Origin: Fragilaria crotonensis
Taxonomy: Eukaryota > Bacillariophyta > Fragilariophyceae > Fragilariales > Fragilariaceae
DNA: 50,550 nucleotides
Direction of reading: 5' to 3'
Assembly: GCA_022925895.1 (NCBI GenBank)
Contig: JAKSYS010000463.1
Coordinates: 1 to 50,550, forward strand
Shown: positions 1-50,550 of the stretch, in pieces
Layout: every line of letters starts with the position of its first letter
How positions within the stretch are numbered: position 1 is the first letter of the stretch
The notes under the pieces: generated by a model
What the model saw: only the letters and a program-made list of their open reading frames with translations
The model's database searches: none
Told to the model about the DNA's origin: nothing
Translations under genes and position numbers: made by a program

Positions 1-406
1 ACGTGTTCTGTTTGGAATGTTTTCCGGTGGAAGGGTTGCCAGTCTTGTGGAGACGTCGCGTGTCGGCGGGATAGCGATCATGTACTGGGTTACTTGTCTT
101 TGTGTTTTCCATCTTTCAAGTGGGCTGCTCGCGCTGTTTTAACTCGTCGAAGCCATCGTCGTCGAACGGAGGGTCTGCTGTGTAGAAGTTTGGTTAACGT
201 GATGTTGCGGCAATAGTGTTGATCGGAGGTCTGAATGAGGTTGGATTCAGTGGTAGTGGCGAAGCTCTGCGGATTCCATCGAGTAGATCTCTTGGTCAGT
301 CTCATCTCGATGTTGATGTAAGACTTCATTTCGTCCAAGCCAGATTTCTCGTACCATAAGGGTAATCGCTTTGAGGTGTGTGTGCGACTTCGTCCTGCTG
401 ATAGAT

Positions 407-1572
407 TCAGTTTCCCGGGGTGGGAGTGTCCATGGCTGCAAGCAGGAGCCACTTCTTGGATAAGTATCCGAGAAGTAGTTGGTGCCATCCGATGAGGTTC
501 TGTTCTTCGATTGCCGTTTGTAGGATGTCGTCGAGGCGGCTGGAGAGTTTGTCATTGTGAAAGTGGACGCGTTGCCCTGGGTGTGTTAAATATTGTTCAA
601 CGCAAGATGCAAAGGCTGGTCGACTGGGATGATCGTCTTTCAGGATGGTCGAAGCATGGCTGAGATGCTTTTGCCTCGAGCTGGGTTTTGGGAACAGTGC
701 AGAAAGTGATGGATGTTTTCCTCCTGAAGTAAGCATGTGGGACATAGTTTCAATTTCTCATCCTTTACGTCTGATCGTTGGTACTTTTGTCTCCCAGTGG
801 CAGTTGATTGTGGATGAATTTGACATGCGACGGTTGATGTTTTAGCGGAATTGCCTTAAAGTTCTTTCCAAATGCTGTCATGTCGATCATGTCCCAGACG
901 TGATCTGGCCATTTGTGACGAGATTGTGTGTATTCACGAAGATATCCCCCATTTACATGGTACCGTATGTGTTCGTCTAAATTGCCGAAAAACCGTGTGT
1001 TGAGGATCGATATGCTCATCTGCATTGTCGGGATATGATTCGTCTCTCGCCGTGGTTTCGCTTTTTTGTTTTGGTGACATTTTGTGGCCAGTTCGTCCAC
1101 GTCAACGTTCAAGCGGGCGTCGGGTGTCAGTTTGTCGTATGATATTTTTCCATCCTGGTGACTTTTGATCCACTTGGTGAGCATGGGGCGACGGAGTTCT
1201 CGGAAAAGTTCTGTTATGGTTGTCAGGTAGTCACTATTGTCCGGCTGTTTTGTTGGTGAGTAGTCTTTCCGGGTGACGAACGTTACTCTGTTAATGGCCA
1301 CCTCGCTATCCGCCAACCATCGAAACTTGCACCTATGTCGCAATCCCCAGTGTCTCGCCAGTACGGTTACCAATAGGAGTGGCGCCGTAAAGCCCCCTAG
1401 TTCGCTCCGAGTGGAGCTCCCAATTTCGATCGGTCCGTCGACTGGCCCATACCCTTGAAAGAGAACGTGGTGGTTTCTCGTTGTCAGCTTCCAGCCAAAA
1501 GTGCCTGCTTCTTCCCTGAGACTTCCATCGGAGGCGATGGTTAGTCGTTGCCTTGATCGAAAAGCTCTCCAT
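407..1572 (-). pseudogene. LINE ORF2 C-terminus: RNase H and zinc-binding tail
   Basis: The frame running from about 1460 down to 765 reads as a type-I RNase H. It has GPVDGP followed by SSTRSELGGF (acidic E), then RWLADSEVAIN (acidic D) and KWIKSHQDGK (final D/H region). RNase H would remove the RNA strand during target-primed reverse transcription. Below it, near 770-680, another frame shows CPTCLLQEENIHHFLHC, a CX2C...HX3HC arrangement typical of the C-terminal zinc knuckle of LINE ORF2 proteins. The two pieces lie in different frames. The first acidic residue of the RNase H lies in yet another frame near 1480. No gene unrelated to the LINE was found in 1-407. Confidence 0.8.
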
Positions 1573-2097
1573 ACCTCAACATCGTTTGCTATTTGTTTGT
1601 ATTCGAATAGAGTCGACGATGCCAGAGTGGTAGGGAGTTAATATGACTTTGTATTGATGAGTGGTGGGTGCTTGTATCGTCTGGTGGAGGATCTTCTTGT
1701 CTGATTTTCCCAGGGGATCTTTCCATTTATTTGAATATCGCAGAAAGTTTTCTGAGATGTATCGTGTCAGAGTCGAATTTGTGGAGCTGTTGGTGGTTCC
1801 TGTCGTGGCCATGTTTTGATGCGGATCACTTGTGTCGGTCGCCGTTCTCCATTGAGGTGGTAGCAACATGCGGAGATTCCGTCTGGTTGCGACATGTCAG
1901 AGAGCGTGATAATCTGAAGGTACAAGCGGACCAGGTTGATATCGTGTTTTTGTTGGGTTGAGTACCGAGTCAGTGCATCCCTGTTCATAAGACATTTATC
2001 TTTAGGCCCCTGAGAAGTACCGTGAATGTGTCAGTGAGAGAAATTGTAAGGTTGTGTTGGAATATAAACTGGCGAATGGATGTGATCCATGTTGGGG

Positions 2098-3609
2098 TCA
2101 GGTAGGATATTTGGATCCCTGGATACTCAGGATGGGCTCCGACATGCCGGACTCGATTTGGGAGTATTTGACGTTGAGCAACATGAGTTTTCCCGCCTCT
2201 GTGTTTGAGTAGATCTCGTTTCTCATGTATTTCAGAGTTGAGATTCCTAACTCAGTTCGAAGGTCCAGCAGATCGAGTCCTCCGAGTTCCGCGGGGCCGT
2301 AACGTATTGCAGTTGGAAGTTTGGACGAGTAGCCGAGTTTTTGCAGCATCGCCGTTATCACCTGTGTCTGTACTGGGCCAAGTTCTTCTTCGTCGATGGC
2401 GAGGCATGGCAGAACGTAGCGCATCGCGGGGGAGTACATTGTTTTATGGAAGGTTTGGATGTCGCGTGGCGTTAACTTTGGGGAACGTAGTCTGATGGCG
2501 AATCCGTCGGCTTTTGTTTTGAGAACTCGGAGTTGATCAGAGAAGTTTCCATCTGGAGCAAGGTATACTCCGAGTATTCTGCTGGCGTCACTAGTTTCCA
2601 TCCTCCGGATGGTGGAAGGTTCTGTCGTTTGTCCTTGAGTTGCCATCATCAGAGTGGGGTCGTCGTGGTGAATCATTCGTAGCTGTGGTCTTCCTTTCTT
2701 CCAATCCCAGTACATCGTGTACCAGGAACATTTTGAGAGATTGAGTGCGCCGCCGGAGTAGAACAGTATCTTCTCCCAGGTCTGTGCGATATGGTTCAAT
2801 TTGGCTATCATTGTCTCGAGTAATCATTCCTGGGTCAGTAAACCCAAGGGAGGTGTCATCGACAAACGCGTCGATGAGCCGATCGTGTCGTTCTGGTGAG
2901 TTCGGGGACTGGAAGCTCATACGTTCTGGTATAATTCTATCGAGGGTGTTCATCAGGACAACAACGAGTGAGCCACACTGATGGAGATGCGCCGCTTCCT
3001 TGTCCTGTGCCAAATAGAGGTTCAAAGGTTGTACCGTGGTAGTTGCTTGCGGAGACGCCGTGCACAGTTTTGATTGTGTACTTCATGAGTTTCAGACAGT
3101 CGGCATGTGTTTGTACTGCTGTTTCTGGCATACCGCACCTGCGGGCGCGAGCATTCAAGGGCAACGATGATCCTATCGTAGCACGCGCTTGCGTCGTTAT
3201 CGAATCTGGCTAGGTTGTGTTTGAGAACTCGACAGAGATCGGTGGTTAGTTGCGTCAACATGATCGGGTCGGTTGCCTTCCGTTGTGGTATGGATCCGTG
3301 TTGCCCGTCATTGAGGAGTTTCATAGATACCGCTCGTTTTACGAGGCGCGATCCCCAAATTAGCTTTAGGAAGAAGTTGAAATCTGCCTCGAAGAGGTGG
3401 ATGATGCGTAGGCGTGTGATTTTTGGTTGCCCTGGGTCCTTCTCGATTAGGATGTTGACTGCGTTGCACCATCGTCTTAGTGTCAGACCACCGTTGACGG
3501 TGATGTGCATGAACTGAGTAAAGCACTTGAGCAGGATCGGGTCGCGGATTAGGGCTTTGTAGTGTCCGAGTGTCGCCCAGACGGTGAGGTAGATGTCGTC
3601 TCTTTCCAC
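2098..3609 (-). pseudogene. LINE ORF2 reverse transcriptase domain
   Basis: Reverse transcriptase for target-primed copying of the LINE RNA. Visible motifs, in order on the minus strand, are: NILIEKDPGQPKITRLRII (N-terminal RT motif); FDNDASACYDR at 3172-3204 (motif A, catalytic Asp); FGTGQGSGASPSVWL near 3020 (motif B); AFVDDTSLGF with the FVDD catalytic pair at 2855-2866 (motif C); GGALNLSKCSWY (motif D); ILGVYLAPDGN (motif E); then a thumb with YGPAELGGLDLLDL. These motifs fall in at least three frames (shifts near 3020 and 2820), so no continuous enzyme is encoded. The conserved motifs themselves are intact, which suggests recent decay or base-calling error. Confidence 0.92.
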
Positions 3610-3697
3610 TTCTTAAAACCGTAGCTTACGTCATCTTCATTTATGTTTATCGATATCGCCTTATTTTCCTTCACAACATCCGGTAGTGCGAAGGAGG

Positions 3698-4891
3698 TCA
3701 AAAATTCGCGTAGTATGTCGTCTTGTCCGTGCCAGTGTGGTGGTATTGTTCCATACAGAAGTGCCGCCGAGTCTTTCGAGAGGCTGTTGAAGGATAACCC
3801 GCTGTGAATGATTCCATGTCCGCATGGAGATGCTGCAGCTGCCCGAAAAAATTCCGATTATATCGAAGAAGGTTACTTTCTATGGTATCTTTGTCGAGTA
3901 TTGTGTCCCATATGATATCCTCTGGATCCGTTGACGAAAGGAAGTGCTGAAAGTTTTGTGGATATTCTGTGCTGTGTTTGTGTCTTGGAAGCATGAGTTT
4001 ATCAAGGCCGCTGTTCAGATTTGGTTTGACGACCTGTCGGATGTTGCTGTACATGGTTCTGCACTGTTCTGACCGGATTGTGTTTCTGACTATTCCCGCC
4101 TTGTGTTTCGATTGCTTCATGGTTTCGGAGTTGGTGTCTGTCTCGTATTTGGCGAGGAGGTCAATGTAGCTGCTAAATCGAATGTCGATCGAGTTCTTCT
4201 GGCATTTCCTTAAGTGTGTTGCGGCACTGTTGAGGTTCGTTGTTACTTGGTCCAGAGTGAGTGCGACTGATCGGAGAGGCAGTACGAACTTCGTGTTGGA
4301 TTGTTGAGCCAATTGTTCGATACGGTCGAAGGTGGTGGCGTAGTCCTCGTCGTGTTTCTCTTCTCTATATCTCAGTCTCCAGTATCGGTATAAAAGACCG
4401 GCGTCGCGGAGTATCGGAGACCATGCGTATGGTTTCCTGGGCTTTGTTATGATGCGTTCCGCGTTTGCCATTGCTCGCCCTTGGTCTTGATCCCATTGTT
4501 CAAGTTTCTTTTTAAGCTTGGATCTGGATAATGTGGTGTGCGTACTGAAGAGTTGCTGCATTCGTTCCACCATCTTATGTTCCTTGTAATACTGTTTCAT
4601 TGCCGCATGATATGCTTCCACCAGTTCTGGGTTTCCGGACTTAAGTGATCGCGATCGTGGAGATTCGATATTCTGCTTTGTCAGGGTTGGCCCAGTATCG
4701 TGTTGGGATCTATGTCTACAAACAGGCCCCTGTGATCGGATTGTGGACCGTCCAGATATGACAAGGAACCGGAGCGCGTCATCGCCTGTAGGAATTGAGA
4801 GCATCCGAACATATGGTCTATCCTCCGTGCCTCTGAGCCGATATAGGTTGAAGGGGCTGGATGTTTCTCGTGAAGGTCGTGGAGGTCGCAA
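3698..4891 (-). pseudogene. LINE ORF2 linker between endonuclease and RT
   Basis: A continuous 397-codon frame joins the endonuclease to the reverse transcriptase. It is rich in charged residues with helical stretches (PELVEAYHAAMKQYYKEHK, KLKKKLEQWDQDQGRAMANA). It ends with WDTILDKDTIESNLLRYNR, the short region that typically precedes RT motif 1 in LINE polyproteins. No catalytic motif is present in it, and its first residues overlap the end of the endonuclease in another frame. It is inferred to be part of ORF2 by position and frame order. Confidence 0.7.
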
Positions 4892-5755
4892 TTTCGTTGC
4901 AGGCGTTGAAGATCAAGATCGCCTGTTATCTGGGCGTTTGAGTCGAGCATAAGGATGATGGAATGTCCTGATTGTTGGAGATGTGTGATCGCCGAGATAA
5001 GGTCCGTGATCATGATCTTTCGTGGTCGGGAGCCGTGAGGTTTTGAGATCGCCTGAGATGTTCGTACTCTCGATTGAAAGCGCTCCCCACTGGTGAGGTG
5101 CTAATCGAGCCTGTGCAAACTCTGTATGCTGTTATGATGGAGAGGAATGTATTTGCTTTTCCCGCAATGTGTGGCCACACCATCTGCCGAGACCGGTAGG
5201 GTCTAGTATGTGTTCTCCGTGCGACATGGGCACCAGAGTTCTGGTGGACATTGTGATTGATCCACCCGATTGGAATGTTTCCTTCTCGGGCACCGCATCG
5301 ATAGCCTCTGTGGGAAAGCCGAATGAGACTTTTGCCGTTCCAAAGTGTTTGCCTGCTCTGGAGGAAAACAGCGTTCTGAGATGATGATGTTGCCATGCAG
5401 TGTTTGTTTCAGCCATACCAATTATATCGGCACCGATAGCCTGTGTGCTTGTCATATAGTAGTCGTAGTCCTCTCCTGTGAAGCTGTATGTAAGTCCCTT
5501 AACATTTTGAAAGAAGATCCGTATATCTTTGTCGTCTTTTTCGAGGTGTGAATCGCCGTAGGAGCTGTGTACGTCGATGGTGTCAGTTTTCCGATTGTGG
5601 TTGCGACCCGGTCTTAGATTGGGTATGGTGTCAGTATTAGTTGTAGTACGATTGATATGAACATTTGTTTGATTGCTGAGATTTTGTGTTATAGTTACTT
5701 CTTGTGTTTCCGTCGTCGGCCTCATGTCCGCGAAGGGTGTCATGTTATCGGTCAT
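4681..5755 (-). pseudogene. LINE ORF2 start: APE-type endonuclease
   Basis: This is the N-terminus of ORF2, starting at ATG 5755-5753. The first frame gives IRIFFQNVKGL and ADIIGMAETN (the Asn and catalytic Glu motifs of apurinic/apyrimidinic-like endonucleases). Two further frames downstream carry SIILMLDSNAQ (D-x-N motif), RRIDHMFG and GPQSDHRGLFVDI (the S-D-H active-site motif). The enzyme nicks target DNA to prime reverse transcription. Frame changes occur near 5200 and 5010. The start is fixed by its one-base overlap with the ORF1 stop codon. Confidence 0.88.
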
Positions 5756-5757
5756 TA
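5753..5757 (-). promoter_or_regulatory. TAATG stop-start overlap joining LINE ORF1 and ORF2
   Basis: On the minus strand the ORF1 stop TAA (5757-5755) shares its last A with the ORF2 start ATG (5755-5753), giving TAATG. Such overlaps are known in some LINEs to allow termination-reinitiation, so that ORF2 is made by ribosomes that have just finished ORF1. The overlap is seen directly; the mechanism here is inferred. Confidence 0.75.
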
Positions 5758-6809
5758 TGTCTCCCCTTCGTCAGGTGTGCTATTTTCTTTGTATTGTGCA
5801 CTTGGATCCTGATCGGGTTTGGGATTGTGGTTCTTTGTGATAGAGTCGAGGTTTCGGTTTTGTCGCCTCCTTTTCCCTTTCTGTTTTCTTGGCGAGGTGC
5901 CATGTTTTGTTGTGTCCAAAGATTGTACCGACATGTTGTCGGATTGATCGCTTGATGCAGTGGAATCGTCTTCGTCAGCATCTGTTGAGCCGGAGGAGCC
6001 TGCCAGAGATGTCATCATCTTAGTTAAATGAGCAAACGTTTGTCGAAATTCGGCAGCCTGTGCAGATGCTTCCTGTCTCATGCCCAGAATGTTTTCATTT
6101 GTTTCTTTCCGGAGTTCCAGAACATTCTGTGATGTATCTTTACAGAAGGTCATCGTAGTGATCACTCGTTCTTCTAGATCGTCAAAACGTGTGTTCACGG
6201 CGAGGAAAGCCGCCTGATGTGCTCGGATGTCAATGTTCTGTTGTCGAATAACGCTTTCCAATTCGTGGAAACGTTGTTGAGTCGCCAGCGACTTAGTCAT
6301 GAGTGAGTTTGTGGTGCTTGTGTCCGTCATGGATTGTTGAGTGGTGCTTTCTAACCGTTGCTGTGTATCCTTCTTTGTTTGGAATCGAGGGGTCAAATCT
6401 GGAAACTCTCTTTGTGCAGTGTCCGAATATCGTTTGGTCTGGGATTCCATGCTTGGTGGTCGATATGTTGGTGTCGGTGATGTGTTGTTTGGAGGTTGCC
6501 GGATGGATGGAGGTGCGTTTTCCCACGTGGTAGTTGTGCTGAGGCCCTTGATTAGATTGAGATTGTGGTTTGCTGCCGCTGTCGGTACGTAAATCTCCGC
6601 TGGGTGGGCTTGAGCGATTCTTTCCGCAAAGTGGTTTTCTCGTAGGCTGAACGGAGAGATGCTTTCTTTGTAGATTGCGAGAGCTTGTCTTGCGCGATTC
6701 AGGTTTTCTACCGGCACCAGGAGGTGAGCCCTTTGATTGTCCCCACCGTTCTCGGCATCGCACCTTAGACTGTTGCCCTCCTCGTCGAGCAGTGTTTTGG
6801 CCCAGGCAT
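5755..6809 (-). pseudogene. LINE ORF1 (gag-like), C-terminal half
   Basis: The open frame continues without an ATG right up to the insertion junction near 6810, starting DAWAKTLLDEEGN and continuing RCDAENGG, so this is the C-terminal part of a longer protein. It contains a proline/threonine-rich stretch and then a heptad-like helix (around QQRFHELESVIRQQNIDIRAH to RKETNENILGMRQEASAQAA), likely a coiled coil for trimerisation. An acidic serine-rich segment follows, then a strongly basic tail (SPRKQKGKRRRQNRN) suited to RNA binding. No CCHC knuckle is seen. The N-terminal half is at 18958-20443. The 1.05-kb frame is itself uninterrupted. Confidence 0.75.
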
Positions 6810-6817
6810 CTAAGGAC

Positions 6818-7331
6818 CCAAAATTGAATTAATGCAGTATTTATGAATATTTGAACTCGTACAACGCATTAAAAATTCATATTTGGTTGCTCAAAGTACA
6901 TAACAGACACTACGTATTCCTACTATAAAAATAATTCATATACCTGAACTAAAAAAACGCGTATGTAAAAGTAAATAAACAGTAGTTGTCTTCTGTGACT
7001 TTCAACAAACTTACTTTTCTGTACATAATTAAGTCTACGAATACATATAGACATTTTTGTAGGTTTTTTTAATGCCAGTACGGATAAACGAGGTTAAACT
7101 TTCTTACATAGGTGCGCGCTCAGACAAGTCTTTCCTGTTTATTAGTGTGCATAACCAGTTTCCAATAATTATCCGTGTTTGTGTGTTTGCTTGGTTGGCT
7201 ACTGCCTACCAATCTGAGTGGTATTTGGTTGAAGCCAGCTGTTGGTTGTGCCACATGGATTCTTTAGCAAGCACGCACGTACATTCTTGTTTGCATCCAA
7301 CCAAGACTACATATTCCACACAATACAAGTC
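6818..7331. other. AT-rich flank, no gene
   Basis: AT-rich sequence between the insertion junction and the transposase start. No coding motif is seen. It probably holds the transposon's left subterminal region and the transposase promoter. Confidence 0.5.
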
Positions 7332-10220
7332 ATGTCAAAATCAAACAACAGCCACATGATGTTGTCTCTGTTTGTATGCTACAACCCACATTGCATGAGC
7401 CGTCGCAACTCATTTGCTACTGAAAAGGCGTTTACAATGCATTTTCAGCGGTCTCCGCTGTGTTTGGAGTTTGTTCGGCGCGAACAGACCCACCCGCCGA
7501 CCGCCCCAATTGTTCAACATTGTGCCAATGCAACTTTTGACGACACTGTCTTTACCACTACAAAACGGCCTCGACAATTGCGTTGCGAAATTGTGAACGA
7601 TATCTCGCGTTTGGCGCCTCCTTCGTTGCCATTTGCGGCACTGCCCAATCTGACCTCGGAAATCGAGGAAGAAACAATACTTGACGACATGCAGCATGAT
7701 ATTCAAATTCTTGTGGACGATACAATTGAAGAAACATCATGTCCTATGCAACATGATACGATTGCTTCGTCGCAATCATTCATGTTTTCTACAGATCAAA
7801 AATGGACCATTTCTTTGTTAAAGATATTGGATGACATCAATGCACCTGATTACGCATTTGAATCGGTCTTAAAATGGGCGCGCAACGCCCAAACTGATGG
7901 GTACTCATTTTATCCTGATGGTGGGCAATCGCGCATGAAAAATGTTGATGTATTGTTCAAGTCAGTAACAAATGCACAGAAACTGTTGCCTTCTGTGTTG
8001 CCTGTCAATGTTCCACATGGTCCTCCGTGCGAAGTCATCGCTTATGAATTTGCCCCTCAGCTACTCAATTTGTTACAAAATCCATCCATTATGACCGCTG
8101 AAAATCTCTTGATTGATTTGTGCAACCCATTAAAACCATATCAAAGCCCAGATGGAAGGCTTGGTGATGCAATATCTGGGAGTGTTTATCGCAATGCATA
8201 CGACCGCATGATCACCGATCCAACACGACAACTATTTGTTCCAATTATTCAATGGATTGACCGCACTCATGTTACTGGCAATGCACGATTTTCATTGAAG
8301 CCTTACATGTTTTCACCTGCCATTTTTAAAGAAGAGTTTCGTCGGACAATACAAGCATGGGGATATCATGGGTTTCTTCCAAAACCAAAACTATCATCCG
8401 CACAAAATCAAACAAACATGAAACAAGGTGATAACATTCGCAATTACCATGCCCAGTTACATGCAGTGTTGCGATCAATGTGTATTGCAGGTCCCCACTT
8501 GACAAACGTGTTATTACCCATTGGTCCTTATGGTAAGATGCAAGTGGACGTAATAACTTGTATCCTTTTTGTTATTCAGGATATGCAAGAAGGTGATATG
8601 TTGTGTGGTCGCTTTGGGTCGCACGGCAAAGGAATTCAACGCCATTGTCGTGCTTGTGATGTAAATTACGAGCAGCTTGACAATCCATACGTTCAATGTG
8701 TTTTTTTGAATGCTTCTGAAGTTTCGGAAATAGCACACAATGGCGATGTGGACATTCGCAAACGGTGGTCACAACATGAGTTGAATAATGTCTTTGATTA
8801 TGTCCCAATGGCAGACCCATTGCGTGGAATTTATGGATCAACTCCCGTGGAGACTATGCATGCTTTTCGAAAGGCATGATTGAAATGGTTACCTTTTGGT
8901 TCTTGAGAACGTTCCACCAAGCAAATTGGCTGCGCTAGATGCTCTGGCAATACGCTTTCACCGAACGCATCGTCAAACAATTCGCAGCACATTTCCTGCA
9001 ACCGATTTTAGCCAAGGCATCACCAATTTAACCAAAATATCAGCATCGGAACGACTGGGCTTGGTATTTCTGTTTGTTATTCTTGCGCAATACGATGAAG
9101 GCTGGCAGATTTTGCAATCGACATTCGACGCACAACACTCTAAAGCAGTGCTTACAACTGATGATGCTGTCGTCACTTTGCCAAAACCATCAGTTGACCT
9201 TCCGGCTGTCCTTGCCGTATTTGAGGCTCTGTTATGTTTTGATCAATGGCTGAATCAAGCTACGTATTGGACCAAACAGCACCATGCAGAATCCATCTTT
9301 GTTGTTCAGAAAGCAATACAAACATTGTTGCAAATGTGTGTTGATGACATACCACTGGCTAACGGCAAGTCATGGAAATTTCAAAATTTCATGAATTGTT
9401 GCACCTACTTGACAATATTGAACGGTTTGGTGCGCCTATAAATTATTGCGCGCAGCGTCCCGAATCATTGTTGATTCCAGTTGCCAAAAAACCCGGACGA
9501 CGAGCTCAAAAGCGTCATAATGGTTCTGCTTACGAATTACAATCCGCTCAACGATTGTCATATTCGCTTATGATAAATGCAGTTTATACACGGATTTGGG
9601 ATACATCTGCCAACCATGTCAGATCAAACGTTTCACATGTAAAAACTCCTTGCATTAATATTGTGCCGGAAACGAGTACTGGTAACGCAACATTTGCAAC
9701 ATTGACTTGTGATTTCAAAACCGGATATCAGTTGTGTTGGCATACACAAACAAAAGTTTCCTTGATGCACATCCCCGACAATGTTTTACAATTTGTTTCA
9801 CACCAATTTGGTTCTAACGTTCGTATGTGCACTGAATTGCGGCACGGATCATTCACATATCGTTGCCATCCATCATTTCAATCTGGTGGTTCTGTCTACG
9901 ATTGGATGAATGTCAGATCAACAAACAAAAAAAATAATGTTGTCTCAAGTTTGCCGTGCCGATTGGCCATTGTTGTGATTACCAAAAATCCTCAACCTTT
10001 CCGATTGGTGGTTCAATTTGGAAAAGCACCAACCGGCATTAAATCGGTATTGCTTACAGAATGGGAGATGTCTAAAGACTTAAGTGTCATCGAACCAAAG
10101 GACATTGAAGGTCCATGCTTTGTTATATCAATCAAAGATGATGGTTCGAAAATCCTTCAAACTTTGCCACGCCATTTGTGGGCACTCGAATTTACTGAAC
10201 CAGTTGAGTCAGCCAACTAA
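7332..10220 (+). pseudogene. Plavaka/CACTA-like DDE transposase, frameshifted
   Basis: The first in-frame ATG is at 7332. The N-terminus has a zinc-finger pattern (CYNPHCMSRRNSF...MHFQRSPLC). The core shows a candidate catalytic triad: D in PIIQWIDRTHVTG (8259), D in LFVIQDMQEGDMLCGRFG (8580) and E in YGSTPVETMHAFRK (8850), plus a CRAC knuckle between the second D and E. The downstream part reads KFHELLHLLDNIERFGAP and RPESLLIPVAKKPGRRAQK, as in large Plavaka/CACTA-type transposases. Frame changes occur at about 8874, again before 8896, and near 9390, so the copy is inactive as read. It converges on the protease gene. The family assignment rests on motif resemblance, not on a search. Confidence 0.72.
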
Positions 10221-10281
10221 TAATGTTTCAAGTGAGCATAAAAATGTAGTTATATGTAAAGAGTTAACCTTGCCACTCTAG

Positions 10282-11729
10282 TCAAGCTTGCAAAGTCATT
10301 CTTGCAAGTTTCTGTTTTCGTTGTCCTTCATAACAAAAAATATACCCGCGCCGAAACCCAACAAATGTACTTTTCACCAATGGAGTAGAGGTGCAATAAT
10401 TTAATGCCTCGTCACACAATGGAAGGGCAACTGTTTCGTTTGCATCATATACATAACCTCCATGTATGCATACAGCATGACAACAGCTTCCGTCGGATGC
10501 ACTCAAGACACCAAGCAAGAGGTGACGTGCATCCAAACCAGCTTTCAATCGAAACGGTGAGGCAGGCGACGAATAACAATCCAAGAAGGAAGAACGGATC
10601 GTGCATGATTCACAACATTCTCCAAAGCATCGACGACAGCACCTCTCAATATTTCTTCACCAAAAGTATCAATGATAGATGCTTCTTTGTGAAAGCCAAT
10701 GGAAAATAGAGCGGATGCAAGAGACTTTGACACACACAAATCTTTGCCATCAGTCTGATTAAAATGGACCACAGGCGCACCAGAACGTTGCAAGTTTGGA
10801 TGATGGTGAAGATGTGATGGCTTATAATCGCCAACAGGTACATCCACAAATCCACGAAAATTGCCCGACAACTTCAATTCCTTAACAAATGCTTCGCCAA
10901 ATGCCATACCCACAAATTCTTCTTCCAAATTGGTCTCCTTATTGTTTTCCATTCGTCCGACCCATTTACAATTTGATGAGACAGGCTTGCGAATGATACT
11001 TTTTTGCCACTTTGCCTCCTCTTTTTCCAAGCGCTTTTTTTCTGCTGCCTCTGTTGGGTTCTTAGCAATCTTTGACGGCGTGGGAGGAGGATATTGCATT
11101 GGAGGATTGCGTCGTCTTGGAATGGCCTGATCCATCAGAGATGCTTTCCCAATCGTGCTTGTCTGAAGCTCATCAAAGCCAAGTTTCTTCCGCCGTTTGG
11201 CATTCGTCACATCTTTTTCATTAATGACTTTTGCCATTGCTTCATAATCGAGAACATGACGAACTTTAGGAGGGACATATCGGACCCGGACGACTTTATG
11301 CTTTGCAATCCTCACTTCCACATCTCGTGGAACGTCAGTCCACTTGTCTGTTTGATGCATGTTAATGATGTGCTGAATGTCGATTTCAGCATATTCACTT
11401 CTGACCCACTCCTCTTCAACCTTGAGTTCTTCTTCAGCAACTACCATTTTGTTAGGATGGGACTCGTCTGGTTCTTGGTACACCAAACGAGCATAAAAGC
11501 TGTTGTTAGCCTTTTCAAATCGAAGACCCTTAACCATCGTTAGACGGGTAAACATGAATTCATTTGTCAACTCCTTCGTGAACTGAGCCCGTTCTTCTTT
11601 GATACCTTTAATCAATTCACGAATCCATTCCCTCTTAGATTCAGAGCAATCCTTGGCTTTCATTTTCTTTGCCCAGTGCTCAATTGTCTTCTGGTGATCC
11701 TTTTCACTCGACCATTTCCATTTTTGAAG
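10282..11729 (-). pseudogene. C-terminal papain-like protease module of transposon protein
   Basis: The largest piece (11663-10545, 372 codons from its first ATG) is open upstream of that ATG to about 11729, so it probably continues the Ulp1 frame after a one-base shift in an A-run. It is charged and helical. It then shows GFVDVPVGDYKPSH and DLCVSKSLASALF with a candidate nucleophile Cys at 10736-10734. After a shift near 10580 the next frame has SCCHAVCIHGGYVYDANE, with a His at 10479-10477 and an Asp/Asn soon after. The C...H...D/N order and spacing suggest a papain-like (OTU/C39-like) fold. Substrate and exact family are unknown. The end is 61 bp from the transposase stop. Confidence 0.5.
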
Positions 11730-13795
11730 CTTTCCGCAATAAAGGTAGCCAGTTGCGTTTTGAAAGCTTTGTCAATGGCGATGACTGTATCATCAGTGGC
11801 CGACGTGGCGTGGTACTTACGATAAAAAGCCTCAATAGTACCTGTGGATTGAGTGGAAACCTTATGCATCTTTGCCTCTTTCGAAAGCACAGTGTAATCA
11901 GCATTGTCATCATCCTTGTCAACTTTGAGGTTGCCTTTGGGTTCTTCATCGTTCTTGTCTTCAAAGAAAACATCATCAAGTTGTAATCTTTTCAACAAAT
12001 CACCACCTTTGCGCTTTTTGGTGGGTGTGTGAACGTGGAGCACGACAGGTGTGAGGAGTGAAAGATCTTCAATCCTTTCAATTGTGACCTTTTGCTCTTC
12101 ATCTTCATCTTCATTGGCACCTTCCGTCTTTGTGGGAGTATCTTTTAGTTCCTCACTTTTGTCAGCCAATGCATCCTCGGAAGCATTTATCTTCACAGGT
12201 GTGTCTTCAAGTGCATTTTGCATAATGACATCAGCATCAGTCACATTCGTCGAAGCAGGTTTCCTATCCGGCGAAGATAAATCGATTGTTGCCTTTGACT
12301 TCGGAATCATAGACACAGAATCTTTCTTCCCTGAGGAAGATAAATCAAAAGTGGCATTGTTATCCGGACTCTGCGTGATATCGATTGCAGCAGAAGCGGT
12401 TGAACGAGGATTGGATTGAGGTTTGCGTTCCTTTCTAGCATCGTCTTCAAGTTCCTTAACAAGTTTGCGAAGTTTACCTTTTGGCATTGCCTGACGCTTC
12501 TTCATGCTGTCAAAATCTGGCCAACTGAGGGTAGACCTCAAGGTGTCAGTGTATAATGGATTGACCAAATTGTCTTTGTTGACTCGTTTTGGTAGCACGT
12601 CAAAATGCAACGCAGCCATGCGGTCAAACACAACAAACCATTCTAAGCGGAGCATGGTTAGGTAATCCGCAAATATCAAGTCATCTTTCTTCGTTGGGAG
12701 TGCTTCAAAGAATCGCCTATCAAAATAGGCAAAACACTCTTTTGTCTCATCATCTTCATGAAGTTCCCACTTGGTTTGACGCCCGAACTGTTCGTTGAAA
12801 GACATTTGCTCCACTTTCTCACTGCAAATGTTTCTCAATATGATACCGATGGCAGCAACAATGCCTAAGCCACAATTACACCCGTCCACTTGTTTTGGTA
12901 ACATATTTTCTTCTGCAATGCGCAAAGCAGGAAAAGATTTTGTTCCAAGCATATTGCCTTCAAACTTCTTCCCGAATGGGGAAAGCCACTTCATTGGAGC
13001 ATCTGATGCGGGCATGCTTTCTTCGTGAATTTCGTTGCTGTAACACAAATTCAAAAACCATATGATACCGGTATCAATGGCCACCTGGCGCGTACCGAGA
13101 GGGTCAATGCTGCAATAACGGAAAAAGCACGGTCGCAGGGAGTTGTTGGTGTTCTCAATGTCCTCCACATTCTCACAAATGCTTCCAGGATTGAAGACAA
13201 ATGTAGCACTCCAATGTTTTCCATTCTCGTTTTGTGGAAACACTAACACCTTCTTAGAGAGCAAGCCTGGATTTCGCTCAATGATGTGGTTTACAATGTA
13301 ATCCTGTTGCACCTGTTGCGCTTTCTTAATGGAGCTTGAATCCGCCTTCAAAATGTTGAAGATCAACTCCGCAAGTTGCGTTTGCGGCATTGCTGCATTG
13401 TCTTTTTCCAATTGAAGCAATGCTTTCAAACGTGCGTGGGCCGAAAACCCAGATTTAATTGTGTTGGAGGAATGCACTGGCAAGATGAAAGCCGCATCTT
13501 CGTACCTTCCATCAAGAGATAAAATCGAAAGCATCAAATCAATCTCACCTGTTGAAAACCATTTCATTCCTCTGTCTGAAGTATGCTGTTTGCGGCGTGC
13601 CAGCGTCATTTCACCTTTAAGCTTCAGGGAATCCGCTGGCAACAATGGCTCCAAAGGAAGGGGAAACAGCTTGCAAATCAATGGAAGTGATGCAAATAAA
13701 CTCTCCGCATCTTTTTGTGCATACACTAATCTTCCACCGCCGATTAACCGAGGAGGGGTATTGACACCAAAACGGAAGAACTCTTGGAGCCACAT
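11660..13795 (-). pseudogene. Ulp1/C48-like cysteine protease module
   Basis: A 711-codon frame contains a Ulp1-type (SUMO/NEDD8 protease) fold. WFSTGEIDLMLS is at residues 79-90, catalytic H194-W195 in NGKHWSATFVF, D231 in CSIDPLG, and Q302 with C308 in KQVDGCNCGL. The Gln-to-Cys spacing is exactly that of Ulp1 proteases. C48 proteases cleave SUMO-like tags; in plant CACTA and MULE elements they are carried as accessory genes. After about residue 440 the protein is acidic, serine/threonine-rich and probably disordered (repeated ATIDLSS-like motifs). It ends in ATGA overlapping the next ATG, but both neighbouring frames extend past these points. I therefore read the whole as one broken gene with the GNAT piece upstream and the papain-like piece downstream. 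Confidence 0.8.
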
Positions 13796-13911
13796 TCAGA
13801 CTTTCGCCAGCCTTCTTCTGCTCGTCGTCGGCGGGCAATGCAGTTGTAAGGTGCTTTAGTCGACCATGAGGCAAATGCATAAGAATTGGACAGACCGTCT
13901 GCTTAGAATCG

Positions 13912-14859
13912 TCACTTGGGAAGCTTAAAAGGTGATGGTTTCTGTCCTCGCAAAGCAGTTTGCAAATGGTCAGGAAGCATTCCAAAACCAGCATCATCTG
14001 TTTCACTCTTGTTCATCCGGCGAAAACCAATCATTGTGTAGAAGTGGAATGCAGCAGGCTCTGAACACTGAACAAACACTTCAATCTTCTTGACATCGTC
14101 TACAGATGCACACCGTTTAATGACCTGTATCAACATGAACAAGCCGACTCCATTGCGGCGCCAGGATTGGATTGAAGGTGGGTGATTTGTTGAATGATGA
14201 GTCACCCCCAAAAGGGAAAGAAAAACAGACATATTTCCGGCATCAATTGGATCACGATGCATTTGAAATGAAACAGCTGACACAGTGGCAAATTGCTGTG
14301 AATATGGCGAGAAGGATTTGGGGACAGCAACTTGTTTGCCGATGCGTAAAGCAAGAATCAAAAGAGTAATGTCCTCTTTCATTGCGCGTTCAATTTGCTC
14401 TTCCATCGAAACAGAGGCATGGAAGATGGTCTCGTAAAATCGTCGAGCACTGGAATAAAAGATCCTTGGAGCTGTTCCAAATGAAACATTCTCCACAGAT
14501 TGCGAACGCAATAAAATATGCCGTAGGTGCCAAACTTTATTTTCATGGTCTTCGGGCTTGAAAATTGCATCTGCAAAAGCAAATCGTTGTACCAATTCGA
14601 AAAGGTGTCAAGTTCTGTTCAACAAGCCAACTTCCAATCCACGCAAATATGCATTGATAACACCACGCTTTTGCTTATGGTTCAGCTTGCCTACCAACTC
14701 CTTTGTTCCATCGAATTGATACACAGAATCCAAGATCAAAGTTGCATTGATTGTTTTTGACACAGTGACAACAACCTCAACGTCACCTTCCACAAGATCA
14801 ATAATGCCTTTATTTGGGAAAGGAAGGTGAGGCTCAGCCTCACGAGCAGCTTCGGCCAT
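13912..14859 (-). pseudogene. GNAT-like module, N-terminal part of transposon protease gene
   Basis: Two pieces lie in the same frame, separated by one in-frame TGA near 14605. The second shows a GNAT acetyl-CoA-binding pattern: SWRRNGVGLFMLIQVIKR (R-x-x-G-x-G/A-type pyrophosphate loop, codons 14160-14143) followed by IEVFVQCSEPAAFHFYTMIGFRRMN (the A-x-x-FY-x-x-x-GF end of GNAT folds). GNAT enzymes transfer acetyl groups to amines; the substrate here is unknown. The frame runs out at 13912. A second frame (SDDSKQTVCPILMHLPHGRL) bridges to the Ulp1 frame at 13795, so two shifts separate the modules. An ATG pair at 14976/14973 could be the original start, but a TGA intervenes. Confidence 0.62.
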
Positions 14860-14976
14860 TACTTGAGCCCTTGCATGGATTCAGCATTTGCAAGATCTGA
14901 CAAGGCCGAAGCTGCCATCTGCTTCTGTATCCATTTCACCGAGCAGCTCACTACTCAAATCTTTGGCACTCATCAT

Positions 14977-15023
14977 GTCGAAGAAACAAAAGTTTGTTGT
15001 GTGCAAGCTTCACAATCCTCAAT
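14977..15023. other. Start-proximal spacer of protease gene
   Basis: A short stretch between the candidate upstream ATG pair of the GNAT/protease gene and the first 168-bp repeat. It may hold the 5' leader; nothing else is recognised. Confidence 0.3.
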
Positions 15024-15191
15024 GACGTCCAATTTCTTGAACGGTCCTACGATGAGCAATAGGACTGCTGCACCGACCAAGTAATGTGGGCTTTACCAGT
15101 AAGGCACGACGTGTAGGCACACTACTCTTTCGAGCAAGATCCTCGCAGGTGACTGGTGTCCACACACAAAACAAGGTGATGCAGCAACAGA
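15024..15191. repeat. 168-bp direct repeat, copy 1
   Basis: It starts GACGTCCAATTTCTTGAACG and is repeated 276 bp downstream with one visible difference (accgacc against accaacc). On the minus strand both copies read as the same short open peptide (TPVTCEDLARKSSVP and onward), so the unit may derive from a 5' exon or leader of the protease gene. Confidence 0.9.
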
Positions 15192-15299
15192 GCAATGTGG
15201 AGAATGAAAGCAACAAATATTGTGTTCTCACAACAGTCAATCAATTGCGTCAGAGCAAAATGAAGTTGTCCAAATCGATCAAAACAAGGCAGGTTCAAA

Positions 15300-15467
15300 G
15301 ACGTCCAATTTCTTGAACGGTCCTACGATGAGCAATAGGACTGCTGCACCAACCAAGTAATGTGGGCTTTACCAGTAAGGCACGACGTGTAGGCACACTA
15401 CTCTTTCGAGCAAGATCCTCGCAGGTGACTGGTGTCCACACACAAAACAAGGTGATGCAGCAACAGA
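15300..15467. repeat. 168-bp direct repeat, copy 2
   Basis: Second copy of the unit at 15024-15191, at an offset of 276 bp. The spacers after the copies differ in length and sequence, but both end in a shared AAGGCAGGTYCAAAG motif, so the array may once have had longer units. Confidence 0.9.
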
Positions 15468-16990
15468 ACCGTGAATCAATCGAAATCAACAACAACACTT
15501 GCTTGCTGATTGTAATGATGCAAAGAAGCACAGCAAGGCAGGTCCAAAGCTGGGAGAAATGAAAGTTGTAAGAATGAGAAGTAAAAACATTGAAGCAGCG
15601 AACAAATCAGCAAATAAATTACACATTCATTGTAGAGTATGAGCGCATCAACAGCGGCATGGATAGTAGAACCATAAACAGTATGTTCTGTCTACAGTAC
15701 ATGCGCGTTGTTTAATGTAGCACAGTACTCGTACCACCATGCAGTAGGAACCACGTGTGTTTGGCGCGTACTACCAGTAGTCGGTCACAGTACAAAATTA
15801 ACGGTACTGGTACAACGATAGTGTGAAAAACACGTAGGTACAGAGTTTTTGTACATCCGGGTTACGAATCGATGCAACAAAAGAAACATGATGTCAACAC
15901 TTCAAAAAGCACAACAACCTTGCCTTTCACATGAAAAAAAACGCTCACCCATTGAACACACAAGATAAGAGGACAGGATGAAACTTACAGATTCGAATTT
16001 GGACGAAAATTGAAAGGAGAGTCAAGGTTAGTGTCAGCACACTTGAGGAAGTGTGCAATGGATGGAGTTGTGTACCCAAAGAAAATCTCGACACGTTAAC
16101 GGTAATTTAACGGGTTTTACGGTTAAAGTCCGATCATGGTAACGGTACTACAGTAATGTTACCATAGCAGTACCATGCATTCCGACCTTCTTTTCCTACG
16201 GTACCAGTACAACTAAACTTAAGATGAGGTCTTTCTTGTTTTACATGTAGACACTGTACTAGCCTATATGCATCGCCATCAAGCTCTTCAATGGCAATCA
16301 TACCCTTTGCTTCGCGTTAGATTGCTAATGTCGTTTGTGCAAAACACATGCTTGGATTATAATTTCAATATTTTATTGCAGAACAAGACAATTACAAATG
16401 TGAGACAAATAACGAATTGGCTACTAGGCATAATGTTGTTGTGACTACTTCTAAAGCCTAGATAATAGATGCGCAAAATAACGTCACTACTTTAAAGGTT
16501 GTATGATAACAATACAAACAAAATGGCAGTACAAACGATTGCGTTATAGTTTTGTTTTCTAGTTAGTTATGCTAGCTACTGCAAACTAACAAAGTAAAAC
16601 AACAACAGCCACCGGTTACATTAGTGCGTAAAACACCACTAAAAATGTAATACAATCGTACTAAAAAAATTGTGGTTAACTTAACTGATGTCATCAGAAG
16701 CCAAAGTTAGCATCACAATAAAAAAGAAGTCGGAGTCAATTAGTCACGACCAATTAAGGTTTGAATTCAAAACTGTGTACAATTTGCCGTAAAATTCAAA
16801 TTGCATGACTAGCTACCTATCTTAATCACACATGTTGATTTTAAATGCACGTCTTCATGATACGTAATGCATTGCACTTAAATAAAATACTTTTGAATCA
16901 TGTAAACACACATTTACTACCATTTGGTGTACATTGCACGCCCAAATTAATCATAAAACCAATTCATCACATAAAATTGAATAACTGAAC
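15468..16990. other. AT-rich intergenic region of the transposon
   Basis: No supported gene. It contains many short TAC/GTAC runs and a perfect 8-bp inverted repeat (ATGGTAAC at 16136-16143, GTTACCAT at 16158-16165, 14-nt loop). It separates divergently transcribed genes and may hold both promoters. Confidence 0.5.
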
Positions 16991-18452
16991 ATGAGTGCAT
17001 TGCATTCGAAAGGTTGGCTTGATCCGTCGTCAGTGCTAGATGATGAACTTCCTGCTGTCTTGAATAAAAACTCACATTACCATAAGTTAAGTTGCAAATC
17101 AAATGTGGTGGCCGACGATGTTACGCACAGTAATCAGACAGCAGTTGTGGAACCACAAAGGCAAGCATATTCATTTATTGATAGATATTCATCACTTCCA
17201 AGTTTGCAATGCAAGCTAAATGCCGCAAATGACATTACGCCAACGTTTGCAATGCACCATGGCAATCCGATTGTACCTTTAAACATGGATTTGCAAAACA
17301 CAATTGCTTCCCAACGCATGATGGTACGCGAATGTGTTAAGACCAAATTGTTTCGTCGCCTTAAATTTTTCAAAAGACGTGCATGGTTTGTTTGATCGAC
17401 GCCAAGGAACTGTGTGTGCAATGATTATTGCAAATTGCAACGTTGAAGCAGAAAACGCGGACGAGTATTGGTGGGCAGATATGCGCAAATTGGTTGTGTG
17501 TACTCACACAGATCGTCGCAACAATGTCATTAAAAATATGCGTCTGCGATTTCGAGTAAGTTTGCAATGCAATTATGACCTTTGTTGTATAAATGCTTAC
17601 AGCGTACTTCAAAAACATTATTGCAGATGGCATGTGTGGAAAAATCGCTCATTTTAAGATAAACAATGGCAAAGAGGCTGATATGGATTACATGTTGGAC
17701 ATGAGAGATAACTTGGTCCATTACGTGCATTTAATTGATATTTATGCACCATGCATTGTTGGACACAGTATTTGGAATAACAAAGCAAACATGGCACGCT
17801 ATTGTGGTGACAGCGCAGCATTGTTTAACGACTTTGTGTTTTCCATGAGTGATGAAGCGTTTATGTTGCTTGTGTTGCTTAACTACACAGAAACATGGAT
17901 GTCAGAATTAGCACGTGAACAATCAAAGGTACGTACAATACAGTGACATTGATTATAAATGATATTTGTTTGTTCTAACGCTTGACATTCAACATTATTG
18001 GCGTGGTGCAACAGCTTCAAGCCAATGTTGGCGGCGGTGTTTTAGTTGTGAGCCAAACAGTGGTGAGTTTATAATGTGTATTTCAGTGACAGGCACGACA
18101 CTTTCTTATGAACCAAATGCGGAGCTCACAATGCAATTTTGTTTAGGCACCAAAATTTACATTGTCACGCAAACAACGTAACGACGTCAATGGTGTAGCT
18201 GGGATTGGATGGACTGAAGAGGGTCTAAGCAAGTTCAATGAATTGTATGATCTTGTCGAGGAAGACCGCATTACGCGGGGTGTGACATTCAACCATGAAT
18301 TGCTGAATGTGTTTCTCGAGCGTCAACGCGTTGTGAAGGTAAATCCTGCACGTCTCAATGCGAGGAAACGCAAGACCATTACACGCGATGATATGGGACC
18401 GATTGATACATCATGCAGGGATGCTTTGCAAAATGGCTTGGTTCCAATTTAG
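16991..18452 (+). CDS. Multi-exon transposon-borne gene of unknown function
   Basis: Not recognised. The start at ATG 16991 follows an AT-rich upstream region. The frame changes near 17367 at a T5/A4 run and continues as KDVHGLFDRRQGTVCAM and ENADEYWWADMRKLVVCTH. Likely introns are 17556-17602 (GTAAGT to CAG, phase not clean), 17929-18014 (GTACGT to CAG) and 18063-18146 (GTGAGT to TAG). The last two give clean phase-0 joins: AREQSK, then LQANVGGGVLVVSQTV, then APKFTLSRKQRNDVNG and GIGWTEEGLSKFNELYDLV. It ends with TAG at 18452. No catalytic motif is seen. It could be a second transposition protein (TnpA-like by position only) or cargo. One frameshift means this copy may be inactive. Confidence 0.5.
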
Positions 18453-18949
18453 CATTGTTTAATCATATCAACTAGTCTTTGGAATACATGTTTTACATTC
18501 ACAAAGATGATAGAGTTGTACTTGAATAACTAGTGAGCCGATACATGAAAGTGCTATTGATGTAAGTATGGTATACCACTATTGTCCTTTTTAAGTACGG
18601 TAATATGTACAACAGGATTACGTTTTATCCAAAAAATGGAGGCATGTTATGGACAAAGCAAATAGAGATATCAGTTTAACTGATCAGCAGGATTCCGTAT
18701 TCTCAATTCTACAGATGTTGGGCGTTAGAACGCAGATGCAAGTAATAATGTTTTGAAGAATTCCATATTCTATTATGCAGTATATGTGCTTAAAAAAGTA
18801 CGGAATATCTAAACGGGACTAGTACATCAGCAGTATCAACGAATAAAATAGTGCGGAAAAACCCAAAATATAGTAAGTAGAAACCCAAAAATAAAATACA
18901 TATTTATTGCTATAGTACAGGACTTGCTTTTTAGATGCAGAGTCTTGCT
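18453..18949. other. Right flank of the transposon, no gene
   Basis: AT-rich, with a twice-repeated GRATTCCRTATTCT motif near 18691 and 18759. It probably holds the right subterminal region. No coding signal is seen. Confidence 0.45.
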
Positions 18950-18957
18950 GTCCTTAG

Positions 18958-20443
18958 GATGTTGCCTTCCGTGCGATATTCCGTTCGTACTCTATCAATA
19001 TTTTGTACCACTGGTGATAGGGAGAGGCATCTGAGACTGGTCACAAAATCCGAATGGGTTTGAAAAATTGCATCCACCTCGTCAGTCGACATTTTTGAGA
19101 TTAGTAGTCTTCCAAGGAACACTGAGGTTTCGGTGCCATTTAGATATGTTGAGAGGATCTCAGTTAGGGCGCCCACATGGTTTTCGCCGCATTTAACAAT
19201 AAGATGAGGAACTGTTCGGCCCGTTGGCGTTTTCCTGAGAAAGATGTCAAAGAAGGGAGTCGCTGGGGTAATTTTCGTCGGAGTTCTTTGAGATAGAAGA
19301 ATCGTTGGGTGAAGGTGGGGTGTTTGAAGATGTATCCTGCCGTGGTGATCTCGCTATCGCTGGAGGCGTTGGAGATGCTGAGTTCAACGTGGTGGTGATC
19401 GAGTACGTTTGGTATCGGATTTTTAACCACTTGCTTGGCCTGTCGGAAGACAAAGTCTGAAGCTGAAGACAAACGTTCTGGCGGCGCCAATGGGAAGAGT
19501 CCGTTTTCCTAGGTAGTCGGAGAGGTTGTCGGGTGTCAAGTCGATGAATGGGATAGCTGGTGCTGCTCCTGATTCTGTTTTCCAGGGATAAATGACTGAG
19601 TCTTTTGCCGTTCCCAATATATAGTGGATTAGGTCAGTTGCTTCGTAGTTCCATTGGTGATGTCGTCTGTGAGTTCTTCGTACTTTGCTGGTTTCCATTT
19701 GACTGTGATCCTGATCGTGCCGTCGTTGATCTGTACGAAGGAGTTGTCAGGTTCCGTGGTGGTTTGTTGGGTCACGACTGGGAGTTTCCATGCTGAATTG
19801 AGTTTATCTGTGTAGTGGTTTTCGTCGGGAGGATGGTTTCGGTCGTTCTGGGAGGCAGGAAGCGGTGTCTGTGTTGCGTCTGTGTTTTGTCGTGGTCTGT
19901 TTTTAGCTCCAACTACTTGCCATTCGATTGCTGGGAGTTTGCCGTCCGTGCTTGCGTCGAAATCCATAAAGTCTGGCTCTTCATAGATCAGTCTCGCATT
20001 TCTTGGATCGGTTGTGTCAGGGGTGAGAGCTGATGGTAGATTGTTCAGGAGGTATGGGCGGGCGATGTCGATTGCCCACCTCTCAGTTTCTCTGGCATGT
20101 CAAGCGCTCTGTTCAGGTGGTAGGAGTAGACGTTCCAGATGAAGGTAAGCGCGTCCTCTATCTCTTTCATGCGTTCCCACTGTGTTTCAAACTGGAAGCA
20201 GTGATCATATGCATGGTAGCCGAAGGTGATGTAGCGTTCCCATGTCGAAGGGTTTCCTACCTTTTGGTATGCAAAGTCATTTTCCTTGCGGAGAGTCATA
20301 GTGGTGCCGTTTATGAACGCTTCGGGGAATTGTCTCGGGGTTTCGATCCAGTCTTCGGTGTTAAACGCGTACTTAGGGTCAGTGATGTCAATGCCATTAG
20401 GATGGCTACCAAGGGGCGGTGGAGGTCCCGTTCCAATGGACAT
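18958..20443 (-). pseudogene. LINE ORF1 (gag-like), N-terminal half
   Basis: It starts at ATG 20443 (SIGTGPPPPLGSHPNGIDI) and runs to the insertion junction through at least four frame changes (near 20100, 19640, 19450 and 19280). Segments in order: GTTMTLRKENDFAYQKVG; WERYITFGYHAYDHCFQFE; WAIDIARPYLLNNLPSALT; a polar spacer; IRITVKWKPAKYEEL; LPIGAARTFVFSFRLCL; FDIFLRKTPTGRTVPHLIV with CGENHVGAL; PVVQNIDRVRTEYRTEGN. The end matches in strand and order the N-terminus-less frame at 5755-6809, so the two are inferred to be one protein of about 850 residues. No known enzyme motif is seen. It could be an ORF1 specific to this LINE group. Confidence 0.62.
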
Positions 20444-20458
20444 GGTGGTACGTGACAA

Positions 20459-21009
20459 CTTCTTACAGTCGCTACGAGAAAACGGTTGACGGACGGTTCG
20501 TTATTATCGAATTTTTTAGTAAGAAATTGTGTTGTGTACCCCCCACGATAAGACATGCTCTTATGTGTGTCACTACGATATTACATGTGTGTGCCATTTG
20601 CCGATGTGCCACCCTTGCACTGGATTGGTTCTGCTCGAATTTAAAGTTTTAAGTCCACCAACAACCCTGCACCCACTCTATCATCAGATGCTTCTTTGGT
20701 TAGATCTTTCTTTGGCTAGCTAGTCTACCGGTCGATATCTTCCTATGCTGAGGAGCGATCAGGACGTATGCATCCGTTGACAATTTTTGGTAGATTCTCT
20801 TGAGAGGAGAACTCCTATTGTTCTTACGAAGACGAATTCGTGGTCCAATATCATGTCCCCACTGCTACGAGCGGTCAGTTCAGGTGTTCCACCTCACGTT
20901 GCACAGAAGTATTGAAAGAAACCTTTTCAGAACAGTTGCATCGGTAACGGTGGAATGGCAGCACTTCACTGTGCCATTGAGCGGCATGCTGCACAGATAG
21001 AGGCGTCTC
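20459..21009. other. Intergenic, probable LINE 5' region
   Basis: No gene seen. It probably holds the 5' untranslated part of the LINE and the 3' end of the methyltransferase transcript (tail at 21010). No target-site duplication was recognised. Confidence 0.4.
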
Positions 21010-23058
21010 TTAACTGTTACTAGGTTTGCTTGAAACGTCCACAACTCTTCCCACGAGGCAGATGTTTCGCGTTGAATACTGAATAGGAAAGCTCTTAATA
21101 TCAATCAGGCAATTCGGTGACTTGCGAGACACGGCATCAGCTCGCACCGCACAGATGGTATGTATGGCTTCGCTGCTCAGTGCGGCATCACCTTGGACTT
21201 CGGCCAGGTACTTCAATGCCCACCACTCCGATGATGGAATATCGAGAAAGTCCTCAACTTTTTCTCCCGTTCCTGGTATACTCAAAGTAGGATTTGAAAG
21301 AAAGCAACATGGGCAAATGACAAATCCAGCCTCGTGTTGAATGGCATGAGCCAACGCAACATCACTCAAATGACCGCAAGCGTGGAGGGCCACCACAATA
21401 TCCATCTTCTGGTCCAGAAATTGAGTCCGACTGGCATCGGCAACTTGGTACTGGACGGACAAGTTGAGACGTTTCGCACGCATTGCGCCATTGTGGATGG
21501 CACCGTGTGCAATGTCGACCACATGCACTTGCACATGATCTCCCAAGGACTGTGCCAAATAATTGGCAAGTTTGCCTTTGCCTCCGCCCACGTCCAGAAT
21601 GTGCAGAGTGCGTTTGCCAAAGTCTGTGTGTGACCTGGCGACCTGAGCTATTTCTTGTACCATCCACTCCAATTGTGGTCGTTTCTTGCGTTGCCAGCGG
21701 CTTCCAGGGAGACCGCTTTGCAGCAAGGATTTGGAGTCAACTTGAGGGACAGGTGACGGTTGCAAAGGCCACCGAGTTCTTCGGTCACTATGCTGTCGTA
21801 GAATATTAACAATCTCGGGCGAAAGATCAGCAGATCGAGATTCAATTGACTGCAGCTTGACTGACAGTCGATTAGCTTGCCATTGCCGGGCAGTGAGGTC
21901 ATCCATCTCGGAAAGCTCCTCAGCCTCTGCAACTGAGATATGGAGCGCCTCGGCAGCCTCCTCCACTGACAGCTTTCCCTCATAGAGTACGTCCAAGAGA
22001 TATCGAAGTGTTAGTGGTCGCCATGAAGCCCGCACTAGGCGAGCTTCTTTTACCCACAACGTCGACACCTGTCCTGCCCTCGGGCTGTCTACCAAGATGC
22101 CTGACATCCACACGCAAAATCCATTGGTTAGCAGCTGACCATACGTCTCTGCATTGTCAAACACATCAGGATGCAGGATACATTCCAGGCGCTGCATGCC
22201 AATCGCGTCGACCTCAGTCGTATTGGTCGACACCGACTTGAACTCATCCACTAGACTGACTACAGTGATTTTGTCGGCGAAGCGTCTACGATTCTGCACA
22301 AGTCCCATCGTCGAAATCGCGACAGGGGTAGAAAGTTGGAGTGTCTCTTGTACTGAGACTGTTTCGTTAACAGAAGAGACATCCATGGATGCTTCCTGAG
22401 GCGGGTGAACAAGTCTTTGGGGAGAACTGCTCTGTTTCTTGCCGATCATTCGTTGAAGGTCTTCCGACAGAGGAGGCATACCGAGAAGTATTGACTTTGC
22501 CAACGCACTAGGCGGTTGATCATTGTCGAGCTGGTGACTCAATGATTTCGTTAAAGTATCTTCAGACAGAAACGATGCTTTTGCGACCTCGTCCATCGGC
22601 AAATCGCCAGTAGCTGCCAAGGATAGGATTGCTCGGATGTGTTGTGGTTGCCTTGGCAATTCGAGGAGACGCATGTTTTGAATGAGAAGTACAGCTTCCC
22701 CCGGATTCTTCGTAGGAGCAGCTTTCCCTTCCAGCGAAATAAGAGCTCCAGGAAGTATGCTCTTTCGGCATCCATGGTAGCGTGATCCTTCGTAGAATTC
22801 TTTCCGAAGGAGTGCTTGACACACGTCCAACTCCGGATGACTGACCAAATCAACAAATGCGAGTGCGTTACCAAAGGAGCGCTTGGAACAGACATACCCT
22901 TCGAATCGAATTGTCTCTTGACCATTGGTTGCTAACAGCGAGTCATGCAGTCGCTGTGTTATTGAGCTGCCAACAGCAGTGTACAACGACGAATGGCGAC
23001 GAGCGATTCTTGAGGCTGGATGTCGCAGGAGAAGCAGAAAGAAGACGGGGATGTTCAT
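21010..23058 (-). CDS. Methyltransf_32-type methyltransferase with N-terminal OB-like repeats
   Basis: Intact 682-codon gene starting at ATG 23058. The C-terminal half is a class I SAM-dependent methyltransferase: KKRPQLEWMV (458-467), glycine-rich SAM loop ILDVGGGKGKLANYLA (487-502), VHVVDIA (acidic ribose-binding residue), VVALHACGHLSDVAL (555-569) and ICPCC (581-585). The ALHACG...D and CPCC pattern is that of the METTL25/GSTCD-like family. The N-terminal half holds two related segments, RFEGYVCSKRSFGNALAFVDL (51-71) and GLVQNRRRFADKITVVSLVDE (252-272), that look like OB folds of the tRNA-anticodon-binding kind, each followed by a helical part. This suggests an RNA substrate. The first 25 residues are hydrophobic then Arg-rich, so organelle import is possible. 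Substrate unproven. Confidence 0.8.
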   Translation of the reverse strand: MNIPVFFLLLLRHPASRIARRHSSLYTAVGSSITQRLHDSLLATNGQETIRFEGYVCSKRSFGNALAFVDLVSHPELDVCQALLRKEFYEGSRYHGCRKSILPGALISLEGKAAPTKNPGEAVLLIQNMRLLELPRQPQHIRAILSLAATGDLPMDEVAKASFLSEDTLTKSLSHQLDNDQPPSALAKSILLGMPPLSEDLQRMIGKKQSSSPQRLVHPPQEASMDVSSVNETVSVQETLQLSTPVAISTMGLVQNRRRFADKITVVSLVDEFKSVSTNTTEVDAIGMQRLECILHPDVFDNAETYGQLLTNGFCVWMSGILVDSPRAGQVSTLWVKEARLVRASWRPLTLRYLLDVLYEGKLSVEEAAEALHISVAEAEELSEMDDLTARQWQANRLSVKLQSIESRSADLSPEIVNILRQHSDRRTRWPLQPSPVPQVDSKSLLQSGLPGSRWQRKKRPQLEWMVQEIAQVARSHTDFGKRTLHILDVGGGKGKLANYLAQSLGDHVQVHVVDIAHGAIHNGAMRAKRLNLSVQYQVADASRTQFLDQKMDIVVALHACGHLSDVALAHAIQHEAGFVICPCCFLSNPTLSIPGTGEKVEDFLDIPSSEWWALKYLAEVQGDAALSSEAIHTICAVRADAVSRKSPNCLIDIKSFPIQYSTRNICLVGRVVDVSSKPSNS

Positions 23059-23363
23059 AGTACCTGCGCCACTTAAAAGGGCATGAGAAGGCTCTTCGAA
23101 AGATGGTCACTGTTAGGCGCAAGGGGAAAGGAGCAGGATCATGGTCCCTTGGTGCGGCGATGGTTCGTTCACGAAAAATTGAACGATGGCTTTCGGGGCT
23201 TGGGGCCATCAACGACCACGAACATACCCGACGACGACACGACCAACGAGCTTTGTACAGGAATTTAATCACAGTGGTAGTACTCCAGTTGTAGTTAGCA
23301 GTTGGCAGTATGTAGAGTATGCATAGCATAAGCAAAGGGAGCCCACTGGGCCTATTCACCTAT
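23059..23363. other. Upstream region of the methyltransferase gene
   Basis: Probable promoter and leader of the minus-strand methyltransferase gene. The Copia element inserted 305 bp upstream of its start codon. No distinct promoter element is recognised. Confidence 0.5.
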
Positions 23364-23557
23364 TGTTTAATGCTGGTCGTACTGTCTACTGTACTATCGG
23401 TGGGTCATTATATCGATCCGGACTCGTGATTCAGTCATTATGTGAACGTAACGTGTATCTTTATATATTATATTATAATATTGTTTTAACCTGTTGTTAT
23501 TGATCTTCTTGCTTGTGTGGTAAGTGTTTCTTTGGACATGACGGCTTATCTTAAACA
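23364..23557 (+). repeat. 5' LTR of Copia element
   Basis: 194 bp, TGTTTAA...TTAAACA, identical to 29672-29865. It contains an AT-rich run (tatatattatattataatat) that could be the TATA region of the element's promoter. Confidence 0.97.
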
Positions 23558-23570
23558 GTTTATCAGACCC
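23558..23570 (+). other. Candidate primer-binding site
   Basis: GTTTATCAGACCC follows the 5' LTR directly. It resembles, but does not match, the TGGTATCAGAGC initiator-tRNA site of many Copia elements. The priming tRNA is not determined. Confidence 0.4.
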
Positions 23571-23907
23571 AGTGAATTGAGAAAGATATGAGAACGAGGA
23601 GTTGCGTTTTGAAAAGACGACACCCATGTGTTGCCATCCCTCGGATAAACGGACGAGGTGATGCTATGACATGGCATTGTATGAGCGATTAAGGTAGGCC
23701 ACCGTCATGGGGTCGCTCAGCCGGTCATAGAGCATTGGTCTGGGTTCCAGCCTTTGCGTTTGTACGTACAAGCCAGAGACGGATCATCTCTTGGCGCGAT
23801 GTTGACTCCCATGGTCACGGCGGTCACAATATGTTGTCCGAAATCGCTGGTATTCGCACGCACGTAGGAGTGGTATTGACACCCTCTCGTAAATTGACAC
23901 AGACATC
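23571..23907 (+). other. Copia 5' leader
   Basis: Non-coding leader between the primer-binding site and the gag ATG. It probably carries packaging signals. No gene was seen. Confidence 0.5.
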
Positions 23908-25486
23908 ATGGCAGAAATTCCCATCGTCGTTGATCTTGAAGCGATGTTCCCTGGGTTGGAACATCAGCCGATGCGTTTTATTCTTCACGTGTGTGGATTG
24001 AGGGATATCCCCTCCCAAACTCGACTTATTGAGTATGAAGGGTTGGAGTCTGTTGAGGAGCTAGCCAACTATACGGATTCTGAGTTGGACTCCATGGCGG
24101 ACCGCAATTCTAAACGTTCCCCTGCGGCTACTAGAGTTTTGATGGGTTTAGCTCGCACAAAGAAGTTGAAGGCAGTCAAGTTCTGGGTTAACAAGAAACT
24201 CCGCGAGGATGCTCCATGTGATCTAACGGAGTTGAATGATGCCAAGATTGCCCAACTCATTCGTGAAATGTCCTTGGTTAAGGAAGGCAAGGAGTCTGAC
24301 TCAAAGCTGTATTATCCTGACGCGTTTAACGCAAGTGATTATAAGAATTGGATAAAGAAAGTGACAAATTATCTTGACTCGAGGAAGGGTAAAGCTGGTG
24401 TGCCCTTGAGCTATGTTATTCGCCCTGCTGATGCCGATCCTAATGATGCGCCAGATGAGTATACTCGCACGTTATGGGCGGTATCGTTCGACACCCCGCA
24501 ATACATTGAAGACAATCGTGAGGTTTATCACTTGTTCAAAGACTTATTGACAAAGACAGACGGTGCAACCTGGTTTGAAAAGGTAAGCGATGGTGATGGA
24601 CGTGCCGCGCATTTGCTCTTACGCGAACATTATATTGGAGAGGCGCACGATATGAGGCGTGCAGCTTCGGCAAATGCGAAATTGGAAGCGCTTTTCTGGA
24701 AAAGTGAAGCTGCATTTCCATTCGAGAAATATTTAACCCGGATGAATGAGGCGTTCAAAGAATTGGAAGATGCAGGGCAGCCCATGTATGAGCAACAAAG
24801 GTACAGTTCCTTCTTCGCAGCATACGTTGTGACGATATTCAGGTTCAGACGACTATGGGAATTGTACGTGATAAGTACTTGGCTGATTTTGATGCCGCGT
24901 GTATCACACTTTCCCGAACGGTCTCGAGTCGATTCGCACTATCCGAACCAGGTAAGAACAACAAACGATCGATTGGTGCCACAACGTCGACCAAGTCTCG
25001 TGGAGGCGGCAGTCGTGGGAGTGGACGCTCCGGTAATCGCGGTGGCGGCCGTGGCGGTGGGGACAAAAGTTGAAAGTTGTAATGAACGGAGTTGATGTAT
25101 CCGATATCAATCGAAACTTTACAAGTGATGAGTGGGAGAAATTGAGAACATGTGGAGGCATTGCTTATATTCATCAGCGTCGTGAATACCTAGCCAATCG
25201 CGGTGGTTCGGGTCGCTTCGACGGCCGTGGAGGTGGTTATGGACGCGGTGGCGGCCGAGGATACGCGGACCGTGGCTCGTACGGCGGGCGCGGTGGCGGC
25301 CGATACACAAACGACAACCGTACAAGCGACCAGCCACGCGCGATTGCGGCGACCGCGGCAAATTCGTCAACAGAGGTCGTTGAATATGACGCTGATGCTC
25401 CGAATGCGCCGGCCCGTGCTCCGGCTGCTGGAGGTGATCGTGGTGGAAAAGCGGGTGCTCGATTCGGGCCCCGACGTGAGTATTGA
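23908..25486 (+). pseudogene. Copia gag with RGG-rich tail, frameshifted
   Basis: Starts at ATG 23908 (AEIPIVVDLEAMFPGLEHQP). The first 300 residues form the capsid-like part (YPDAFNASDYKNWIKKVTNYL, YIEDNREVYHLFKDLLTKT, AHLLLREHYIGEAHDMRRA). The frame changes near 24795 and continues as VQFLLRSIRCDDIQVQ and LADFDAACITLSRTVSS. It then has two glycine-arginine-rich stretches (GGGSRGSGRSGNRGGGRGGG; further RGG repeats at about 25200-25310), with another shift near 25068. FTSDEWEKLRTCGGIAYIHQ lies between them. No CCHC zinc knuckle is seen, so the RGG repeats may bind the RNA. The frame stops at TGA 25484-25486. Confidence 0.85.
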
Positions 25487-27345
25487 CTTGTATCCCCAAC
25501 ACCTTGCAAATGTGAGGTGCTGGGGCGATCTGTGGCGACGATTAAGACGGGCAGCAGGACTCGATCGATCAATGCAGTGAACCGTGGCGACGAGTTTAGA
25601 ACGGAGGAAGGTTATAATGCGCGTTGTGAAATGGATTCCCATGCAGATACGTGCGTTGCTGGGCCGAATTTCAAAATACTAGAGTATACCGGAGAGCAAT
25701 GTGACGTTTCGCCGTACACAAGTGATTATGATCCAATTACGAATGTTTCAGTGGTTAACGCAGCAACGGCCTTTACCGATGAGTCAAGTGGTGAGACTGT
25801 GATCTTGAGGTTTAATCAAGTGCTATGGTATGGAAGTCGAATGCGAATGAGCTTAATAAACCCAAACCAATTACGATATTATGGTGTGTCGGTCTCCGAT
25901 GATCCAACTGACAGTACGCGACCCTTTGGGATCACGATTGCGAACGTTGTGCATGTTCCGTTTAAAATGGACGGTACGACGGTATATTTCGAGACACGAG
26001 TGCCAACGCAGTACGAGTTGGAGAACTGTAAGACAATCCAAATGACCGATGACACGGTTTGGGAGCCATCCAGTGTAAGTATTGCAAACGTATCGGTTAT
26101 GTCATCGGATTTGCCTATTATCGAGATGTCAGAGCGCAGAAAGATTTCAGCAATGAGAATCCGAAACAATGACAATGTACTTCCGCCTGATGAATCATCC
26201 AATGACCTAATGCCCTATGATGATGCGACGTTCCTGAATCGGATGATAAGCAACGTCCGAGTGGCGACCTCGTATCGTGAGGCAAGTATTTCGTTTATTG
26301 GCAGCAAAGATCGACATTCGCGCGTCAACGCTGAAACGGTGGCGAGGAGGTTTAGATGTGGAATTGAAACTGCGCAGAAAACGTTGAAGACGACAACCCA
26401 GCGTGGCGTTCGCTACGCCATTCACCCTTTACACAGACGTTACAGAGTTGATCACTTGAACTTGCACAGACGAAGACTCGCCGACACCTTTTACATGGAT
26501 ACCTTGTTTTCAAAAGTAAAGTCATTGAACGGGATGGAATGTGCTCAACTAATAACAAATGGATCCTTTACTCGCGTTTACCCCATGGCGTCGAAGTCGA
26601 GTCACGATATCGCACAAGCACTAACTGAATTCATCGATGATGTGGGTGTTCCGGGGACTCTAATTTGCGATTTTGCCACAGAACAAACCGGTAAGAATAC
26701 GGAGGTTATGAAGGTAGTTCGACGCAACCAGATTCGGCTATTGCTCGCAGAAAAGGGCCGAGGAACGACACAGAACCATCGAGCTGAGACCGAAATTCGT
26801 GAGATCAAGACAAAATGGAAAACTCGAATGCGCGAGAATCAGGTTCCTTCGCGGCTATGGGATTATGGTTTAGTATACATCTCCGAGATTCAATCGTTAC
26901 TGGCACGTGGGCCAGATCAGCGACCGGGGATTGAGAAAATTCTTGGACAAACGGTTGATATCTCTGAATGGTTAGATTTTGATTTCTATGATCGCGTTTG
27001 GTATTGGGACCATCACAAAACTGACATGAATAATGAGCAAGCACGAATGGACGTTGGCTCGGTATCGCTCATCGTGTAGGGAGTGACATGACGTACTGGA
27101 TACTAACGCGAGCGGGCCACGTAATCGCAAGGTCAACTGTTCAACATATCACGGTAACTGACATGGCGATTGATGCAATTCGCGACCAAGTATCTGCTTT
27201 CGACAACGATCTTGCGATACGCATGAACGATGAAAATTTCCAACTTGATCATCCTAACCCCGTGTTCTACTTGCAAGACGACGTTCCTTTGAGGCTGACG
27301 CCGCTGACGATGATATTCCGCCCGATGCAGAATACGGGGACATGA
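25487..27345 (+). pseudogene. Copia pol: protease and integrase
   Basis: This continues in the same frame as gag after a single TGA. CEMDSHADTCVAG is the aspartic-protease active site (residues 38-50 of the 520-codon frame beginning at 25517). The integrase core has D328 in FYMDTLFSK, D385 in LICDFATEQTG and E424 in NHRAETEIREIKTKW, a correct D-D-E set. No clear HHCC zinc finger precedes it; HPLHRRYRVDHLNLH is the nearest region. The frame changes near 27040 to GRWLGIAHRVGSDMTYWILT, the domain linking integrase to RT. The products process the polyprotein and insert the cDNA. Confidence 0.88.
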
Positions 27346-29522
27346 ATCAGCCGGCGAAGCGAGACGCGGACGATATCGAGTTCGATTCGTTTGACCAGTA
27401 TTTGAATTCTGAATTCCTGGTTAATAATGACGGCGAGACAGCTATGGCTAGGGTCGTGAAGCGCGCGAGGATAACAACGGCAACCCGATTGGTAAGCGAC
27501 ATCCGAATCCATTGCTTGACACACGTGAGTATGAATGTGAACTGGAGGACGGGTCGTTGATGAGATACCATGCAAATGTGATTGCCGAAAATATTTTTGC
27601 GCAATGTGACGACGAAGGACGACGACATGCTGTACTTGCTGAAATTGTTGATCACAAAGCTGACAAGCGAGCGTTAAGAACCGATAATGGATATGTAACG
27701 ACAAAACGAGGGAGACGCGTGCCGAAAAAGACAACAAAGGTTGGAAAATCCTATGTCAATGGAAAGACGGATCAACTGACTGGGTAGATATGAGGTATGT
27801 GAAAGATTCAAACCCAATTGAACTGGCCGAATATGCTGTCGCGAATCGTATTCAAGAGGAGCCTGCATTCAAATGGTGGGTTTCCGAGACGCTACGAATG
27901 AGGAACAGGATTATTGGCAAGGTTAAGAGTAGGTATTGGAAGACGAGTCATAAGTATGGAGTCCGATTACCACATTCGGTTCAGGAAGCTTTACAAATCG
28001 ACAAAGAAACCGGAACAGACTTTTGGTGGAACGCAATTCAAAAGGAACTCAAGAAAGTAATGGTGGCATTCGAGTATGACGAAAGCGTGACCCCAGAACA
28101 AATTCGTGAAGGGTTGGCCAAAGGCAAGTATGTCGGGTTTCAGGAGATTAAGTGCCATATGATTTTTGACGTAAAAATGGACTTGACACGAAAAGCCCGC
28201 TTTGTCGCCGGAGGGCATATGACAGAACCACCGGCAAGTATTACGTACTCGAGTGTTGTCAGTCGTGACAGTGTGCGAATTGCTTTCATGTTAGCAGCAT
28301 TGAACGACCTTGACGTATTGGCATGTGACATCGGGAATGCTTATTTGAATGCGCCATGCCGAGAAAAGGTATGGTTTGTCGCTGGCCCTGAGTTTGGATC
28401 GAGACAAGGGACAGTGATCAGAATCGTAAGGGCTCTATACGGGCTCAAGTCGAGCGGGGCTTCTTGAGAGCAATGTTTAACAATTCAATTCGAGATATGG
28501 GTTTCCAGCCTTCCATCGCGGATCCGGACGTGTATCTCAGAGCCTTCGCAAAGCCGAACGGATACAAATATTATGAGTATATCCTTGTCTATGTTGATGA
28601 TGTTTTGATTATTTCGCATGCACCGGAAGAACATTTAAAAATCATACAGGCAAATTATGAATTGAATCCGGCAAGTATAGGACCTCCGAATCGGTATTTG
28701 GGTGCCGATGTGGAGAAGGTACAGAAGCCGGGTGATCCAACTGGTCGTGAGTACTGGTCGTTTTCTGCCAGAACATATGTCAAGAACGCGGTGAAGAATG
28801 TGAAATTATTGTTACAAGAAGAAGGACGAGGACTTAAGTCGACCGCTAAGACACCATTTCCGAGTTCGTCCTATCGGCCGGAGGTGGACACGACTGACGA
28901 ATGCAATAGACACGAGACATCGCGTATTATCTTCGACTCATCTGACCAGGTACCCTATGATCCGACATACCATCGTCCTGATTGGTCAGCGTTTTACGAG
29001 AACCTTGAGGAAGAATTACCGCCGAAGATGCCGGAACCCCTGGGTAAAGCGGTGACTATGCACGTGTTTGTCGACGCTAATCATGCTGGTAATGTCGTAA
29101 CACGACGATCACATACAGGAATCCTAATGTTCATTCAAAACTCACCCATTTTATGGTTAAGTCGGAGACAGAATACAGTGGAGACGTCAACGTTTGGAAG
29201 TGAATTTGTTGCAATGCGAACGGCTAGGGATCTCTGTATTGCAATGAGGTATAAATTGAGAATGTTTGGAGTGCCAATTGATGGTCCGGCTCAAGTTTAC
29301 TGCGATAATCAAGGAGTGGTCAAGAATACCAGTGTCCCAGAGTCGGTGCTATCAAAGAAACACAATGCGATAAATTACCATGCGGTACGAGAGGCAGTAG
29401 CAGCTGGAGTGTTACAAGTGCATAAAGAGGATACGCAGACAAACTTGGCGGATTTGTTTACGAAAGTACTTCATGCGGATCGACGAAAGGAGTTGATAAC
29501 TTCCATTTTGCACAATTTCTGA
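27342..29522 (+). pseudogene. Copia pol: reverse transcriptase and RNase H
   Basis: A polar linker (27342-27780, two frames) leads to WKILCQWKDGSTDWVDMRYV and PVE-type AEYAVANRIQEEPAFKWWV, typical of Copia just before the RT. The RT has MIFDVKMDLTRKARFVAGGH, VLACDIGNAYLNAP (motif A) and IRIVRALYGLKSSG. It shifts frame at about 28455, then shows ILVYVDDVLIIS with the catalytic YVDD at residues 43-46 of the last frame (28464-29522). RNase H follows: HVFVDANHAG, TFGSEFVAM, VYCDNQGVV and NLADLFTKVL give the D-E-D-D set. The end lies about 150 bp before the 3' LTR. Confidence 0.92.
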
Positions 29523-29671
29523 ATGCCCAAGGTTTCCACCGTTCGATTGTTTCGTTCGGTTCGGTACCTCCTGCGCGAGCATGACTCGTGGGCTACTACA
29601 TGCAGGTCGATGTTTTATTTTGTGAGGGTTCTTGCTATCATGCATACACACGACGTCCGGTTCGCGGGGAC

Positions 29672-29865
29672 TGTTTAATGCTGGTCGTACTGTCTACTGT
29701 ACTATCGGTGGGTCATTATATCGATCCGGACTCGTGATTCAGTCATTATGTGAACGTAACGTGTATCTTTATATATTATATTATAATATTGTTTTAACCT
29801 GTTGTTATTGATCTTCTTGCTTGTGTGGTAAGTGTTTCTTTGGACATGACGGCTTATCTTAAACA
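29672..29865 (+). repeat. 3' LTR of Copia element
   Basis: Identical to 23364-23557. It is preceded by GCGGGGAC, a weak polypurine tract. Confidence 0.97.
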
Positions 29866-30075
29866 CTATACCCTTCTTGTATACCAAAATGTCGAATTTC
29901 ATAAGTCGCTGGTTGGGCTTCACTTTTTAGGTTTTTATGATGAGCTGGACGATGTGCGCATATGGTATTGTCTTATTTAATGCACAGGATTCTCGGAGTA
30001 CAATATTCAACAACCCAGGCGATAAACATGTTTGTGTGAACTAAAGTTACATTCTTACTGACAAAGCGATGAGCA

Positions 30076-32394
30076 TCATGCACTCGCAGCACATTCTGGG
30101 TGCAACTTAGAGAGCCCGTAAAAGTTGAAACCCGAGATAATAAGCTCGGCTTCGCTGTGTCCAGCCTTTCGATAAATCCTGAGTGCTTCCGAGAAAATTT
30201 CGACCAACCTACGTGTGTCGCCTTTCTGCAGATAGGTGTTACCGATGTGGTTCAAAGTCTGAGCAATGGCCACGTCGTCAGCAGAAAGCGTTTGTCTTTG
30301 AATACTAAGTGACTCCTCGAAGTATTCGAGTGCCTGTCCGAGCTCCCCCCGCTGCTGGTGAACTTGTCCAATGTGTACCAACGTCAACACCACGTCGCTG
30401 TGGTTGTGTCCCAACGCTGCGCGTTCGACGCGCAGTGTTTCGCGATAGAACGTCATAGCTTGATCGTCGTTTCCGATCTCAAGGTGGATGGTGGCAATGT
30501 TGTAGAGAATGATTGCGACATCTCTATGGTTCTTTCCCAATATCTTTGTTCGGACGCGCAAGCCTTCCATGAAGCTCTGCATTGCCAAATCGTGAAGTTC
30601 CATTTTGAAAAGAACAAGGCCGACGGAGTTGAGTGTTGACGCCACCTCCAGATGATCATCGCCGTATGCATCCCGTCTGATCCGAAGAGCCTCTTGGTAG
30701 ATATCCAGTGCGCGGTGGTAGTTGCGGTTCTGGTAGTGAATCAATGCGATGCTGGAGAGAGTTACTGAAACATTTGGATGGGCAGCTCCCAGCGATCGTT
30801 TCTGGATTGCGACAGCTTCCTTGTAGAGACGGAGTGCAGATTGAAAGTCACCCCGCAGCTTATAGATTTGTCCAATGTTGGTCAACGTGACAGTGATATT
30901 GGGATGATAGCAGTCAAGCACTGAGCGTTCAACCTCCAGCCCTTGTTTGTACACTTCAATAGCGGCGTCAAAATCACCATTTTCGTAGTACAAGTTTCCA
31001 AGCTTATTCAACGTCGACGCAACTTCAGGATGCTTATCTCCCAGAGCACCACGTCCAACTCGCAGAGCCTCAAGGTACAACTTCGTTGCCTTGTCGTAGC
31101 ACTTCTGCTCATGGTAGATCTGCGCCATGCACTTAAGCATAATGGCGACGTCACGATGATCGTCTCCAAGGCGGGCCTTGGCGATTTTGAGGAACTCTCG
31201 GTACATAGTCATAGCTTGCTTTAGCTCGCCACGTTGATGATGGGTTTGGCCCGCGTTGTAAATGGTAGCGGCAACGTCGAGGTGGTCGTTTCCAAGGCAT
31301 TGTCTTCTGATGAGAAGAGCCTCACTGTAAAGATTCAGGGCTTCGTCGTATTCGCCTTTCATGTAGTGAATGCGACCAATGTTGTTAAGGGTGGTAGCAA
31401 CGTCTCTGTGCTCGTTACCAAGGACTGCGCGCCTAATGGAAAGCGACTCCCGGTACAGCTCCATTGCCTGGTCCGTCTTGGACTTGGGCATATGGAAGTA
31501 GAGGACGCCGAGGCAATTCAATGTCGCTGCAACTTCGAGGCGATACTCGGAGAACGATCCCCTGCCAACATGAAGCGCTTTCGTGTAAGTACGGATAGCT
31601 TCTTCGTAGTTTCCGCCTCTGTACTGCACGTGGCCAATGTTGTGTAATATTGCCATTATACTCAACCCTTGGCTGCGTTTCGTCGGCCCTCCAGACCATT
31701 GAGAGATAGATAGAGATTTGAAGAAGAAATCTAATGCTTGCTCGTCTTCATCCAAACGCATGCACAGCTGTCCGAGATTGTACAGAATGGTTGCGGATGT
31801 ACTGCGGTAGTCATGTTCGTCGTAGATGGTATCGATTATGAGAGGTTCGGTGAAAGTGTGCATTCCCTCGTCATATTCCCCCCTTTGGTAGATGTAAAGA
31901 TTCTTCGAGACGCTCCTGCTTCTTGAAAGGTTTTTTGAAGAGAGACTGAGAGCTGCAGTGGAAAAGAATGCCATGTCGTTGGCCTTATTCAAACACCTGC
32001 GGAAAAATTGTTCCGCTTTCTCATGATCGCCTGCGGCAATCAATGACACCCCCATGTTGTTCATACTCGAGATCGTTGCAAGGCAAGAAGATTCATCATT
32101 TGAAGGGAGGCTGTTAGAGCCTTGTGTTGGAGTGAGAGACATGTGACTGAAGCTCATGGTGTCGAGTGAGGGGAAGTCTTGATGATAGGGCCGAACAATT
32201 GGTTTGAAAGATAGAGTAGACAAATTTGTGTGCTCTGTTGGAAGGGTGGGGGTTCTCCCCATTGATACTGCGATGCATAGTGAAAACCAGTCACGGGTAA
32301 GGGCACTTGATGAAAGACTCCTTACGCGCTCGTGAATGCCCCTACTCATAAGCCCTGTAGAAAATATACTGTATTGTAAGGCCCAGCAGGTCAT
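30076..32394 (-). CDS. Kinesin-light-chain-like TPR protein
   Basis: Intact 772-codon gene, ATG at 32394. From about residue 200 to 750 it is made of about 13 tandem 42-residue tetratricopeptide repeats of the kinesin-light-chain kind, e.g. ATTLNNIGRIHYMKGEYDEA, ASTLNKLGNLYYENGDFDAA and SVTLSSIALIHYQNRNYHRA, each followed by LG..H.DVA. Such arrays are protein-binding scaffolds; no enzyme domain or motor partner is visible. The N-terminal 200 residues are serine-rich and include YIYQRGEYDEGM (168-178), also present in the paralogue at 45283. No membrane segment is seen. It ends FYGLSKLHPECAASA. An internal ATG (MGRTPTLPTEH) could be the real start. Function unknown. Confidence 0.87.
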   Translation of the reverse strand: MTCWALQYSIFSTGLMSRGIHERVRSLSSSALTRDWFSLCIAVSMGRTPTLPTEHTNLSTLSFKPIVRPYHQDFPSLDTMSFSHMSLTPTQGSNSLPSNDESSCLATISSMNNMGVSLIAAGDHEKAEQFFRRCLNKANDMAFFSTAALSLSSKNLSRSRSVSKNLYIYQRGEYDEGMHTFTEPLIIDTIYDEHDYRSTSATILYNLGQLCMRLDEDEQALDFFFKSLSISQWSGGPTKRSQGLSIMAILHNIGHVQYRGGNYEEAIRTYTKALHVGRGSFSEYRLEVAATLNCLGVLYFHMPKSKTDQAMELYRESLSIRRAVLGNEHRDVATTLNNIGRIHYMKGEYDEALNLYSEALLIRRQCLGNDHLDVAATIYNAGQTHHQRGELKQAMTMYREFLKIAKARLGDDHRDVAIMLKCMAQIYHEQKCYDKATKLYLEALRVGRGALGDKHPEVASTLNKLGNLYYENGDFDAAIEVYKQGLEVERSVLDCYHPNITVTLTNIGQIYKLRGDFQSALRLYKEAVAIQKRSLGAAHPNVSVTLSSIALIHYQNRNYHRALDIYQEALRIRRDAYGDDHLEVASTLNSVGLVLFKMELHDLAMQSFMEGLRVRTKILGKNHRDVAIILYNIATIHLEIGNDDQAMTFYRETLRVERAALGHNHSDVVLTLVHIGQVHQQRGELGQALEYFEESLSIQRQTLSADDVAIAQTLNHIGNTYLQKGDTRRLVEIFSEALRIYRKAGHSEAELIISGFNFYGLSKLHPECAASA

Positions 32395-33950
32395 TCCATG
32401 AATGCCTCTCCCATAAATAGAGGATACGAAAACCCTCGATCGTGAATGAAGCGTGATTGTCAGAATTAAACGGACCTGCGACGTTCGAGGAAGAACATAC
32501 GGTTTACCTTATGTCAAAAGTACTTACTAAAAAAGTCAAGATTTGATTCAATCACTGATGATTAGAAAACGTCGAATGTGATTTTCGACTGTCCAATATG
32601 TCATTTCTGAATCGATATGTCTGCCTAGTTATGTCTTAGGGAGTGGACTAATCTACAGTTTGAGACACTTTCACTCCCAGAACGTAATCGATCCAGTACT
32701 CGGTGTACAACCTATACTAGACTCAATTGATACGTCTTGATAGAATTCTAGGTGCTGATGAGGGGCCATTGTCGTAGGAATTACTCAATTGGACAAATTC
32801 GTAAACATGAGATGTAATCTAGACAAAACATGAAACCGCCATTTACCATCGTAATCCCTCCAAACTCTAAATGACCGATGAGCACATTTTATTTCTCGGT
32901 ACGTTTATTAGAAAAAAGTCATAGGCGCATAAGGTTTGTTTCTATCACATTGTTGTTCTTCCTAAGGGCATTTTCATCGAAGGTCGAAACTTCAACAACA
33001 CATGGGTGTATAATTCTTGAAGGGCCATTCTTCGAGGACATAATTGGCATTTTCACTTTATGACATTTCATTCCCTACCAGATTTCAAAGAGTCATTAAT
33101 GACACGGTTAAAAAATTCTCTCTACTGGTAGAAGCCTCAAACTGAAGGAGTCAAAACTGATCCTTCTCCAGTACTCTACGACGTGTAGTAGACCTCATTG
33201 TAGAATGATCGACGAAGAATATATATGTCGGGCCAGCCAGACAACTCCAAATTGAGTTAATTAGGAAGAAGATATTCACTCAAACATCAAAATGGTGCAT
33301 CTTTCAGCCATGTCACAATTGTTCAGCTATGCAGAACAAGAACAACAGCAACAACATTGGATTGTGTGTCAATCTTGAGTAGCAGGGAACGGAGTCGATT
33401 CCAATCGCAGACAGCGAACGTAGACTTTCCCACACCTTTTTTGCTCGCGAGTGGCGCAATTGTTCTTGACTGTTTTGAAAGTGTACAAGGAAGGGGGAAT
33501 GCCTAATGCAGTAAGAATTAGCTAGTGCGCTTATAAAGCAGTTGCACCAATCAAAATCATCCAGAAATGGGGAGGGTTTGTTGCCTTCATCAAGAGCCTT
33601 TGACCTCTTCCAATTTAGCTTGTACAAACAATTTAAAGTTGCAAACTATTGTTCTGCTGTTGGCAAGTGGCCAAAAGTCAAGTACACAGACAATGAGGGC
33701 TATGCATCTATGCAGTATGCAAAGCTAAAGGTTTTATGTCAAGCAAGTTCATCAACAACATGAAAGCAAAGAAGGTACAGGGAAAGATCTCTGATGGAGA
33801 GTTTGACACAATCCTTTTCACTGAACTGTGTCGAATGAAGAAACTGCTGGTCTTATTATAATTTATGACTTACCTAACGCTGTCTCAGAAATTGCAAATG
33901 ATACCTTGTTGAAGGATGCATTGTCTGACCTGGAATAAATACATGGTAAT
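32395..33950. other. Intergenic, TPR upstream region and decayed sequence
   Basis: Upstream region of the minus-strand TPR gene followed by degraded sequence. Short plus-strand frames at 33500-33850 (WPKVKYTDNEGYASMQ; KVQGKISDGEFDTILF) look like broken coding DNA that could belong to the SWIM-finger remnant downstream. No intact gene. Confidence 0.4.
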
Positions 33951-34376
33951 TTGCCGCATTATAGTACGTCAGCTACACAGAAAAGGTTCCATCATCTATT
34001 TTTGGCAGATGTTCAGTGCAATGAAAATGACACAATTGTTGGTATTTGTTGGCAAACAGCCACAATGAGCTTTGACTGGGATACGTGTGCATCATGTATT
34101 TTGGTGGATGTTATGCTGCTGCTTCAAAATCTGTGCAGAAGGGGGAGTAGCAAACATCAAGGTTAAGAAATGATGGTGGGTGTAATATGGCAAGGGAAAT
34201 CATCACAACCTTCGTGTATCATTGATGAATGTAAGTGTTCATGCAATATGCACTGCAGGCATCTCTTTGCTTGTCGCCAGCAATCATTTCAGTTGGATCT
34301 ACTAGGCCATCCAACATTTCATGCAAGGCCACTGTCTGTGTTTACTCCAAAGGCAGAGTTTACCAATGTTTTTTGA
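33951..34376 (+). pseudogene. SWIM zinc-finger remnant, possibly MULE-like
   Basis: A short frame at 34170-34376 contains CIIDECKCSCNMHCRHLFACRQ, matching the C-x-C-x(n)-C-x-H SWIM zinc-finger pattern. SWIM fingers are common at the C-terminus of MULE-type transposases. The frame before it (33951-34166: FHHLFLADVQCNENDTIVGIC) reads like coding DNA but is separated by a stop. No DDE residues can be placed. It could equally be a host SWIM protein remnant. Confidence 0.4.
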
Positions 34377-37300
34377 TGTGGATCATCGACAAGGATACAT
34401 ATATCATTAGTATTGGTTATAAGATAGTACTCAGAGTACTTGGACATTTGTATGAGGGTGCTATTTTGAATGGTCAAAGTGTTACAGAGCAGCAGTCTTT
34501 CAGTATCATTGACATTGGCAATGAGGATACAGAAAATGATGTTCTTGACTCTGGTAATTTGAACAAGTAATGAAGAAGAATGTGACCTATTGTGCATGAC
34601 TTCACAGATGTTATGAGTAGTGTTGTGAACCTTCCATTAAGTCTCCCCAGCAAAAGATTTGCATTGCAAATGCTAGGGGTCTGACTATGCATGCAAGATG
34701 CCCTGAGTATCATGTCTGATGCAAGTGGTTACCAGCCAACCATCTGAGCCTCTCCATCCATGCATGTTTGGCAGCGTTTGGGCCAAATTCTGAGTACGGG
34801 AGAAAAGGCATTGTCCTGCTGTTTGTATGCTATCATATTAACGGTGCATAGTTGTTTTGGCGTCATGTCCTTAAACCGATTCTCCATATGGAACCAACCA
34901 ACAATCATCCAGGCCACCAACAACAAACACTTCACAGAACAGTCATGACAATGGCAACACCACCAGTGGAGACATCTCCAACTTGCATCGAGGAGATTAA
35001 TGTTTATTGACACCTGAATCAGCGAGATGCCTTGCCTTTTTGCTCAGTAGTACCAAGGAAATTTGGAAGTTGCTTAAAGTCAATGCTGTCCATCAAGCCA
35101 TCATCCTCAAAGCATCTCATTACAGCAATGTCTGCTGGATCAACAACATCAGCTTCAAAAGCCGACGGTGCATGCTGACAGAAGGAGGGGCTCATCGATT
35201 GGCCCAAAATGATATCCGTGAGGTTCAGCATTAGTAATGTGTTCCGGGAGCATTTCCAAAATTGATGAAAGGTTCAGCAGATCATAACAAAAATTTCTTA
35301 AAAGTGTTAATGGAATCAATGAACAATATAGTAGTGCCACAAAGTCTCACATCGCTAGGGTTGTGCTGATAACAACCCTTCTTCCTGGTGACAGCCTCAC
35401 AGAAACTACCAGGCAGCCACAAATGACAAGCTTGTCACCAACAGAGCCAGCATTGCTTTGCTCTTGTGATGGGAGGAATTTGCAGAGCAAGGGATCAGGA
35501 CGTTTTTGAAGTTCTCAAGAATGCGGATATCCTCCTTTGTATTTTCCTTGTTATCAGTAGTATAGTAGCTAATTATCACCACTATCACGGGGTATAAACC
35601 CAATGATTAGTTTTGTTTAATTTTATTTATTACCACTATCACAATGGTTGTCCGCATTGTCTGCCATCCTCGCAGCCCTGATTCTCTCCTTTCTATTAGC
35701 ACAGCATACTTTCCCCCTGGTGAGCTGCTGTTGCAGCGGGTCTTGTTTCTCTTCTTTGCCGCCAATTTCTGTTTTGTCGGTGGTGCATTCCTTACACTTT
35801 GAGGCTGCCCTCACCGGATAAGCCATCGGCAATAGCCCCCTGTTGAGAACAGCAGTGCAAATTGAAGAGGTCTGCCGCTTGGCATCACGGTCACGTAGTG
35901 GGTCTGGATGAACATCATACCACCAAAGCCACCCACACGTACGCAGAAGAATCCCTCCTCTCTTCACAACCAATACAAGTCAAGAGTCAATTCCTGTCGC
36001 CTGCCTAGCCTGATCACAACCACTTCATGCATGTCAGCGCGGAACGGCATCAAGCAGCTATCACCAACCAGGTAGTTGACAGTCATTAACAGCCATTCCT
36101 CGTTGCCTGGCCTGAGCAAACTACCACTTGCCAACACAACTCAAGAGTCAATTCCTCATTGCCTATGACTCAATAGCCACCAATGCGTTATGTTTTGTGG
36201 TCCGCCAATAATCATCGCCATGGACAAGGAGGGTAAAGTGACATGATGTGGAGTGATTTTCAGGTATTGTTTTATCTTTTCTTTGTCACATGTATGGGTG
36301 AGCCTGATTGTTGATGGTTCAATCGTATGATAGCGCTTTAAATCTCACGATTTGATTTGGTGAGCCAATGAGAAGAAAGAGCAAAATGTGATGCATCGTC
36401 ACAACATTGGCACCATAGTAACCAAATACAATCCAGGTGGAAAGAAATCCATTGGCAGCCACTGGCATGTCCAATATGTGCTTGCATTCCAAGCAAATAG
36501 CAAGTTTATGACAACTCAAAACTTCTGTTAGTATGGTCTTTTACTCGATATTTGTCGGCACGACTGCCATTGAAATGTTGAAGCAAGCTCTTAATCCATC
36601 TGATAGTAGATGTACTTCAACTGCCTTTGCTCTAAGGTCTACTATGCTTGTTGGTGTTCTGACATCCATCACTTGATACTTCTGGTAAGCCGTAACTACT
36701 AGTCATTTGGTTATGGTCATTGCAATTTGCAATACTGTACGCTGCTGATTGTCAATGGCGGTGTTGCTGTACTCACAACAATATTTGAATCCGTTTGGCT
36801 GCCTTGCTTTCTGGGCAAACCATACATCGGGGTGTTTTCAAAATTTGAATGCCATGCTGGCATACTCCTCTCCCCTTGATTTGCATTTGTAAATGGGCTT
36901 GATAAATAACACTAAGCTTGTTGTGCATGTCATGGTCTCAAATTCAACTTCCAGCTATGCTACATAGCTTTTGACATCATCTGAGGGCACAGGCATGAGC
37001 TTGAGAAGTATATTCGAGAAAAGTTAGTTCCGTACAGACATACAATTTTCCTAGTAGTATTGCTTAACTTAAAAGCTCGGTGCACTGAGAGTAAATAGCT
37101 TGTATTGTGAATGTAATACTGCATAAAGTAAGGCGGAGGGATGCTTAAACAGAGGAATCTGAGCTTTTTGCTATCACTCTGAGGACAATAATGTGTAATA
37201 TATTAATCAAATGCTCATTAAAGTGCAATACAATATCAGAAAGGCGTACATTAAACCTGCTGCCGCAAAGAGATTTGTCGCGTCCACTGTTGCGGCATTG

Positions 37301-37801
37301 CTGACAACATTGATGCAACTCTTTGTAGAAGGTCATACCCCCGCCTGCCTGAGCTGCAGTTGAATGCTTTTTGCGATCGGCTTCAGAAAACTCTTTGCCT
37401 AATGACCAGCCAACCACTCCTACCTCCATTTCTTGTTTATGTTTGAGGTGCAAAAGGGTGTATTGTGGAATCTGCATCAGTGTATTTGAAATCATGAGCT
37501 TGGAAACATCATAGCATATGCGGAGGATTACAGATACAGTGCACAGCATTCCGGCATGCTTGCTTCATCATTGTCAATCCACTGATTCAAAACCTGCAAG
37601 ATTGGATAGTGTTAAATTACACATTGTACCAACATACCAACATACCTGTTTTTCAGTGCGTAGAATCCTGCCATCCATCGCCACAATGTATTGACTAAAA
37701 CCAAAATCTATAAAGGCGTCATCACTCATGGACAACACATGGTTTGCAACGGCTCTGATATCGTTGGTCATTCAAAACACTTTCATGGTTTTGTTGTAAG
37801 C
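34377..37801. other. Gene-poor decayed region
   Basis: No supported gene. Many short broken frames exist on both strands. The minus strand at 36500-36960 reads as fragments such as TAYQKYQVMDVRTPTSIVDL with stops between, which look like an old coding relic I cannot name. Confidence 0.4.
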
Positions 37802-38279
37802 AGGCCGTTCCTTATAGTGCTACAAAACTGAATCAAGACTGGTCGGAGAAACGTTTCTGTTGATGTTTTGTGGGATCTGCAATTTTCGTCTCCAACAGTT
37901 GTCAACAAAAACAAAACGTTTTGTCAGATCCAGCAATGAGGAAATGATATACTTCGTGCAAGCATATCTTGGAGACACTTTTTGTCCAAAAGATCACGAT
38001 CAATGACCCTTCAATTGTTGACTGTCTTCTGACAGTGCAAAATTGGAATGAATGGAGGTGGTTGGGTTTTACGCAGAATCAGGCATCCGAAACGTTTTTG
38101 TTTCTGTTTTGTCTTGTTCGTGAGCTCATGTCTATGGGAGATGGGTTATTGTTTTGGGCTTGACAAAAGTAAACATACAAATGTCGAGTTTTGTTGCCGT
38201 AAGGGACGACTGTTTAAGAAAACAGAAACAAAAGTGGAGTTTTGTTTCTGTTTTGTCGCACTGCTGTATGAAACGGCCT
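37802..38279. repeat. MITE-like element with imperfect terminal inverted repeats
   Basis: The left end reads AGGCCGTTCCTTATAGTGC then TACAAAAC. The reverse complement of the right end reads AGGCCGTTTCATACAGCAG then TGCGACAAAAC. They align with a 3-base gap and few mismatches over about 28 bases. The interior is non-coding and has repeated (G)TTTTGTTTCTGTTTTGTC segments in both orientations. A TAAG/TTA flank hints at a short target duplication, but this is not certain. At 478 bp with no transposase it fits a non-autonomous element. Confidence 0.6.
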
Positions 38280-40711
38280 TATCCCACCACTGGTGCTGGT
38301 GTGAAGTGATCAAGCAATTCCAATAAAAGGCACAGTTGCTTCCTATTTTTAATACTAAAGCAATGTCCTATGCATAGATCTTTCCTTGTGCCATCTATCA
38401 CATGATACATTGATTCACTTCCTCAAATGTTTTGGACTCCTGACTCACGCAAATGCAACACATCATAAGTAGGCTGTTTGACATGATCTCAAGCATTTGC
38501 AATGTCCACACCTTCTCATCTTGGATTCAGACTTTCATGCAATGGTTACAATGATCTGTGTGCTTCTTGACATGACAATGTCAAGCTTGTTCAATCATAC
38601 GGCCATGGTCAAGTTTTCTGTACTGTTCCTCTCAAAATGATTGATAAGGAAGGTTTCAAGTTTGGCAGGGTAGTAGTCTGACGCCATTGCTGTGACTGGG
38701 ATTTTCTCTCAGCCAGACAGTGCATGTGTTTCATGTTCCGGTAAGGCAAATGCAACTCTGATGCTTCTCCTCTCGCTCCTACATGATGGCCCCATTCCAG
38801 TCATTTGATTTTTACTCCTGTGCCACCGATGGTTTTTGATTGAGCTAGTGAACGGGACGATTCTGCATTGTTTGGTGCACTTTAGATGGCACGAGGGCGA
38901 TTTTTTGGTATCGTCGTTTCTTTGCCATCTCACAATATTCGTATAAAGAACCCATACCCGCTAGCCAAAAGGCTGGTCTGGACTGCTTAGCTGTTCTGTT
39001 TCACAAACACATTGCCAAACATACCACAAGACACAAGAATGCATATTTACTCGCTTTTTTAGCAAGCCATGATGAAGATGTAGCATGTCGTGGATTTGTC
39101 TCAACAGCAAACCCATACATATACCTAATTGACTCCTGGCTGGCTCTTGTTGGGCAACTTTTGAAGAAATGCCATGATTTGAATCCTGGCTGACTCATGA
39201 CAGATACAATCAGAGTACCCAGCAGAAGCAAAAGGCAATTTTTTTAGAATGAATAACAATATGAGCCGTGGGAGCAGAATTTCAAGATACAATGTTGGTG
39301 CTCAACTTTGATATCAGTCTTTGTACAATAAGGATTGGTCTGATGATTCAGAATACTTTTCCCAATTTTACTTCTTTGTTGATAATTGGACATGGTTAGG
39401 TAATAAAGGACACTGATATATTGCATCTTCTGCTGCATGCTCTCCTCATTGTAAGCAAATGTGTCCACATTGGCATTACCGCCACCACCACCAGCCAACA
39501 ATGCACACCTTCTCATCCTTCAAAAAGTCCAATGCAATCAATACTGTTATTCTTATAAGCCTTGTTGAACACATGATACTACGATACTACCTGTGTCGCT
39601 ATACCAGCCCATTGGTGACACAAATTTCATTGAGAAATTGCTAGCACGCGGTTATCACGACGGCATTCCCGGGGTCATCTGGAGAGTGACACCACAATGC
39701 CCGAGAGATGATTCCTATTTCTCGATTGACAAAAAAACAACCATCTACTGTCAAAGATGATTGACAGCCGAGGAAGATTTTCCCAAAGAATGGAAGCAGC
39801 TAGTAGCTACACGATGAAAAGACTACTACAGTACTCTTTCCTGCAGATCTGCAGTTAATTAACAATTACGGTATGGCTGGGTACGCAGCGGAGCGAATAA
39901 GCAAGTTAGGGCAAGCCTTGCTAGTAGAGCTACTAGTATGCTAGTTTCTTGCCTTCTCCGCCGATGTCTCCACCACGTCGAACATCGTGCTTCATTAACA
40001 TTTTGACCTGCACCATCGAGGATTATCTTGTGATTGAAGACGCTGCCTGCCTCCTGCGTGCTGCATGGATAGCTCATACGAATGAACATGAGCAAAATCT
40101 CCGTCCCTTGCGTTCTTCAAATACTATGATGAGAATTGTGAAGGGTACTGTGCGTACAAGCCACAACATGGTCCTGCAGTTGAAGGATACTATTGATGTT
40201 TTAAAGGTCATGCATCCATCAATCGACTTATTTTTTTGTTAGATCAAAGTTCAGGTCATTGAAACAACGACCAGATGGCTTGAATCAACACAGAATGAAG
40301 AACCGATTGTTTGGAGGTAAGAACACAGGAGCTATGCATAATGCAATCATAAAGCAGGAAGAGGGTTACCTTTTCCCTTGCTTCTTGAATACTGGAACCA
40401 GAAGCCACTCAGTCTCTCATGTTTTCTCAATCAGACACTGGTCCATTCTGAATGTCCGAGAAAGTGAGGAATGAAGGACAAACACAAAATGACAAGCAGT
40501 GTGACACCACAACCGACGTCAACCAGAAGACACCACCAGTGTTGATACTTTCACTAAACAACAATGGCATCTCACACACGCAAGGGAAAACACGAGACAA
40601 CTGAAGGAGCTTTGCGCCAAGCATGGAATTCCAATGTTCAAAACACTTGTGAATGCAGTTGAGAGGAACTGTTGTTCTGAGTTCTTGGACTTGAACTGCA
40701 AGGCAGGGGTA
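38280..40711. other. Gene-poor region
   Basis: No gene supported. It contains CTAG/TAGTAG-rich stretches near 39770-39950 and short unsupported frames. Confidence 0.4.
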
Positions 40712-40725
40712 TAAATAGACCAACA
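40712..40725. repeat. Left target-site duplication of SINE
   Basis: TAAATAGACCAACA, exactly repeated at 40957-40970. Confidence 0.85.
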
Positions 40726-40956
40726 AGTAGGGGCATGGCGTATAGTTTAGCTAGTTGGCTACACCTACAATGTTTGGTATGCCTCAGTGGTGAGGTCGAG
40801 GGTTTGATCCCCGAGAAAAGCTGAAAACCTATTAATTCATGATCCTTATCCCTCACAGTCTTTGTGGATGAGCCGGGGAACGCTACAAATCTGGTCCTTT
40901 CTTGATAAAAGTACTGTAATGTTGTAAAGCTTCTAATTAGTTCAAATTTATTTATT
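40726..40956 (+). mobile_element. tRNA-derived SINE
   Basis: A 231-bp insertion between perfect 14-bp direct repeats. Its head looks like a degenerate tRNA: TATAGTTTAGCTAGTTGGC resembles the D-arm and internal A box, and GAGGTCGAGGGTTTGATCCC resembles the T-arm and B box, with a T-stem pairing at four of five positions. These would form an RNA polymerase III promoter. A non-tRNA body follows, and the 3' end is AT-rich (ATTTATTTATTT). It has no coding capacity and would move using a LINE's machinery. The tRNA species of origin was not determined. Confidence 0.75.
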
Positions 40957-40970
40957 TAAATAGACCAACA
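40957..40970. repeat. Right target-site duplication of SINE
   Basis: TAAATAGACCAACA, identical to 40712-40725. Confidence 0.85.
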
Positions 40971-41619
40971 TGGAGAACAAAAGTGAGCTGGTGGATATAT
41001 GTACACAGCGCAACGTTGAAACAAACAAGATCATTGAATAATCACAGAACAAGCAAGGTTGCTTGGGAGGGAAAAGCAAAAGGCAGCGACGGCAGATTGA
41101 TGGCGGAAACTTGAAGCATTATTCTTTCACTGTGAAAAAGGAAAAGGCATGCTTGACACTCGTACCAGCATGAGGAGGGGATGTTGCAACACATTGCAAG
41201 TTGTCTTGTTTGAGTCAAAGTCATCTTGACACCAAAGTGTCATGCTGAGGCAAGGGTATTGAATACCTCTGGGGCCAGGCAAAGGGTACATACATAAGCC
41301 TGTTGCTCACCTAAAACAAAGGAAAAGACAACTTCAAGGCAAGCATTCTTTATTGTCTGTCAGAAAAGGCGATCACAGAAGACAAAGTCAGAAAATTTGG
41401 GGAGCGAGCTCTAGAATATCTTCTTGGCATATCATGCACTAGATACAAATCAATTGGATGAACAGACTCAAAATGATTATAAACAATGCATTGTCTGGTG
41501 GAAGTGGACAAGCTGATCAACAGCTTCAAGACTCACCATTGTGCTTTGGACTTCAATTACAGGTTCGTCATGGAAATGACATTATTATGGCATCCAATTT
41601 TTATCGGATATTGACCCGC
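40971..41619. other. Gene-poor region
   Basis: No gene or recognised repeat. Confidence 0.4.
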
Positions 41620-41657
41620 CCTCCCTTAATACAGTGTATTCCACTTAATAAGGGAGG
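41620..41657. repeat. Hairpin CCTCCCTTA...TAAGGGAGG
   Basis: Perfect 9-bp inverted arms (41620-41628 and 41649-41657) around a 20-base centre containing TA-CAGTGTATTCCACTTAA. The sequence from CAGTG rightward resembles pogo/Tigger-type transposon termini flanked by TA, so it may be a transposon end. Confidence 0.55.
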
Positions 41658-42239
41658 TTTTTTCAAAATAGCGTTCCTTTTGGACTTCATCTTCTCGAAA
41701 CAAATGTTTCCGTAGACTTTTATTTTTGACATAATCATACGTTCGTGATTGAAAGATGCGTCATTTTGAAGCGACAGATGTTGAGATATGATCTTTCGAA
41801 CTTCAGCTGAGAACTGAGATTTTTGTCATTAATTTTTTTCACATGCCAAGATGCAGTACACCGCACGTGCCCTTAGCGTAGAGCGATACAGTATACTATA
41901 ATTACTAGTATCCAGTACTACAATACAATGGCCATGTATAGTACTTGGATATACCGGTAGGCTAGTAATACCATAGTACAGTGCAACAATAGAGCACTGA
42001 TCCTGTACAACAGTACTACAACCATACAACAGTAGAATGAGAACTGGTTGACAACTCCTGGAGACTCACTGAGTCTCCTAGACAATGAAAAGAGAACAGT
42101 CCAATCCCATCAGGATGGGACTGCTCTCTGGGTTTTTAAACTAGTCTCATAACTTTAGTAATCTACAACTTATCACTCCTTAAAAACTAGCTACAAATTA
42201 CTTTAATAAAAACTGATTACTTCGCGCATAGGGCACAAG
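41658..42239. other. TAC-rich tract and two hairpins upstream of PiggyBac remnant
   Basis: 41860-42020 is rich in GTAC/CTAG words. Two hairpins follow: 42060-42078 (GGAGACT...AGTCTCC, perfect 7 bp) and 42091-42129 (AGAGAACAGTCC against GGACTGCTCTCT, 11 of 12, with an inner CCCATC/GATGGG stem), followed by a short T-run. No gene. Confidence 0.5.
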
Positions 42240-43961
42240 AAATAAACGGCTACGCCATGGCGTCGGAGCCAAAATTTCCGTCTACAAGAAGTTCCTTCAC
42301 CCGAGGGCCGCCGTATCAAAACGGTATCCGAATGCGACAAAGAATGATGTGCTTGACAACCTCCTTGTCATTGGACAGGAGGAGAAAGTTGTTTCCAAGC
42401 ATAATGTAGTAGGCAGGTCTCTGTATTACAATGCGACACAACAATGAGTTATACGAAGGTCAAATCCTTCATGCTGTCGCACGATTTTGCAAGGTCACTG
42501 AAGAATGACTGGTTGAATCCTTGTTCGATACTATCCCAACAAACGATGTGGGAAACGACGAGGATGTGGCTGTTGGGGGTGACGAGATCGAACAGCGTGA
42601 AATACCGTCTATTTTGAACGAAGACATTTCGAGTTTTTGAGCGCAAGGTTTTTCAGTTGACAATGACAACGAGCCTGCTCCCGAATATATTCCAACTCCT
42701 GCCAACACGGTGAATGATGGGATGTATAGAGCTGGGGGGAGTGAACCCTTGGACGCAAAAGGGTGGTTGGTGTCAAAGATGTACAGCCTACATTAGTAAG
42801 TGCCGATGCATCGATGCATACTGTCTTGGGCTTCTTCCTCCATTTTTTGCCTCTTGAGTACTTCAAAACAACGATTCTGCTGGCAACAAACAAAACACTT
42901 TCGGATTCCTTGACATGGGATGAGTTTCTGCAAAATTCATTTCCATCCTTTTGCTCTTTGCGACGAAACTCAGGGAGTGCCGCGGCGCATGTTTTGGACA
43001 AATGACCAACCGGATATTTTTTGTGGTGCACCCTTTCGCTTGATGCTTACATGTCAAGGCAATGTTTCGAGGCAATACTCAGAAGCTTAAAGTTTACAAC
43101 AAAGACCCCGCCCGCATTCAAGGATCCCTTCCACCCTGTAAGTGATCTGATTAATGCTTTTAATAAGCATTTTGCGGTGTGCTTCAGTCCAAGTTGGGTG
43201 TCGTGTTTGGATGAGTCTATGTCTGTGTGGATTCGCATTTTGATTTGTAGGAAGTTGGTCAGACCGATAGCCTCCCAGGTACGTTGGATGGAACAAACTT
43301 TAAGGTATTTTGTATGAAGGAGGAGGACTATGTTATGAAGCTCATGGCTACCTATGGAGCGCTTCAATCTGTTGATGAGGGAGCAACACAACGAAGTGTC
43401 TCGCGTCGATCCGGGATTTGAGAAAACGTGAGCTTCAAGTACACCGAGCCATTCTTCAACCATTTCAAATTTCGGCATCAGGTTGACGACCACAACAACA
43501 ACAGACACTCCCCGATCTTGTTGGAGGAGAGCATCAACACCAAGGATTGGAAGATCAGGGTCTTCACGTTCATATTGGCCGTTGTCAAGGTCAATGCACC
43601 ACGACTGCTGGCCTATCAATTTTTTACGAAGTCCGATTCTCTCAGCTAGCTGCAATTCAGACGATTGCTGGCAAAAGAATTGATGGGTTTCTCCTTTGTT
43701 GTCAAAAGAGACAACAGGAAGCAAACGAGGAGGAGTATTGAGGCTGTGGCATCTATTTGTGGAGTGGAAACGGCACCTGTGTATGCAACATTGTGGAACG
43801 GAATGGAATGGCACTACCTTTCAAGCAAGTACCCACAGCACTTCTGCAAGACTGTTGGCTGCAATAAACGTATCAGAACCTATTGTAAGTGCATGAAAGC
43901 TTTCTGGCTCTGCCCTGCTTGCATCAGTATGCACATTGCTCAAGTAGCTGAGGCCTCGTGA
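42240..43961 (+). pseudogene. PiggyBac-like transposase, decayed
   Basis: Several plus-strand frames in order recall PiggyBac (DDE_Tnp_1_7) proteins: YPNATKNDVLDNLLVIGQEE; FFLHFLPLEYFKTTILLAT; AYMSRQCFEAILRSLKF; FNKHFAVCFSPSWVSCLDES with the first catalytic Asp; FNHFKFRHQVDDHNNNRHS then ILLEESINTKDWKIRVFTFIL; and a C-terminal cysteine-rich finger (CNKRIRTYCKCMKAFWLCPAC) at the end. Stops and shifts separate all segments. The second catalytic Asp could not be placed. TTAA target duplications and terminal repeats were not established. The family is a confident match by motif; the copy is inactive. Confidence 0.77.
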
Positions 43962-45282
43962 ATGAGAAACGTAATTCAGAAAACGAGATAAAGTGAATTT
44001 TTAGCGGAGATACGCAGACACTTTTTTTCATAACTTTCTATCTATTGACGCCCTGACAATTAATCCAAGTGCAATGTTGTTAAGCATGAAGTGCATGATT
44101 CAAAGCTCTTCGCTCGTGAAACGAACATGTTTTTTGATTGAGAGAGACTCACTCACGTGACTCACTGAATTATGGGATTTGGATGAGTTTTAAACCGTTA
44201 TGTTGAGCGTTAAGTAGTACCTTAGACTATTACTTGATACGCACCAAATTTTAAATTCAAGATATCCAGCATGAGCAAAATCTATATTTCACACGCTTCT
44301 ATTTGTTGTCGACTAAAGTTATTTTATACGGGAGCTACGGTGGCTATCATAATCACTTTGTTATTGCACGCACCTTGCACCAAAACGTACTTCCAGTACT
44401 CGGAGTAACTTTTGGCGCCCCCCTCCATACATCCTGTACGAGAGAATTAAACATGAAGCGTCCTTGTCGTTTCTGTCCTGTTGCCGGCAGACGAACGTTC
44501 CCGGAAGAGCTATAAGAACTCAATGCAAAGCATCATGATGTTTCGACAATTGAATCACTAGTATCAGGGTAGTAGGACATAGTATTAGAAGTACGTGCAG
44601 CATCGAAACATGCGCGCATGGTCACTGGCACTATTTCCATCATACCCACATTCGTTCTTCCGATGACTCTCCTAAATCCTAAGTAATGTTGTTCCATGAA
44701 TATCATACGTACACTTACGGGTTGATGTTACGTTCGGTCAGGTCATCGAATGCCTGGCTTACATCATTTTCATTTTCGTGTAATTCGGTCCAATCTGCCA
44801 GCACAATTTTGAAACATGTCTCCAAATTGTCGAAAAATGTTGTACAGTAAGATCATATGGTGGTCCTGTAGCATTGACATCTTTCGTGGATGTCTACTTC
44901 GACGGTTGTGATATGTTGATGTCCACACCACGTGGACTCTCGTTTCTTCGGAACAGTACATCCAAAATATCATTGCTAAAAGTGTGTATGATAAAATACC
45001 AAGCAAGTATAAATGATAAAATGAGATCCAGTTATTCTCATCGGGCGCGTTGTGATAGTATTAGTGGCTGAATATTTTAATTTTCGATCAACAATGTTGT
45101 TTCTGTTCCCGCACTGAACTTTACGACCAGGTCCAGTACTGGTAGTCCGCGACTTGATCACGAATCATGCCCACAAAAAAAAGAAAAATTAATGAGACTA
45201 AGAGGCCTAAAGAAACCCTCATGCATTGATCGAGGAACTTGTCTCATCACCTTCTCATTCTTAACACCAGAGATCACGAGGA
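43962..45282. other. Intergenic, upstream of second TPR gene
   Basis: No gene. It contains GACTCACT words around a CACGTG at about 44146-44168, similar to the hairpin at 42060, and an AT-rich stretch. It probably includes the TPR gene promoter. Confidence 0.45.
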
Positions 45283-47417
45283 ATGCAGAGCAGTCTCCTT
45301 AATCACTCATTGGTGGTGGGAGTCACCATTCTGCAACAAGAAAAGCACGAGTTGGACGAAAAATGCCTGCTCCTCCAATCTGTGAGCGGACTGAACGAAT
45401 GTGGGGTATCTTGTCTTGAAGCATCGAACAGCGGAGACGCGATCGAGATTTTCGACAAAGCACTCCATAGGCTTCATTCTCAATCATATTTTGACGATAC
45501 CTGCCCTTTGACAAGCTCAAATTCAATTTCTGGTTCCAACACTGGCGTTTCACCGCGTTCCAAAATCAGTTACATCTACCAAAGGGGAGAATACGACGAA
45601 GGCATGAATGCCTTCTCACGGCCGATTCGTATTCAATCTTTTGCTTTCTCCGAGGCAACAGGCAGTTGCTTGATATCAGCGATCCTGTTCAATAAAGGGC
45701 TTGCTCATGCTTGCCATGGGAACGACGAGGCTGCGCTGGGCTGTTTTCGCGGAGCTTGCGAAGTCTCGAAGAGTAATGTGGCATGCGCATCCAACCTCTT
45801 TTCTATCCTTCATAGCATTGGGTATTTACAATACCGGAATAATTTGCACGCTGAATCACTTCAGACCTTCACCGATGCCCTCAATCTGGCTGCGAACATC
45901 TATGGCCAAAACAGTCTGGAAGCCGCCGCTACTCTCAATTGCCTTGGCGTACTGCATTTTCACATGAGTAATGCGGATACGGGGAAAGCCATGCAGTGCT
46001 ACATCGCTTCTCTGTTGATTCGAAGAGACTTTCTAGGTGATCACCATCGCGATGTGGCGACCACCTTGAACAACATTGGTCGAGTGTACTACATGGAACG
46101 CGACTACGACAGTGCTCTTGCGACGTATCAAGAGGCATTGCGAAGCAGAAGGTTGGCCTTGGGTAACAACCACCTCGATGTTGCAGCTACCATTTACAAC
46201 ACGGGCCAAACGTATCATCAAAAGGGGGAGCTTGATCAGGCCCTGGAGCTCTACATGGAGTTTTTGCGAATCGCTGTACCGAAGGTCGGCACGGACCACC
46301 GTGATGTATCCATTATGTACAAAAGTATTGCCCAGATCTATCAGGAACAAGGAAAGTTCAGTGAAGCAATTGATCTCTATAAAAAGGCTTTGGAATCAGG
46401 CTGTGCGGCTCTTGGAGACTGCCACCCTGAAACTGCCTCAACTCTGAATAAGCTGGGCAACCTTTACTACGAAATGGGCGATTTCAACACGGCCATGAAT
46501 ATGTATCAGCGTGGTTTGAAAGTTGAGAGGCTGGTTCTTCCTCGACTCCATCCAAATATTGCTGTGACGCTGACGAACATTGGTCAGATCTACAAGCACA
46601 GAGGAGACTTTGTATCGTCTCTTCGAGCGTATAGGGAGGCCCTTTCTCTGCAACGTTTATCGTTGGGCAATTTTCACCCTGACATTGCCATTACTCTGTC
46701 AAGCATGGCCTTGATTCACTACCAAAACAGAAACTATGAGCGCGCGCTTGATTTATATCAGGAGGTTCTTCACATTCGGCGAGATCATTACACCGATGAT
46801 CACGAAGACGCTGCATCTACTTTGAACTCAATCGGACTAGTACTCTTCAAGCTTGGACTTCATCAAATGGCTATGCAAAGTTTTACGGAGAGTCTCAACA
46901 TCCGTCGAGCAAGACTAGGGCCTGATCACCGCGAGGTGGCCATCGTTTTGTACAACATCGCAACACTACACGGAGCGTGGTGAAGAAGAGGAAGCGATGC
47001 GATGCTATAGGAGACACTTCGCGTCGAGCGCCAAGCCCTTGGCTCTGACCACATCGATGTCGCTGTTACATTACAACACATTGGTTTGCTGTTTCAGCAA
47101 CGTGGCGATCGCGACCAGGCACTGTTTTACTACAACGCGGCGCTGGACATTCAACGTCACAAGCAGAATGCCAATGACGAAGCCAACAACAACATCAATC
47201 AGACAGAGGGAGTCACACGTCTTTGCCAAACGCTCAATGGCATTGCCAACGTTTACCTCCAAAGCGGTCTTGCAGCAGAAGCAGTGAAGTATCTCACAAT
47301 GCTGCCCGAATATTGCTCTGCGCCGGTCGTAGCGTCGACGAATTGCAGCTGTCAAACCTTCACATGACGCTCTACGGGCTATCCATCGTGCATCCGGAAG
47401 CTGCTGCGGCAGCATAA
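45283..47417 (+). pseudogene. Kinesin-light-chain-like TPR gene, frameshifted paralogue
   Basis: Starts at ATG 45283 and is open for 566 codons to 46983. It holds tandem 42-residue TPRs closely matching the protein at 30076-32394 (ATTLNNIGRVYYMERDYDSA, ASTLNKLGNLYYEMGDFNTA, TLSSMALIHYQNRNYERA). YIYQRGEYDEGM is at 97-108. At about 46970 the frame shifts to ERGEEEEAMRCY, shifts again near 47010 to ETLRVERQALGSDHIDVAV, and once more near 47310 to reach NLHMTLYGLSIVHPEAAAAA at 47417, the same end as its paralogue. Either a recent pseudogene, sequencing errors, or a shortened protein lacking the last three repeats. Function unknown. Confidence 0.8.
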
Positions 47418-48717
47418 GGGTGTCAAATCAGCTATTACTAGAAATACGCCGAGTAGTTGTTTCACATTACTATCATGTTCAAACGTCTTTTCAATCCATC
47501 TTCTCACTTCACATCACGCGGCTCTCCCTCTCCTTACACATATGCATACATGTAGAAACTCTAGTAGAGAGACTGTTTTTAGTGCTACTAGTACGCTCTA
47601 CTAGTAACCGTGATATCTTTTTTAGATCTCTGACATAGCGTTCCTGGGGTATAGTAGTGCTTCTACTGTAGTACTGTACTACTTCTCGGATTACCAGGAG
47701 GTTCCGGAATATTGACTTTTTCACTATACTGGAGTACTGTACACGCTGCATTATCGAATGCTTCCTCTCCACCGTAGGTTTTTCATTGTTCAATGGATGG
47801 ACAAAGCCATGACAATCCGAAACGTCAGCATCGGTTCTGTCATATGCGATAAATTGATGCGAAAAAGATATACTTGGTACATCTACCGACTTGAATAGGA
47901 TGGCATTTTAAAATCTGTCCGTTTCTTATTTAGGGGTAATGGCAGAAAATGATAAATTTGGACTGAAGATTTCGCCTTCTGAAGCAAACGCGGAAGCGAA
48001 TGCTTGTGGAAGGAAACGCTTCCAGATTTACTCCCATGGAAGAAACGCTTCAACCAATAGCAGGAACGAGCTCGTCCAGCCCTACGATATAGACCGTGCT
48101 CCACCGTCTGCGACGAGGTCCCGCAAGAGGAAACCCATAATGCAAAACGGGTCACTGAAGGAATGCGACGAACGTCGGAAGCGAAACGCTAAGCGAAATG
48201 CTTCACATAAAGCGAAACGTTTCAGTCGAACCGAATATTCGTTTATCCCTACACTGTAAACGTCTATTTTGAAGTCATACACGTTCTATTTATATGCCTG
48301 AATTTTTGCATCAATCGATGTGACATTTTATCATTAAATAAACTTTTTGTCGTGGTCGCGATTGACGTTTTGTAGCATGGATTCTTTTTGCTTCATGATA
48401 GCATGATGCATGATTTATCACGTGGGAAATCTGCAGATTCGACGTGGTGCAGTACTCCGTATACAGTAAAAAGCCAAAATTCCGGAACCTCCAGAAGTAG
48501 CGAAGTCCTAAAATCAAACGCGCCATCGCTCGTTGTACTGGCTTGTATGCGTACTGTAGTACCATGTCCCTTTGGAAATGTGCGACTTGATAGAGTCCCG
48601 TAGAAACACCGTTCAATTTTGCGCTTGAATCAGTTGTTGTGTCCACGACGACGAAGCTGCGACGGCAAAGCATTTTGTACTTACCTATCATCCATCATTT
48701 TCATCATCGTCGTCATC
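47418..48717. other. Intergenic with TAC/CTAG-rich and GAAACGCTTC motifs
   Basis: No supported gene. 47540-47750 is rich in CTACTAG and GTACTG words. 48013-48223 has several GAAACGCTTC-like near-palindromes (48013, 48042, 48195, 48214), which produce an incidental plus-strand frame of low complexity. Confidence 0.5.
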
Positions 48718-49617
48718 ATGGGTGCTTGTTGTTGTCCATGCCTGAGAGGTGGGGGAAGCGGTGCGACCAAAGAGTCCGAAATGACAAACAAACGAAAGAC
48801 GGCTCCGGCGCCAGGGTCCAAAGGGAAGTCCATGGCGATTTCGAGAAAAATGTCGGCACCTTCCGTAGAGATTACAGATGTCATGAAGGTGCGTGTAGGT
48901 GTTGTTGCATGCATGCGTGGCATCGTATGTCTTGGAAGATAAAGCACTATCGAACGGAGCTGTTGTCTCACAGAAAGATTCTTCTTGTTTTGTTTTCTCA
49001 ACCGGTCCAACTGTCACACGATTCATACTTCCAACTCTGCTGACATGCATCTCCTTGTAGCAACAGGTCTCTGGGAGTGGGCTTGCTTTGGCAGGGGTTT
49101 CAATTGAGCAGGATGCCGCATATTGGGAATGGCAGTTGGAGATACCTGCAGGTAAATCGGACGACGTCATGTTTGGACTCACAACCAGCAAAGACGGGTC
49201 TTTCTATCGTGCACTAGACGAAGGCGACGAAGGTGAGGACAAATTGAATCTATCCGGTACATGTTGTTGTTGTATACTGTTTCCAAAGACACCGACTAAC
49301 TTTAGAAAAATACGTGGGCCACAGCGACACCTCAAACGAATGGAACAGCGCTTATGAAAAAAGTTCCTGTCCAGGATGGGGATACTGTGGGGGTCGCGGT
49401 ACAGCAATCTGATCTGCCGATGGTACAATTCCTTGTCAACGGAGAACCCCTCCACGAATTAGCCATCAATCGGTTCCGAGGAACTGTTTATCCTGCAGTT
49501 TTTCTGCCTGCAGGCGAATCCGTCACCGCGACGCTGGTTTTGGATGAAAACGACTTTCGACAATTGTCGCCTCATGCACGCTTTGGACCGGTCATTGTGT
49601 CGCGTGGGCTCATATAA
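48718..49617 (+). CDS. SPRY-domain protein with acylated-type N-terminus, three exons
   Basis: Spliced model: exons 48718-48888, 49061-49232 and 49325-49617 (stop TAA), 211 residues. Introns are GTGCGT...TTGTAG (172 nt, phase 0) and GTGAGG...CCACAG (92 nt, phase 1); a second donor at 49257 fits equally. The start MGACCCPCLRG has Gly2 for N-myristoylation and four nearby Cys for palmitoylation, so it is probably anchored to a membrane. The rest is SPRY-like: YWEWQLEIPAGKSDDVMFGL then VPVQDGDTVGVAVQ, VQFLVNGEPLHELAIN, YPAVFLPAGESVTATLVLD. SPRY domains bind proteins. A basic Ser/Lys linker joins the parts. Partners are unknown. Confidence 0.72.
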
Positions 49618-49847
49618 GAATCCAATCAGCATCATGCGCTGTGTCATTGAATGAGACGTTGTCATTGTGTCGAGAGCGCACCGCACTCGAAGGCACAGTT
49701 TTCCCTCGAAGTCTCATCGTCTTCCCTGTGTCGTCGTGGTGATTGCTGCTTCTGCTGCCCTAAAACAAAATTGTAAAAATGACCTAACAAAAATATTTAC
49801 ATGGCTGTCCGCTATTGTACTCCGAGTACGTAATGCACCGACACATC

Positions 49848-50309
49848 TCAGCGAGGCAGAACTCGCTTCACAAGCGCCATCCCTGCGGCCGCCGCCCCAA
49901 CGCTTCCCACATTATTCACCAAAATGTACTTCAAGGCCATTGAAGTCTGACCTTTCACAATCCATTGGACAACGTCCACTGAGTAAGTTGAAAATGTAGT
50001 GAACGATCCACAGAATCCGACACCCAACATGAGTTTCGTCCGCGCCGACAAACCTCCTTTGAACAGTGTAGATTCCGGTGCTTGTGATATGCCACCCAAC
50101 AAGAAAGATCCCACAATATTAATACCGGCCGTGTGCCATCCCACCATCCATGATGATGGAGAAGGACTACCAAGAGTACTACTACCACCGCCAGACATTT
50201 TTCGTTCCAAACTCGTGGTGACGAGCCGACCCACCTGATAGCGACAAAACGCACCGCACACTGCGCCTGTTCCAAGTGCCACTGCATCCAAAGGAAGCAT
50301 GCCGATCAT
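49848..50309 (-). CDS. CrcB/Fluc-type fluoride channel, single domain
   Basis: First in-frame ATG is 50309 (MIGMLPLDAV), giving 153 residues; the open frame extends further upstream without an ATG. Family motifs: GAVCGAFCRYQVGR, HTAGINIVGSFLLGG (Asn and Gly of the second helix), GVGFCGSFTTFSTYSVD (the TTFS(T/Y)S fluoride/Na site segment) and LVNNVGSVGAAAAG. Four hydrophobic helices are visible. CrcB/Fluc proteins export fluoride as dual-topology dimers; most fungal and plant homologues (FEX) are two-domain fusions, so a single-domain form would have to dimerise. A Ser/Gly-rich insert sits between helices 1 and 2. A CAG just before the ATG suggests a leader intron. Confidence 0.85.
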   Translation of the reverse strand: MIGMLPLDAVALGTGAVCGAFCRYQVGRLVTTSLERKMSGGGSSTLGSPSPSSWMVGWHTAGINIVGSFLLGGISQAPESTLFKGGLSARTKLMLGVGFCGSFTTFSTYSVDVVQWIVKGQTSMALKYILVNNVGSVGAAAAGMALVKRVLPR

Positions 50310-50550
50310 CCTGCAAATCAAGATGATTGGATCCTGGAGGAAACAAAGTGCGAGATGAAGATTAAAGATACAGGGATGCAATTCAGATGCAATGGCAGGA
50401 ATTTGATGGAGAACTGTGTGATTTTAATCGGCCTTCATGTGGGTACATACATGCTGTTTTACTTCTTGCATCATTTTTTAGCATTGGTGGACGCAATCGA
50501 CAGTAGTTTGAAATTCAGTATTGCAGTACCTTCCGGGTATCACTACGAGT

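What the first reader, a model, noticed from the sequence alone, without database searches (positions are those of the whole stretch)
10282..14859. GNAT-Ulp1-papain-like tri-modular protein carried by a transposon
Minus-strand frames encode, in order, a GNAT-like acetyltransferase module, a Ulp1 cysteine protease with intact H-D-Q-C, and a second cysteine-protease-like module. The frames look like one former protein broken by a few one-base shifts (near 13918, 13800, 11725 and 10580) and one TGA. Ulp1 in CACTA/MULE elements is known. Combination with GNAT and a second protease fold looks unusual and could counter host SUMO- or acetylation-based silencing.
Basis: partly seen in the sequence, partly recalled or inferred. 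Interest (0 to 1): 0.75.

Follow-up and report, generated by a model that had tools for sequence, protein, structure and literature searches.

The report
Transposon protein: acetyltransferase plus two proteases
A 12-kb jumping gene carries, besides the enzyme that moves it, one large protein that joins an acetyltransferase to two different cysteine-protease modules; dozens of related copies in the same genome keep this arrangement, which suggests a tool the element uses on host proteins.

Summary
The minus-strand frames are ORF2 of a 12.13-kb Plavaka-like DNA transposon (6807-18937, CATCTAA ends), convergent with its transposase. My census of this genome gave 89 clusters of such pieces; 33 hold transposase, GNAT, Ulp1-like and C-terminal module, always in the same ORF2 order, and 53 of 54 clusters with comparable strands are convergent. 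Single open frames in other copies span each module junction, so the modules form one protein of about 1,560 aa. GNAT is supported by motif, profile and fold. The middle module looks SENP/Ulp1-like with invariant His, Gln and Cys, but Cys stands at the canonical Asp place in 9 of 9 rows, so 'intact H-D-Q-C' is not borne out. The C-terminal module has a papain-like (C39-like) fold with conserved Q-C-H-D. A ~75-aa repeat lies between them. dN/dS is 0.12-0.34 in the modules, 0.35-0.48 in the linker. Many frame breaks look like assembly indels (2 substitutions against 19 gaps in 9.5 kb between young copies). Ubiquitin-like proteases in transposons are known; my searches of open-licence papers found no such combination. 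Anti-silencing or transposase protection is inferred, not shown.

The parts
6807..18937 (.). Plavaka-like DNA transposon, 12.13 kb, three genes
   Evidence: similarity of four other copies begins at 6807; C259 ends at 18937 and the same end is found in C140
6807..6813 (+). left terminal inverted repeat CATCTAA
18931..18937 (-). right terminal inverted repeat CATCTAA
7332..10220 (+). transposase, Plavaka-like, in three frames (7233-8879, 8884-9441, 9363-10220)
   Evidence: PF18759 E 1.7e-12, 47.6 bits, cut-off 26.3; D, D, CxxC, HxxxH, E in the C259 copy; ATG at 7332
10282..14976 (-). ORF2, multi-module protein, frame broken
14013..14538 (-). GNAT core; RRNGVG acetyl-CoA loop at 14143-14160
   Evidence: PF13673 E 9.6e-5, 22.8 bits against cut-off 23.6
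12602..13564 (-). Ulp1/SENP-like module: His 13214-13216, Cys at the Asp place 13112-13114, Gln 12890-12892, Cys 12872-12874
11700..12601 (-). charged, poorly conserved linker (approximate limits)
   Evidence: dN/dS 0.35-0.48 in the linker
10824..11558 (-). repeat region of ~75-aa units (first unit 11313-11558, last 10824-10967)
10282..10850 (-). papain-like module: Gln 10755-10757, Cys 10734-10736, His 10477-10479, Asp 10444-10446
16985..18452 (+). ORF3, several frames, no Pfam match
   Evidence: near-identical in C259, C140, partly C167; related frame in C449 (E 4e-38); short weak matches in C686 and C2; Pfam none

Best explanation
ORF2 is the established second gene of a Plavaka-like DNA transposon family. 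It encodes one protein: N-terminal GNAT acetyltransferase, SENP/Ulp1-like thiol protease, charged linker, two or three copies of a small repeat, and a C-terminal papain-like thiol protease. Shown here: the anatomy, the partnership with the transposase, constraint, and recent copies. Inferred: the protein is a host-directed helper of transposition in the nucleus. Its protease modules remove SUMO- or ubiquitin-type conjugates from silencing factors or from the transposase, and its GNAT acetylates histone tails or the same targets, so that the element is expressed and its machinery persists.
For: 33 of 89 clusters hold all four modules in one order and 53 of 54 are convergent; transposase and ORF2 distances correlate, r 0.905 (36 pairs) and 0.789 (45 pairs), 0 of 2000 permutations each; dN/dS 0.12-0.34 in the modules; active-site residues conserved: Q-C-H-D of the papain-like module, His-Gln-Cys of the Ulp1-like module, GNAT loop in 10 of 11 rows; folds. 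Analogies seen as passages: Ulp1-carrying VANC (KIU) anti-silencing in Vandal MULEs (PMC13317346), transposon-borne deubiquitinases (PMC9741609), TET/JBP in PlavakaB (PMC12730594).
Against: No activity, expression or localisation data. The Ulp1-like module lacks the canonical Asp, stays below the Pfam cut-off and its own profile finds no C48 chain in the PDB. The GNAT-Ulp1 model is low in confidence, pLDDT 51.8. Foldseek of the papain-like model found no PDB match at E <= 0.001. In one sister lineage the Ulp1-like domain has lost His and Cys. No copy read is open end to end.
Confidence: 0.5

Rival explanations
1. ORF2 is chiefly a partner of the transposase: the repeat region binds element DNA, and the enzyme modules protect the transposase from SUMO- or ubiquitin-driven removal. 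Chromatin is not the target.
For: Convergent pairing and correlated divergence with the transposase; PMC9741609 suggests that transposon deubiquitinases may protect proteins needed for transposition (passages).
Against: Would not explain the GNAT module; DNA binding of the repeats is untested; distant Plavaka-like transposases here have another partner ORF.
Confidence: 0.25
2. The papain-like module processes ORF2 itself: a polyprotein is cut to free the GNAT and Ulp1-like parts.
For: C39 proteases, the best fold match, cut peptides after a double glycine (recalled); the modules are joined by poorly conserved linkers.
Against: By eye no conserved double-glycine site between the modules: the GG in the linker of C259 and C872 is not kept in C874 or C449.
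Confidence: 0.12
3. The modules are captured host genes carried as passengers and now decaying.
For: No copy read in full has an end-to-end frame; gene capture by transposons is common (recalled).
Against: dN/dS well below 1, fixed order in 33 clusters, frames spanning every junction, breaks that look like assembly indels.
Confidence: 0.05
4. The three modules are separate genes that only lie side by side.
For: In the window they lie in different frames.
Against: Single frames span each junction in 7, 3 and 7 sources.
Confidence: 0.03

Closest known systems
PlavakaB transposons of fungi, some with TET/JBP (PMC12730594, passages and section 20)
   Same: Plavaka transposase (PF18759), CATC-type ends, 2-bp duplications in two of three copies checked, an extra gene with a possible epigenetic role
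   Different: fifth terminal base T, not A; ORF2 with GNAT and two proteases in place of TET/JBP; tree not built
Ulp1-carrying VANC (KIU) genes of Vandal MULEs (PMC13317346, passages)
   Same: transposon accessory gene with a Ulp1-type domain
   Different: other transposon superfamily; GNAT and papain-like modules added; the anti-silencing effect is not tested here
Ginger1, Mutator, Helitron and Crypton elements with Ulp1 or OTU domains (PMC2836005, PMC3212892, passages)
   Same: Ubl-protease domains carried by DNA transposons
   Different: the passages name Ulp1, OTU or PHD, no GNAT and no C39-like module
VTD deubiquitinases of Helitrons/Helentrons (PMC9741609, passages)
   Same: papain-like fold proteases in a DNA transposon
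   Different: VTDs have an Asp-x-His active site; here His precedes Asp by 11 residues, as in ordinary papain-like order
C39 peptidase domains (PCAT1, ComA)
   Same: best fold rows for the C-terminal module: Z 8.8, rmsd 3.6, 129 aligned; Q-C-H-D order
   Different: no Pfam or PDB sequence match; no ABC transporter attached

Membership tests
Plavaka transposons | transposase scores above the PF18759 cut-off | tested here: met
   47.6 bits (window) and 51.2 bits (C259) against 26.3
Plavaka transposons | D, D, C(2)C, H(3-4)H, E order | tested here: met
   seen in order in the C259 frame by patterns of my own; partial frames of four other copies show parts; the C(2)C pattern was not found at that place in the distant C170 and C30 frames
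PlavakaB | termini CATCA..TGATG | tested here: not met
   ends read CATCTAA: CATC shared, fifth base differs; hence filed only as Plavaka-like
PlavakaB | 2 or 3 bp target-site duplication | tested here: inconclusive
   TA in C259, AA in C140, none in the window copy
PlavakaB | place in the transposase tree | not tested
   no tree built
GNAT acetyltransferases | acetyl-CoA loop [RQ]xxGxG | tested here: met
   10 of 11 rows that reach it
GNAT acetyltransferases | GNAT fold | tested here: met
   Gcn5 Z 9.6, rmsd 3.2, 146 aligned, but on a model of pLDDT 51.8; profile match to NAA50 E 4.4e-4
GNAT acetyltransferases | acetyl transfer | not testable with these tools
   needs an assay
Peptidase C48 (Ulp1/SENP) | catalytic His and Cys with the upstream Gln | tested here: met
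   9 of 9 rows
Peptidase C48 (Ulp1/SENP) | catalytic Asp | tested here: not met
   Cys in 9 of 9 rows at the aligned place (alignment weak); hence called Ulp1-like, not filed as C48
Peptidase C48 (Ulp1/SENP) | score above the PF02902 cut-off | tested here: not met
   13.5 and 14.8 bits against 20.7
Peptidase C48 (Ulp1/SENP) | SENP fold | tested here: met
   SENP7 Z 12.6, rmsd 3.8, 211 aligned, on a low-confidence model
Papain-like (clan CA) proteases | Gln, Cys, His, Asp/Asn in order | tested here: met
   Gln and Cys 14 of 14 rows; His and Asp 13 of 13 rows that reach them
Papain-like (clan CA) proteases | papain-like fold | tested here: met
   model pLDDT 86, pTM 0.86; best Z 8.8 to PCAT1, 8.5 to staphopain and ComA; Foldseek alone not significant in the PDB
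Peptidase C39 | sequence match to the family | tested here: not met
   no C39 match among 14 rows in Pfam up to E 1, none in PDB profiles up to E 10
VANC/KIU anti-silencing factors | loss of methylation on related elements when expressed | not testable with these tools
   needs expression and methylation data

The most novel reading that the evidence does not exclude
ORF2 is a one-chain counter-silencing machine. Its GNAT writes acetyl marks, its Ulp1-like protease with Cys in place of Asp erases SUMO or another Ubl, and its papain-like protease, of a family not yet named, erases ubiquitin or another GG-linked mark, with the repeat region guiding it to element chromatin. It would be a new class of transposon-encoded anti-silencing factor whose tail has been exchanged within one genome (Cys/His-cluster and DUF6824 versions).
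Probability: 0.2. Interest if true: 0.85.

Novelty: new variant of a known kind. Interest (0 to 1): 0.6.

Why it matters
Transposons are known to carry single Ubl-proteases or DNA-demethylating enzymes. A constrained protein that joins an acetyltransferase with two different thiol-protease folds, kept in dozens of Plavaka-like copies, would widen what elements are known to carry against host control, and each module can be assayed alone. It would also give Plavaka-like elements an accessory gene other than TET/JBP.

Tried and rejected
Separate genes: against read-through. MULE as carrier: the transposase matches Plavaka; a C48-MULE pair lies elsewhere (C707). Decay as the only cause of the breaks: doubtful. 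Relatives outside this genome: none confirmed in IMG/VR with A1 or A3 (15 and 55 pattern matches), none in bacterial and archaeal genomes with A1 (20 pattern matches); I had no eukaryotic collection, so this says nothing about other algae. NCBIfam: nothing relevant for five frames. The two protease modules compared with each other by profiles: no relation seen (E 0.21, probability 0.3). Foldseek of the C-terminal model: no PDB or viral match at E <= 0.001, and several top PDB rows are unrelated folds. Families absent from the VIA lists are not excluded. Whether the sister lineage at C312 belongs with a DDE_Tnp_4 frame nearby was not settled.

Literature, all in open-licence PMC texts only, ten searches: 'Plavaka' with 'Ulp1' 0 papers; Plavaka/acetyltransferase/transposon/protease 1,612 papers with three of four terms, 20 listed, none of those with Plavaka; some searches gave context; GNAT with DNA-transposon terms 0; 'Plavaka' alone 11 papers, 10 listed, two opened for passages; 'transposon-encoded' with GNAT 3 papers, one opened, not relevant; 'DNA transposon' with 'papain-like' 6, one opened. 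Eight papers were opened: passages of all eight, plus one section of PMC12730594. Most subscription papers are not held, so absence is weak.
Full report
WHAT IS THERE. The window is contig C407 of a 62.1-Mb genome in 881 contigs. Long minus-strand frames cover 10282-14880; an ATG pair at 14971-14976 is the likely start. Similarity of four other copies (C259, C140, C167, C872) begins at 6807; on the right C259 ends at 18937, and the same end is present in C140. Both ends read CATCTAA. Two-base duplications flank C259 (TA) and C140 (AA) but not the window copy. The element has a transposase (+), ORF2 (-, convergent with it) and ORF3 (+, 16985-18452). A frame related to ORF3 lies upstream of ORF2 in C449 (E 4e-38); C686 and C2 show only short weak matches.

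THE CARRIER. The transposase matches Plavaka (PF18759; 47.6 bits in the window, 51.2 in C259, cut-off 26.3). The C259 frame shows D, D, CRAC, HELLH and E in order, the signature that PMC12730594 gives for this group (passages and section 20). That paper gives PlavakaB the termini CATCA..TGATG and 2-3 bp duplications; ours differ at the fifth base. No tree was built, so I say Plavaka-like.

COPIES. Searches of the own genome listed 77, 87, 98 and 102 matching pieces for the Ulp1-like module with linker, the GNAT part, the transposase and the C-terminal part; such counts are lower bounds. With further pieces of the same copies left out, they form 89 clusters: 33 with all four; 57 with two or three of the ORF2 modules; 11 with the C-terminal module alone, 6 GNAT alone, 5 transposase alone, 1 Ulp1-like alone; the rest other mixtures. 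In all 33 the order along the coding strand is GNAT, Ulp1-like, C-terminal. Of 54 clusters where strands can be compared, 53 are convergent; C518 is not, and its transposase piece is a distant one. Over 10 loci, transposase distances correlate with those of the C-terminal module (r 0.905, 36 pairs) and the Ulp1-like module (r 0.789, 45 pairs); 0 of 2000 permutations reach either.

ONE PROTEIN. Among 21 sources, single frames span GNAT to Ulp1-like in 7, Ulp1-like to repeats in 3, and repeats to C-terminal module in 7. No copy read is open from end to end; the longest frame is 1,414 aa (C449).

WHY THE FRAMES ARE BROKEN. Window against C259 over 9,511 columns: 2 substitutions, 19 gaps (17 of one base, 2 of two, none a multiple of three). 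C2 against C454: 3 substitutions, 14 gaps. Within ORF2 the window and C259 have no mismatch and 8 frame-changing gaps. Natural decay gives mostly substitutions (recalled), so assembly indels are the likely cause of many breaks. Against this: some states are shared by independent contigs (near 10.55 kb by window and C167, near 11.72 kb by window, C140 and C167), and in pairs such as C449-C686 and C687-C317 substitutions outnumber gaps (109 to 16 and 35 to 7), as expected for older pairs. The near-absence of substitutions between copies with different flanks means recent movement.

GNAT. PF13673 E 9.6e-5 in the window, just under its cut-off; it matches 7 of 13 rows, best 1.6e-5. The profile finds NAA50 (E 4.4e-4) and NAA60. 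The loop [RQ]xxGxG stands in 10 of 11 rows. Gcn5: Z 9.6, rmsd 3.2, 146 aligned.

ULP1-LIKE. SENP7: Z 12.6, rmsd 3.8, 211 aligned, from a model of pLDDT 51.8; Foldseek's best rows on that model are clan CE proteases and GNATs, best E 0.013. Pfam stays below cut-off (13.5 and 14.8 bits against 20.7), and a Ulp1-only profile finds no C48 chain up to E 10. His-Trp, Gln and Cys are invariant in 9 of 9 rows. By a weak profile alignment to four C48 proteins of this genome (E 0.0012, probability 19.5) the canonical Asp place is Cys in 9 of 9.

PAPAIN-LIKE. Model pLDDT 86, pTM 0.86. Foldseek gives no PDB match at E <= 0.001. The second-look aligner puts PCAT1, staphopain and ComA at Z 8.4-8.8, then AvrPphB and Josephins at 6.2-7.7 and USPs near 5; by their titles and my recall these rows are mostly papain-like proteases. 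Middling Z is common, but Gln and Cys are conserved in 14 of 14 rows, His and Asp in 13 of 13 that reach them. In the viral library an unnamed protein is first (E 0.0012) and a phage C39 protein second (E 0.0058).

REPEATS. Three ~75-aa units are related at P 4e-8, 8.8e-5 and 5.8e-4; the middle unit was taken from two near-identical copies only.

CONSTRAINT. dN/dS: GNAT 0.17, 0.17, 0.15; Ulp1-like 0.20, 0.12, 0.27; C-terminal 0.34, 0.14; linker 0.48, 0.35. Three further C-terminal pairs: one with dN 0 at dS 0.01, two without a usable ratio. No confidence limits were computed.

SISTER LINEAGES. C317 and C312 carry a GNAT and a Ulp1-like domain without the His and Cys; they and C687 carry, by eye, a Cys/His cluster, and the papain-like module with its tetrad kept. 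The C687 stretch ends before its GNAT would lie. C860 and C388 carry a similar GNAT and degenerate Ulp1-like domain; in C388 the tail holds DUF6824 (PF20710 E 1.5e-16). The GNAT-Ulp1 core thus occurs with more than one tail.

FUNCTION. Not shown. By analogy with Ulp1-carrying VANC genes (PMC13317346, passages) and transposon deubiquitinases (PMC9741609, passages), a host-directed role against silencing, or protection of the transposase, is most likely.

Noticed in passing
L042 622-2238 and 2-676 (C707): A canonical C48 frame next to a MULE transposase frame; the genome has 58 C48 matches at E <= 0.01, of which only four loci were read.
   Followed up: partly
L043 3-3829 (C860), L044 5747-9299 (C388): GNAT plus a Ulp1-like domain without the catalytic residues; in C388 a DUF6824 tail.
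   Followed up: partly
L023 5317-7182 (C30); similar frames in L022 (C170) and L024 (C471): Distant Plavaka-like transposases (not matched by Pfam in C30) lie next to a different, unnamed convergent ORF of up to 622 aa.
   Followed up: no
L017 3331-5985 (C253): One 885-aa frame seems to join transposase-like sequence to the Ulp1-like part on the same strand, perhaps a rearranged copy.
   Followed up: no
window 15019-15216 and 15295-15492: A 198-nt direct repeat (93% alike, 276 apart) just upstream of ORF2; C874 matches both copies with one stretch.
   Followed up: partly
window 23364-23562 and 29672-29870: A 199-nt direct repeat, 99% alike, outside the element; perhaps the ends of another element.
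   Followed up: no
whole assembly G000: Between several near-identical copies one- and two-base indels outnumber substitutions, so frame breaks in this assembly should be read with care.
   Followed up: yes
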